Assembly: GCF_000203815.1 (NCBI RefSeq)
Contig: NW_004457695.1
Location: forward strand, 310,001 to 374,000
Length of the DNA stretch: 64,000 nucleotides
DNA from: Cavenderia fasciculata
Lineage: Eukaryota; Evosea; Eumycetozoa; Acytosteliales; Cavenderiaceae
Reading direction: 5' to 3'
The notes under the pieces are model-generated. The model was not told the origin of the DNA. It saw nothing but the letters and a program-made list of their open reading frames with translations, and ran no database searches. Positions 1 through 64,000 of the stretch are shown piece after piece; within the stretch, counting starts at the first letter, position 1, and each line of letters begins with the position of its first letter. A program made the position numbers and the translations under genes.

Positions 1-3000
1 CATATTCAACAATTTAAACAAAATTAAATATGAAACATACAAGCCAACGATGCCATACTTTTCAACAACAACCTCCCAACAAATCATTTTATCATCTCAA
101 CTCAATGCCCAATACATTTATGATAATCTCAGACAACCAGTATTATTCCAACAAACAATCAATAATATAGTTGATTTCACAAAGAATCAGAATAATAATA
201 ATAATAACAATCAATATATTTATTTAGAGATTGCACCACATTCAACACTATCATTCTATTTGAAGTCGTTACTGCAACAAGGAAGCAATATTCAATCACC
301 ACTCAACAAAAAGAAAGATGAAGTTGAATCAATTCAATCATGTCTCTCTCAACTATACTTTGGTGGTGTTTGTGTTGATTTTTCAAATCAACTCCCATTA
401 GAAAACAACAGTGAATGGAAGAATAGAACAAGATATCTTCCAAGATATCAATGGGATACTGAATATTTGTTAGATGAACAAGAACAGTATAAAAAGATTA
501 GACTTGGTGGATTGTCAACGACTCTACTTGGTCATTGTGACAGTGAATCACTCAATAGCTATCAAACATCGATTGATGTCAACCGACCATCATATCAATA
601 TTTAAAAGGTCACAAAGTAAAAGGGAAATATTTATTCCCAGGGACAGGCTATATTGAAAACATAATCAATGCATTCCCAAACAAAGACATACACATCCAC
701 CATCTCCAATTTATTGCACCATTCTTCCTCAAAGAAGGAGCTCCATGTCAACTCAAATCAACATTTTCACAATCATCATCGATTGAATACCAAGCAACAT
801 TCCAATACTATGATGATAAACTTGGAAAGTGGATTAAATCTGCTGTTGGTCGTCTATCAATCAACAATCCAATTAATCCAATCAACGACTATTCAAGTGT
901 TGATAAATTAAGACAACAAACATTCAATATTGCAACGATGAATACAACTGAAGTTTACCAAAAGTTAACAAGAGTTGGGTTATTGTATGGAGAAACATTT
1001 AAAAGAATCAACAAAATATCATTCAACAAAGATGGTGCAATCTTGTCAGAGATTGAATGCAAATCAAGAAACCATTTTGAAGAATCAAATACAGTTTTAA
1101 ATGCGTCAGTTCTGGATTGCCTATTACATTCTTGTATTGTAACATTTAGAGGTGAACATCCAAGATGTGAAGTTGTATTTGATAGAGTAGAAGATTTCCA
1201 CATCTACTCTAATAATATTCCAAAACATCCATGTGATGTGTTGTTTGCCGCCACCGGTGCAACATCAGCCAGCCAACAAAAAGGAAATGAATTTAAAGGA
1301 TCAATGGATATTATTGATCGAGATGGAAATACAGTGGTTAAATGTGGAAATGTAGTTTGTATATCGTTGACCAAAGTATTGGCAGTGCACCACGCCAAAC
1401 ACCCAACCAAATACATCAAACAGATGATTTGGCAACCTAAAAATGCACCATCAACAACGATCGTTTCACAACTCCCTCTTGCTGAACAAGACATCTTTGG
1501 GTATTTTGAAAGTTATATGAAATCAGCATCGACCTCTCACAGAGTCATCAGAATACTCGATTTTGGACGCAACGACTTAATTACATTCGATCTCCTCCGA
1601 AAAGTATTTGTAATGATGGAGTCTAGTCCAGGTACCATCACTGACTTTACTACACAAGATGGTATTATATCGGTAGACCATCTTCAAAAAGATAATCTAT
1701 TTATTAGATTCTATCCAGAAGAAATCAATACGACCAGATCATTGACAGATCAAGGATTCCTTTCAACTAGTTTTGATTTAATTCTATCAACTATGGAATA
1801 CATCACTGAAAACAATCAAATGGTTGGTGAATTTGAAAGATTACTAAATCCAAATGGTCAACTTGTCATCATCAACACTACATCAAATAATGAATCAACA
1901 CTCATCATCGATGATAATATGATGGAACCAATCAATAATATTTTCAAAGATCAACAACTCAATATTACTCATAGTAATTATAATATACAATCACCTGATG
2001 AAATTGTATTGATTGGAAGAAAACCAAGTGTTGAAGAAGTCAATATTGCCAAGTTTGATAATTTATTATTTATCACTCCATCCTCTTCTTCTTCCCCATC
2101 CTCCTCATCATTAGCAGCAACAAGCTTAATTCAACAATCATCATCAATGGGATCAGTTGCCAAGAAAATCAGTTTCTTTTCAAATGATGATATAATGGAT
2201 GAATGTAAATATCAATCATTATTAGAATCTATATCATATGATAGTGTAGATGGTTGTAACAAAGTTGGAATAATCTATTTGGAATCATTGGAAGAAATGA
2301 ACTCATCGAATCTTGAACTCAAATCGATGCAACTCATCAGATTACATCAAATCATCAGAAAGGAACAACTACCAATCAAATTAATAACATTGATAGCTGG
2401 TCAATTAAATCATTGTCTCAGAGTGATTCCAAGAGAATATGGTTCAAAATCAAGAGGTGAAACCGTCCACTTTGACTCTGTGACAATCATTTTAGATGAC
2501 AATGATAGTTGTAATCAAGTATCACTTGAACATATATTGCAATGTTCAAACTCTGAATATCTTGGAGAAAGTGATCTTAAACTCTGTCAAAACAATATAT
2601 TGGTGGAAAGAATAATTGATGCTCCTCAATTATTGGATGTTGATCCAAAATTTGTCATTACAAATCAACAAGATATGAAAGCTCATTTTGAAATAGACCA
2701 AAAATATCATATCAGACAAAAGAATGAAATGTTATTGGATGACGAGGTAGAATTCCAAGTCAAAGCAGCATCTATCAATTTTAAAGATTTAATGATTTTA
2801 GAAGGTATGTTTTTAGTCGTATCTATTATTTTATTTATTATCATATAATTAAAAAAAAATTTATAAATTTATCAAATACTAATATTGAAATTAATTGCAT
2901 ATTTAATAGGCAAAGTTGATCAAAGATTATTCCCAATTGGTGATATATATCGTCCACCACTTGGTCAAGATTGTTCAGGTATTGTGACAAGAATAGGATC

Positions 3001-4870
3001 AAAGGTTACAAAATTCAAAGTTGGTGATGAGGTTTATGGTATTTCTGCTGGTTTTGCTTCATCAACAGTGACATTTGAAGATATGATTGTTTCAAAACCA
3101 AAAGAACTATCATTTGCCGAAGCAGCATCATTACCATTATCAATGGGAACTGCTTGTTTGGTACTATTCAAAAAGGCAAATATTTATCCAACGGAATCTA
3201 TTCTCATTCACAGTGCAACAGGTGGTGTTGGATTGGGAATGTTAAACCTTTTAAAATTCAAAAAACATACTGGAAATATATTTGTAACTGTTGGATCAGA
3301 AGAAAAGAAATCATATCTTGAAAAACATTATGGTGGTTCATTTATCACTGCTATTTTAGAGTATGATAACTTTACCAAAAGGGTCTTGGAGTGTACAAAT
3401 AATGAAGGAGTCAACTATGTCATCAACACATTAGATTATACAAGAATGCAAGATAATTTTAAATGTCTTTCAAAGAATGGAGTGGTTATCGACTTGTCAG
3501 TCGATCAATTCTTCCAAGTTCGAGATATCGATATGGGATCACTCAACTATGACAAAGGTTACCTAACATACCACTTTTCACACAAGCAAATGTATATCAA
3601 TGACCAAATCAAAGAATATATTGGAAGCGGATTAGAAATCCCTCCAATTACAGTATTCCCAAGTCATCAAATCCTTCAAGCATTTGACCATGTCCGATCA
3701 AGAAAACATATTGGAAAGGTGGTTGTCAGTTATGAAAACGTTCAAGAGGATTTAGTTGATCCAATGATATCACAACCATATAAACCAGTCGAGAGAATAC
3801 ACTATAATTTGGAAGGTATTGGAGAAACACTTTTAATATCTGGTCAGACTGGTATTGCAGTAGAATCACTTGGTTATTTAATGAAACATTCATCTAAACT
3901 AAGAGATATCATTGTTGTAACTTATTCATCTGCCAAATTTGAAATTCAATTATTGGTCAATGAAATTAGAAAGATTTACAGTCATATCACACTACACTTT
4001 GTTCAATGTGATATTGGAGATTATGATCAACTCAAATCATCGATATTGGATCTTTACCAAAGAATACCAACCATCAAACCAGTATCTGTCGTTATTCATT
4101 GTGCCAATACATATATGACCATTAAAGCTGATGATATTGATATGGAGAGACATCATACAGCGATGTCAGGTAAAGCAACAGGTGCATTTAATCTTCACAA
4201 TCTATTTGTAGAACTAGATTGGAAACTAAACCATTTCCACATGTTATCATCGATTGCTCAATATATTCCAGTCGATGGTTTGAGTTATTCAATTGGAAAT
4301 GCATTCCTTGATGGATTGGCAAGACATAGAAGAGATCGTGGTTTGGAGGCAACATCAATTGATTGGGGAAGTATTGGACAAGCTGGAAAAGTAGCATCTG
4401 ATAGAGGTGTTGGTTTGGTGTTACATTCATTCGGTTTGACCATGATGCCATTGTCAGCAATCTATGGTATATTTAGAAGTTCATTTATCAACAAAACCAC
4501 ACCAATCACCAATCTAATTTGTGCAGATGTTCAACCTAAAAGTCTTGTCTCTGAATTACCATATCTAGAACATGTCTATGCTCACTATTTAAATATCTCT
4601 AGTAACAACAATGGTAACCAATTAGATGCAAGTGCAGGATCAATAGACAACAAGATATTAGACTTTATTTCAGAGACACTATCAATCGAGAAACATTTAC
4701 TCAACGGTGACACCAAACTCAAAGATTATGGTGTCGATTCAATGACTGCCATTCAAATCAAAGGTCAAATTGAAGTAGAGTTTAACAAACCACACATCCT
4801 CAACCAATCACATATTTCTAATGGAACTATTAATTCAATTATTGAAAGTGTTAAAAAGAGTTTGAAATAA
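1..4870 (+). CDS. PKS1: type I polyketide synthase, 5' end outside the window
   Basis: Iterative type I polyketide synthase that would build a reduced polyketide from malonyl units in the cytosol. The frame is already open at base 2 and encodes the end of the acyltransferase domain, so KS and most of AT lie before the window. Exons are <1-2804 and 2910-4870, with a GTATGT...AG intron inside the enoylreductase domain. Domains in order: AT end; dehydratase with catalytic His in HKVKGKYLFPG and an Asp in VLDCLLHSC; a degenerate methyltransferase region; enoylreductase with HSATGGVGLG; ketoreductase with SSIAQY..SYSIGNAF; acyl carrier protein with GVDSM as the phosphopantetheine site. There is no thioesterase. 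The reading frame is intact throughout the visible part. It is the first of three tandem copies. The product is unknown. Confidence 0.93.
2805..2909 (+). other. Intron in the PKS1 enoylreductase domain
   Basis: GTATGT donor after GAAG and AATAG acceptor; removal joins a Gly codon (phase 1) and restores the continuous domain. The equivalent introns in the two downstream copies are 10455-10534 and 20350-20410. They share the first ~15 bases and then diverge, which marks this as an ancestral intron of the array. Confidence 0.92.
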
Positions 4871-5314
4871 ATTAATTAATGATATTCATTCATTACGAAT
4901 TATTACAGATAGATAGATATTGATAAAGATAATATTAAAATAAATATATTTGAATTAATTTATTTGATTTTTTTAAAGTGGTCGATTTGGAAAATACAAA
5001 TTAGATGTGTGCACAGACACACTCATTCATTGACAGGGAGATAGATACTACAAAAGAGGGAGAGATATATATACGCACAATTAATGGGATAATTTAATTA
5101 TATAAATAACAACACAGATATAATACTTTTGTCATTCATTCGTATCTAGTTGTTTAGATTCATAAGATACACAAGATCGAGGATGGGGAAGAGGAAGAGA
5201 ATGAGTATTCGAAATAGCATATTGAAGGGTTGTCAACCTTCAACATTTGAATCATTCTATCATTATTACTTTAATAGTTTCATTATTATTATTAAAACTA
5301 CTACTATTATTATT
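4871..5314. promoter_or_regulatory. Intergenic spacer between PKS1 and PKS2
   Basis: AT-rich spacer that should hold the PKS1 3' end and the PKS2 promoter. Its first ~95 bases recur almost unchanged after PKS2 (12493-12590), including an ATGATATTCATTCATTACG block and a GATA repeat, so they were copied with the gene. The remainder resembles nothing else in the window. No separate gene is seen. An in-frame upstream ATG at 5150 exists, but its 55-residue extension is a low-complexity translation of AT-rich DNA with no counterpart in PKS3. Confidence 0.7.
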
Positions 5315-8300
5315 ATGGACACTGATAATACATCTATCAACGAACAACAAGACATTGCAATCGTCGGTATCGGTTGCAGACTACCAGGTGGATCAAGAAC
5401 ACCACAACAATTCTATGACCAATTGCTCGGTGGTTTGGATGGTATCTCAGAGATGACTAATGATAGGTGGTCAAGATCATACATAGATCAAGGTTACATT
5501 GCTACTGATCGTGCTGGCTTCTTGGACATGAAAGAGTGGACTCACTTTGACAACCATTTCTTTGGTATGCTTGGTAAAGAAGCCGCTTCAATCGATCCTC
5601 AAGTACGTCTCTATCTTTCTGTGCTGTGGGAAGCTTTGGAAGATTCACATATCGATCCTGCATCTATAAGAGGTTCAAATACATCTGTATTTCTCGGTCA
5701 AATGTTTGATGCCAATCACCATATGCTTGCCCAAGATCTCGCTACAATGATTCCTCAAGTCAAGTCAATGAGATCAGACTCATCAATCAAAGCATCGTAT
5801 TGTTATGACTTCCGTGGTCAATCACTTTCAATTGACACTGCATGTTCATCGTCACTCATTGCAGTACTTCAAGGTATTGATACTATTCTTAAAGGTGAAA
5901 GTGATTTATCAATATGTGGTGGAGTCAATGCTTTCATTGAACCAAAGTCATCCATCCAATTCACTGGAATGAATATGATTGGAAAGGCAGGAAAGTGTGC
6001 AACATTTGATGAATCAGCCGACGGCTATGTTCGTGGTGAAGGTGTTGGTGTCGTTGTTCTCAAGAGACTGTCAAAAGCAATAGAGGACAATGATAATATT
6101 TATTGTGTAATTAAAGGTGGTAGCAGTAACGTGGATGGTAACTGGGAAAAGAGTTCACCAACTGCTCCTTCCTCGGCCGCTCAACATCTAAACACCCTCA
6201 ACGCACTAAACAAAGTATGTCTATCACCATCAGATATTTACTATGTTGAATGCCATGGTACTGGAACACCAACAGGAGACCCACTGGAGATTGAATCGAT
6301 ATCTCGGGTATTTGCAGGATCACACAGTCAATCGAATCCACTTCGAATTGGATCGGTTAAAAGTAACATTGGACACACTGAAAGTACAGCAGGTGTTGCA
6401 TCACTCATCAAATGTGCAATGATGCTCAAGAATAGAATGTTGATCAAGAATATCAATTTCAACAAACTCAACCCAAAGATCAACCTATTAAATGGAGAAA
6501 TCAAGATTGTATTGGAGAATGAAGCATTCCCAGATGATGGAAGAATCATTCGAATGGGTATTAACTCATTTGGACTGACTGGTTCAAATGCTCATATCAT
6601 ACTTCAAGAGTATAAAACTGACATTATTGATGATCTGTATATTAATGGTAAATATTATTTTAATTAATTAATTTTTAATTAATACAATTAAATAATATTA
6701 ATTCATTATTTTAAAATACTAGGTACCCAACCACCAGGGCCAGGATATTTAATTCCATTCTCATCAAACAGTCAAAAATCCATTGATTCATATATCAATA
6801 TGATCAAGAGTAATGTTGAATCGTATCGCAACAAGATGACGTTTGAAGATTTCGTTAGATATCAATCACAATCCAAAACCAACCATCCAACTTGTAAAAA
6901 GGTTATCATTGCCAAAGATTGGGAATCATTCTCATCTGAACCAACATTGACCTTTGATAAACAGCAAAGCTATGTTTCAAGTATGGCACAATTGAACAGT
7001 ACACCAAAGACATCGATTGTGATGGTATTCTGTGGACAAGGAGCACAATGGAGTGGAATGGGTGATAGATTGTATCAACAATGTCCAATATTCCGTAAAT
7101 CAGTTGACACTGTCGATAGATTACTATCTCATCACTATCAATATTCAATCATTGATCGATTAAGAAAGAGTAATGATAAAGAGATACACCACCCAATACT
7201 TGCACAACCAGCAACATTTATCATTCAAGTTGCATTGGTTCAATTATATCATCATTTTGGAATCACTCCATCAATCGTTGTTGGTCATAGGTATTTATTA
7301 TTAATTTATTTATAATTGTTATTTTTTTGTACTAATTTAATTATTATTTTTAATTTAGTTTTGGAGATATAACAGCAGCATGGTGTTCAGGAATATTATC
7401 ATTGGAAGAAGCTGTTAGAATTGTATATTTGAGAAGTGTTGCTCAAAATGAAACTATTGGAAGTGGTAGAATGTTGGCTGTATCATTATCATATGATAAA
7501 TTCAAAGAGAGATTCCAACAATATGATACAATCGAGTTGGCATGTTACAACTCAGCTGAATCAATTGTATTGGCTGGAAATGAAGATCAACTCAAATTAA
7601 TCGACCAACAACTCAAGAATGATAATATATTCAGTGCATTCCTTGGTACACCATGTGCATTCCATTCATCATCACAAATTGAAACAAAGGAATTCATATT
7701 CAAAAACCTTAACAACATTGAATACCAAACATACAAACCAACGATGCCATACTTTTCAACAACAACCTCACAACAAATCATTATATCATCACAGTTGGAT
7801 GCTCAATACATTTATGATAATCTCAGACAACCAGTATTATTCCAACAAACAATCAATAATATAGTTGATTTCACAAAGAATGATGGCAATCAATATATTT
7901 ATTTAGAGATTGCACCACATTCAACACTATCATTCTATTTGAAATCATTACTGCCACAAGGAAGCAATATTCAATCACCACTCAACAAAAAGAAAGATGA
8001 AATTGAATCAATTCAATCATGTCTCTCTCAACTCTACTTTGGTGGTGTTGGTGTTGATTTTTCAAATCAATTACCTTTGGAAAACAACAGTGAATGGAAG
8101 AATAGAACAAGATATCTCCCAAGATATCAATGGGATACTGAGTATTTGTTGGAAGAGCAGGAAGCATACAGAAAGATTAGACTTGGTGGAGTTACAACGA
8201 CTCTACTTGGTCATTGTGACAGTGAATCACTCAATAGCTATCAAACATCGATTGATGTCAACCGACCATCATATCAATATTTAAAAGGTCACAAAGTAAA

Positions 8301-11300
8301 AGGGAAATATTTATTCCCAGGAGCTGGATACATTGAAAACATAATCAATGCATTCCCAAACAAAGACATACACATCCACCACCTCCAATTTATTGCACCA
8401 TTCTTCCTCAAAGAAGGAGCTCCATGTCAACTCAAATCAACATTTTCACAATCATCATCGATTGAATACCAAGCAACATTCCAATACTATGATGATAAAC
8501 TTGGAAAGTGGATTAAATCTGCTGTTGGTCGTCTATCAATCAACAAGTCCAATTAATCCTAAAATTAATCATCAAAGCGTGGATCAATTAAGACAACAAA
8601 CATTCAATATTGCAACGATGAATACAACTGAAGTTTATCAAAAGTTAACTAAATTGGGGTTATTGTATGGAGAAACGTTCAGAAGAACCAACAAAATATC
8701 ATTCAACAAAGATGGTAAAATCTTGTCAGAGATTGAATGCAAATCAAGAAACCATTTTGAAGAATCAAATACAGTTTTAAATGCATCAGTTTTGGATTGC
8801 CTATTACATTCTTGTATTGTAACATTTAGAGGTGAACATCAAAAGTGTGAAGTTGTATTTGATAGAGTCAAAGATTTCCACATCTACTCTAATAATATTC
8901 CAAACCATCCATGTCACTCATTGTTTATTACAACCAAACATGAAACCGTCAATCCTCAAAAAGGAAATGAATTTAAACAATCAATGGATATTATTGATCG
9001 AGATGGAAATACAGTGATCAAATGTGGAGAAATGGTATGCACATCGTTGACAAAAGTATTAAAAGTACATCATGCCAAACATCCATCTAAATTTGTCAAA
9101 CAAGCTATTTGGCAACCCAAAAATGCACCATCAACAATTGCTTTACCTCTAGACACTATCAAATATTTTGGAACATTCTTGGAATCAGCATCGACCTCTC
9201 ACAGAATCATCAGAATACTCGATTTTGGATTCCACTATGGTATCACAATAGATCTCGTCAATAGTATTCATTCATTTTTAGAGTCCAATCCCAACACGAT
9301 CATTGATTTTATCACACATGATAGCACTCTATCGATTTATCTTCAAAAAGATAATCTGTTGATTAAATCGTATCCAGAAATCAATACGACCAGATCATTA
9401 ACGGATCAAGGATTCCTTTCAACTAGTTTTGATTTAATTCTATCAACTTTGGAATACATCACTGAAAACAATCAAATGGTTGGTGAATTTGAAAGATTAT
9501 TAAATCCAAATGGTCAACTTGTCATCATCAACACTACATCAAATAATGAATCAACACTCATCATCGATGATAATATGATGGAACCAATCAATAATATTTT
9601 CAAAGATCAACAACTCAATATTACTCATAGTAATTATAATATACAATCACCTGATGAAATTGTATTGATTGGAAGAAAACCAAGTGTTGAAGAAGTCAAT
9701 ATTGCCAAGTTTGATAATTTATTATTTATCACTCCATCTTCCCCATCCTCTTCATCAATTGCAACAAGATTAATTCAACAATCATCAACAACATTTGTTG
9801 CCAAGAAAATCAGTTTCTTTTCAAATGATGATATAATGGATGAATGTAAATATCAATCATTATTAGAATCTATATCATATGATAGTGTAGATGGTTGTAA
9901 CAAAGTTGGAATAATCTATTTGGAATCATTGGAAGAAATGAACTCATCGAATCTTGAACTCAAATCGATGCAACTCATCAGATTACATCAAATCATCAGA
10001 AAGGAACAACTACCAATCAAATTAATAACATTGATAGCTGGTCAATTAAATCATTGTCTCAGAGTGATTCCAAGAGAATATGGCTCAAAATCAAGAGGTG
10101 AAACCTTCCACTTTGACTCTGTGACAATCATTTTAGATGGCAATGATAGTTTTAATCAAGTATCACTTGAACATATTCTACAATGTTCAAACTCTGAATA
10201 CATTGGAGAGAGTGATCTTAAACTATGTCAAAATAATCAAGATATTCAACTATTGGTTGAAAGAATAATTGAATCTCCTCAATTATTAGAATTGGATCCA
10301 AAACTTTCGACTAACACCCAAGATATGAAATTAATATTTGAAATGGACAACAAGTATCATATCAGACAAAAGAATGAAATGTTATTGGATGACGAGGTAG
10401 AATTCCAAGTCAAAGCAGCATCTATCAATTTTAAAGATTTAATGATTTTAGAAGGTATGTTTTTAGTCGTATTAAAAAAAAAAATTAATTTTAAAATATC
10501 AAATACTAATATTGAAATTAATCATATTTAATAGGCAAAGTAGATCAAAGATTATTCCCAATTGGTGATACATACAATCCACCACTTGGTACAGATTCAT
10601 CAGGTATTGTAACAAGAATAGGATCAAAAGTTACAAAATTCAAAGTTGGTGATGAGGTTTATGGTAATTCTGTTGGTTTTGCTTCATCAACAGTAACCTT
10701 TGAAGATATGATTGTTTCAAAACCAAAAGAACTATCATTTGTTGAAGCAGCATCATTACCATTGTCAATGGGAACTGCTTGTTTGGTACTATTCAAAAAG
10801 GCAAATATTGAATGCTCAGAATCTATTCTCATTCACAGTGCAACAGGTGGTGTTGGATTGGGAATGTTAAACCTTTTAAAATTCAAAAAACATACTGGAA
10901 ATATATTTGTAACTGTTGGATCAGAAGAAAAGAAATCATACCTTGAAAAACATTATGGTTCATTTATCACTGCTATTTTAGAGTATGACAGCTTCTCTGA
11001 AACTATCATGGAACTTACCAAAGGTAATGGAGTCAATTATGTCATCAACACATTAGACTATACAAGAATGCAAGATAATTTCAAATGCCTTTCAGAAAAT
11101 GGTGTGGTTATTGACTTGTCAGTCGATCAATTCTTCCAAGTTCGAGATATCGATATGGGATCACTCAACTATGACAAAGGTTACCTAACATACCACTTTT
11201 CACGTAAACAAATGAATATCCACAACAAGATTAAAAAAATGGTAGGAGAAGGATTACAACTACCTCCGATCACCATTTTCCAGAGCAACCAAATTGTTCA

Positions 11301-12492
11301 AGCATTTGACCATGTCCGTTCAAGAAAACATATTGGAAAGGTTGTTATTGACTTTGAAAATGTTCAAACAGATGTCATTGATCCAATGTTATCACAACCA
11401 CATAAACCATTGGAAAAAAGTCATTACAATTTGGAAGGTATTGGAGAAACACTTTTAATATCTGGTCAGACTGGTATTGCAGTAGAATCACTTGGATATC
11501 TCGTTAAACATTCAACGCAACTAAGAGATATTATTGTTGTCACATATTCATCTGCCAAATTTGAAATTCAATTATTGGTCAATGAAATTAGAAAGAATTA
11601 CAGTCATATTACACTACACTTTGTTCAATGTGATATTGGAGATTATGATCAACTCAAATCATCGATATTGGATCTTTACCAAAGAATACCAACCATCAAG
11701 CCAGTGTCTGTAGTCATTCATTGTGCCAATACATATATGACCATTAAAGCTGATGATATTGATATGGAGAGACATCATACAGCGATGTCAGGTAAAGCAA
11801 CAGGTGCATTTAATCTTCACAATCTATTTGTAGAACTAGATTGGAAACTAAACCATTTCCACATGTTATCATCGATTGCTCAATATATTCCAGTCGATGG
11901 TTTGAGTTATTCAATTGGAAATGCATTCCTTGATGGATTGGCAAGACATAGAAGAGAACGCGGACTGAATTCAACCTCTGTCAATTGGGGAAGTATTGGA
12001 CAAACTGGAAAAGTAGCATCTGATAGAGGTGTTGGTTTGGTGTTACATTCATTTGGTCTAGCAATGATGCCATTGTCAGCAATCTATGGTATATTTAGAA
12101 GTTCATTTATCAACAAAACCACACCAATCACCAATCTAATTTGTGCAGATGTTCAACCTAAAAGTCTTGTCTCTGAATTACCATATCTAGAACATGTCTA
12201 TGCTCACTATTTAAATATCTCTAGTAACAACAATGGTAACCAATTAGATGCAAGTGCAGGATCAATAGACAACAAGATATTAGACTTTATTTCAGAGACA
12301 CTATCAATCGAGAAACATTTACTCAACGGTGACACCAAACTCAAAGATTATGGTGTCGATTCAATGACTGCCATTCAAATCAAAGGTCAAATTGAAGTAG
12401 AGTTTAACAAACCACACATCCTCAACCAATCACATATTTCTAATGGAACTATTAATTCAATTATTGAAAGTGTTAAAAAGAGTTTGAAATAA
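5315..12492 (+). CDS. PKS2: type I polyketide synthase (KS-AT-DH-MT-ER-KR-ACP), one frameshift
   Basis: Near-complete second PKS. Exons are 5315-6647, 6723-7290, 7359-10454 and 10535-12492, about 2317 residues if one extra base near 8547 is discounted. KS has active Cys177 (DTACSSS) and His314 and His354. The AT nucleophile is Ser634 in GHSFGD, with its codon split by intron 2. DH has His945 and Asp1113. The MT-like region (~1250-1480) lacks a clear SAM-binding glycine motif. ER has its nucleotide-binding glycines near 1770; KR has a GQTG motif near 1976 and Tyr2124; ACP has Ser2275. The start at 5315 matches the position of the PKS3 start. At 8547 an extra G in AACAAGTCC (AACAATCC in both siblings) shifts the frame inside DH: either a sequencing error or an early disabling mutation. 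All later sequence is open in the shifted frame. Confidence 0.88.
8547..8547 (+). other. Single-base frameshift in PKS2
   Basis: PKS1 (near 868) and PKS3 (near 18443) read AACAATCCAATTAATCC here; PKS2 reads AACAAGTCCAATTAATCC. The extra G ends the upstream frame at 8556, and translation resumes perfectly in the +1 frame. An intron starting at this GT would be only about 30 nt, too short for this genome. If real, it truncates the enzyme within DH and removes ER, KR and ACP. Confidence 0.85.
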
Positions 12493-12758
12493 ATTAATTA
12501 ATGATATTCATTCATTACGAATTATTACAGATAGATAGATATTATTGATAAAGATAATATTAAAATAAATAAATATTTGAATTAATTAGTCATTTGTCAT
12601 ATGGTAATTGATACATAGTTTTCATAAACAATTATTGTGCAAGAAAGTGGTTTGAGATTGTACAGCAAATCGACAACTAATAAAAAACAGTGTATTCTTT
12701 TGATAATTTTTGAGTTATTTATCATTCATAAATTATTATTTAAATTATTACAACTATT
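12493..12758. repeat. PKS2-PKS3 spacer with duplicated 3' flank
   Basis: The first ~95 bases copy the PKS1 3' flank at 4871-4965, with small indels (one extra TAT). The rest is unique AT-rich sequence that should contain the PKS3 promoter. The shared flank shows that the duplicated unit extended past the stop codon. PKS3 itself has a different 3' flank. Confidence 0.75.
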
Positions 12759-15705
12759 ATGATAGACACTCAAACTATTCCTTTGAAGGACCAAGGCATT
12801 GCAATCGTCGGTATCGGTTGCAGACTACCAGGTGGATCGAGAACACCACAACAATTCTATGAGCAGTTACTCGGTGGTTTGGATGGTATCTCAAAGATGA
12901 CTGATGATAGGTGGTCAAGATCATATGTCGATCAAGGTTACATTGCTACTGATCGTGCTGGCTTCTTGGACATGAAAGAGTGGACTCACTTTGACAACCA
13001 TTTCTTTGGTATGCTTGGTAAAGAAGCCGCTTCAATCGATCCTCAAGTACGTCTCTATCTCTCGGTACTTTGGGAAGCTTTAGAAGATTCACATATCGAT
13101 CCTGCATCGATAAGAGGTTCAAATACATCAGTATTTCTCGGTCAAATGTTTGATGCCAATCACCACATGCTGGCTCAAGATCTCGCTACAATGATTCCTC
13201 AAGTCAAGTCAATGAGATCAGACTCATCAATCAAAGCATCGTATTGTTATGACTTCCGTGGTCAATCACTTTCAATTGACACTGCATGTTCATCGTCACT
13301 CATTGCAGTACTACAAGGTATTGATACCATCCTTAAAGGTGAAAGTGATTTATCAATATGTGGTGGAGTCAATGCTTTCATTGAACCAAAGTCATCCATT
13401 CAATTCACTGGAATGAATATGATTGGAAAGGCAGGAAAGTGTGCAACATTTGATGAATCAGCCGACGGCTATGTTCGTGGTGAAGGTGTTGGTGTCGTTG
13501 TTCTCAAGAGACTGTCAAAAGCAATCGAGGACAATGATAATATTTATTGTGTCATCAAAGGTGGAAGTAGCAACGTAGATGGTAACTGGGAAAAGAATTC
13601 ACCAACTGCTCCCTCCTCGGCAGCTCAACATGCAAACACACTCAATGCACTCAACAAAACCGGACTATCACCATCAGATATCTATTACGTTGAATGTCAT
13701 GGTACTGGGACACCGACAGGAGACCCACTGGAAATTGAATCAATATCTCGAGTATTTGCAGGATCACACAGCCAATGCAACCCGCTTCGAATTGGATCAG
13801 TCAAAAGTAATATTGGACACATTGAAAGTACAGCAGGTGTTGCATCACTCATCAAATGTGCAATGATGCTCAAGAATAGAATGTTGATCAAGAATATCAA
13901 TTTCAACAAACTCAACCCAAAGATCAACCTATTAAACGGAGAGATCAAGATTGTATTGGAGAATGAAGCATTCCCAGATGATGGAAGAATCATTCGAATG
14001 GGTATTAACTCGTTTGGACTGACTGGTTCAAATGCTCATATCATACTTCAAGAATATATAGCTCCAGATAATAATATTGTCGATATGGATACCAAACAAA
14101 GTATGTTATTAAAATTTCATTTATTTATAATTTTTATTTATTATATCTCTTTTTATTTTAGGTCATCAAACACCACCAGTCCCAGGCTATTTAATTCCAT
14201 TCTCATCAAACAGTCAAAAATCAATTGATTCATATATCAATATGATCAAGAGTAATGTTGAATCGTATCGCAACAAGATGACATTTGAAGATTTTGTTAG
14301 ATATCAATCACAATCCAAAACCAACCATCCAACTTGTAAAAAGGTTATCATTGCCAAAGATTGGGAATCATTCTCATCAGAATCAACGTTGACCTTTGAT
14401 AAACAACAAAGTTATGTTTCAAGTATGGCACAATTGAACAGCACACCAAAGACATCGATAGTGATGGTATTTTGTGGACAAGGAGCACAATGGAGTGGAA
14501 TGGGTGATAGATTGTATCAACAATGTCCAATATTCCGTAAATCAGTTGACACTGTCGATAGATTACTATCTCATCACTATCAATATTCAATCATTGATCG
14601 ATTAAGAAAGAGTAATGATAAAGAGATACACCACCCAATACTTGCACAACCAGCAACATTTATCATTCAAGTTGCATTGGTTCAATTATATCATCATTTT
14701 GGAATCACTCCATCAATCGTTGTTGGTCATAGGTATTTATTATTAATTTATTTATAATTGTTATTTTTTTGTACTAATTTAATTATTATTTTTAATTTAG
14801 TTTTGGAGATATAACAGCAGCATGGTGTTCAGGAATATTATCATTGGAAGAAGCTGTTAGAATTGTATATTTGAGAAGTGTTGCTCAAAATGAAACTATT
14901 GGAAGTGGAAGAATGTTGGCTGTATCCCTGTCTTATGATAAATTCAAAGAGAGATTCCAACAATCATCATCACAATATGATTCAATCGAGTTGGCATGTT
15001 ACAACTCAGCTGAATCAATTGTATTGGCTGGAAATGAAGATCAACTCAAATTAATCGACCAACAACTCAAGAATGATAATATATTCAGTGCATTCCTTGG
15101 TACACCATGTGCATTCCATTCATCATCACAAATTGAAACAAAGGAATTCATATTCAAAACCCTTAACAACATTGAATACCAATCATACAAACCAACGATG
15201 CCATACTTTTCAACAACAACCTCACAACGAATCATTATATCATCACAGTTGGATGCTCAATACATTTATGATAATCTCAGACAACCAGTATTATTCCAAC
15301 AAACAATCAATAATATAGTTGATTTCACAAAGAATGATGGCAATCAATATATTTATTTAGAGATTGCACCACATTCAACACTATCATTCTATTTGAAATC
15401 ATTACTGCCACAAGGAAGCAATATTCAATCACCACTCAACAAAAAGAAAGATGAAATTGAATCAATTCAATCATGTCTCTCTCAACTCTACTTTGGTGGT
15501 GTTGGTGTTGATTTTTCAAATCAACTCCCATTGGAAAACAACAGTGAATGGAAGAATAGAACAAGATATCTTCCAAGATATCAATGGGATACTGAATATT
15601 TGTTGGAAGAGCAGGAAGCATACAGAAAGATTAGACTTGGAGGACTGTCAACGACTCTACTTGGTCATTGTGACAGTGAATCACTCAATAGCTATCAAAC
15701 ATCGA

Positions 15706-18146
15706 CCCCTCATACCTCGCAGATTTTGAGTTTTTTTTTTTTTATTTCCTTAATACTTTAAATAAAGATTGTAAAGTATCAATGAACAAGTAAATCAAGT
15801 AAGATGAACTTATAATACTCGGAGTGGTCTATGTTAATGTTTAATGGTTGGGGAGAAATTCTTTAAATGTCGAAGATATTCGTCTCACAAAATTTTGTAG
15901 GGTGGTTTTGAAAGATGCATATCTTTATATGGGATAGATGTATCAAACAAACAAAACTGAACAATGTATCATATACTACAGTTGAAGGACTATATTTTTT
16001 CTAGGATAGATTTTTAAACTTGAAATAAAAGAGATATTAATGATATTTAAAAGTACAAAAAATTTGAGATAGAGAAAAGGCTATTTCAGGGTAAGATTAT
16101 GTGAGACCCAAATATATCTAAAGCATTAAAGATCGGTTATATTATTTGTTATTTACATTTATACATCAAGAAAGGTTGGTTTTAGTGAAAAATATGGTGT
16201 GGAGAAGGTTTTTACAATTTGGTGTGAGATTTTACGCGGCAGCTTATAAATGGTATGCTTTACTTGGGTAAACGATATTCTTTGACTAAAGACGTAGCAA
16301 GTGTTCTAATGAACTCCCTGTGATCCAGGTGACTCTCTACATTAAATATACATAATATATGCATTTGTGACAGCATACATAAGAAGTCCAAGGAATTGGC
16401 TTTGGTCAGTGGACGAGTGTGGATGGTTGTGCCAAAAGTAGGTAGCCAACTGGTTGAATTGATCGAGCGCTCTCTTGGTATCATCATAGCGATTAAGTAT
16501 AAGACTTCTACCTACTGACGTTACCCTGGTTTTGGACGACTTCATCTTAAAAGAATTTGTCGCTAATCTCATCACCTTGTTTCTGTGATAGCCAGCGGCG
16601 ATAGTGGCACCCTTGAAAGCAAATCTTGACTTCCATTGGGGCAGCCCAACAATGATTCCTACTTTCCATACTTCCGATGGGAGTCTATCTGCTTTAATAC
16701 AAAGCGTTCCATACATTCCATTTCTTTCCAAGTAACTTATTTGGTTTAGTGTGGAGAACTTGCTGTCAGCTGTTATATGATAGTCCTTTTTGGTGTCTAG
16801 TTTAACAGATTCAACTAGTTTTTGAAAACTTGTCTCTCCATTGTATTCCTTGCTTGGTATCATAGCTAACAAGTACCTTGTCTTGGTATCTGAAAGGGTG
16901 TTGTACTCTATGGCCCACTTCTCTGGTTTGTCTTTGTTAAAACTGAGTAGATCTTTATCTCTAGGCTATGCTTTGATCCTTGATTCGTCGACTGTGAGAA
17001 AAGTACCAGGGTCTATGTGTCTTTTGAAGTTGGCTTGAAGCATATTAACAAATATGTCGATGGGGATGTAGATGTTGGGGTGAATAAGCTCCCATCTGGA
17101 CTTGGGAAGAGATTCTCCCTTGAATGGGTAATTGTATGACCATGTTCCAGTAGTAAACAGTTCTGTGTTATTATCTATTCCAAGGGTTATAGATGTAAAC
17201 ACCAAAGCAAAGTAATTGTATACTTCAAATACGTTAAGCTTTGGTTTATCTTGACAAAATGCATCTGTACGGTTGCTGAAAAGCACAATTTCCTTGACAA
17301 TGCTCTTTGTAATCATGCTCCTGAAATAATCGAGAGGTTCAGATGATGTTGGAACACGCTTCCACCTATGTCGATGTATATTCATCCTCTCTTCAAACCT
17401 GTTGACTAAAGTTAGTGATTTTTATAAGATGAAAATGTTACTATCATGCTTACTCTATAAATTCTTCTCCTCTTGGTACCTTAGTATGCTTGATTGGCTG
17501 TCCATCTGTACCATCTACTTGTTGTTGAATTGGTTTTCTCTTATTCGGCATTGTATAGATAAAAAGCTGAGTAATAATAAGTAAAAAAATCTATACAAAA
17601 CTTTGTGTATATGTATTTAAATTTTAAACTAAGTTTTTTTTGGCGGGTTTGCAAGTAGTTACTTTCAGCTTATTATCGTACAACAAGGTTTTTATTTTAT
17701 TTTGATAGAAATATACCAATCGATGGATCTATTTGTCTAGTGATACACAAAGAAAGTTTTAATAAAAAAAAATAAAATATGACCTATTTTTATCTCTCAT
17801 AACGATCACCTATCTAAGTCTCGTTTTTAGGTATATTTCACCATTTCTCGAAAAAAGAATATTCCTACATTTGTAGAATCATAATCCTTTTGTTCCCTTC
17901 TTCCAGCACCTAATCTATTTAAAATAACATTGATGTAAAAAAACCTAGTATACTATTTTTTATGAAATAAAATACTATCACAATTTCTTTTGATTTGAAC
18001 AAATATTTTACGCTCAACCAAGTTTAATCTGAGCACTATCATGTAAAGTAATCAGATTTGGTATATACTTGTTCCTTTCCTACATTTTATTAATTTAATT
18101 AAAAAATATTAAAGTAAAAATCGAAAATTGTGCGAGGTCTGGGGAG
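15706..18146 (-). mobile_element. piggyBac-like DNA transposon (2441 bp) inserted in PKS3
   Basis: The boundaries are exact because the interrupted gene has uninterrupted siblings. The target sequence TCGA is duplicated (15702-15705 and 18147-18150). The ends form imperfect terminal inverted repeats of about 25 bp: CCCCTCATACCTCGCA at the left and, read inward on the other strand, CCCCAGACCTCGCACAA at the right, both followed by ATTTT and a T-rich stretch. CCC termini, a 4-bp target duplication and a DDE_Tnp_1_7-like transposase on the minus strand fit the piggyBac superfamily, although canonical piggyBac uses TTAA. The noncoding arms (15706-16259 and 17552-18146) show no further gene. Confidence 0.85.
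16260..17551 (-). pseudogene. piggyBac-type transposase, decayed
   Basis: Transposase of the DDE_Tnp_1_7 (piggyBac) type, which would cut and paste the element. The start is ATG at 17551-17549; a 55-nt intron (17399-17453) then joins the lysine-rich N-terminus to the main body. Features: a first catalytic Asp in FLTVDESRIK, a second in HYITADSKFSTL, and a C-terminal NAYIMY motif followed by HREFIRTLATSLVKEY, typical of the family end. Two lesions: an in-frame TAG at 16968-16966 just after the first catalytic Asp (flanking residues RIKA and PRDKD continue in frame), and a frameshift near 16345-16360 before the C-terminal segment. The copy is therefore unlikely to be self-mobile. Family assignment is from motif pattern only. 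Confidence 0.78.
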
Positions 18147-21100
18147 TCGATTGATGCAACCGACCATCATATCAATATTTAAAAGGTCACAAAGTAAAAG
18201 GGAAATATTTATTCCCAGGAGCTGGATACATTGAAAACATAATCAATGCATTCCCAAACAAAGACATACACATCCACCACCTCCAATTTATTGCACCATT
18301 CTTCCTCAAAGAAGGAGCTCCATGTCAACTCAAATCAACATTTTCACAATCATCATCGATTGAATACCAAGCAACATTCCAATACTATGATGATAAACTT
18401 GGAAAGTGGATTAAATCTGCTGTTGGTCGTCTATCAATCAACAATCCAATTAATCCAACCAACGACTATTCAAGTGTTGATAAATTAAGACAACAAACAT
18501 TCAATATTGCAACGATGAATACAACTGAAGTTTATCAAAAATTGACCAAATTGGGATTAATGTATGGAGAAACATTCAGAAGAACCAAACAAATATCATT
18601 TAGCGAAGATGGTAAAATCTTGTCAGAGATTGAATGCAAACCAAGAAACCATTTTGAAGAATCAAATACAGTTTTAAATGCATCAGTTTTGGATTGTCTT
18701 GTTCACTCCTCCATTGTAACATTTAGAGGTGAACATCAAAAATGTGAAGTTGTATTTGACAGAGTTAAAGATTTCCATATCTACTCTAATAACATTCCAA
18801 AACATCCATGTCACTCATTGTTTATGGCGACCAAACACAAACTTGCCAATCCACAGAGAGGAAATGAATTTAATCAATCAATGGATATTATTGATCGAGA
18901 TGGAAATACTGTGATCAAATGTGGAGAAATGGTATGCACATCTTTGACTAAAGTATTAAAAGACCACCATGCCAAGGATCCAGCCAAACATATCAAACAA
19001 GCTATTTGGCAACCCAAAAATGCACCATCAACAACAATTGCTTCACCCCTGGCAGAAATAATTGGATATTTCGAAGCATTCTTGAAGTCAGGATCGGCAT
19101 CTCACAGAATAATTAGAATAATCGATTTTGGATTCAATTATCGTCTTACCATTGACCTTGTCGATAAGATGTATTCACTTTTGGATTCAAATCCCAACAC
19201 GATCATTGATTTTATCACACATGACGATACTCTATCGATTTATCTTCAAAAAGATAATCTGTTGATTAAATCGTATCCAGAAATCAACAAATCTCGATCA
19301 TTAACGGATCAAGGATTCCTTTCGACCAGTTTTGATTTAATTCTATCAACTTTGGAATACATCACTGAAAACAATCAAATGGTTAGGTGAATTTGAAAGA
19401 TTATTAAATCCAAATGGTCAACTTGTCATCATCAACACTACATCAAATAATGAATCAACACTCATCATCGATGATAATATGATGGAACCAATCAATAATA
19501 TTTTCAAAGATCAACAACTCAATATTACTCATAACACAAATAATATTGGATCGCAAGATGAAATTGTATTGCTTGGAAGAAAACCAAGTGTCTTTGAATC
19601 TAATATTTAAAAGTTTGATAATTTATTATTTATCACTCCATCCCCTTCCCTTTCCTCTTCATCAATAGCAACAAGATTAATCCAACAATCATCAATGGGC
19701 TCAGTTGCCAAGAAAATCAGTTTCTTTTCAAATGATGATATAATGGATGAATGTAAATATCAATCATTAATAGAATCTATATCATATGATAGTATAGATG
19801 GTTGTAACAAAGTTGGAATAATCTATTTGGAATCATTGGAAGAAATGAATTCATCGAATCTCGAGCTTAAATCGATGCAACTGATCAGATTACATCAAAT
19901 CATCAGAAAAGAACAATTACCAATCAAATTAATAACATTGATAGCTGGTCAATTAAATCATTGTCTTGGTACCATTGCCAAGGAATATGGTAAAAAAGTA
20001 AGAGGTGAAATGTTCCACTTTGACTCTGTGACAATCATCTTGGACAATGATAGTTGTAATCAAGTATCACTTGAACAGATATTACAATGTTCCAACTCTG
20101 AATATCTTGGAGAGAGTGATCTTAAACTCTGTCAAAATAATATATTGGTGGAAAGAATAGTTGTAACTCCTCAATTATTAAAGTTGGATCCAAAGTTTAT
20201 AGTTTCAGATTCAAAGGATATGAAAGTTAATTTCCAAGTTGACAACAAGTATCATTTCAAGCAAAAGAATGAAATATTATTGGATGACGAGGTAGAATTC
20301 CAAGTCAAAGCAGCATCTATCAATTTTAAAGATTTAATGATTTTAGAAGGTATGTTTTTAGTCTTTTTTGTTTAATTTTCAAAAAAATTAATATTTTCTT
20401 TCATATCTAGGTAAAGTTGATCAAAAAATAATTCCACTTGGTAATAATCCACCAATCGGTCAAGATTCATCAGGTATTGTGACGAGAATAGGATCAAAAG
20501 TTACAAAATTCAAAGTTGGCGATGAGGTTTATGGTATTTCTGCTGGTTTTGCTTCGTCGACAGTAACCTTTGAAGATATGATTGTTTTAAAACCAAAAGA
20601 ATTATCATTTGTTGAAGCAGCATCATTGCCACTATCAATGGGAACCGCCTACACTGTATTATTCAAAAAGGCAAATATTGAATACTCAGAATCTATTCTC
20701 ATTCACAGTGCAACAGGTGGTGTTGGATTGGGAATGTTAAACCTTTTAAAATTCAAAAAACATACTGGAAATATATTTGTAACTGTTGGATCAGAAGAAA
20801 AGAAATCATACCTTGAAAAACATTATGGTGGTTCATTTATCACTGCTATTTTAGAATATGATAACTTTACTGAAACTATCATGGAACTTACCAAAGGCAA
20901 AGGAGTCAATTATGTCATCAACACATTAGACTATACAAGAATGCAAGATAATTTCAAATGCCTCTCAAAGAATGGTGTGGTTATTGACTTGTCAGTCGAT
21001 CAATTCTCCCAAACTCGAGATATCGATATGGGATCACTCAACTATGACAAAGGTTACCTAACATATCAGTATTCACAAAACCAAATCAGTATCCCCAACA

Positions 21101-22359
21101 AGATTAAAAAAATGGTAGGAGAAGGATTAGAGCTACCTCCAATTACAGTGTTCCCAAGTCATCAAATCCTTCAAGCATTTGACCATTTCCGATCAAGAAA
21201 ACACATTGGAAAGGTGGTTATCGATTATGAAAATGTTCAAACAGATGTCATTGATCCAATGATATTACAACCACATAAACCAGTCGAAAGAAGTCATTAC
21301 AATTTGGAAGGTATTGGAGAAACACTTTTAATATCTGGTCAGACTGGTATTGCAGTAGAATCACTTGGTTACATCATGAGACATTCAAACCAACTAAGAG
21401 ATATTATTGTTATCACTTATTCATCTGCCAAATTTGAAATTCAATTATTGGTCAATGAAATTAGAAAGAATTACAGTCATATTACACTACACTTTGTTCA
21501 ATGTGATATTGGAGATTATGATCAACTCAAATCATCGATATTGGATCTTTACCAAAGAATACCAACCATCAAACCAGTGTCATCTGTTATTCACTTTGCA
21601 AATGCATACTTGGCAATTGCAGCTGATGACATTGATATGGAGAGACATCATACAGCAATGTCAGGTAAAGCAACAGGTGCATTTAATCTTCACAATCTAT
21701 TTGAAGAATTGGATTGGAAACTGAACCACTTCCATATGTTATCGTCTTTTGCTCAGTATGTGACAGTGGATGGTTTAGGCTATTCAATTGGAAATGCATT
21801 CCTCGACAGTTTGGCAAGACACAGAAGAGATCGTGGATTGGAAGCGACATCAATTGCATGGGGTAGCATTGGACAGGCTGGAAAAGCAGCTGTTGAAAAG
21901 GGTATTGGAATGGTATTACTTTCCTATGGTATGACCATGATGCCATTGTCTGTAGTCAATGGTTTCTTTAGAAGTGCATTTGCCAAAACAACCACACCAA
22001 TCACCAATCTAATGTGTGCAGACCTTCAAATCAATCTTGTTGTCTCTGAACTACCATACCTCGAACACCTCTATTCCCATTTCTTGAATATCTCAAATAA
22101 CAATAGTAGTTTATTAGATGCAAGTGCAGGATCAATAGACAACAAGATATTGGACTTTATTTCAGAGACATTGTCAATCGAGAAACATTTATTAAATGGT
22201 GACACCAAACTCAAAGATTATGGTGTCGATTCAATGACTGCCATTCAAATCAAAGGTCAAATTGATGTTGAATTCAACAAACCACATATCAACCAATCAC
22301 AAATTTCAAATGGCACCATCAACAATCTAATTGAAAATGTTAAAAAGAGTTTGAAATAA

Positions 22360-22663
22360 TTAAATAATAAATTAATAAAGAAATAAATAATAAATTAAAT
22401 TTGTTTTATAAAATGATGATATATTGTTTGTTTTATTTTTAGATTGATCGACTTCCAAAAAGGAAGAAAAAGGTTAGTGAATGGGTCGGCAAATTCGCGT
22501 TGGATGGTGTCGAGTGGGTAGGTTGTAATATAATATTATTATTTACAAAAAGGTAAAAAGGGAGGAAAAATGGATTGGATGATTTCGTGTTGCATATTCG
22601 TGTTGTGCATATATATATTGGTTGGCTTTTTTATATGAATTATTGACAATGTGATTGATGTGA
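22360..22663. other. Short convergent intergenic region
   Basis: About 300 bases between the end of PKS3 and the end of the helicase gene, which face each other. AT-rich near PKS3 and slightly more GC-rich near 22460-22520. It should hold both 3' ends; no gene is seen. Confidence 0.6.
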
Positions 22664-24511
22664 TTACCAAGAGCTGTTACCACCATCAAAACCACCACCG
22701 CCATTACGATTGTTGTTGAAACCACCACGACCTCCACCACGGCCTCCACCTCTACCTCTGAAACTACCGCTACGTCCTGGGTGGAAACCTCCTTCACCAC
22801 CTCCGTTGTTGTTGTTGTAACCACCACCGTAAGAGTCACCTCCTCCGTTGTTGTTGTAGCCACCGCTGTTTCCGCTGTCGTTTCCACCGTAGCTTCCACC
22901 ACCTCCACCGAATCTGCTTCCACCTCTACCTCCACCACGGCCTCCACCGAAACCTCTTCCACGACCACCACGGCCTCCGCCAGCACCACCGCTAAAGTCC
23001 CAACGGTTTCTGCCAGTCTTGGAGAACTTGGCCATTTCCATGAGGTTTTGTGGAACGGTTTGACCGGCACGCAACATGATTTGGACGAGAGCGCCCAAGT
23101 TGTCGTCGGTTTGCGAGATGTAAGTGTAGGCATCACCCTTGGCACCAGCACGACCGGTACGACCAATACGATGGACGTAATCTTCAATGCCGAGTGGGAA
23201 ATCGAGATTGATGACAGCCTTGACCTTTGGAATATCGAGACCACGAGCAGCAACGTCGGTAGCGACGAGGACGTTGATTTCATGGTGACGGAATTGACGG
23301 AGCGAACGCTCACGTTGTGGTTGTTCACGACCAGAATGCAAGACACCGCAGGTGATTTGGAGCTTCATGTCGAGGAAGTTGGAGACTTGGTCACACTTGC
23401 GCTTGGTGTTGCAGAAAATAATGAGGAGATCCTCACGTGACTTGAGCATGTCTTGGACACGCTTGCCGAGATCTTCAAACATCTCGTTTGGCGAGAAGGC
23501 ACCATTGTCAATGACGTGTTGAGTGACGTTGACGTTGGCTTGCAATTCACCGGTACCGACAGTGAGCTTGAGTGGGTTACGGAGGAACTTGGACGAGAGA
23601 CCTTGGACTTCCTTGGGCCAGGTGGCAGAAAACATCATAGTTTGATGTTGCTCTGGGATTTGACGGATGATACGCTCGATTTGTGGCATGAAACCCATAT
23701 CCAACATACGATCGGCTTCATCGAGAACGAGGAACTTGACGGTAGAGAGATGACGTGGGGTGAGGATATCATTGAGACGACCTGGGGTACCGACGATCAA
23801 ATCGACACCGCTACGGAGGACAGAGTTTTGTTGACCCTTGCCAGCACCACCATAGACACAGAGCATACGGATGCTGGTGCCCTTGGTGACGGTACGGGCG
23901 ACGTCTTCGATTTGCTTGGCCAACTCACGGGTTGGAGCCATGACGAGGGCGAGTGGGGTGGCACCGTAACCACGCTTGGGGACCTTGATAATCTCCATCA
24001 ACGATGGCAAGATGAAAGCGAGGGTCTTTCCGGAACCAGTGGCAGCGACACCGACCATATCATTGCCGCTCAATACGATTGGCCATGATTGGGCTTGGAT
24101 GACGGTTGGATTGGTGAAACCGGTAAAGGCGTGAGCAAAGATACGTGGGATTTCAATGTCGGCAAAGGTTTGGTATGGGTCTGGCTTGCTGGCACCTTCG
24201 ACACGGACCTTGTTGAGACGTCTCCATTCTTCTGGGTTGGCAGCTACAATGTTGACCAAAAGCTTCTTCTTTTCTTCATCTTCTTCTTCAACTGGGGCAG
24301 AAGATGGCTTGGAGGCAGAGGATTCTTCTTCTTCAGAGTCATCATCATTTTTGTTGTTGGCAATGTTGGCAAAACGTTGCTTCTTGATGTTGGATTGTTC
24401 GTACTCGAGCTCGTCAACTTGCTCTTCTTCGTCTTCATCGTCAACCTTTCTTTTCTTTTGCATGTTGTTGTTCTTTGGTTGGTTGTTATAGGCGGTTGCT
24501 GGGGAAGGCAT
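22664..24511 (-). CDS. DEAD-box RNA helicase, DDX5/DDX17 (Dbp2) type
   Basis: ATP-dependent RNA helicase of 615 residues, single exon, probably nuclear, acting in RNA processing or ribonucleoprotein remodelling. Visible motifs: Q motif GFTNPTVIQAQ (131-141), Walker A ATGSGKT (157-163), PTREL, TPGR, DEAD (264-267), SAT (295-297), HSGREQ, ATDVAARGLD and HRIGRTGR (447-454). The N-terminus (1-85) is acidic and lysine-rich. From about 505 the tail is glycine-rich with many RGG/GRGG repeats, an RNA-binding feature. The chosen start (24511) has the A-rich context usual here; an in-frame codon 14 residues upstream adds only AT-driven sequence. Codons are more GC-ending than in the PKS genes, as expected for high expression. 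Assignment within the DDX5/17/3 group is by similarity of the core and the RGG tail. Confidence 0.92.
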   Translation of the reverse strand: MPSPATAYNNQPKNNNMQKKRKVDDEDEEEQVDELEYEQSNIKKQRFANIANNKNDDDSEEEESSASKPSSAPVEEEDEEKKKLLVNIVAANPEEWRRLNKVRVEGASKPDPYQTFADIEIPRIFAHAFTGFTNPTVIQAQSWPIVLSGNDMVGVAATGSGKTLAFILPSLMEIIKVPKRGYGATPLALVMAPTRELAKQIEDVARTVTKGTSIRMLCVYGGAGKGQQNSVLRSGVDLIVGTPGRLNDILTPRHLSTVKFLVLDEADRMLDMGFMPQIERIIRQIPEQHQTMMFSATWPKEVQGLSSKFLRNPLKLTVGTGELQANVNVTQHVIDNGAFSPNEMFEDLGKRVQDMLKSREDLLIIFCNTKRKCDQVSNFLDMKLQITCGVLHSGREQPQRERSLRQFRHHEINVLVATDVAARGLDIPKVKAVINLDFPLGIEDYVHRIGRTGRAGAKGDAYTYISQTDDNLGALVQIMLRAGQTVPQNLMEMAKFSKTGRNRWDFSGGAGGGRGGRGRGFGGGRGGGRGGSRFGGGGGSYGGNDSGNSGGYNNNGGGDSYGGGYNNNNGGGEGGFHPGRSGSFRGRGGGRGGGRGGFNNNRNGGGGFDGGNSSW

Positions 24512-26485
24512 TTTGATTGATTTCTTGATTTTCAGATTGGGAAAAAAAAACAATAAATGTTACACTAATAGGTTGTGGGGAAAGTAATTATATAGGTTTT
24601 GAAATTTAGAAGTATATTGTTGGAATAATAACTACTAAAAATCTTTTTTAAATGATTATTTGTTTTTTTTGTCTAAATTATTTAATTAATTGTTCCATTT
24701 GAATTGGGGAAATAAATAATTAATTAAATAGATATATGAACAATAAAAGATCAATTTAATGTTTGTTTTGAATAAAACATAAATTGATGAATAAATAATA
24801 ACATTTAAATATATATAATAATAATAATAATAAAACAAATATATTTTCGTGTATTGTAGAAAATACAAGAATAAAAAAAAAAGATACCAATCGTTGCAAC
24901 AAAACCAAATGATCAACAACATTTTGTTTAAAATGGATGGAAGAGTAAATTCCAGATTGTAAACATAAGTGCGATTTTAAGGGTGCAAGGGGGTCATTCA
25001 TAAAAGTGAATTATAAACAGACGATAATTCAAATTGAATGATAGAGGATACAAACAAATAAAAAGTAAAACAACAACAGCAACAGCAGAGCAATCAAACA
25101 ACAACATATCAATCAATGATCGATCATGACACATACGATGATGGTGTACAATGATGATGATGATAGAGAATGTGTTGTGATGAGAGATGTGTATGTGTGT
25201 ATGTTTTGTGTTTGTCGATGATGTATCGTGTCACGTCAATATGATAATCATTTCAATCATAGAAGAGTATGTAATAAAAAAACGACCGCCGACAGCCGAT
25301 AAATAAATAGGAGCATAAAATGGTAGTAATAATGCATATTATTTGTTTTTTTATTCATATGTGACCGATGCATACATGCATTCAAACAACAAAGAAGTTA
25401 TTTGTTTGTTTTGGTAAATATAATTTTTTTTTGTTATTATTATTAATAATATTTTAGGGTTAAATAATTATATAAATAAAAGAAAAAGAAAAAGAGAAAG
25501 AGAAAAGAAAGAAAGAAAGAGAGTAGAGAGAAAAGGGATAGAAAAGAAGTAAAAGGAACGAGAGAATGTTAGTTTTCAAAAATAGAAAAAAGATATGATA
25601 AGGATAGATAATAGAGCTGCTGATGGTGTGATTTGTTGTTGTTGTTGTTGTTGTTATTATTGTTAAATCTACGTTGAGTAGAACAATAAAAACATACCTA
25701 AAAATAAAATACTACTATAAATAAATATAATAGTTGAGAGCGAGAGTATTTGGAGAGAATCAAACTAATACAAAAACCGAGAAGACCTTTTTGTCGTTGT
25801 TGGCGAAAAAAAAAAAGAATGAAAAAATAAAAAAAAATAAAAAAATCGGAATGCGAAAAAGGAATCAAAAAACATGGTGCAAACACTCATTTCTGTCGGT
25901 CAAAACAAGACAATATGTATAGTTTGCTCGATCGATTAGTTTGTAAATAAAAGCACGACGAGCCTTGCGACAACAATTTATTATTATTATTATTATCACA
26001 TCGACCAAACAAAATAATATTATGTTGAACAAACACAAACAACAACCCAACTTTTCTTTTATTCATCTTTTTAATTAAAGTGTAAATTTAAAAGTTAAAA
26101 GTTAAAAGTTAGCTCGCTATTCGTATTCATGAAACTGTTAACAAGCACCAATCAGCTGATTTTGAGTTGCAACTCAAATATTTGCTTCTATCTCTATCAC
26201 ATTCAGGGGGTTACAACCCATCATACCTACCCTTTTTGATCGGGGGCAGTAGGGGGGGGGGGGGCTGTCAATCTTAAATATTTAGTAGCTAAAATTGCAA
26301 TGAACAACAACTACAAATATAACAAGTCTTCAGTTCATTATTAATTAATTCAAAAGAGTGTAGAGGTAGTAATATTAGTAGTATTAGTAGTATTAGTTAT
26401 AATAGTAATAGTATTAGTTGTAGTAGGTTAATTATTAATATCTTATTTACTTGTGGCACAGCCAATCAAAGAAGAAAGAAAATAA
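24512..26485. promoter_or_regulatory. Long divergent intergenic region
   Basis: Nearly 2 kb between the helicase (leftward) and the GTPase-like gene (rightward), so it should carry both promoters. Contents: ATA/ATT runs, a GTTGTT repeat near 25636, a purine-rich GAAAGA stretch (25481-25560), a perfect 16-bp palindrome TTGAGTTGCAACTCAA (26162-26177) and a 13-G run (26252-26264). Open frames are short and AT-driven. No tRNA is seen. Confidence 0.65.
26162..26177. promoter_or_regulatory. Perfect 16-bp palindrome upstream of the GTPase-like gene
   Basis: TTGAGTTGCAACTCAA is its own reverse complement and lies about 310 bases before the start codon at 26486. It is more GC-balanced than its surroundings. 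It could bind a dimeric regulator; no factor is known to me. Confidence 0.35.
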
Positions 26486-28931
26486 ATGTCGAGACTGGTA
26501 ATCAACGTTCCCCCAAACAATCCATTGTTTATCACCGAGGGTGATTTGGGAACAGGTTTTAGTATTGATGAAACTAAATCTAAAAAGGGTCGAGTCTATC
26601 ATTTGGAAGATCAATCGTATGTATTATTATTATGATTAAGACAGACGATTAATAAATTTAATGTTCAATTGTTAATTATTCTTTTAAAAGTAAAATCAAG
26701 ACTTCTTACAGTCAATCTGATGATTCACAATACGAAATACTCGATAACGAACACAAAGTGAAAAAGAAATTACAACTAGACACTGAATTGGGATTGTCAA
26801 ATGGTTTCGCATCGGCAAGTGTTATTGGTGATTATTCAAGTTCAAACAATGATCATAAATTGACTATCGTCATGACTCGTAAAGTGACACATAAAGTGAT
26901 TGAAGTGTACTTGTCGCCACCAATGACAAAGGAAACACAAGCCATACAAGACATTGAAACACTACGTCAACAATTTGGTCTTTATTATATTCACAAAATT
27001 GAGCTTGGTGGATTATTGGAAATCAAAGTAACACTTGAATCATCGTATGTACAGTCTAATCAATTAATTGATTGAAAAAAAGAGTGAGTAGTATTTATTA
27101 ATTTGTATTTCTATTTTTTTCTTTATTACAAACTAGTAATATAGATTTATTAAAATCAATTAAAGGAGAGATTGGAGGAGACTTTTCTTTTAAACTATTT
27201 TCAGCTATCATGAAAAATAATACAAGTAAGCATGAAACAAATAACAACTTGGAATTAACTACATCGGTCGTAGCAACGGGTTGTTCTCAAAGGAATAGTG
27301 GTATCAATACTCAAACAATCGAAGGGATTAATGCTATTATCGATGGTTTCAAGTTGGATGAACAAAACTTGGTACCTTTGAGAATGGAGATTTGTCCCAT
27401 TCCACACACTTCATTTTCTCACTTGGATCATGTTAATTTCGCACTTTACAAGAGCAAATTGGCAATGGTTGGATCAAACTATTGTGAATTTGAAAAGATG
27501 ATTGTTAGATTGGCTAGATTCCGTGAAGATGTAATTGAGAAAAATTTGGGAGACCCCGACCAAACAATGTATTATGATAGTCTCTCTGCCCTCGCTGGCA
27601 AGGTATTACTACTAAGTGGAAGAATGAAAAACCTTCAAAATATTACTGCCAAATTTATGAAAAATACATTGGAATATATCATATCGTATGTATTTATATT
27701 AATAATATTAAAAAAGAGTACAATGAATCTAACAATCACTTTTATTTACTAGTAAAGAAGTTCAACCTTTAATGGCAGTTGTTGAAGAGGAGATATCGGC
27801 AGTAAAGAGATTGATTGGTGATATACCAACGACCATTGAAAAGGATGTATGGTTTGGCCCAGTAGTAGACAATCTTCCAACCTATTACGGTACCTATACA
27901 TACAATATCAATGGATCAGTTTACAAAGGCCATTGTTTAAAAGGAAAGAAACATGGTCAAGGTAGAATAGACTATCCCCCCGGAAACAAAAACCACTTTA
28001 AATCAATTGATGGATTATGGAAGGATGATCAAGTTAGTTATCCATCAACTATTTGTTATTCAGATGTATGTATTAAACTATTTAATAATATAAATGTGAT
28101 TGTATTGTTTATTAATATTAATATTATTTTTTAATGTTTTTAGGGAACATCAATTACATTAAATACAGAGCAAGAATGTGATCGTTGGAATGATGATTAT
28201 AAAACAATGTCAATTTCAAATTGCGTAGAGTTTGTCAATCGATCTACTGCACAAGAGTATATTTTCAATTATCAAGTCAATGTTGATGATATCCAAGAGC
28301 CATTGTTTCAAAGTTTGTATAATGGTCTCAAAAAATCGGTAAAGCCAGGCAGAGACAGATACTATTTTTTGTTCCTGGGTATAACAGGCGGTGGTAAAAC
28401 GACGATGATGGAGTATCTACTCAACATTCTCACTGGCCAACTCGACTCTCCCAAGAATCTTCGTGCAATGGACCTAGAGTCGACTGGCATTGGTGAGAGT
28501 AAAACAAAGACGGTGTGTCGATACGATATCGAATACAATCAAGGCGACTTTTACAAATTTGGTATTACTCTTATTGATACACCTGGATTCGCCGATGTCG
28601 AGGGACTCACCAAAGACAGTGCTCACATGACATCTATTCTAAAGTCCGTTGGTAGCGTTCCTAGGATAGATGGTGTCATGTATGTTGTGAGTGGAACATT
28701 GACACGAGCAACTACTGATGTCCTCAAGGTTTTATGCAGTGTCTTTTCAATCCTTCCCCAAGATTCCTTTAAATGTGTATCCACCATTTTTACATTTTGT
28801 GATAGTGCAAATCAAGCTGCCGAAGCTCGTGCAGTCATCAATAGCGTCATTTCTGGAATGGGCAAAAGACCAGACTTTTTTTTAGATAATCCATGGTATG
28901 TTATATTAAACAAATCAATTATTATTAATCG

Positions 28932-28965
<34 letters not shown>

Positions 28966-30205
28966 TTAATACATATATTATTATTATTATTATTATAGGT
29001 CACAACATTCAAATAACAAGGTTTCAGCCGGAGTCAAGGCAAATACGGAAGGATTATGCGGAGTTGATAACTCTGCAAACCTTTCAACGAGAATGGAAGC
29101 GACCACTAAAAGTGTCACAGACTTTTTAATTGAAAGAATCAGAAACAATGAGCCATTTTCATCACAGGCAATGGGCAATCTTGGTAATATCAGAAAACAA
29201 CTATTGGAAACACTAAATCAAATTGACAAGTTGATGAAACTCATTAAAGACAACAACGGGATATTGGATAGATTGACAGTTGAACATTTGGATGAAGCTA
29301 TTGTTAAGGCTCGATTGTTGACCATGGAGGAATGGATCAAAGACAAGGGATTCGCAATCATCGATGGGAAAGCAAAGGCAAAGATGTCCTCTCGTACTGA
29401 ATGGCCTGGAGGTGTCTATGCAACTGTTTGTTTGGCACCCAACTGTCAGAATATGGTGTGTCATCAAGGTTGTAATCTCGACTTTACACCTGACAAGCAG
29501 AGCAACATGTTTACCAACTGCAAAGCATTTAGAAATTTTAAATCAAAAGTACTTTCAATTGCTACAGACACTTCAAAGGAATGTCAAAAGTGTCTTGTTT
29601 GTCCTCTAGGTTGCTCTCATCAATACCATATCCATTCCAAATTCCAATTAGAATGGATTGAAAATAATAATATTTTAGATGAATATGATGCTCTTCGTCA
29701 GGGTGTAGATTCAGTATCAATTAAAGCCAAAGAAATTCAAGAAAATAGTAAGTTTTGGCAATAATTATTATTTATTATTATATATTATATATTATTATAT
29801 ATTATTATTATTATATATTATATAAAGATAAATAACCAACATCATTTTTATTTTTTTATCAATCTAGATGATGTTCTCCAAAAACAATTGATTGAACGAT
29901 TAGAGGAGATGAAAAAGTTGAAAGACAAGTTTGCGACACTTGCAGTGTTGGGTGATATCAAGGCCATTCTCAATGTATCGATCAAGACATACGAGGATAT
30001 GCGAAAGTTGTTGATTGAAAAAAAAGGCACCAAGGACGAGGTCGACAGTGTCAATGATATCATCGAGACACTCCAAACATTTGTCAGTCTGGTCGATAAC
30101 TCTGATGTTGAAAAATCGATCAATGATCAAATCAACTTGGGAAGACAGAGATTCAACAAGGCTTGGGATTTAGTACAAGAAAAGATTAAACTTGTTGTAC
30201 CATAA
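26486..30205 (+). CDS. GTPase-like protein with MORN motif and Cys/His cluster (intact copy)
   Basis: Seven exons: 26486-26616, 26691-27044, 27137-27685, 27753-28065, 28144-28895, 28999-29747 and 29868-30205, giving 1061 residues. All splice sites are GT-AG and phases agree. Residues 1-345 have no clear catalytic motif but resemble, in pattern, the N-terminal region of SNTX-type proteins (weak). A MORN motif (YKGHCLKGKKHGQGRIDYP) begins at 402, with a degenerate second. The GTP-binding domain has P-loop GITGGGKTT (528-536), a possible switch I around 568-572 (ESKTKT) and switch II LIDTPGF (D594), as in AIG1/GIMAP proteins. A cysteine cluster (844-912) contains CxxxxC..CHxxC..C..CxxC and ends GCSHQYHIH, probably binding zinc. 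The C-terminus is helical and coiled-coil-like. No signal peptide or membrane segment is evident. Function unknown; a membrane-associated or immune-type GTPase is conceivable. Confidence 0.88.
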
Positions 30206-30804
30206 ATAAAAAGGTGATTGTACAATTTTAAAATAAAATACTTTTATTTATTTTATTTTAAGAGTATAAAAATTTAATGAAAGCTTGCATGTGCACATGT
30301 CATACTTACCAAAGTGATCACTTATGTCAGCGATAGAAACAAATAACAAGACACCAATATATTATTATTACATTGCTCGCTTCGCTATCGCTTCGCTATC
30401 GCTTCGCTATCGCTTCGCTATCGCTTCGCTATCGCTTCGCTATCGCTTCGCTATCGCTTCGCTATCGCTTCGCTATCGCTTCGCTATCGCTTCGCTATCG
30501 CTTCGCTTCTACTCTTCTGCTGGCTGAGCACTAGTTTAACACTATAGAGCTGCTATTATCAAAAAAATACGTCTATCTATGTTTAATTAAACAATTGTTT
30601 ATTGTTGGCTGCTGATTGGTTCAATGTTGTGAACACTATGGTGCAAACATCATCATTTATTATAAATCAAAATATCTATATAGATTCTATATAACTATAT
30701 GACTATATAGATATCTATTTCCATACCTACAATATATATATATATATATCTACTATATATCAATCTCTATTTAAATAATTAAATTATTCGTTACGTGATA
30801 AGAA
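30206..30804. other. Spacer between the two GTPase-like paralogues
   Basis: Contains the 11-bp satellite described separately, then AT-rich DNA with a 12-bp inverted repeat (ATATCTATATAG at 30672-30683 and its complement at 30703-30714) and an (AT)n run near 30735. It should hold the 3' end of the first gene and the promoter of the second. No gene is seen. Confidence 0.6.
30378..30506. repeat. 11-bp tandem satellite (CGCTTCGCTAT), about 11.7 copies
   Basis: Eleven perfect copies of CGCTTCGCTAT (30378-30498) plus eight more bases, in otherwise AT-rich DNA. The opposite strand carries GCGAAGC in each unit, a heptamer known to fold into an exceptionally stable mini-hairpin as single-stranded DNA. 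An open frame runs through the repeat on the + strand, but its sequence is only the repeat translated with an 11-residue period, so I do not call it a gene. Confidence 0.95.
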
Positions 30805-33800
30805 ATGTCATTCGTAATAGACATACCAACAGACAATCCTCTATTTATTACCAGAGGTGATTTGGGTAAAGGTTTGGAAGGAAACTTTTCAGATCCATCG
30901 TCGATCACCAAAAAAAGCCAAGTATTTAGTCAATCTGATCCATTGCAAGTATCCTAATACTATTTCTATATTCTCTATATATATATTTATCTAAACTGAT
31001 TGTTCTAACATTATTATTATTTATTCTTTTTTATTTTGTAGTAAAATTAAAACAACAAATCCACATACTGATCGATCAAAGATTGAAAGGAGTGATGGAG
31101 AAAAAAAGACATTACAAACAGATGCTGGTGATTCCTATGATGGTAAAATAGGGTACAAGTCTAAATTCCGTTTTTTCAAACAAATGGGTCACACTTGTAT
31201 CGAGCTATATGACTCTCCTCCATTCACCGATGAAGTCAAAAAGGTAAAAGATATCGAGTCTCTAAGAGCTCAATTTGGATTTCATTACATTGGTAAAATT
31301 GAATTTGGTGCAGTTATGGATATTACAATTACATTGGAATCAGAGTAAGTGTAGAAATAGATAGAACAACAACCTAGAATAATATTCAAAATACAAATAT
31401 AAATTTTTTTTTTTTTTTTTTTTACAATTAGGAATAAAGACTCTATAAAATCTATACAATTACAAACCAGTTCAGACCTTTCTTTGGATTCATTGACCAA
31501 TGCGATCAATCAATATACTAGAGAGGATTCAATGGGTATGGTCAGTTTTAATAGCAAGGTGTCATTGTTTGGATGTGTTCAAAAGAAGAATTTTGTTACT
31601 GTAAATGAACTCAAGAATATTTTCGAGTTGATTCAAGTGGATGCGAGTAATTTGGTTCCAATTAGAATGGAGATTTGTCCGATTCAACACAAATTAATTG
31701 ATTCATTGGGTCTTCTTGGTTTTGAACACTATAAGAGAAAGTTGGTCATGATTGGAGAAAATAATTGTCAATTCGATCAGATGATTGCCAGGTTGAAGCA
31801 ATTTCAAGCCATGATCGATCCAATCGTTGGAGAAGAGGAGCAATCATCTTTGGTCATGGACCTTTTTGTAAAGGCTCCAATTTTAATTAGAAGAGTGACT
31901 GTAATGAAAAATCAATCCATCTCTTTTATAAAAAACACAGTAGAATATATAATAGGGTATGTAATCAATTAAAATCAAGATTAAGATCATTTAAAATGAA
32001 ACATGTTACTTTGAAAATATATATTAACTAGAATCATATTTTTTTTTGTAAAGTAATAGTATTCCACATTCTGAAGAGTATGTGGCAGAGGAAATGTTGG
32101 TGGTAAAGAGATTTGTTGGAGAAACTCTAACCGTTACTGATAGAGGGTCATGGTATGGTTCAAGTATTGACAAAGTACCAGTCTATTATGGCAAATATTG
32201 TTATACAAACGGACAAACTTACAATGGGTTTTGTCTCAATGGAAAAAAAAATGGTCAAGGTACACTTGAATATCCTGCTGGAAACATTAGCCATATCAAA
32301 TCAATTAAAGGAGTATGGGAATGACAATGTTAGGTTTCCATCAACCATTCAATATGTAGATGTAAGTAAAAGTAAAGGGTAAAAGTGAAATATTAAATAT
32401 TAATATTAATATATTTAAATATATTTATTTTAATTTTTTTTCCATTTCATTTTTAGGGAACAACAGAGAAATTAGTACAGGCAAGGGATTTGATTCGTTG
32501 GAATGAAAAAAACAAATCAAAAATGTTAGCTTCACATGTTGTCAAATTTGATCAATATCAAGGAGAACCAGTCATAAAGTTTCGGGTCAATATGGATTTG
32601 ATAGAGGAACATCTTTTCTTTTTTTTCGGTTTTCGATCAACTCCAAAATTCAATCAGTACGGACAGAGACAGATACTACTTTTTATTGATGGGTATAACT
32701 GGCAGTGGCAAAACAACGATGGTCGAGTATCTACTCAACATTCTCACTGGCCAACTCGACTCTCCCGACAATCTTCGTGCAACGGACCTAGAGTCGACTG
32801 GCATTGGCGAGAGTAAAACAAAGTGTGTGCCGATACGATATCGAGTATACTCGCCGTGGAGTATATCTATTTGGTATTACTCTTATTGATACACCGGGTT
32901 TTGCCGATGTTGAAGGATTCACCAAAGACACCCAACACATAGAGTCTATTCTCAGATCGGTAGGCACCATTCCGAGGATTGTTGGCGTATGGTATGTGGT
33001 CGGTGGGTGACCACTAACAAGAAAAACACACGAGTCTCTAAATGTTATCTGTAATGTATTTTCCATTCTTCCTCGAGAGTCTATGCAATGTGTTTCAACG
33101 ATTGTTACATTTTGTGAAACTCTTATTGTGGCATCCGATACTAGACGTATTATCAATGAAATGATTAATGGAATTGGATCAAGACCTGTTTTATTTTTGG
33201 ATAATCCATGGTATGTGTAGAGGTGGAACCTGAAAATCCTAATACATTTAGTATGTTGTTAATTATTTTTTTAATTTATTATTTACAGGTCACAACACAG
33301 AAACAACACAATCAAATCTCAATCAATTGATTCAGAGGGAGTGTATGGGTTTGACAATACAGGAGTTTTGCCCAAGAAAATAGAAGAGACAACCAGAAGA
33401 GTCGTTCAGTTTATGGTTGACAGAATCAGATCAAATGTGCCATTTGCCACGGCGGAAATGAAAAGTCTTGGAGCAATTAGAAACCAATTAATGAAAAACA
33501 TTCCAGAGATTGGAAAGACCATCAAGCTGATAGGAGACAACACCAAGATTAGCGATAAATTGGCATCACAACAAAACCTTGAAGCATATATCACCCAAAC
33601 CAAGGATTTGACAATGGAAGAATGGGTCAAAGATAAAGGATATGCTTTAATCGATGGGGTACCCCATGCAAAGATAATGTCTGGGGAGAGATGGCCAGAT
33701 GGAGGTCATGCAACTGTGTGTTTGGGTCCAGAATGCAAGACTATGGTTTGTCACCAAGGCTGCTCTCTTGCGTTTACCTCTCAGCGACATAGTTCCATTT

Positions 33801-34549
33801 TCACCGGGTGTAGGGCATTCAGAGACACCCTTTCCAAAATCAAATCACAGTTTGTTGATAATGCCAGTGATTGCCTACATTGTCTAGAGTGCGAACTCAA
33901 TTGTTCTCATCAACATCATATCCACACTGAATTTAAACTCGAGTGGTTTCCAAACAATGAAATTGTAAAGGCCTACTATGAGATTGTAAAAGGATCAGAT
34001 TCTGCATTGAAAATGGCAAATAAACTTAATCAAGATAGTAAGTAGGAGTAGGAGGAGGAGTAGAGCGAAACAGAACAAAGTATTAATTCAAATATTGACA
34101 CATTCTCTTTTTTTTTAGATTTAGATTTACAAACAAAGTTTACTCTTCAATTGGGAGAGATAAAGAAACTAGAGAAGCAATTTCATGAACTGTCAGTGTT
34201 GGGTGACATAAAAAAGTATATAGAGTCGACAATCGCCGTTTACAGGCAACAATTGGAAAATGGAGGACAGGTTCTTGAAATCAGAGGGCTTTTGGAACAA
34301 CTGGAAGCATTTTTAACGATTTTAAAAGACTCACCTTCTATTGAAGCAAACATACAGAATCAAGTTAGAGAGGGTAAAGCCCGATATTTCCATGCATGGA
34401 ATGTAGTTAAAAAAATTATAGCCTTGCCATATGGCCTAACCCCACTTTCTATCAAATCTTCTGGTGGAGAAAAGAAACTTATTAATGATATCGTCGATGA
34501 AGATGCATCCTCTGAAACAATACCAACTCGCTCTTTTAAACAATTTTAA
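30805..34549 (+). pseudogene. Tandem paralogue of the GTPase/MORN/Cys-cluster gene, broken in the middle
   Basis: Same seven-exon plan: 30805-~30948, 31042-31344, 31432-31956, 32054-32361, 32457-33210, 33289-34037 and 34119-34549. Exons 2, 3, 6 and 7 are open and clearly homologous, and the Cys/His cluster (CLGPEC..CHQGC..CLHC..GCS-like..HHIH) is fully conserved. Lesions cluster in exons 4 and 5: a frameshift near 32318 just after the MORN region, another near 32660 before the P-loop (GITGSGKTT survives in a different frame), a third near 32823, and an in-frame TGA at 33008-33010 after the switch II region. Exon 1 has no suitable GT donor; a GC donor (GCAAGT at 30949) fits the required phase. 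It is a pseudogene unless the middle is badly sequenced. The tandem position next to the intact copy indicates local duplication. Confidence 0.8.
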
Positions 34550-34715
34550 AGTTTAAACACTGTAATTTATAAAATTACAATGTTAATTATTTATATATAT
34601 ATTAAGATCTTGTTTAATTTTTTATAACAATTATTATTACATATTCCAAACTATAGTAAAAAAAGAAAAAGAAAAATAAATTAATAAATTAATAAATTTG
34701 ATTCCTACTTTTTTT

Positions 34716-37002
34716 TTAAATAAATATTTTGTTTTTCTTTTTCTTCTTACCTTGTTTCTTATAATCATCCCAATCACCTTCAAATTGTAAGACTTGTTTT
34801 GGTTGATCATCATCACCATCGAAATACCAAATTTCATCACAAACAAGATTGATAAGACGCTCGTCGTGACTAACCATGAGAATACCACCTTGGAATTCAT
34901 TGAGAGCTTGAATGAGGGCGTCGACAGTATCGATATCAAGATGATTCGAAGGTTCATCGAGCAAGAGAATATGTGGTTTGGTGAATGCAATTTGACAGAG
35001 TACTACTCTACTCTTTTGACCACCAGACAAGGTGTTGACAGTACGGAGAGCTAAATCACCTGAGAGACCAAATCTACCAAGGTGTGAACGTGCTACCTGA
35101 GGACTAGTGCCTGGGTATTTTGCCAAAAAGTTGTCAAGTGGACTCTTGCTAAGATCCAATTGATCGACAAAATGTTGTGAAAAACGTGCAAACTTTAATT
35201 TACCATGTCTAATAACATTACCTGAAGTTTCTTCCAATTCTCCTGATAATAATCTAAGTAATGTTGTCTATAAAAAAAATAAAAATAAATTAATTAATAA
35301 ATTAAATATTAAATATTATTATTATCTTTTTTTTTTTTGTTTCATTCTATTTTCTTTTTCTACTTACTTTACCAACACCATTAGCACCAACAAGAGCAAC
35401 TCTACTATTCATATCAATACCAAGATTAAGATTTTTAAGTAAGAGATTTTCAGGTTTGTAGCCAAAAGCGACATCTTGAAGTTGAAGGATGGGAGGGGTG
35501 AGAGGATCGACTTCGAGGAAGGAGAGGGTGACGGTTGGATCGTCGAGTACTTCGGATATGACGTCCATCTTTTCCAATTGTTTGATTCTGGATTGAGCCA
35601 TCTTGGCACGCTTGGCATTGTATCTGAAACGATCGATAAAGGTTTGGATGTGTTTACGTTGTTGTTGTTGTGCGTCAAATGCCTTTTGTTGTGAACGGAG
35701 ACGGTCGTGACGGGTTTGCTCAAACGTCGAGTAGTTACCCTTGTAGTAGTCGAGCTTCTTGTTGTTGAGATGAATAATATCGGTACACACCGAGTTGAGG
35801 AAGTCACGGTGATGAGACACAATGACGAGGGTACGACCCCAGTTGATGAGGTAGCTCTCGAGCCACAAACAGGCAAACAGATCGAGATGGTTAGTGGGTT
35901 CATCCAACATGAGTACATCGGGTTGGATAAAGAGGGCACGGGCGAGCGAGACACGCATACGCCAGCCACCGGAAAATTGCTTGGTGGCTTGTTGCTGCAT
36001 TTCGTCGGTGAAACCGAGACCGGCGAGAATGGCGGCTGCTCTGCTCTCGGCAGTGTGTGCGTCAATCACATTGAGACGCTCGTAGATGTCACGGATCTTT
36101 TCAGAGTAGTTGGCACGCTCATTGTCGGGCAGTGCGTTGAGACGTTTCTCCTCCTTGAGCAAACGCTCACGTTCAATGTCGGCTTCGAGCACACAGTCAA
36201 TGACAGTCTGCTCGGTACCGTTGACTTCCTGCTCGACGTGGAGGATCGACAGGTTGTTCTTAATGTCAATCTCACGCGATGCAATGTGACGCAACAACGT
36301 GGTCTTACCTGTACCGTTACGCCCGATCAAACCATACTTGCGACCAAAGTTGAGATGCAAGTCTCCGTTGATAATGAGATCCATCTTGCCGTACGACAGC
36401 GAAAAGTTTTCAACGTGGATGTCTCTGCTCTGCAATGTACCACGTGCGAGTGACATCTCCATAGTCTGTTGCTTTTGCAATGCTTGCAGTGCTTGCAAAG
36501 CCTGGTTTGCCCTAACCTTTTTACGCTCTTCCTTGGCGACACGTGCTTCCTTTCTTGCGTTGTATCTCTTCTCGTTGGCCTCGAGCTGCTCTCTGTTGAC
36601 GATCGAGATGTTGTCATCGGGCTTCATCCAGGCGACCGCAGCGTCCAAACGATCGTCCAGACGCAACAAACTGACCGGTTGCAGCAGCTGTTGCACTGCT
36701 CCGCCCGTCTGGTCAATACGCACGATCCCCTCGGCCACCAAACTGTCGATGACCTTGCGCACAAGCTCGCCGGCCTTGTCCTCGCATCCACCAGCAAAGT
36801 CTTGCAAAAAAGGAGTCAGCATCTCGATCAATTCGTCACGGTCACTGTTCATCGAGTCGTCTTCAAACACACCGGTAATGTAGTCGATGATCGTCTCGTC
36901 AATCTCCTCCACTGCCTTGGCTCCCAATGTCTTGTGGATCGACTCTTTAATCTCTACAGCCTTTGATGCTTTTGATGATGTATTTCCTTTCTTTACTGCC
37001 AT
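34716..37002 (-). CDS. ABCF-family ATPase, GCN20/ABCF3-like
   Basis: Soluble twin-ABC ATPase without membrane segments; family members work on ribosomes in translation control. Exons are 35368-37002 and 34716-35267 (minus), 728 residues. The N-terminal ~190 residues are a helical extension like that of ABCF3/GCN20 (TIIDYITGVFEDD). ABC1: Walker A GRNGTGKT (227-234), signature FSGGWRMR (343-350), Walker B VLMLDEPTNHLD (363-374). The linker is charged. ABC2: Walker A GANGVGKT, cut by the intron after its Lys; signature LSGGQKSR; Walker B ILLLDEPSNHLD. The C-terminus is a short lysine-rich tail. Codons are GC-rich, as expected for a well-expressed housekeeping gene. It converges with the broken GTPase paralogue 166 bases away. 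Placement in ABCF3 rather than ABCF1/2 rests on the N-terminal extension. Confidence 0.92.
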
Positions 37003-37917
37003 GACTACTGTTTTTGATTGATTGATACTGTATTTTATAGTTAATGTTGTTTGTTGTTTGTTGTTTGTTGTTTGTTGTTTGTTGTTGTTATAGTACTACT
37101 ACTATAGTACTTTGATACAAAGATGTGGATGCAATCTAATGAGTTGATGATAATATGGATTGACAAAACTGACTTTTGTTCTTTCCTTTCTCTCTTCTCT
37201 TCTCTGACAACAATAAGCAATATTAAACTACTCTTCTCCTTCTCTACTACAAATACTAATACTATTAATAATCTCTTGAGTAAAAAATACAAACAGACAG
37301 ATTCATCGCATGAGCGCACTACTATTCGTTTTTCAACTTCAGTGTGAGATTTTTGGGTTTTTTTATTTATTTTTTTTTCCTCCTTTCTTCTCTTCTTTTG
37401 TATCTATGATAATAAAAATATATTTTCTCATTTCTCTTTTTTTGTACAGATAATGTAACAAATAATAATAATAAAATAATAATCGTATTTTCTTTTTTTT
37501 ATTTATTTTTTTTTTTTTTTTAAAAGGTTCCGATCGATTAAAATCGGAATGAACGCACTTTAGCTTGCTGACAGTCTCATTAGAAATAATATTAATTAAT
37601 TAGAAATACTCAATTTAAATGTGGTTTAAGTATCATAAAAGTATTATAATAACTTGGAGCAAACATTCAAACCCAACAATCTATCTGATCTCCTTTCCTT
37701 TTCTCTCCCAATTAGATATCTTAAATCATTTCAAAATTCTGGGAATTTTTTATTATTTTAAGATATACTTATATTAGACTTTATAAATATATTAGATCTA
37801 CTTTTTTTACACACGGATTTTACATCTTTGTGTAGATCACCAAATTAGATCTAATTCATCATTCTCTTTTGGATTCCTTAAATTTTTTTGATGTAATTTT
37901 GAGTTTCCAGTTCAGTA
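37003..37917. promoter_or_regulatory. Intergenic region upstream of the ABCF gene
   Basis: AT-rich stretch of 0.9 kb that should include the ABCF promoter, since that gene reads leftward from 37002. Just outside its start codon is a TTGTTTG-type repeat (about 37043-37088). T-tracts and TCTCTTCTC pyrimidine runs follow. No gene is visible. Confidence 0.6.
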
Positions 37918-38563
37918 TGTCAGCCAACAACATCAAAAAAAAAAAGGGAAAGGCCTTTTCATTTAAAATTAAAGAGTAAGAAAGAGATAATATACAACAT
38001 ATAAGCAACTATTAATAATAATAATCAAAATGATATCTGTATCATTAGGTTTTTGACAGCCCAATCAATTTCGAAACAATTCTCAGCACCCAATATTAAA
38101 GAGGGTCCTATAATTTTTGGTTGTGATAAAGTCAGTCTTCTATCAATTATTGATGAAGAGTTTAAAAAGAGAGATATCCAAACGCTAAGTTGGACATTTC
38201 AAGAGGGTAGTCAATGCACATGTCTAGTTTGCTGACACCGAAAATGTGGTTGGCAGTTTGTCATTGTAAAACTATTACCAGTTTATCATTGATTGAATTT
38301 ACCATAAATAGATGTGAAATGGAACCATCTCTAGTTCATTTAATTTCTACCAATTCCACCATTACCTCTCTTTCAATTAAAGGCAACAGTTTGGAATGGA
38401 CCAATGACTTGGAACAAGCATTCTAATCCAACAAAACCATGTTGGATGCAGACGGTAATCAATTTAGTCAAAGTCTCCTTTCCTTTTTAACAGCATTGAT
38501 GGACACCAACATTCAATATCTTGATATTCAAGCCAATATTGTTCCTTATTTTCTCTCAATCTA
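37918..38563 (+). pseudogene. Decayed F-box-like/LRR paralogue (left relic)
   Basis: Remnant of the family represented intact at 38787-40349. A possible first exon (37918-37976, lysine-rich) and an intron to 38049 lead into a segment whose RDIQTLSWTF matches QYIQTLKWSF of the intact protein; the frame stops at 38235. It is followed, in another frame, by LLTPKMWLAVCHCKTITSLS and LISTNSTITSLSIKGNSLEW, matching the C-terminal repeats of the intact gene, and then DTNIQYLDI with further breaks. About 250-300 residues of the middle are missing. Confidence 0.7.
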
Positions 38564-38786
38564 AATCTGTAAAAATGATTAAATATTAATATTAATATAT
38601 ATTGTACCAACTTTGATATATATGAAGATGATGAAAAAGTTTGTAAAACAATGAATAAATTATCTACTTTCTCTTTTTTTTTTGTTTTTTCAAAGACCTT
38701 CTCAAGGCAGGTTTGGGTTACTTGGTTCTTCGATCATCAATAACAAATATTAAAGATACAACGAATAAATAATAATAATAATAATA

Positions 38787-40349
38787 ATGGCATCTAGTAT
38801 AAATCAATATATTCAAGGGTGTATCATTAGATTGCTGATAGAATCTAAGCAAGTCATTACTTGTTTGACTGGTAGTAGCAAACCTAGAGATATTAGTAGG
38901 ATTAGTAGTCAATCAATGATTGATGGAGTTATCAAGAGGGAGATGATCACTTTGACTGTACAAGATATACTCGATATTGCATTAGTTTCAAAGTGGTGGT
39001 TCACAGTAGTTAGACAGAGGTCAAAGATTGTATTTAATGGTCACTTGAACATGATCAAGATACTTGAATCAATACAATCAAGTAACATATACTCTCTCTG
39101 CTCTTCACAATATATTCAAACTTTGAAATGGTCATTTAAAGATAATCATCATAAACAATCATCATCATCATTTATAGATGGGAATGAGTTGATTAGACAA
39201 TTACCCAATTTGAAAACAATCAATTTTAAATGTCAAAGTTATATCAATTTACCTGCAATGCAAGCATTAAAGACTATACAAAAAGAGTATCCACATATGA
39301 ATATTCATATAGACACCAAATTTGTACTAAAAGATATAAGAGGGTTTCCAATAGACAGTTTAGAGATATCAAAATGGTCAAAATATTTTAATGGAGGGTT
39401 TACACCCAACTCTGTGTCACTGTCAACCAATGTATTTAAAAGTATCAGGTCTGATGGTGGATATGAAGAATCGTTTATTGAAATGGTTAAAGATCTTCAA
39501 CCACATACTCTTAGACTGAGTATTGATACTTGGAAAGGTCAAATACACCTCAATCAAGACACCCTACTTCAACACATCTCACCAACCATCAGACATCTGG
39601 AAATTAGACAAGATTATATAGAATTTTTTTATTTAAAAAGGATTGTACGATCGGATCTATACAGATGCTTGGAATCACTCAAAGTAATTATCGATCCAAG
39701 TAAATTACAAGTACAAATAAATCTAGGTGGAGGTTTGGGTAATGGACCATTCAACAAAGTTTTAATGGATGATTGGATAGAATCATGTAATAATATCAGA
39801 AATAATACAACTCTTAAAAGATTACATCTAACCTTGGGATGTGACCCAAGTCAACTAGAAAATGTAGAGATATTCCAAATGGCATTTGATTCAATTTGGA
39901 GTGGTAGAAACAAGACACAACCGGTATCATCAGTAAACATTGACTATCTATGTTTGGAAAACATGTCAGTTATGATGACACCAAAACTATGGGATACATT
40001 TAGTCATTGTAAAAGTATAACTAAATTATTATTGGAAGATTCACTATTTGATGAAATGGTTCCATATCTATCCAATTTGATATCAACCAACTCCACTATC
40101 ACAGTTCTCTCAATCAATGGTAACTATTTGAAATGGAGTATTGAATTGGAACAAGCATTCAAATCAAACCAAACTATTACCATGTTGGATGTTGGATACA
40201 ATCAATTTCATAAAGATGCCTATTCTTTTTTATCGTCGTTGATAGATACCAACATCCAATATCTGTTCCTCAGTGACGGATTTAATTTTGAAGATGATAT
40301 TGCTCCTTTTTTGACTGAATCAAAATCTACAAAAGAAATTTATTGGTAA
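38787..40349 (+). CDS. F-box-like / leucine-rich-repeat dictyostelid protein
   Basis: Intact single-exon protein of 520 residues, probably cytosolic. The N-terminus (MASSINQYIQGCIIRLLIES) is shared with a neighbouring relic. Around residues 50-75, VQDILDIALVSKWWFTVVRQR resembles the F-box core as seen in dictyostelid F-box/LRR families, suggesting a substrate adaptor of an SCF ubiquitin ligase. The second half has irregular leucine-rich repeats (ITKLLLEDSLFDE, ITVLSINGNYLKWS, ITMLDVGYNQFH), the probable substrate-binding surface. The start is preceded by an AATAATAAT run. It is flanked on both sides by decayed relatives, so the locus has expanded by tandem duplication. No further function can be assigned. 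The F-box call is weak; the LRR call is firmer. Confidence 0.75.
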   Translation: MASSINQYIQGCIIRLLIESKQVITCLTGSSKPRDISRISSQSMIDGVIKREMITLTVQDILDIALVSKWWFTVVRQRSKIVFNGHLNMIKILESIQSSNIYSLCSSQYIQTLKWSFKDNHHKQSSSSFIDGNELIRQLPNLKTINFKCQSYINLPAMQALKTIQKEYPHMNIHIDTKFVLKDIRGFPIDSLEISKWSKYFNGGFTPNSVSLSTNVFKSIRSDGGYEESFIEMVKDLQPHTLRLSIDTWKGQIHLNQDTLLQHISPTIRHLEIRQDYIEFFYLKRIVRSDLYRCLESLKVIIDPSKLQVQINLGGGLGNGPFNKVLMDDWIESCNNIRNNTTLKRLHLTLGCDPSQLENVEIFQMAFDSIWSGRNKTQPVSSVNIDYLCLENMSVMMTPKLWDTFSHCKSITKLLLEDSLFDEMVPYLSNLISTNSTITVLSINGNYLKWSIELEQAFKSNQTITMLDVGYNQFHKDAYSFLSSLIDTNIQYLFLSDGFNFEDDIAPFLTESKSTKEIYW

Positions 40350-40566
40350 TATATATATCTTAAACAATCAATTGAGTGTGATATATATATATTTATTAAT
40401 AATAAAACCAAATTTGTTTTTGAAAAGCAAATTTGTGAAGCTCAGTAAGCCAACTTTTGTTCAGTTTCCCTCACTTGATAATCCTTTCGTAATTTTTTTT
40501 TTGTTTCAAAAAGAGATAATTTATATATACAACAATTAAATAGAAATATAATAATAATTAATAATA

Positions 40567-41154
40567 ATGACATCTCGTTACTTGACACCATATGTACAAG
40601 GTGATATCATAAGAATGCTAGTTGAAGCTAAGGATGGTTGTATTTTGGGAAATAGAGTCGCAAAATTCGATCCATCTTCATGATCATCCGTGAAAAATGG
40701 GCTTATAATCACATTGATCGATTCCAAACAATATGGAACGGTCAACAGATTAATCAAGTCACCAAATCAACATAGTCATTTTGAATTTCCAGATGTTTGA
40801 TTACTGGTTGTTGTGTAAGATGTTGGAGTATTCCATCGTGTTTCAAGTCCTTACAACTCTCTCTCTCTTTGGTAACCATTTGCTATATGGACCAATGACT
40901 TGGACCGAGCATTTAAACACAACCAAACTATCACCATCTTGGATATTGGTAACAATCTATTTCATCAATGTGCCTATTCTTTTTTCTCTACTATGATGTA
41001 CACCAACATCCAAAACTTGTTCCTAGGTGGTAGTGGTGATGGTTTTAATTTTCAAGATGATATTGTTCCTTTTTTAACTACGTCCATTGTGTTGGCACTG
41101 TCATTCTTTTTAAAATCTTCTTTGTTCAATATCAAATACCCTTTGGAAGTTTAA
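40567..41154 (+). pseudogene. Decayed F-box-like/LRR paralogue (right relic)
   Basis: Begins with an ATG and TSRYLTPYVQGDIIRMLVEAK, matching the start of the intact neighbour, then stops at 40683. After about 200 bases of eroded sequence the C-terminal part reappears: FKHNQTITILDIGNNLFHQCAYSFFST and DGFNFQDDIVPFL match the end of the intact protein. Most of the central part has been deleted. No product is expected. Confidence 0.75.
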
Positions 41155-41662
41155 CATATATATATATATATATATATGTTTAAAATATTTAGAACTTCAA
41201 TTTGGTTTGTAAAATATGAATCTTGCCAGGATCAAATGGTTTCCTTTTTAGGATCGAGAAAAAAAAAGGGTGGGTTCAAAAAATTCAGCTGCTCACAAGC
41301 ATCACTCTGAGTGAATTCCTTCTGCTCATTCATGATCTTTTCGATGATCCGTTTCGCACAACAAGAGTTTCATTCGTCTACAGCATAAAAGATATTAAAC
41401 AACAAATACTAAAATAGATATAGATAATAATTAATTGTAGTAAAGATAATAATAATAATAATAATAACAATCAACTATCGTAATCATAATTTAATATCAA
41501 GCCTGGTCACCCAAGAAATAAAAGAAAAAGTAGAAGTTGAAGTTGAAGTTTTGTTTATATATATTTGTTATAGCAGATATATAATAGTAGTAGTAGTAGT
41601 AGATAAGATATATATATATAGTAGATCGAGGAGATTCTTTTGAATCATACAAATAATATAAA
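41155..41662. promoter_or_regulatory. Upstream region of the CARMIL-like gene
   Basis: Half a kilobase with an (AT)n run at 41157-41178, ATA and AGT trinucleotide runs (41450-41470, 41586-41601) and a GAAGTTGAAGTT repeat near 41533. It should contain the promoter and 5' UTR of the gene starting at 41663. No gene is visible. Confidence 0.55.
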
Positions 41663-44600
41663 ATGGCATCACCAGATGAAATGGATCCCAGTAAGTACTT
41701 ATAGGGATGGAGTTGACTTGCTAGGCAATATTGAACGTATTATTAGAGTATACTAATAGTTAATACCTACTCTTTTTACATTACATTACAGAATTTGTTG
41801 AAGAGAGTTTGGGAACGATAGGTGGCCTGTTTGGTGAAGAGAATACACATCAAGTATGGGTAGATGCAAACAAATCACCAACACCCTCTGGATCAGGTTT
41901 CAATAAACGTTTGATCGTTGTTGGTAAATACAAATTAATGTCTTTAAAGAAAGGTGCTTTTGGTAAATCTGTATGTTTAAAAGAAAAGAAAAGGGAATGA
42001 AAAGTAAAGATAGTTATTATATATATTCACTATAATTGTTTATTTTTATTCAATATAGATTGAAATAGAATGTCATCTTTATAATATATCAGAGATTATG
42101 TATCTTGATAATGATGAAACCATTGTCATTAAATACATTAATCCAGAGACACCAAATGATCTCGGTTTGGGAATTACTTGCAAGGCATCGTTGGAGAAAC
42201 TTCAAAACTTGGTACTCGCCATTAGAAAGAGTTATCGTCAAATTACTTGTGGATTCCCTCAAGAACATAGTTTTAAATTAACATTCCCAGATAACAAATT
42301 ATTACCATATGATACTCCTTTGGGTATGAAACTATCAAATCAAATCAAATCAAATCAATCAATTAATCAATCATCTATTTACACTCTCTTTTTATTTTTA
42401 TTTTCTCTTTCTAGTAATGTCACCAGCCAATGGATTTATTGATACATATATTGCACATAGTTATTTCTACAAGACTGTTAGTACATTGGATTTTATTAGA
42501 TATGTAGAATCTATTGTTCAAAATGGTAGTACTGAATTGGATTTTACTCAGTGTCCAGGTATTGATCCAACCTCTGAAATTAGTTTTAATCTTTTCACTG
42601 CTATTGTTTCATTACGTCATAATACCTATTTCAGATCAGTTGATTTATCTGGTTTACCACATGCCAACAGTAAGTATATAAATAATAATAATAATAATAA
42701 TTATATATATATATTAATGATAATATTACATTTTAGTTATATCTGCATTAGGAATGTGTTTAGAGACAAATAGAACATTGACTAAATTAAATATATCAAA
42801 TCTACGTATTGAACAATCATTCCAACCAATTGCAACATCATTGGTTAGAAATAGTAGCAATAGAATTCAAATGTTGGATATCTCTAAAAACTCAATCATC
42901 TATCCAGTCATGATTACCCTCACCGAATGTTTTTCAAGAATTCAACATGGTCTAGTTAGTCTTGATTTATCAAAATGTGAATTACAACCAAGGTATGTAC
43001 AACTTACACATAATCAAAAAAAAAAACAAGTCTTTATATTTACAATTTATTTATTTTTAGAACTGTAGTAATATTATTTGAATCATTTGAAAGAAATTTT
43101 GGAATGTCATTGGCAATGAGATATTTGAATTTATCAAATAATAAGATGGGAGATTTAGGATCGAGTGCGTTGGCGTCGTGGATGAGTAAAATCAAGGGGT
43201 ATCACAACTTGGAGAATTTGGTATTATCCAAATGCTCACTCAACTTTTCGATTATGGGTCCACCACTACGTGTCATTGATGTGCCCAGATTGGATCTGTC
43301 GGGCAATCCCATCACAAGAGCATCGTCCAAGTTGTTGGGTAGCGAGGTGTTTGATTCGGTCACCACGTTGACCAATTTGAACCTGTCGCAGTGCTCTCTC
43401 AACAGCGACGCGTTGGAAGACATCTTTGTGGCGTTGAACCGTAATCGCAAGATTGCCCACTTTACCTTGAACTTGTCCAACAATGCTTTGGGTGCCCGCG
43501 AGGCAACCGTGTTGGCCAAGTCTATCTCGGGATGCCGTTATCTCGAGAGCTTGGACATTTCCAACAACAAGTTGACATGTCGATCGTTGATGGAGCTGGT
43601 GCACGCACTCAAAAACATTGACAACTTTAACTTGCACGAGCTCAATATCGGCAACAACTACTTTGCACAGGGTCCGGACGGCGACCAGCTCGCTGCCCTG
43701 CTCGCACAGTTTATTTCAGCGTTCCCGGCCGTACGCACACTCAACGTCGCTGGAGGTCGCTACCCACTCGGCAAGTCGTTGTTCCCGCTGCTCGAACAGT
43801 TGGTCAAGAACCAGTCGTTGCGCGAGATTGACATTTCAGAGAATGGTATGACCGACGCCATGTCGTCGATTATCGGTGAGATGTTGCGTGCCAACTCGAC
43901 CCTGGTCTACCTCAACATTGACGAGAACCAGTTTGGTTTGTCGGGATGGAGCGCCATTGCACAGCCACTGTTGTTTGACACAAACCGCACGTTGCAGTAC
44001 TTGGTCATGCAAAAGACACTGTCCAACGCCTACGCATCCACCCTCATGCAAAACATCACCCATCAGGCATTTGGAGTACTGCCCAAAGAAAAGCGTACGC
44101 AGCTCATCACACTCTTCCTCAAGATGCAAGACAAGCTTGCCGAGAACCGATTTGAAGCATCGCTCGACTCGAATAGCTATGTCTCTGAATACGCCAATCG
44201 TCTACCATACATTGTCACCAACCTCCCCTCGTCGGGCTATGTCCCACTCGTACCCGTACCCGACCATCTCTCGGCCCTCCCACCTCCACCCTCTCCATCG
44301 GCCGAATCTCCCAACTCGGCCACCGCTGTCGCCAGCAAGATCATGAGCTCTAGTGCCAGTCTTGTCACCAACGGCATCAGCAATCTTCTCGGCAGCTCAG
44401 ACTCTCAACACAAAAAGACACATAAAAAGGTTGACAGCAACGGCAGCAACAGTAGTGTCACTAGTCAGCTATCAATGAATGGTAATGGTCCCAAACAGTC
44501 AGTTGTCCAACAACATACTCCTCCTATCCATCAACAACAACAACAACAACAACAACAAACAACTGTAGTACCACCACAAGTACAAACTATTCAACAACCT

Positions 44601-44975
44601 GCTGCATCAGTAGCTTCACCACCAATCCAACAACAACATACTGCCGCTCCATATGCAGTAAACTCTGCATTCCTTGCCAACACTTCCAATCTACCATTAC
44701 GTAATGCACCAACCACTTCGTCTGATTGGAATCCAGATGAAACAAGCGAGTTTGAAGTTTTTGATAGTCAAAGTCAAGGTTCATTTGTAAATTATAGTGA
44801 TTCACCAAGTGATAATTATAGTCAAAGTGATGAAGGATCAGAACACGAATCTTCAAATGATAAAAGATCTTCAAGAAAAAAAAAATCAATCAAAAATAAC
44901 GGCGGTAACATCACTCCAACAAATAATAATAATAATGTAAATTCTAATCTTGCTACTGAAGAATCAGTTCAATAA
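41663..44975 (+). CDS. CARMIL-like leucine-rich-repeat protein
   Basis: Six exons: 41663-41690, 41792-41970, 42059-42323, 42415-42669, 42737-42992 and 43061-44975; 965 residues. The first 28-base exon encodes only nine residues and precedes a phase-1 intron. Residues ~10-150 look like a PH-like module; ~170-620 form leucine-rich repeats of the ribonuclease-inhibitor type (SLDLSKCELQ, LDISNNKLT, LREIDISENGMTD, LVYLNIDENQFG), the layout of CARMIL proteins, which bind actin capping protein and membranes. A Pro-rich stretch (SALPPPPSPS) follows near 735, then Ser/Gln-rich sequence with nine glutamines (~820), an acidic/serine segment and a basic tail (RSSRKKKS). It is shorter than D. discoideum CARMIL as I recall it. 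I did not identify a clear capping-protein-binding motif, so another LRR protein is possible. Codon usage changes sharply inside exon 6. Confidence 0.8.
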
Positions 44976-45264
44976 GTAATAATAATAACAAAAAAAAAAA
45001 AAAAAAGTACGAATATCAAAAAAAAACAAAAGTAATATCAAATCAAATCAAATCAAATCAAAATCTATTTATAGTATTAATAATAATAATAATAAAAAAT
45101 GAATTTAAATTAAAAAAAAATTAAGAAGAGATTTATTATTTGTCAATAGCCTAAGGAAAGAGAGATTAAATATTCAGAAACATGGAGTGGGGAGGGAAAA
45201 ATATTGTTATTACCCAATGTGTTATTTTGGAGGGTATGGTGTTATTAATTTAGTTAACTAATGT
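44976..45264. repeat. Convergent spacer with an AAATC microsatellite
   Basis: Short AT-rich spacer between two facing genes. It contains poly-A runs and an (AAATC)n repeat at about 45037-45062. It should hold both polyadenylation regions; no gene is seen. Confidence 0.6.
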
Positions 45265-46832
45265 CTATATACAAATTGGTTCGCCTTGTTGTGGAATAAT
45301 AACATTGATATTAAAAGGATTATTGTCAGTCAATTCTTTAAAGATTTGTTGTTTGAGACTGAGACGACTATAGAATTGGTTGGCAAGTGGTTTAATATGT
45401 TCGATGATTAATTTAACGTGTCGGAGTGATGTCGTTCTTGGAATGGTTTGTTGTGATTTCATTAATAATGGTTCCATCAATGCCATTACATCCTTTGGTC
45501 TAAGATGACCATACATTTGTGAATCACTTGTATTACTAGTAAATGAACTTTCTATAAAAATGGCTTTTAATTTATCAATTTTAATATTTCTCCAAACAAC
45601 CTAAAAATTAAATAAATAATTAATAAAAGAAACAATTCTTTCTTTCTTTTTTTCTCGACTTACATTAATTTTTTCTTTCCAATCACAATTATAATTTCCA
45701 CTTGGTACACCTGTATCTGAGAAAAATACAATTTGTTCATTGGTTGTCATATCTTGGAAAAGGAATGCTGAAGACATGATATCATTATGGCATAGTTCAA
45801 ATGGAGTGATTTGAATATTATTTGGGAATTGTCCTTTCATTGATGATTTTTGTGTTTCATTTACAGTTACCAAATCAATTAAATTATATTTTACTGTATT
45901 ATCAAGTGTAAAATATTCATATCTACCAAACTAAAAATAATTTAATTTAATATTAATCTTTTTATAAGTATTATTTTTGTTTTGTTTTTAATTTTACATA
46001 CACTTGGTAAATTTGGGAAAATGACATTATTAAATAAATGGGTTTGGATTGCATTGATTGTATATGGTAATCCGATGATTGACTTTTTCTGGAGAATGGT
46101 TGGTGATGGATTAGATTGTTGTTGTTGAGCTGGTGATAAGAGTGATCTGAGAATTTGTAGTAATCCATTGTTGATGGGTGGTTTAAAGTCAAATGCAATG
46201 GATGATAGATAGTCTTCGGGACTTGACTCGATTAATCCTTGGACATGATCCAAATGACTATGACCTATAAAATAGCCCAATATATGGTTTCGAATAAACC
46301 AAGCTACCTTTTGGTCAACTGTTGTGGCCCACGATGGATATGTGATATCAAAGAACCTAGAACACTTTGAACTCGATGAAATAAATTGACTGACACCAGC
46401 CCATATAGTACCTGCATCGAGTGCAATGAAAACATTTGATCCTTTTTTGGTAAGTAAAAATGATGATAAATTGGATTCATCCAATCCTCCAGCTGTACCA
46501 AGTGGTATAGTTATAAATGATGCTCTACTACAATCTAAAATAAAAAATTAAAAATTAATAAAAAAGATTCTTTTGGCATCTTTTCTCTATAATTACCATA
46601 ATCATAATTTTGATATAATTTTGGTGGTGCCATATCTATATCTTCAATTTCGCATTCATCATCATCTAGAAAATCAGACAATACATGATGATTGATCAAT
46701 AAAAAAAATAAAATGACCAAAACAATATTTTGATTTCTTTTTCTTTTTTAAAAAGGGTCATGTAAATATTAGTTTTGGAAATATAAAGTATAATTCTTTT
46801 TTTGAAACTTACAATATTGAATTCATTGTCAT
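45265..46832 (-). CDS. pdsA: Secreted class II cyclic-nucleotide phosphodiesterase (PdsA orthologue)
   Basis: Hydrolyses extracellular cAMP, which in dictyostelids shapes the chemotactic signal during aggregation. Five exons on the minus strand: 46813-46832, 46597-46736, 46002-46534, 45664-45930 and 45265-45600; 431 residues. The first exon is a 20-base micro-exon; joined in phase it gives a hydrophobic signal peptide (VLVILFFLLINHHVLS), which otherwise has no ATG. The acidic segment after it, the class II signature GHSHLDHVQGLIESSPED (metal-binding His145, His147, Asp149, His150), FELCHND, FFSDTGVPS, GHLRPKDVM and LIIEHIKP match PdsA closely; its D. discoideum counterpart is about 450 residues. 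The very long upstream gap fits the multi-promoter control known for that gene. A paralogue of the same class (pde7) is the main alternative. Confidence 0.9.
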
Positions 46833-49800
46833 TCTTTTTTTTATATTCTATATATTATTTTTGGTAGGTTTAAAATTGGGTCTATAGGGTATTTATAGAA
46901 AATGGTTTTTAAAAATGTCAATTAATATTTTTGACGAGTGGTTTTAAAAAGATGATGATGAGATTTAGATTGCATGGGGATAAAAAAATAATATCTCTAT
47001 TTGATTTTGAACGTGAACAATAAAAATGAATCCATTTTGTTTGGAAAACAACCTATTTTATGTATTGGATTGGATGATACAACATCACTCCACGGCATGC
47101 CAAGAAATTAATATGTGTGATTCAATAATAATAATGATTCGATTTTAAATAGACAAAATAAAAAAGAAGAGAACTAATTCCATGTGAACGTATGAATGAA
47201 TATCATATCATATTCGTTCATGAGTAATGAATGAATGAGTGTATCACAGTAGAGAAGAGTATAAAGTATTTCTTACCTTGATTATTAATTAATAAATAGA
47301 GTGTAACCTTATCATTGGTTTTGGATAAATTTTGTTTTTTGGTCAAATTGTGTAAATTATATAAAACTTGGATTGGAAATTAAAATTAATAATCCAAAAT
47401 GTGAATGGGAATTTTGATTGGACAAAAGTGAAAGAAAGAGTAGATGTGTAGGAGAATGGTGGGTATTGATTTAATCTTTAATCTTTAATTATATAAAATT
47501 AATTATCTTTTTTTTAAAAAAGAGGGAAATAATAATAATATTTTTTTTTGGATTAAATGAAAAAAGAATATGGGAACAACATCGACAAATGAATGAATAC
47601 AAGATAAAAGTAAATTAATTGGCTATTTAAATTTAATTTGTGAACATTGTGAATGATCAAGTCGACATCATCAACCACCACCAACAACACCACCACTACA
47701 ATGCTGTCTCAATATTTTTAATTATTCGTATTGGTAGTTGGGTATGCAGACTGACTGACTAACATATGTATATGTCATTCTTTCATTCTTTCGTTTTGAC
47801 CAATATCTATTTTGGTCACATTGATGATGTCGAAACATAATTCGAAACACAGAGTTGAGCGAATTAAAGTTGACCAAGAGTGAACTGTGATACCAACTAT
47901 AAAAGAGGAAAAGGTGTCACATTGTATTTAATACATATCATTCCCCATCAATATAGTGGGGGCTGTAATATGGATGTATGGGAGGGGAAGTGATCATGTA
48001 TTTGGACTGACCAAGTATCGCCAGTAATTAAAAAAAAAGTGTATAAACTAAAAATAACCCTCCCATCCATCTTTCCATCTATCTGTCAAAAGAAAAGAAA
48101 AATGGTGTACTAGAAGTAGTAGTGATGGTGTGGGATCTTGAAATAGTAGGTAGGGGGTAATCTATATCTAATGTAATGGGACACTACTAGTTGAACAAAG
48201 GGAGTGGTTACACTATTACAGTCGTTTCTGCTTTTTTTCTTTTACAACTCATCTGCTCTCACATCCTCCATCCATCCATATGGATCTAAGATTTGAAATG
48301 TTTTTGATGGTGTCAACCAAGTTCATTTTTGAAGGTTGATTATCTGGCAAGATTTACAAGCCAGTCAAAAAAAATTAAATTAAAAAATGAAAGCCCAACA
48401 ATAATATTGAGCAAGCAAGTAAATATGATTTGGATGGATTGATGGAAGGATGATCCATTTCAACAAAATTAATGGAATTTGATCCTGAAAGAGTGCACAT
48501 GCCTAAAAAAAGTTCTATTTCTTTGTTTTCCTATTTTCTATCATTCGCACCTTTCTCTTCTCTTTTCTCTCACTCTCTTCTTTCTTTCTTTCTCTTTTAT
48601 TATGTATGTTATTGGTTTGGTTATTTTGGTAATGGTTGAGTCGTATATTACTAAACAAAAGGTGTAATGGTTGACTTTATACAACATTACATAAAATAAC
48701 GTCGTGCACGTTTGTTGTCATAAAACAAACACACCGCAAGGATGAGGTGGATTGGAAGTTGTATTTGTTGAAAGTCGTGTAGGGATAAGTAAGTGGATGG
48801 TTAAGGTGACGGTGATGATGATGATGTAATGTGTGGATTCGATTTGACTGACAATTGTGAAATCATGATCGTGGGTGGGTGGGTGGATGGGTGTGTGGGT
48901 TAGCCAGCCAGTCAGTCAGTCAATTGAGATGGGGGGTAGTGAGTGGTGTTCAAATAAAAAGTAAACAGGAAAAAGAGTGAGTGGCAGGTCATGTCAAAAG
49001 ATAAGAACGGGGGTAGTAGTGATTGGAAACAGTCTCGTCAGGAAATTAATGTGTCCTGACCCGTCCCCAAAAAAAATAATATCATTACTTTTTAAGGGAA
49101 TTGGTAATGTTAACTCGTCCACTTTTAGATATTAGATTGAGATTTGAAATGATATATATAGAGTATTGTATTGTTCTACTCGTGAATGATTATTTGGAGG
49201 ACACACAATATGTATATACTTTTATACACAATATGAGTGATGATTGAATAGGACAGCTCCTATTTGTTTCTTTTTCTTTTTTGAGAATGTATTTCTTTTC
49301 TTACCTTTGACTTTGAGGTTTCCAGGTTCCAAAAAAAATACGAATACCTCAGGACAGATAATTATTATTATTCGAAAGAAGAAGAGATGGTTGTTTTTTG
49401 ATTGGAGTTTAAATCTATTATCAATTAATTAATTGGTTTGGAGTTGGTTAACTTTGATTCCTCGTTTGATGGATAAAAATAAACAGCGATACTATTGGAT
49501 GTTGTTGGAATGGTTGTTTATAAAATTTTATGATAATGTACCATTTACTGTTTTTTATCAACAAAGTACTTTGAGTTGTTGTTTTTCTTGTTGTGGATAA
49601 TTATTAATATAAACCTCACCTACTACTACCAATATTAATAATAATATTTGTTGTTTGTTTGTTTGATTATGAGGGATGATTGTTTTGTTTGTTTGTTTTT
49701 TTTTTATTGATGTTCACTGCTAGGAGTGGAGGAATGGTAGCCAACCCCCTAATTAATTAATCTAACTACCTTCCTTCCTTCTTTCCTTCACCTGCCCATT

Positions 49801-49944
49801 GATGATGGTGATTTTACCTTGGTATGGTGTGAAGGCATTCAAAAAGAGGGATGATGATGATGATGGAAACACCAAGAAAGGTGAAAGTGGTGGGGGATCA
49901 AGCACCATCGTTTTCAGCGGGAGGAGTATAGATTGATTTGATTG

Positions 49945-49977
<33 letters not shown>

Positions 49978-51214
49978 CCGTCAATTCTCCCTACCCACTA
50001 GTACAAGTAGTGGAATGACAGGAGATATAAATATATATCGCAAACAACAACAACAACAACAACAACAACAATATGTTTATGTTGGAAATCAGATATGACT
50101 TTATATAAATCAATAGTTGTATTATTATATATGTATGATGAAATTTATAACATAGAAAAGACTATTTATATACTCTTCCAACAATGTACATATCACACAA
50201 TGTGTGTGTTTGATTTATAAACATCACTATCACCCACAAAAATATTAAATCGTATTGTAGGGAGCGAGGTAAGGGTAGGTGAGTGAGTGAGTGATGACTG
50301 TCGGATTTGAAAAAGTATGATGAAAAGGTGAGGTGAGTGATGACGACCAGACCAAAGGAGAGAAGAAAATATTCGATATTGTAGTAGGCATAGCAATTAT
50401 ATCACTCAGTGGGTTGGTGGGTAGCTACTAACCTGTAGGAGGTTATAGATATAGATATGCGATGGGAGGGAGATAGATGATCATTCATCATTGCATTTCC
50501 TTTTTTGGTAATTATTGGTAGTGGTGATGATGAAATAATGATCAAATGGGATGTGTCGGTTATGGCAATAAATACATTCTTGTCCATTGTTGGTTGTTTA
50601 GTTGTTGAATTTGACAATAAAATATAAAAAGTATACTTTTTGATTGAATCAAAAAAGGTTTAAGCTTTTCATCATCATCACAATGATCATACAATTAACA
50701 ATGGTACATACAATTAAATATATATTTGATATGATAGTAGTAGTAGTAGTAGCCAATAAGGGTCAAGTTGTTTTAAAATGGGTGAGAGTAGGGGTGGTGG
50801 AGTGAAAAAAAGAGAGGGAGGTTTGAACCTAGAGTAGGGCAGCCAACTAGATGGATAACTATGATGAAAATAACTGTCATAACCATAATTAAAATTGGAA
50901 TTATTTTCCTTTAAATAAAAAAAATAGAATAAAAAAGGAAGTATGTTCTAAAATAGAGTAGATACGTTGTTGGGATATCTATTTATATATACATAGGTTT
51001 ATATATACAAATAATTGTCGGTTTGTTCATTTGTTTGGTGTGTGTGATGAATAACTTTGATTATCTGACCTCTAAATGAATGAGTCAAACCATCATGAAA
51101 TTCTAATTTTAATTATAATGCATTGATTTGGATTTGGGATTTGGGAATGTGAACAACTTGGACTAATTAGTAACTAGTGACCAATATGTGTTCCTATTAT
51201 TGTCTATTGTCTGG
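46833..51214. promoter_or_regulatory. 4.4-kb gene-free region upstream of pdsA
   Basis: No open frame here looks like a protein. The stretch lies directly upstream of pdsA (leftward) and behind the 3' end of the primase gene, so it most likely belongs to pdsA. D. discoideum pdsA is known to have three stage-specific promoters spread over several kilobases. Candidate noncoding-exon donors on the minus strand are AAG/GTAAGAAA near 47276, AAAG/GTAAGAAAAG near 49306, and weaker CAAG/GTAAAA near 49816 and ACAG/GTTAGT near 50428. Also present: a GATT repeat (49936-49978), a (CAA)n run (50042-50070), GGGT-rich stretches near 48870-48900, and a small hairpin at 49037-49060. No tRNA is seen. Confidence 0.5.
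49037..49060. other. Small inverted repeat (hairpin)
   Basis: GTCAGGA (49037-49043) and TCCTGAC (49054-49060) form a perfect 7-bp stem with a 10-base loop in AT-rich intergenic DNA. It may be chance; no ncRNA family was recognised. Confidence 0.35.
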
Positions 51215-51233
51215 TTATTGTTGCTGTTGACTA

Positions 51234-51267
<34 letters not shown>

Positions 51268-52923
51268 CTACTTTGTCTAAACTCTCAAGGTATCTATAAT
51301 GGGAACGTGATTGTTCATAAAATTGATTTGGATGATTAACAACTGTAAAATTGGTTCTATTCTTTGGATGAAGAAAAGCAAAATGTTTTCCACATGCAAC
51401 CTTAAAATAATAAATAAAAAATAATAAATAAATTAATTCAATAATGATTTGATTTGATTTGATAATATTTTGTTTGTTTGTTTACTTACATTCATTGAAA
51501 TTTTAGAAGTAACCAACATATCTTCAATGACAAATTGATCAATATTTAAAGATTGTAATTTTTGTTGAAGTTTGTCAGACTCCCACATATAGGGACATCC
51601 ATGAACTTGTTCAATTGCATTTGGTATTTTCTGTTGGATCTTGAGACAGGCATAGGGAGAGTACGAGGTAGCCTTTCCTTCAAGACCATAGGTATGACGG
51701 AACGTGTAGGAATAGTCTTTGTCAAAATCGGCACCAGACACCTTTTTCGAAAACATTTGTTTCCAATAGACGATGGCATCTTCATAGACAAACCCAATAC
51801 CCTTGAGAAAGGTGGAGAATTGGAGACGACCTTCATGCTTGAGTTTACCAGTTTGAACGAGTGTATCGTGCATGACACGCATACACAATGGGAACGATGT
51901 CTTGGAGAGTGGTGCAATTTCAAGAGGTCCCACTCTACCCTGTACCTTGGTGGTCGCATTACCAAGTGGATTGTTGCATTTAGGTAATGTGGCAAAGAAA
52001 TCGTAAATGTCTGGGAACTGCATCTTTAATCGTTCCTTTTCCTCTCTAACAGCATCCAATGTAAATTGCAAGTATGAACGATACGTCTCTGCTACGACAT
52101 CAGCAATATCACTACGTAGAATATACGCCACACCCTTTTGAACTACAACCTTTTTTCTCATCACCAAATAAGGTACTTCTTGAAATGCAATCTTTATAAA
52201 TGTATCATTTCCAAATGGTTTTATATTTAAATTTGCTTTTGATTTTCTCTAAACAATCAAACAAAACAAACAAAATAAACAAATACATATTAATATTTCC
52301 TGCTGTCTTTGTCTTTTCTTGTCTTTGTTTCTTTTCATTCTTTTTTTTTAATTACATACATAAATATAATTTAAACTGTCTTTATATTGATCAAATTCTT
52401 CAGTTGATACTGGGTTCCAGCCAAATTCAGAATATTGTTGAAGAAAAGATTGAGTTTCTGCAGCGGTTGCTTGTTCCAATCGGTATTTCAATAGATTGAT
52501 TTCTTGTTGAATGAACCAATCACGATCGTCCGATGTACACATTGCCAAACGTAACAAAAAGTGTGAACATTCATCTTTATATTGATACAACTCTTCACTT
52601 TGATTGATAAACTCTACCAATCCCGATCTCATTGCTTCATCAAACTCTAATTTATTATTACCTGATATATTTGTCTTTGCATCTGATATTGTCTTTAATA
52701 CTAATAAATATAGATAGATAGATTAGTAACTAACTTAAGTATGTGAATAGTTTGAAAGTAATAATACAATACACTGTAATCTACTTAGACACATATGTTC
52801 TATTTGAGATGCATTGATGTGGTCGAGTGATGGTGGACTACAATACAACGATAACTTGTATCTATAATCTCTATCTTGTAATTGAACTGGTTGTTGTAAT
52901 TTAGGTTTCTTTATAACTTGCAT
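51215..52923 (-). CDS. DNA primase large subunit (PRIM2/PriL)
   Basis: Regulatory iron-sulphur subunit of the DNA polymerase alpha-primase complex, nuclear, needed for RNA primer synthesis in replication. Four exons: 52773-52923, 52360-52700, 51490-52248 and 51215-51400; 478 residues, close to the ~510 of the human protein. The four cluster cysteines sit at 286 (FPLCMRVMH), 365 (PYACLK), 382 (HGCPY) and 420 (VACGKHFAFLHP), nearly the same spacing as in human PRIM2. Other family marks are GRLQFSTFLKGIGFVYEDAI and the YTFRHTYGLEGK block. The last exon ends in an Asn run encoded by an (ATT)n microsatellite and a short Gln run, a dictyostelid-style tail outside the folded domain. A decayed partial copy lies at 58380-59040. 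Confidence 0.94.
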
Positions 52924-53447
52924 CTTCTTTTAACAAACAATCTATCTATCTATATATATATATAAATTAGTCTACTAATATTAATAGAGTTAAAGTAAAG
53001 TAGTAGAAGTATTTTCTCGAACCCTGAAAGTGTGTAATTATATAAAAAAAAGGAGGGAACTTTTTCAAATTTTTTGCGAACCACGCAAAGGTTGAAACTT
53101 TGACCATGAGTGCACATCGGGCATCTTGTTTCTTGAAAAGTAGTTATGCCATTTCCAACAATCGATCAGTTTAAAGAGAGTAATAATGGTAAGTGATTTC
53201 GTACAAAGGTCTATTAACCTTCAAACTCTAACATCTTCACACGCACCTCTAACTATTTTCAAAGAAGATGGGTAAATAAAAGCTCAAATAGTTTCATCAT
53301 GGTCATGGATGCTTAAAAAAGATTTATTTATTTATTTATTTATTTATTTATTAATTGTTGGTGTGCTTGTTTTTTTTTTTGTGTTGATGATATTATTATT
53401 ATTGTTATCATGAATGTGTTGTATTATTAATTATTATTATTTTTTTT
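52924..53447. promoter_or_regulatory. Promoter region of the primase gene
   Basis: Follows the primase start (leftward gene) and precedes the end of the lectin-like gene. The part 52921-53165 (AACAAACAATC, AGTCTACTAATATTAATAGAGTTAA, GGAGGGAACTTTTT, CATCTTGTTTCTTGAA) is repeated with changes at 59040-59330. A (TTTA)n run lies at 53326-53352. No gene is seen. Confidence 0.65.
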
Positions 53448-56400
53448 TTAAAGGGTTGAATAAGAGGTACCTTCGAGATAACGATCTACTCCATCGACAA
53501 GGACCATTTCAGGCATTGATGCAACCATAATAAAACGATTACCTCTGCCTGGTTTGCTGTTACCATAGACAAGAGCATCCCATTGACCATAGGAACAATC
53601 ATTGATGTTATAAGAGTAGATAACTTCAAATATACCGTTGGATTGCCATCCCTTTCTGCATCGCTGTCTACTAGCTGGGGATTGGGAAAGGACTTGGTTG
53701 GTCTTTAGATTTGTGAGGGTATAGCTGAGTTGGCCATAAGAGGCAAACAAGAAAGAGGAGCCCATGAAATTATCGGTCTTTTCAGTTGGGTACAATGAAT
53801 AGTTGTCATATAGACCAGACACCTTGAATTTACCCCAAACGACTGCACCAGTTGCCGTACGATAAACAACTGCTGTTTCACCTTCATTTTCAGAGTGAGA
53901 TCCTGGTGGAGGGATTTGAAGGTATCTAAGGTAGAGATAGATAGAGTTAGTTTTAATTAATTGAAAAGGGAGAATATAAGTTGGATAAAATTATAATTAT
54001 AATTACCTCATTGTTGGATAATCATTGGTGTTGGCACCATCAATACACCAACCTAAACTTTTAGAACCAGCTGCATTAACTCCGTGGATACAAGCACCCT
54101 TGGTGGTTACTTCTAGTGCCGCTGTTACATAATTGGAGTTTCTATAGTCTACACGCCATTGGGTGAATGGGTTGGACGATCGAGGACTTCTATTGGTAAA
54201 ATAGATGGTCATGGTCATATCCGAGACCTCGAGAGATGCAGAGAGATAGTCTCTTCCATTGGTGATGAATTGACCCGACTTGATTTCACGGTTGTTTGGA
54301 TCCAAGGTATCGAGGAAACTACCTGGGATGAGAGCGATACGGTTGGATTGAGCAGCTCCGAATCTGCCCCATACCATCTTGCCGGCTGCGTTGGTCATGA
54401 CAATACCCCATTCTCTGCCATAGGCACCTGGTTGAAGGATATTGACCATAGTTGCACCAAGATTTTGAGTGTAGGTACAGTATGTGGCGGCCCCAGACAT
54501 AATTGGAGCAATACATAGATTACCATCACCTTGGAGAGTGGCCATGTAGGTTAGCTTACTATCAACAGCCTCATTTGATGTCCAAATCATACCAGAGTCA
54601 CTGCGGAATAACTTGAAGTTGCCCTGGCCGAGAGTCAAACCAGCACTAACGCCACCATTAGCATTTAGTTGATAGTTGGGGAATACAGACGAATAAATGG
54701 TGTTTGGACCAAACACTTCATTATAATCCATCAACGCACCAAGTTCAAATCCAATTGCTTTATCGGTGTGCACTGAAGCTGTTGGTGTTGGGACACTCCA
54801 TAGTTGTTTCTGATCGGTAGAGTCACAAGTGACATAGGGGAGATCAGCTGCAATTTCATTGGATAGATCCTTTGATCCACATGCACTTGGATGAGAGATG
54901 GTGCATGTATAGGTTTGTGCTGGTGATTCGGTACAAGTAAATGGAGTGGCAGTGGCGGCACATTGGAACTTGGTGATAAAGGTACGAGTGGATTGCGTGT
55001 ATCTAAGATTGATTCCTTTGCCAAGACCGCTACCAATCGTGACGAGGTTTTGAGTCGACGAAACACCAGTTGCAAAGATAGCTCCAGATTTGGGTGAGTA
55101 TTGACAAGATTGGAGGGTGGCATCGTTACAACTTGGTGGGGAAGCATTGCAGACACTGAAAAACATACGATAGTTGTTATTATCGGTATCATAGTTGGAT
55201 GTCAGCGATACATTGTAGGCAGCAGATGAGAGTGGCGACAAATCATAACGGTATCCATTACCGTCAGTGAAGAAGCATGTTGAGGGTGCAGAGAGACATT
55301 TACCAGAGTTGGTATTTTTGATAGTGAATTGGTTGCTCGAGGACGCGGTGTAAATGAACTTGTGATAAGATTGGTCGTTGGAAAAATCTGCAAGAATAGT
55401 GTTGTCCAAACTTTGATGGAGGTGCAACTTTGTCAGAGTATTGGTGAGCATACGAGCCGTTGGTCTGAGAGTAAATCTCCAAATTTGAAGACCATTGGTG
55501 TGGTCACAGCTTCTCAACGATGGCTTGCCCGTGGTGGCACTGGCTGACAAACAGAGATTGTTGTAGAAATTGTTCTTGAGTTGTTTGAATACATTGTCTT
55601 CAGGACCCTTTGTGTGAGCATCGGTGTTGACGGCAGAAGTGACACTGTACCATGCGATACCTTGGTTGACAAATCCTGGGATGTAGTGTTCGTGTGACAT
55701 GGCCTGGAAGTATCCAACGGTCGAAGCATGGCGATAAATGGGAGTTCTGTCGGCCGCAGCAGTGGTGAAGACATTGAATACTGGACCATCCTCGGTAAAC
55801 AGAGTACCATCAATGGCCGTTGGGTTGGAACCAATGTGATATTGGTAGATGGTTTGTCCGGGGGTAGCAGTCTTTGATGAGAATTGATAGACAGTTGAAG
55901 TGGAAGTGTCACCAGAGTTGTAGGTGAATGCTCCAAACACTTGGCCCACAAGCTCAGGACTTTGAGGATCTCGATAAATACTTAGCCTGGCCGACATGCT
56001 CATCCAGGAAAGTGCTTGGTGGTATTTGTAGATGATGACTGGGATCTTTGGTTTGGAAGGGATAGGAACAGTCGAGAAGAGGTAGATGATCGAGCTGGCA
56101 GCTTGACTGTTTGAAGTAAGGGTTGCTCCATCCTGTAAAACATTACCAATGTATCTCGATCCTACACAGGCACCAGAGAGGTAATACCCGTCACCATAGG
56201 TCGTTGTGACAGTAGATGGACTCGTTTTAGTGTCACCGATAGCTTGGCTGACGAAACCTTTGGAAGAGTTGAACGAGACACGATTAATGTAGTCGCCATA
56301 GTAGGTGGTGACTGAATTGATATAGTCTGGCTTGTAATAGACGACTGTGCCTGCAAGAACAACAGTATCACCTGTGACTTCATCAAACCCAGCCAAGGCC

Positions 56401-57747
56401 GACGTAAAGGGTGGTACATTTTGAATGAATCGCAAGCCAGTGACACCATCGACATAGTTGTGAGTGATGGTAATGTATTGGTGTTGGTCATACACTTTGA
56501 TTTGGCCGACCGATGGCATTCGAGTGGCCATACATGGATTAGTGTTGGCTTTTAAAGGGTTTGGGAAACTCATACCAGATGGTACTGTACCTTCATCTAA
56601 AAAATACAAGAGAGAAGAGTAATTACATGGATTAGTAGATGGTAATCGGATTGATGGTTTGTATCTATACTATTCGCGAAACATACTTGCACTACTAACT
56701 TGATAAACAGAATACGTTTGGAGTTTACCGACAAGAGGAGAATACATGGTCTTGATTGGTCTTGGTGGTGCACCGTAGGGGTACTTGATAGGATCCAAGT
56801 AATTCCAGTAGTAGGCTTGGTCGTGAACACCAAGTGCCATCATAATGACATACTGAGCAACCTTGTTGTACTCGTCGACTGGAAGAGTGGCGGCATTGTT
56901 GAGAGTGGCCGTATATCTCGAGTAGATATCGTTGACATGGTTGCTGGCATCGGTAGCAAAGGTGGCCAATAGACTTTGGAGATAATTCTTTTCTTCATAG
57001 GTGTAACCGATTTTATAGACGTCTGCAATTTGGTCACGAAGCAGTCCGAGATACAAGTTGGTGTATTGGACAAACAATGGAAGAGCTGCGGCCTTGACGT
57101 TTAACGATTTTGTTTCATCGGAAACTCCAAAAAAGAATTTGCTCTTGAGAGGGAACAAATAAAGGTTTCTAAAGTAGGTTGCAAAGGCACTCTTGTCCCT
57201 TTCGCCAGACGGGTCGCCACATTTGACTCGGATATCATTTGGGCCAGCCTCCATGCATACAAAGTATGATTCCTTAAAAGAGGCTAGAATGGCTTTGAGA
57301 TCAACTTGCATGGTCATCAGATCATTACATTCGATGGCATAGACAATCGTATCTTTGATATACTTGGCAAGCAATTCAGTCGTGTCTGTCCTTACGTCAA
57401 ACATCTTGGCCAACTGACCAGCAAGAGCACTAACTGCTCCACCAACAGCTCCACCAGCAACAACACCAACAGCACTACCAAGTGCCCCAGTCGCAGCGTC
57501 TACCATCTTATTCCAGGCACTATAAATATATATAGAGAGATACATGGATATTTAGGAATTTGTAAATAAATAAATAATACTATAGCAGTGACCATGCAAA
57601 AAAGTTTTGATATACTACATACATTCCAGCTTCGTAAGAGTCAAGGTCTCCAATAGCTGTACAAGGATCTTGTTGACCAATGACTATATTAGTCATTAGC
57701 AATAAAGCTATGAATAAATAGGTTATGGTTCTCTTCCTATTTATCAT
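53448..57747 (-). CDS. Secreted protein with Cry-type (Endotoxin_N-like) domain and lectin-like modules
   Basis: Four exons: 57623-57747, 56687-57519, 54007-56596 and 53448-53925; 1341 residues, all GT-AG, frame intact. It starts with a signal peptide (ITYLFIALLLMTNIVIG). Residues ~42-319 begin with a Gly/Ala-rich hydrophobic helix and are otherwise helical; the pattern LPLFVQYTNLYLGLLRD, then a YPYGA-type segment and IKTMYSPLVG, resembles domain I of Bacillus Cry delta-endotoxins, the pore-forming helical bundle. From ~320 come repeats resembling the DUF5648 type (PIYRHAS..GYF..), ricin-B-like segments (LCLSAS..LRSCD..QIWRF) and bulb-lectin-like units (TLQGDGNLC, AAGKMVWGRFG). A role against prey or competitors, or in surface recognition, is conceivable; activity is unproven. 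The domain call is by pattern only. Bacterial origin of the N-terminal domain is an inference; the four-exon structure shows it is domesticated. Confidence 0.8.
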
Positions 57748-57779
57748 TCTTTAATTATTATTTAATTATTATTCTCAAA

Positions 57780-57819
<40 letters not shown>

Positions 57820-58379
57820 TTCTATCTATTACTTTGTTGTGAAAAGAAGAAATAAATAAATGAATAATAGTATATGTTGAATGATGATAATAAGAGTGCT
57901 CCGTTTAAATAGTTTTCCATTGTTCGCTCTTTGAAGATATGTTAAGAGAGCCATTATTCTTGACACAAACTTGTTGGTTGAACATCTCGCCACCAACGTT
58001 GGTACCTTGCATTGATTAAATATCAGTGCTTACGTAGTTTTGGGCTAAACTGCAAGTGTGATCTAGAAACCTTGAAATAGAATGAAAGCAGTCTTTTGTC
58101 ACTTTACTATGGGTCTTTGGGGCCCTCGATAGATAGGTGTATTGACTATCACAACGATGATGATTGTCAAATTGCAAGAGGTGACCAGAGTTGCACAATC
58201 TCATTTGACCTGTCAAAGAAGTGGCACTATAGGTATGCAAAGTTTGAAGCGAGACGATAACGACAAAAGATATTCGTATAATCAAATGTTTCAACACAAA
58301 ACCCAATCAACTGACCACGTATGCATTCTGCGCCCGATAATAACAAAGATACTTTGTTTGCACGAGGAACACGCAACCT
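57748..58379. other. Upstream region of the Cry/lectin-like gene with an unexplained GC-balanced segment
   Basis: The first 150 bases contain an (ATT)n run (57778-57816) and AT-rich DNA that should include the promoter of the leftward gene. From about 57930 to 58379 the base composition is more balanced, unlike intergenic DNA around it. A 96-codon minus-strand frame (58016-58306) with a hydrophobic N-terminus and a 79-codon + frame overlap there; neither resembles a known protein. It abuts the primase relic and may be a fragment of a lost gene or mobile element. Confidence 0.45.
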
Positions 58380-59040
58380 AAAATTAAAAAAATAATAAAT
58401 AATTAATTTAATTGTTAAAAATCAAAACACTCTGTGTGAGAGAATTTTGCGGTCTCTCACAAATTTATATGAGTTTTGCGAAAAACCCAGCGCTGTTGTT
58501 TTGACTTCTCACAATTCAATAATGATTTGATTATATTTTGTTTATTTGTTTGTTTGTTTGTTTGTTTCTACTTTCTACTACATACATTGAAATTTTAGAA
58601 GTAATATTTTCTGTTGATCTTGAGACAGGCATAGGGAGTACGAGGTAGCCTTTCCTTCAAGACCATAGGTATAGGTATGACGGAACGTGTAGGAATAGTC
58701 TTTGTCAAAATCGAAAACATTTGTTTCCAATAGACGACATATGTCATTTCATTTGTAGGTATTTGATTTTCTCTAAACATCAATAAATAAATATTAATAT
58801 TAATATTCTTTTCTTTTTTTTTGTGCATAGCTTACGCAAATAATTTAAAGAGTCTTTATATCTTTAGTTGATACAGGGTTCCAGCCAAATTCAGAATATT
58901 GTTGAAGAAAAGATTGAGTTTCTGCAGCGGTTGCTTGTTCCAATCGGCGGTATTTCAATAGATTGATTTCTTGTTGAATGAACCAATCACGATCTGATTG
59001 CTTCATCAAACTAAATTAGTCAGGTAATAATTTATAACTT
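58380..59040 (-). pseudogene. Decayed partial copy of the primase large-subunit gene
   Basis: Collinear with the primase gene but full of deletions. The segment near 58600-58735 matches exon 3 (ATTGAAATTTTAGAAGTAA, CTTGAGACAGGCATAGGGA, GACGGAACGTGTAGGAATAG, AAACATTTGTTTCCAATAGA). The intron side near 58770 matches GATTTTCTCTAAAC. The part 58860-58995 matches exon 2 (GGGTTCCAGCCAAATTCAGA, TTTCTGCAGCGGTTGCTTG). Near 58380 an acceptor-like AG followed by GTTGCGTGT mimics the start of exon 4, but the similarity ends there. Three of the four cluster cysteines are lost or out of frame. No function is expected. Confidence 0.85.
58435..58461. other. Hairpin insert in the primase relic
   Basis: TGTGAGAG (58435-58442) and CTCTCACA (58454-58461) form a perfect 8-bp stem around an 11-base loop. 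It lies within ~100 bases (about 58415-58515) that are absent from the corresponding intron of the parent gene, so it arrived after or during the duplication. It may be a small foldback element. Confidence 0.45.
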
Positions 59041-59330
59041 TCATCTTTTAACAAACAATTCTTCTATCTATATATATAATATAAATGAGTCTACTAATAT
59101 TAATAGAGTTAATGTAAAGTAGAAGTAGTAGAAGTAAAGTATCTACTCTACACTAAAAGTGTGTCTTTTATAAAAAGGAGGGAACTTTTTATTTTTCAAA
59201 AAATTTATTTTTGTATACATATATTTTCGAGCGGCTGAAACCTCGACTTTGTTTTTGTTGTCTCAATTTCCATCTTGTTTCTTGAATGAAAGCAGAAACA
59301 AATATGTCATTTCATTTCCAACAACTATCA
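59040..59330. promoter_or_regulatory. Copied primase promoter now upstream of the ankyrin-like gene
   Basis: Recognisably the same as 52921-53165: AACAAACAATTC, AGTCTACTAATATTAATAGAGTTAA, AAAGTAGAAGTAG, AAAAGGAGGGAACTTTTT, CATCTTGTTTCTTGAA and CATTTCCAACAA recur in the same order. It is the outer end of the duplicated block and ends about 75 bases before the start codon at 59407, so it may act as that gene's promoter if it works in the opposite direction. Confidence 0.65.
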
Positions 59331-59406
59331 TCATTGAGTTGATGGTATTTCACATTCATTCATCATTCATCTATAATAGTTACAAAGAATAAGAGAGAGA
59401 GAGAGT

Positions 59407-62188
59407 ATGACTACTTCTACTTCTACTACTACTAGTATTGATACAATCTTTAAACAGATTATCAATAACATTGTACTCAGAGAAAAGATATTCAAAGGTG
59501 TATATGATATTCATACACTTTTAAAAGTCTATTCAAGAAGAAAGGAGTCTGCGTTGATTAGTCTGACTGATTACATCAATTTTAAGAGACCCGATTTGTT
59601 TATCAAACACTTTGACACTGTATTGAATTCAGTCTTATCAATCCTTGATAACTGTGATCCCAATGTTAAATCATCAGAGTTGAACGATGTATGTATATTA
59701 ATGAATTAATTTGTTCATATATTTATGAATGGTTGTAGTTGTTAACTTGACCTCTTATTTCTTTCTATCTATCTTCTAGAATCAAAGAGTACGAGCATTC
59801 TTTGAAGACCTTTTAACAACTGCCGCAAAGAATCAAAACCATATTATTTTTAAATATTTGGTTGAAAGATATCAACAATATCAACAACAACAAACTACCA
59901 ATAATGAAAATACTACCATTCTTTGTTTAGTAACTCATTTTTATGGAAGTAATCAGATGATTGTACAATCATCATTACAATTTACAAGATTAGTATTAGA
60001 TTATATCAAAGATGGTTTAATATCTTTGAAATCAGAGAGTATTGGTGAATTTACTCAATATGCAATCACGGTTGCATTATCTCATATTGATTTGGACACT
60101 TTGGTACTTGTAAAGAAGTTGTATCCCCAACACCCAGATCCATACTATCCATCACCAATCATTTTCGATGGCTTTTTTAAAAACAACACCAATGCCCAAG
60201 ACCAAAAGAATATGTTGGATTATGTTATTCAAAATGGTGTCATCAATATACGTTTAATTCCACAAGCTATGAGAGCATTATTGATCAAGTTGTTACGACC
60301 TGTTCCCTCCACTTCATCCTCTTCATCCACTACTACTTTATATCAACTATCACCAACCTACAAACCAACCATTAAAATGATATTAAACAACTATAGAGAA
60401 CACTTGACATTACCCAATCTATGTAGTATTGATGATATGATCAATACTATCAACAATGACGGTGATGATAGTGATGATACTATCATATTGTATCAATACA
60501 TTTTTTTGATTAATTATGGAACAAAGAAAATGGATATGTGGCCATTGGGAAATGACCAATCTAAAAAGATTGGCTATTTAGAGTATTTGATCGAGAAACA
60601 AAAACAAACCAAATCAATGGAGGCATTTTGGGAGTTGTCTGCTATTCTCAGAGTTGCTCTTTATATTGGTCACCAACCTACAATTGATTGGTGTTTGCAA
60701 GAGATTGGGTCATCTCAAACAGGTCCGGCTACTGAAGGATTTGTCTATGATACATTAGATATTTGTCCTTCCATCTTGACAATTGACCTGTTGAAAAAGT
60801 CACCATCCCTATGTCACAAATCCATCCTCTTCAATACAATTGAACAACTTCACGATAACAAATCATCACCATCGTTGTCTTTATCAATCAAACAAGTATT
60901 GGAATATTTATTGTCAGGTGACGATGAAGAGGTCGTTTTGGATGACAGGGAATATGTAAAGGCAATAGGTGAGGCAATAAGAAACAACGATCTTGAAACT
61001 CTTAAATTGGTGATGAATTGTTCGAGTTTGACAAGTTCGTATCAAATCGATGCAGAACTATTTGAAAATGCAAATCAAGAGGTGGTAGAATACATATTCT
61101 CAATGGTAAAAGAGTATCCCGACTATTTCAATATCAATCCTCACTCTGACAAGGTGATCAATCCAATAGCTGCCAGGGCCATGTTGACCCACCTCCAAAA
61201 GGAAATAGAGTATGATCTTATTGTATACTATCTGTCTTGTATTTGCAGTGCTGGAAAAGACCTCACTGCTTTAAAAGAGGTTCTTGGCGAGCTTGGACCT
61301 CTTCCCAAACCATCTTGGAATACTTCCAACGAAGGATTTCTTCAAGATCTTATCGATGCAAAACATTATGAAACGGCATCATATATCTTGGAATACTTTG
61401 TATCCGCCAAACATGCTAGAGATGATTATCTCGATAGTTTGGAACCATTTGGCAATAAACATGTTGACCAAGACTACGTGCACTATCTGTCATCAATCTC
61501 TATGGCCTTGTCAAATGACCAGTATGAATTGGCTGACCGTTTAATCGAATACTTTTCATTAGATGATCGTGTAGCAGCATCAACCAATCGATTCATCCAT
61601 TTTGACACTGCGTCTCACCTGATTGCCTATTCTTGGACTCTTTCAGACACCCAATTTAATCATCTCTGGGAACTCTTTTACGGTCAGGATATTATAGATC
61701 GTCGTAGTAGTATCAGTATCAACAACAACATTGACAAACCAAACTATTTTACAAAGTTACATTTGACAATCAACTATATCATCCAAACTATATTAGATCT
61801 TATAACGTATAGAGTCACCAACATTAACCATCGATTTATTGCGTGTGACATTTCAAACCAACAACATTTCCAACAACTCCAACATCACATTGACCGTATC
61901 ATCAATCGATACACCATCTTTATGAACCAATACCAACACTTGAAGCATTTAGGTTTGGAACCATTAGATGCACCTTTCAGTGTATCGGTATTGTCCGGTT
62001 CCCAATTTGACACACAAACACTATGGTCATCAACATCGGCTTCCATTTATCAATATCTTGGTACTAGATTCTACACCAACAAGTCCTCCTCCGACCCTCT
62101 CGAAAAAATCAACCAATACACTGAAACTGAATATCAAGTATTAATGAATCAAGCTATTAGATTTCATTATTTAAATTATAAATTATAA
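59407..62188 (+). CDS. Large ankyrin-like dictyostelid family protein, function unknown
   Basis: Two exons, 59407-59688 and 59780-62188, phase-0 intron; 896 residues. A Thr/Ser-rich N-terminus is followed by VLREKIFKGVYDIHTLLKVY and a run of helical pairs about 30-40 residues long throughout (for example LIEYFSLDDRV, EYIFSMVKEYPDYFNINP), reminiscent of the degenerate ankyrin-like repeats of large dictyostelid-only families. Canonical ankyrin consensus residues are not clear. No signal peptide, membrane segment or catalytic motif is seen. A Ser/Thr run lies near residue 245 and an acidic patch near 295. It could be a protein-interaction scaffold; I do not recognise a specific orthologue. The start lies right after a (GA)n tract and the copied primase promoter. 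Confidence 0.8.
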
Positions 62189-62716
62189 ATATTATAATAA
62201 TATAATTCCCTCCAAAAAAAACAACAGATTCATAATAAATATTCCTTCTCTCTCCAAGTTCGCAACCCCAGGTCGAACCTGCACATTTTTTCCGTTTTTT
62301 TTTTTTTTTGTTTTACGAATTTTTTTGAATTATTTTTATTTTTTTTTTGTTTTCTCGTCCTTGTTCTCGCATGTTAAATATTTATTTTTATTAAATATTA
62401 TGATATATTTTGTTTGTTGTCGTTGTTGTGTATTTACAAACAACTTGAGCAATTTTGAGTTTATTGTTGTTTCAGCTGAGAGATAGAAGAAGTTGGTTGT
62501 TGTACTAATTGTATAGGCTTGGCAAAGAAAAGTAAAAAAGTAGACGAGGAATCTATAGATTATAGCTATTATAGAAGAGATAAAAAGCAAACATTCCGCC
62601 ATACAAAAATTTGTAGTAGATACAATAATAATTATAATTATAATATAATTCATTTTCCCTCCCTTTTTCTATTTAAATCATAATCAATATAACTAAAACT
62701 AATATATTAAAACAAA
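62189..62716. promoter_or_regulatory. Intergenic region upstream of ELOF1
   Basis: AT-rich with several T-tracts (62299-62315, 62341-62350) and AT repeats near 62628-62650. It should contain the 3' end of the ankyrin-like gene and the ELOF1 promoter. A CAGGTCGAACCTG motif near 62270 resembles a tRNA B box in isolation only. No gene is seen. Confidence 0.55.
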
Positions 62717-63070
62717 ATGGGTAAAAGAAAATCATCCAAACCACCTCCAAAGAAAAAGGTCATAGGAAAGATCCCAAAGTACTTTGATTGTCCTTTCTGT
62801 GACCATTCTCAAAGTGTAGAATGTATCATGTAAGTCATTCAAAATCGATGTTTCAATTTCAATCATATGTGATATTAATCAAATAAATACTTTTTTTCTT
62901 TCTTTCTTTATTTATTTATTTATTTATATAGTAAAAGAGAAAATGGTATTGGAACAGCTACATGTAGAAAATGTAATGCAAATTATTCAACTCAAATTAA
63001 TGATTTGAGTGATCCAATCGATGTTTATACTGATTGGATTGATGCTTGTGAAGAAGCCAACAGAGCCTAA
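62717..63070 (+). CDS. elof1: Transcription elongation factor ELOF1 (Elf1)
   Basis: Small zinc-ribbon protein that rides on elongating RNA polymerase II in the nucleus and takes part in elongation through chromatin and transcription-coupled repair. Exons are 62717-62829 and 62932-63070; 83 residues, the same length as human ELOF1. The basic N-terminus ([14 protein letters not shown]) contacts nucleic acid or polymerase. The four zinc cysteines are at 25 and 28 (CPFC) and 49 and 52 (CRKC), separated by [14 protein letters not shown]. The tail [19 protein letters not shown] is typical of the family. The intron falls in phase 2 between the two zinc half-sites. Too short and split to stand out as one open frame, but unmistakable. 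Confidence 0.96.
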
Positions 63071-63579
63071 ACATGGCATAGGACAGGACAAACCACCTTA
63101 TTATTTTTAAATATTATTCCAATCAGTCGTGGGCAAGGAACAGGACACTCGAGTCATCATCCATTTAAAAAAGTGTAGATAACGTTTTTAAAATTAAATA
63201 AATAATTATTATTTTTTGTACAATATATATATACTGACTATTCCAACTTTCAACTTTGGTATAATTATAATTTGATTTAAACATCTTTATCAATTTTATT
63301 ATTACAATTGAACTTTTTATGATATGCGGGAGATGTTTAAACATATAGGTAGGTTGTTTGGAAAAAAAAGGGATTGATTTAGTTGATTGTTTGATTTATA
63401 AAGGTTATTTACAAAAAAGAGGATTTGGTATATCGTTTTTGTTGTGGTGTAATTGGGGGTGGATATATATATATAAATGATTGAAAGTGAAAGAATAACC
63501 ATCCTACATGGTTGGTCAATTCTCGTTTTGAGGATTTGTTGTTTTTTTTTGTTTGATTTGACTTGTTTTCGTTATCGTT
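63071..63579. other. Convergent spacer between ELOF1 and the kinase gene
   Basis: Half a kilobase of AT-rich DNA between two facing genes, with a short (AT)n run near 63462-63474 and T/G-rich sequence toward 63540-63570. It should hold both 3' UTRs. A 61-codon minus frame here is an AT-driven chance ORF. Confidence 0.6.
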
Positions 63580-64000
63580 TTAATCACCTATATAATGGAA
63601 ATCATTTTGATTAAATATTTCATCATCGGATGAAGAAGATGAATTACGACGTTGATGATTAGCCGTTGCCGACAAGGTGAGTGAAGGGAGAGTATTGTTA
63701 TTATTTGAAAAAAGGTTGGCTGCCGAGTTGATACCAATGTTGTTGTTGTTGTTGTTGTTGGCGTATGGGAGGTTGATGGTGGATGATGTAGGGGTCGTGT
63801 ACAATGCGGTTTGGAAAAGCGTGGGTGCCGAGTTGGGCATATTGACCGAGAGGAAGTCGAGGATGAATCCAAAGGTGGGACGCTCCTCTGCGTTGCCCTT
63901 CCAGCACATTTGCACGAGGTTGGCCAATGGCAACCACATGGGGCTCTGGAGGGCGGGGATAGGCGGACGGTAGTGCTCATAGGCGGCCATATGCGCCATC
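63580..64000 (-). CDS. C-terminal end of a TKL-type protein kinase (partial)
   Basis: The gene reads leftward from beyond the window's right edge; only about 140 codons are visible. HYRPPIP followed by LANLVQMCWKGNAEERPTFGFILDFL is the end of a protein kinase domain (subdomain XI, CW....RPTF) of the tyrosine-kinase-like class, abundant in dictyostelids. The tail of about 100 residues is Asn/Ser-rich with a run of seven Asn and a Ser-rich stretch (RRNSSSSSDDE), probably unstructured. Catalytic residues lie outside, so activity cannot be judged. The 5' end is missing. Confidence 0.85.
   Translation of the reverse strand, partial: MAHMAAYEHYRPPIPALQSPMWLPLANLVQMCWKGNAEERPTFGFILDFLSVNMPNSAPTLFQTALYTTPTSSTINLPYANNNNNNNIGINSAANLFSNNNNTLPSLTLSATANHQRRNSSSSSDDEIFNQNDFHYIGD

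Follow-up and report, generated by a model that had tools for sequence, protein, structure and literature searches.

How does a gene of a social amoeba come to encode a helical bundle of the kind present in bacterial Cry toxins, followed by a tail of sugar-binding-type modules, and what could its product do? The question is raised by DFA_07711 of Cavenderia fasciculata, which lies in a window of 64,000 nucleotides, i.e., the whole stretch of DNA that was analysed (C14:310001-374000, from a genome of 31.0 Mb). An initial sequence-only reading placed the gene in a dictyostelid context, which is borne out by the source genome, and noted that Cry domains otherwise occur mainly in bacteria. Endotoxin_N has already been published in dictyostelids. 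Table 2 of PMC3188802 lists it in D. discoideum (DDB_G0289249) and D. purpureum as a horizontal-transfer candidate of unknown function, and Table 2 of PMC4334915 counts 4, 27, 6 and 4 genes of the delta-endotoxin family in D. discoideum, A. subglobosum, P. pallidum and D. fasciculatum, respectively, the last name being given as a synonym of C. fasciculata in the available text of PMC8202022. DFA_07711 comes from the same organism group as this dictyostelid family (DDB_G0289249, DPU_G0058298; OG5_181792), within which it has an unusual and real architecture. The fusion provides testable handles on the function of the dictyostelid Cry domain I proteins that were listed as transfer candidates (PMC3188802, Table 2), namely, a signal-peptide-like start, three kinds of sugar-binding-type module, natural variants that have or lack an MRH domain, and tail relatives that lack the Cry part and can serve as controls.

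Gene structure and genomic setting

Our own splicing of the minus strand yielded an intact gene at 53448..57747, with four exons and a single frame of 1341 amino acids, exactly as the sequence-only reading had proposed, and the spliced translation is identical to the deposited DFA_07711 protein. All three introns are GT-AG, with lengths of 103, 90 and 81 bases. Exon 1 (57623..57747, minus strand, as for all features below) includes the signal-peptide-like residues 1-24 (57676-57747), exon 2 (56687..57519) contains the entire Cry domain I, exon 3 (54007..56596) encodes the middle region and lectin modules, and exon 4 (53448..53925) encodes the C-terminal module, residues 1184-1341. Judged by eye, the N-terminus, MINRKRTITYLFIALLLMTNIVIGQQ, is signal-peptide-like, in agreement with the earlier proposal, and the protein is probably secreted.

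The neighbouring frame at 51436-52248 is that of the DNA primase large subunit, and thus the genomic setting is eukaryotic. A contaminating bacterial sequence and a fortuitous profile match were both considered as the source of the Cry signal and ruled out: the gene has introns, which occur at equivalent positions in its paralogues, it sits next to the primase frame on a contig of 3.47 Mb, and the Endotoxin_N match has an E-value of 7.4e-11. The probability of such an artefact is therefore negligible.

The Cry domain I-like bundle

The proposed Cry domain I-like bundle was recovered by the Pfam profile Endotoxin_N at residues 63-284 (56793..57458), with a score of 42.6 bits compared to a cut-off of 21.3 bits. 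The two full-length paralogues score 38.7 and 24.5 bits, so that the domain is above the cut-off in all three long proteins. When a family profile of domain I was compared to the PDB, Cry proteins made up 13 of the 15 matches at E <= 10. At the level of sequence profiles, it is confirmed that the bundle of DFA_07711 belongs to the Cry domain I superfamily (Endotoxin_N). The predicted model of the domain is all-helical, with medium confidence, and has Cry structures among its top matches: Cry chains appear in 20 of the best 50 of 266 Foldseek matches and in 24 of the 50 matches listed by VIA. The model agrees with the suggested Cry domain I fold, although on its own it is no proof of the central-helix bundle.

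Residues 188-206 (LPLFVQYTNLYLGLLRDQI; 57027..57083), which fall within helix 180-210 of the predicted model, are aligned to a Cry1B/1K chain and represent a candidate central helix, which we take to be alpha-5-like. The bundle is followed by a conserved segment (residues 285-312; 56709..56792) that is aligned to a Cry chain beyond the bundle of the latter and presumably corresponds to the junction with Cry domain II. The bundle cysteines 106, 130 and 142 are conserved in the alignment of all three long paralogues, and may lock the bundle or tune it by redox.

The middle region

No convincing family match was obtained for residues 321-650 (55605..56594) in Pfam scans or with hhalign. Neither Endotoxin_M nor Endotoxin_C was detected in the long proteins by a Pfam scan at E <= 10, and the four short members of the family that were scanned with Pfam are likewise without matches to these two profiles. 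The comparison of residues 320-655 to the C-terminal half of the short family by hhalign gave only 0.1%. It should be noted that the Cry domain II/III content of residues 320-655 was judged from sequence alone, the structure prediction for exon 3 having a pLDDT of 28 and being left out of the evidence. By this measure, DFA_07711 is not a three-domain Cry toxin. The absence of detectable domains II and III fits a swap of the targeting part for lectins.

The lectin tail

The long tail had been described as lectin-like repeats. Lectin modules are indeed present; however, they are different modules rather than repeats, and the part from residue 321 to residue 650 belongs to no recognised family. 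Judging from profiles and alignments, the lectin tail is real but more weakly supported than the Cry domain I. It starts with the first part of a ricin-type beta-trefoil (residues 655-757; 55284..55592), continues with an MRH (CIMR-type) domain within the trefoil (residues 753-894; 54873..55298) and with the last stretch of the trefoil behind this insert (residues 903-919; 54798..54848, placed by alignment with the trefoil of the paralogue P0002), and goes on to a bulb-lectin-like module (residues 973-1031; 54462..54638, weak profile matches) and a WGRFG-type module (residues 1040-1120; 54195..54437) that also occurs in lectin genes without a Cry part. The C-terminal module of exon 4 may be a remote repeat of the WGRFG-type module before it, to which it shows a weak self-match (E 0.017) and only 2.6% in hhalign.

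In DFA_07711 (P0001), the Pfam scores are below the respective cut-offs for Ricin_B_lectin (27.5 bits, cut-off 29; the trefoil is split by the insert), CIMR (21.2 bits, cut-off 22.5) and B_lectin (14.7 bits, cut-off 32.4), and the CIMR match at this gene has 27.6 bits in a six-frame search of the genome. For the paralogue P0003, the scores are 15.1 bits for Ricin_B_lectin and 16.8 bits for CIMR. With a profile of the three paralogues, the best match in the PDB was CI-MPR (E 3.2e-4, and 3.1e-5 in a second profile search), followed by bulb-type agglutinins (best 1bwu, E 6.6e-3); bulb-lectin-like modules in the tail are weakly supported. The trefoil of P0002 is uninterrupted, scoring 31.2 bits for Ricin_B_lectin in the whole protein and 34.9 bits as a piece (profile positions 3-126 of 126), and in the alignment with P0001 this paralogue is without approximately 145 residues at the site of the CIMR match. 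In P0001, the ricin match extends to position 103 of the profile and breaks off at the beginning of the insert. Therefore, the trefoils of P0001 and P0003 appear to be interrupted, close to their end, by an MRH-type domain.

The trefoil and MRH assignments are credible despite the sub-cut-off scores, because of the PDB profile matches, the comparison with P0002, and the existence of separate lectin and MRH-like genes in the same genome. At two such loci (L018 and L019), where the trefoil exceeds the cut-off with 52.5 and 51.8 bits, the frames that follow have WGRFG-type modules, and a third (L020) has such modules as well; thus, these genes resemble the DFA_07711 tail in trefoil and/or WGRFG-type modules, and no Cry domain was found in the frames read at the three loci, for which the gene models are provisional. 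Stand-alone MRH-like genes at L021 showed 30-31% identity in the genome search (E 1.2e-9 and 7.3e-7), and stand-alone MRH-like sequences in the alignment had 31-33% identity and shared cysteines; the one protein of this kind that was scanned had no CIMR match at E <= 5, which counts against the MRH likeness. For the MRH domain, we assumed a carbohydrate-binding set of Gln, Arg, Glu and Tyr, and assigned the candidate residues Q815 (or Q818), R857, E876 and Y882 by position. All four aligned sequences have Q815, E876 and Y882, and two of the four have R857. In the available part of PMC7481795, Gln, Arg, Glu and Arg are named as the binding set of one domain. Of the seven segments compared between P0001 and P0003, the MRH part evolves most slowly (pN 0.302, compared to 0.425 overall).

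Long paralogues and selection

The genome-wide search with Endotoxin_N yielded eight loci, all above the cut-off (10 match rows), of which five are short Cry-like genes and three are long Cry-lectin genes. The latter are intact frames of 1187-1341 codons, and DFA_07711 is 54% and 40% identical to its long paralogues. Introns 1 and 2 are equivalent in phase and position in all three long genes (with gaps in the alignment around intron 2), and the same holds for intron 3 in two of the three. The long genes show signs of purifying selection, with dN/dS of 0.40, 0.39 and 0.44 in the three pairs (Nei-Gojobori, own script) and 0.32-0.45 for domain I; these values are rough because the synonymous divergence is high (0.97-1.59). 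There are two decayed-looking copies, one with stops at C18:1428721-1430241 and the other near C18:1373724, where, by eye, a domain I piece abuts the C-terminal module. An NCBIfam scan of P0001-P0004 gave no match for three of the four proteins and a single, far sub-threshold bacteriocin match for P0003.

Relationship to the short family and origin

Three of the short genes have deposited proteins, with lengths of 647-664 amino acids compared to 1187-1341 for the long ones. The long and short C. fasciculata families were aligned by hhalign at 97.7% (E 2e-12, residues 48-311). All five short C. fasciculata sequences are matched by the long domain I profile, at 20.3-55.6 bits, and four of the five by the profile of the whole long proteins, and the short profile matches all three long proteins. 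In this comparison, which covers the C. fasciculata members, domain I and the following segment are homologous to those of DFA_07711, whereas the short proteins differ in length, their C-terminal half has no match to DFA_07711, and only DFA_07711 has a lectin-type tail; no lectin domain was found at E <= 1 in the four of five short members scanned with Pfam. With the long domain I profile, the highest score of a short relative in the same genome is 55.6 bits, compared to 22.1 bits for the top-scoring bacterial Cry protein of the PDB with a profile realigned from the same three long sequences; for this reason, an elaboration of the dictyostelid short family seems a more likely origin of the long gene than a separate acquisition. 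Of the old acquisition that had been postulated, the age is supported by the introns and divergent paralogues, whereas the elaboration of a resident family seems likelier than a separate event.

None of the introns coincide between the long genes and the three short genes that were mapped. Intron 1 of the long genes shares phase 2 with that of P0005 and P0006, the two being approximately 15 residues apart close to the beginning of domain I, in a part of uncertain alignment. By eye, a clear signal-peptide-like start is present in L013, which is among the two best-scoring short relatives, and possibly in L009, and none was seen in P0004-P0006. We infer from these comparisons that the lineage itself added a resident lectin tail to a short form, which may have been secreted.

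Recent bacterial transfer is unsupported. A tblastn search with the first 334 residues against 72,556 plasmid records gave no match at E <= 0.01, nor did the short relative L009 against plasmid records, and pattern scans of genome and viral contigs with the short-family alignment produced no confirmed relative, the patterns being dictyostelid-specific. These plasmid and contig negatives are weak, single-sequence tblastn being less sensitive than a profile. Protein searches returned only C. fasciculata matches (3, 2 and 3 rows) among the 7994-7996 candidates that share most words, and were too insensitive to count against the fusion in other species, given that one missed P0003, a member of its own query alignment, and another recovered no published short members of other dictyostelids.

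Possible function

We tentatively favour, at not quite an even chance, the possibility that DFA_07711 is a dictyostelid-built fusion, the product of which is a secreted, glycan-targeted, Cry-derived membrane-active protein directed against prey, competitors or grazers. A Cry-superfamily bundle long resident in social amoebae would have been fused to lectin modules with separate-gene relatives in the genome. The signal peptide would route the protein into the secretory pathway, the trefoil, MRH and bulb-type modules would, as expected from their families, attach to glycans of a target surface, and the bundle, once concentrated there, might rearrange and disturb or perforate the membrane, by analogy to Cry toxins. 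The target would most likely be another soil organism, such as prey bacteria, competitors or grazers. The glycan-guided, membrane-active reading is based on the analogy with Cry toxins and with Cry-ricin fusions, and the main caution comes from the three conserved cysteines of the bundle. Should membrane activity be demonstrated, a eukaryote would here have put the pore-forming domain of Cry toxins to new use, with targeting parts of its own making. A bolder proposal, which we consider rather improbable, is that refitting the Cry bundle with the amoeba's own lectins, including an MRH domain inside a trefoil, created a modular secreted effector aimable at different glycans, perhaps also at its own phagosomes via phosphomannose, i.e., an immune or predatory system native to a eukaryote.

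The main rival is a serious one, albeit somewhat unlikely: the protein may be a lectin of the extracellular matrix or spore coat, in which the bundle is structural or multimerising and glycans of the amoeba itself are cross-linked by the tail. This is favoured by the lectin-like nature of much of the protein, by the occurrence of the tail modules in related genes without the Cry part, by the conserved cysteines and by the undetected domains II and III; however, all three paralogues have kept the stretches that align with the central helix of Cry and with the part behind it, and a dN/dS of 0.32-0.45 in domain I is not obviously needed by a mere spacer. A phagosomal or lysosomal weapon, in which the MRH domain binds the amoeba's own phosphomannosyl glycans and the bundle is delivered to phagolysosomes and attacks ingested bacteria, is decidedly doubtful. 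In its favour are the MRH-type domain and the slow evolution of the latter, and a title cited in PMC7481795 states that D. discoideum lysosomal enzymes are recognised by CI-MPR, but P0002 is entirely without this domain, and the MRH binding residues are guesses from position. Even less can be said for a family that is restricted to this lineage, drifts and has hardly any function at present, a very unlikely state in our estimate: two copies are apparently decayed and the protein evolves fast, being 54% and 40% identical to its paralogues, whereas three frames of 1187-1341 codons are intact and have a dN/dS of about 0.4, which points the other way.

Comparison with known systems

Bacterial three-domain Cry toxins have the domain I profile and the helical model in common with DFA_07711, which differs from them in the signal-peptide-like start, the introns, the lectin-type tail, and the lack of detected Endotoxin_M and Endotoxin_C. 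Outside the classic Cry toxins, the bundle of PirB-type toxins is matched by the short-family profile and by the DFA_07711 model, and IPD113, presumably a fern protein, has a weak match to the short-family profile (E 0.042); to our knowledge, neither has a lectin tail like that of DFA_07711. The profile match between CI-MPR and DFA_07711 covers the first half of the domain, and in DFA_07711, unlike CI-MPR, there is one MRH-type domain, nested in the beta-trefoil of a different protein.

A ricin-type trefoil behind Cry domains is described for bacterial Cry41-type proteins in the accessible text of PMC4247256 and PMC5371835. Cry41-type parasporins and an aphid-active Cry-related protein share with DFA_07711 the order of a Cry bundle followed by such a trefoil; unlike DFA_07711, the aphid-active protein has all three Cry domains and Cry41Aa has the five conserved blocks, and no mention of an MRH or bulb-type module is made in these parts of the two papers. 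Thus, Cry domain I in dictyostelids is already known, and the three-lectin fusion is without a description found in the literature searched, which covered dictyostelid endotoxins, Cry toxins and MRH domains, mostly in non-subscription papers. In protein databases, parts of the protein already have the labels Endotoxin_N, Ricin_B_lectin and "MRH domain-containing".

Related Loci in the C. fasciculata Genome

Two relatives of the Cry-lectin gene DFA_07711 elsewhere in the same genome, both on C18, appear to be decayed: one (C18:1428721-1430241) is interrupted by several stops, and in the other (C18:1371500-1375500) a piece of the Cry domain I-like helical bundle, recognized by eye, adjoins the C-terminal module. 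Lectin frames without a Cry domain were found at C14:1453704 and at C3:2072070, each combining a trefoil with the WGRFG-type module and each having a signal-peptide-like start; another frame without a Cry domain, at C14:2749394, carries lectin modules of the WGRFG type. At C16:170906-172416 and downstream of it, two neighbouring frames represent stand-alone proteins resembling the mannose-6-phosphate-receptor-type (MRH) domain, with signal-peptide-like features, and a third, related frame lies downstream of these two.

In the long Cry-lectin paralogue P0003, residues 936-1044 weakly match the profile for lectin-like bacteriocins related to putidacin L1 (15.4 bits, far under the cut-off of 275). 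Outside the dictyostelids, the profile search also matched Endotoxin_N in one of the 14 control genomes, that of the archaeon Methanosarcina acetivorans.

Other Frames in the Window

Polyketide-synthase-like frames lie in tandem on the plus strand at 2-22356 of the window, with ends that look near-identical in the frame listing. A ketoacyl synthase was confirmed by Pfam at 12744-14225, this confirmation being limited to that one frame. Between the polyketide-synthase-like frames lies a fragment with a match to the DDE_Tnp_1_7 transposase family (16345-16965, minus strand, 58.7 bits).
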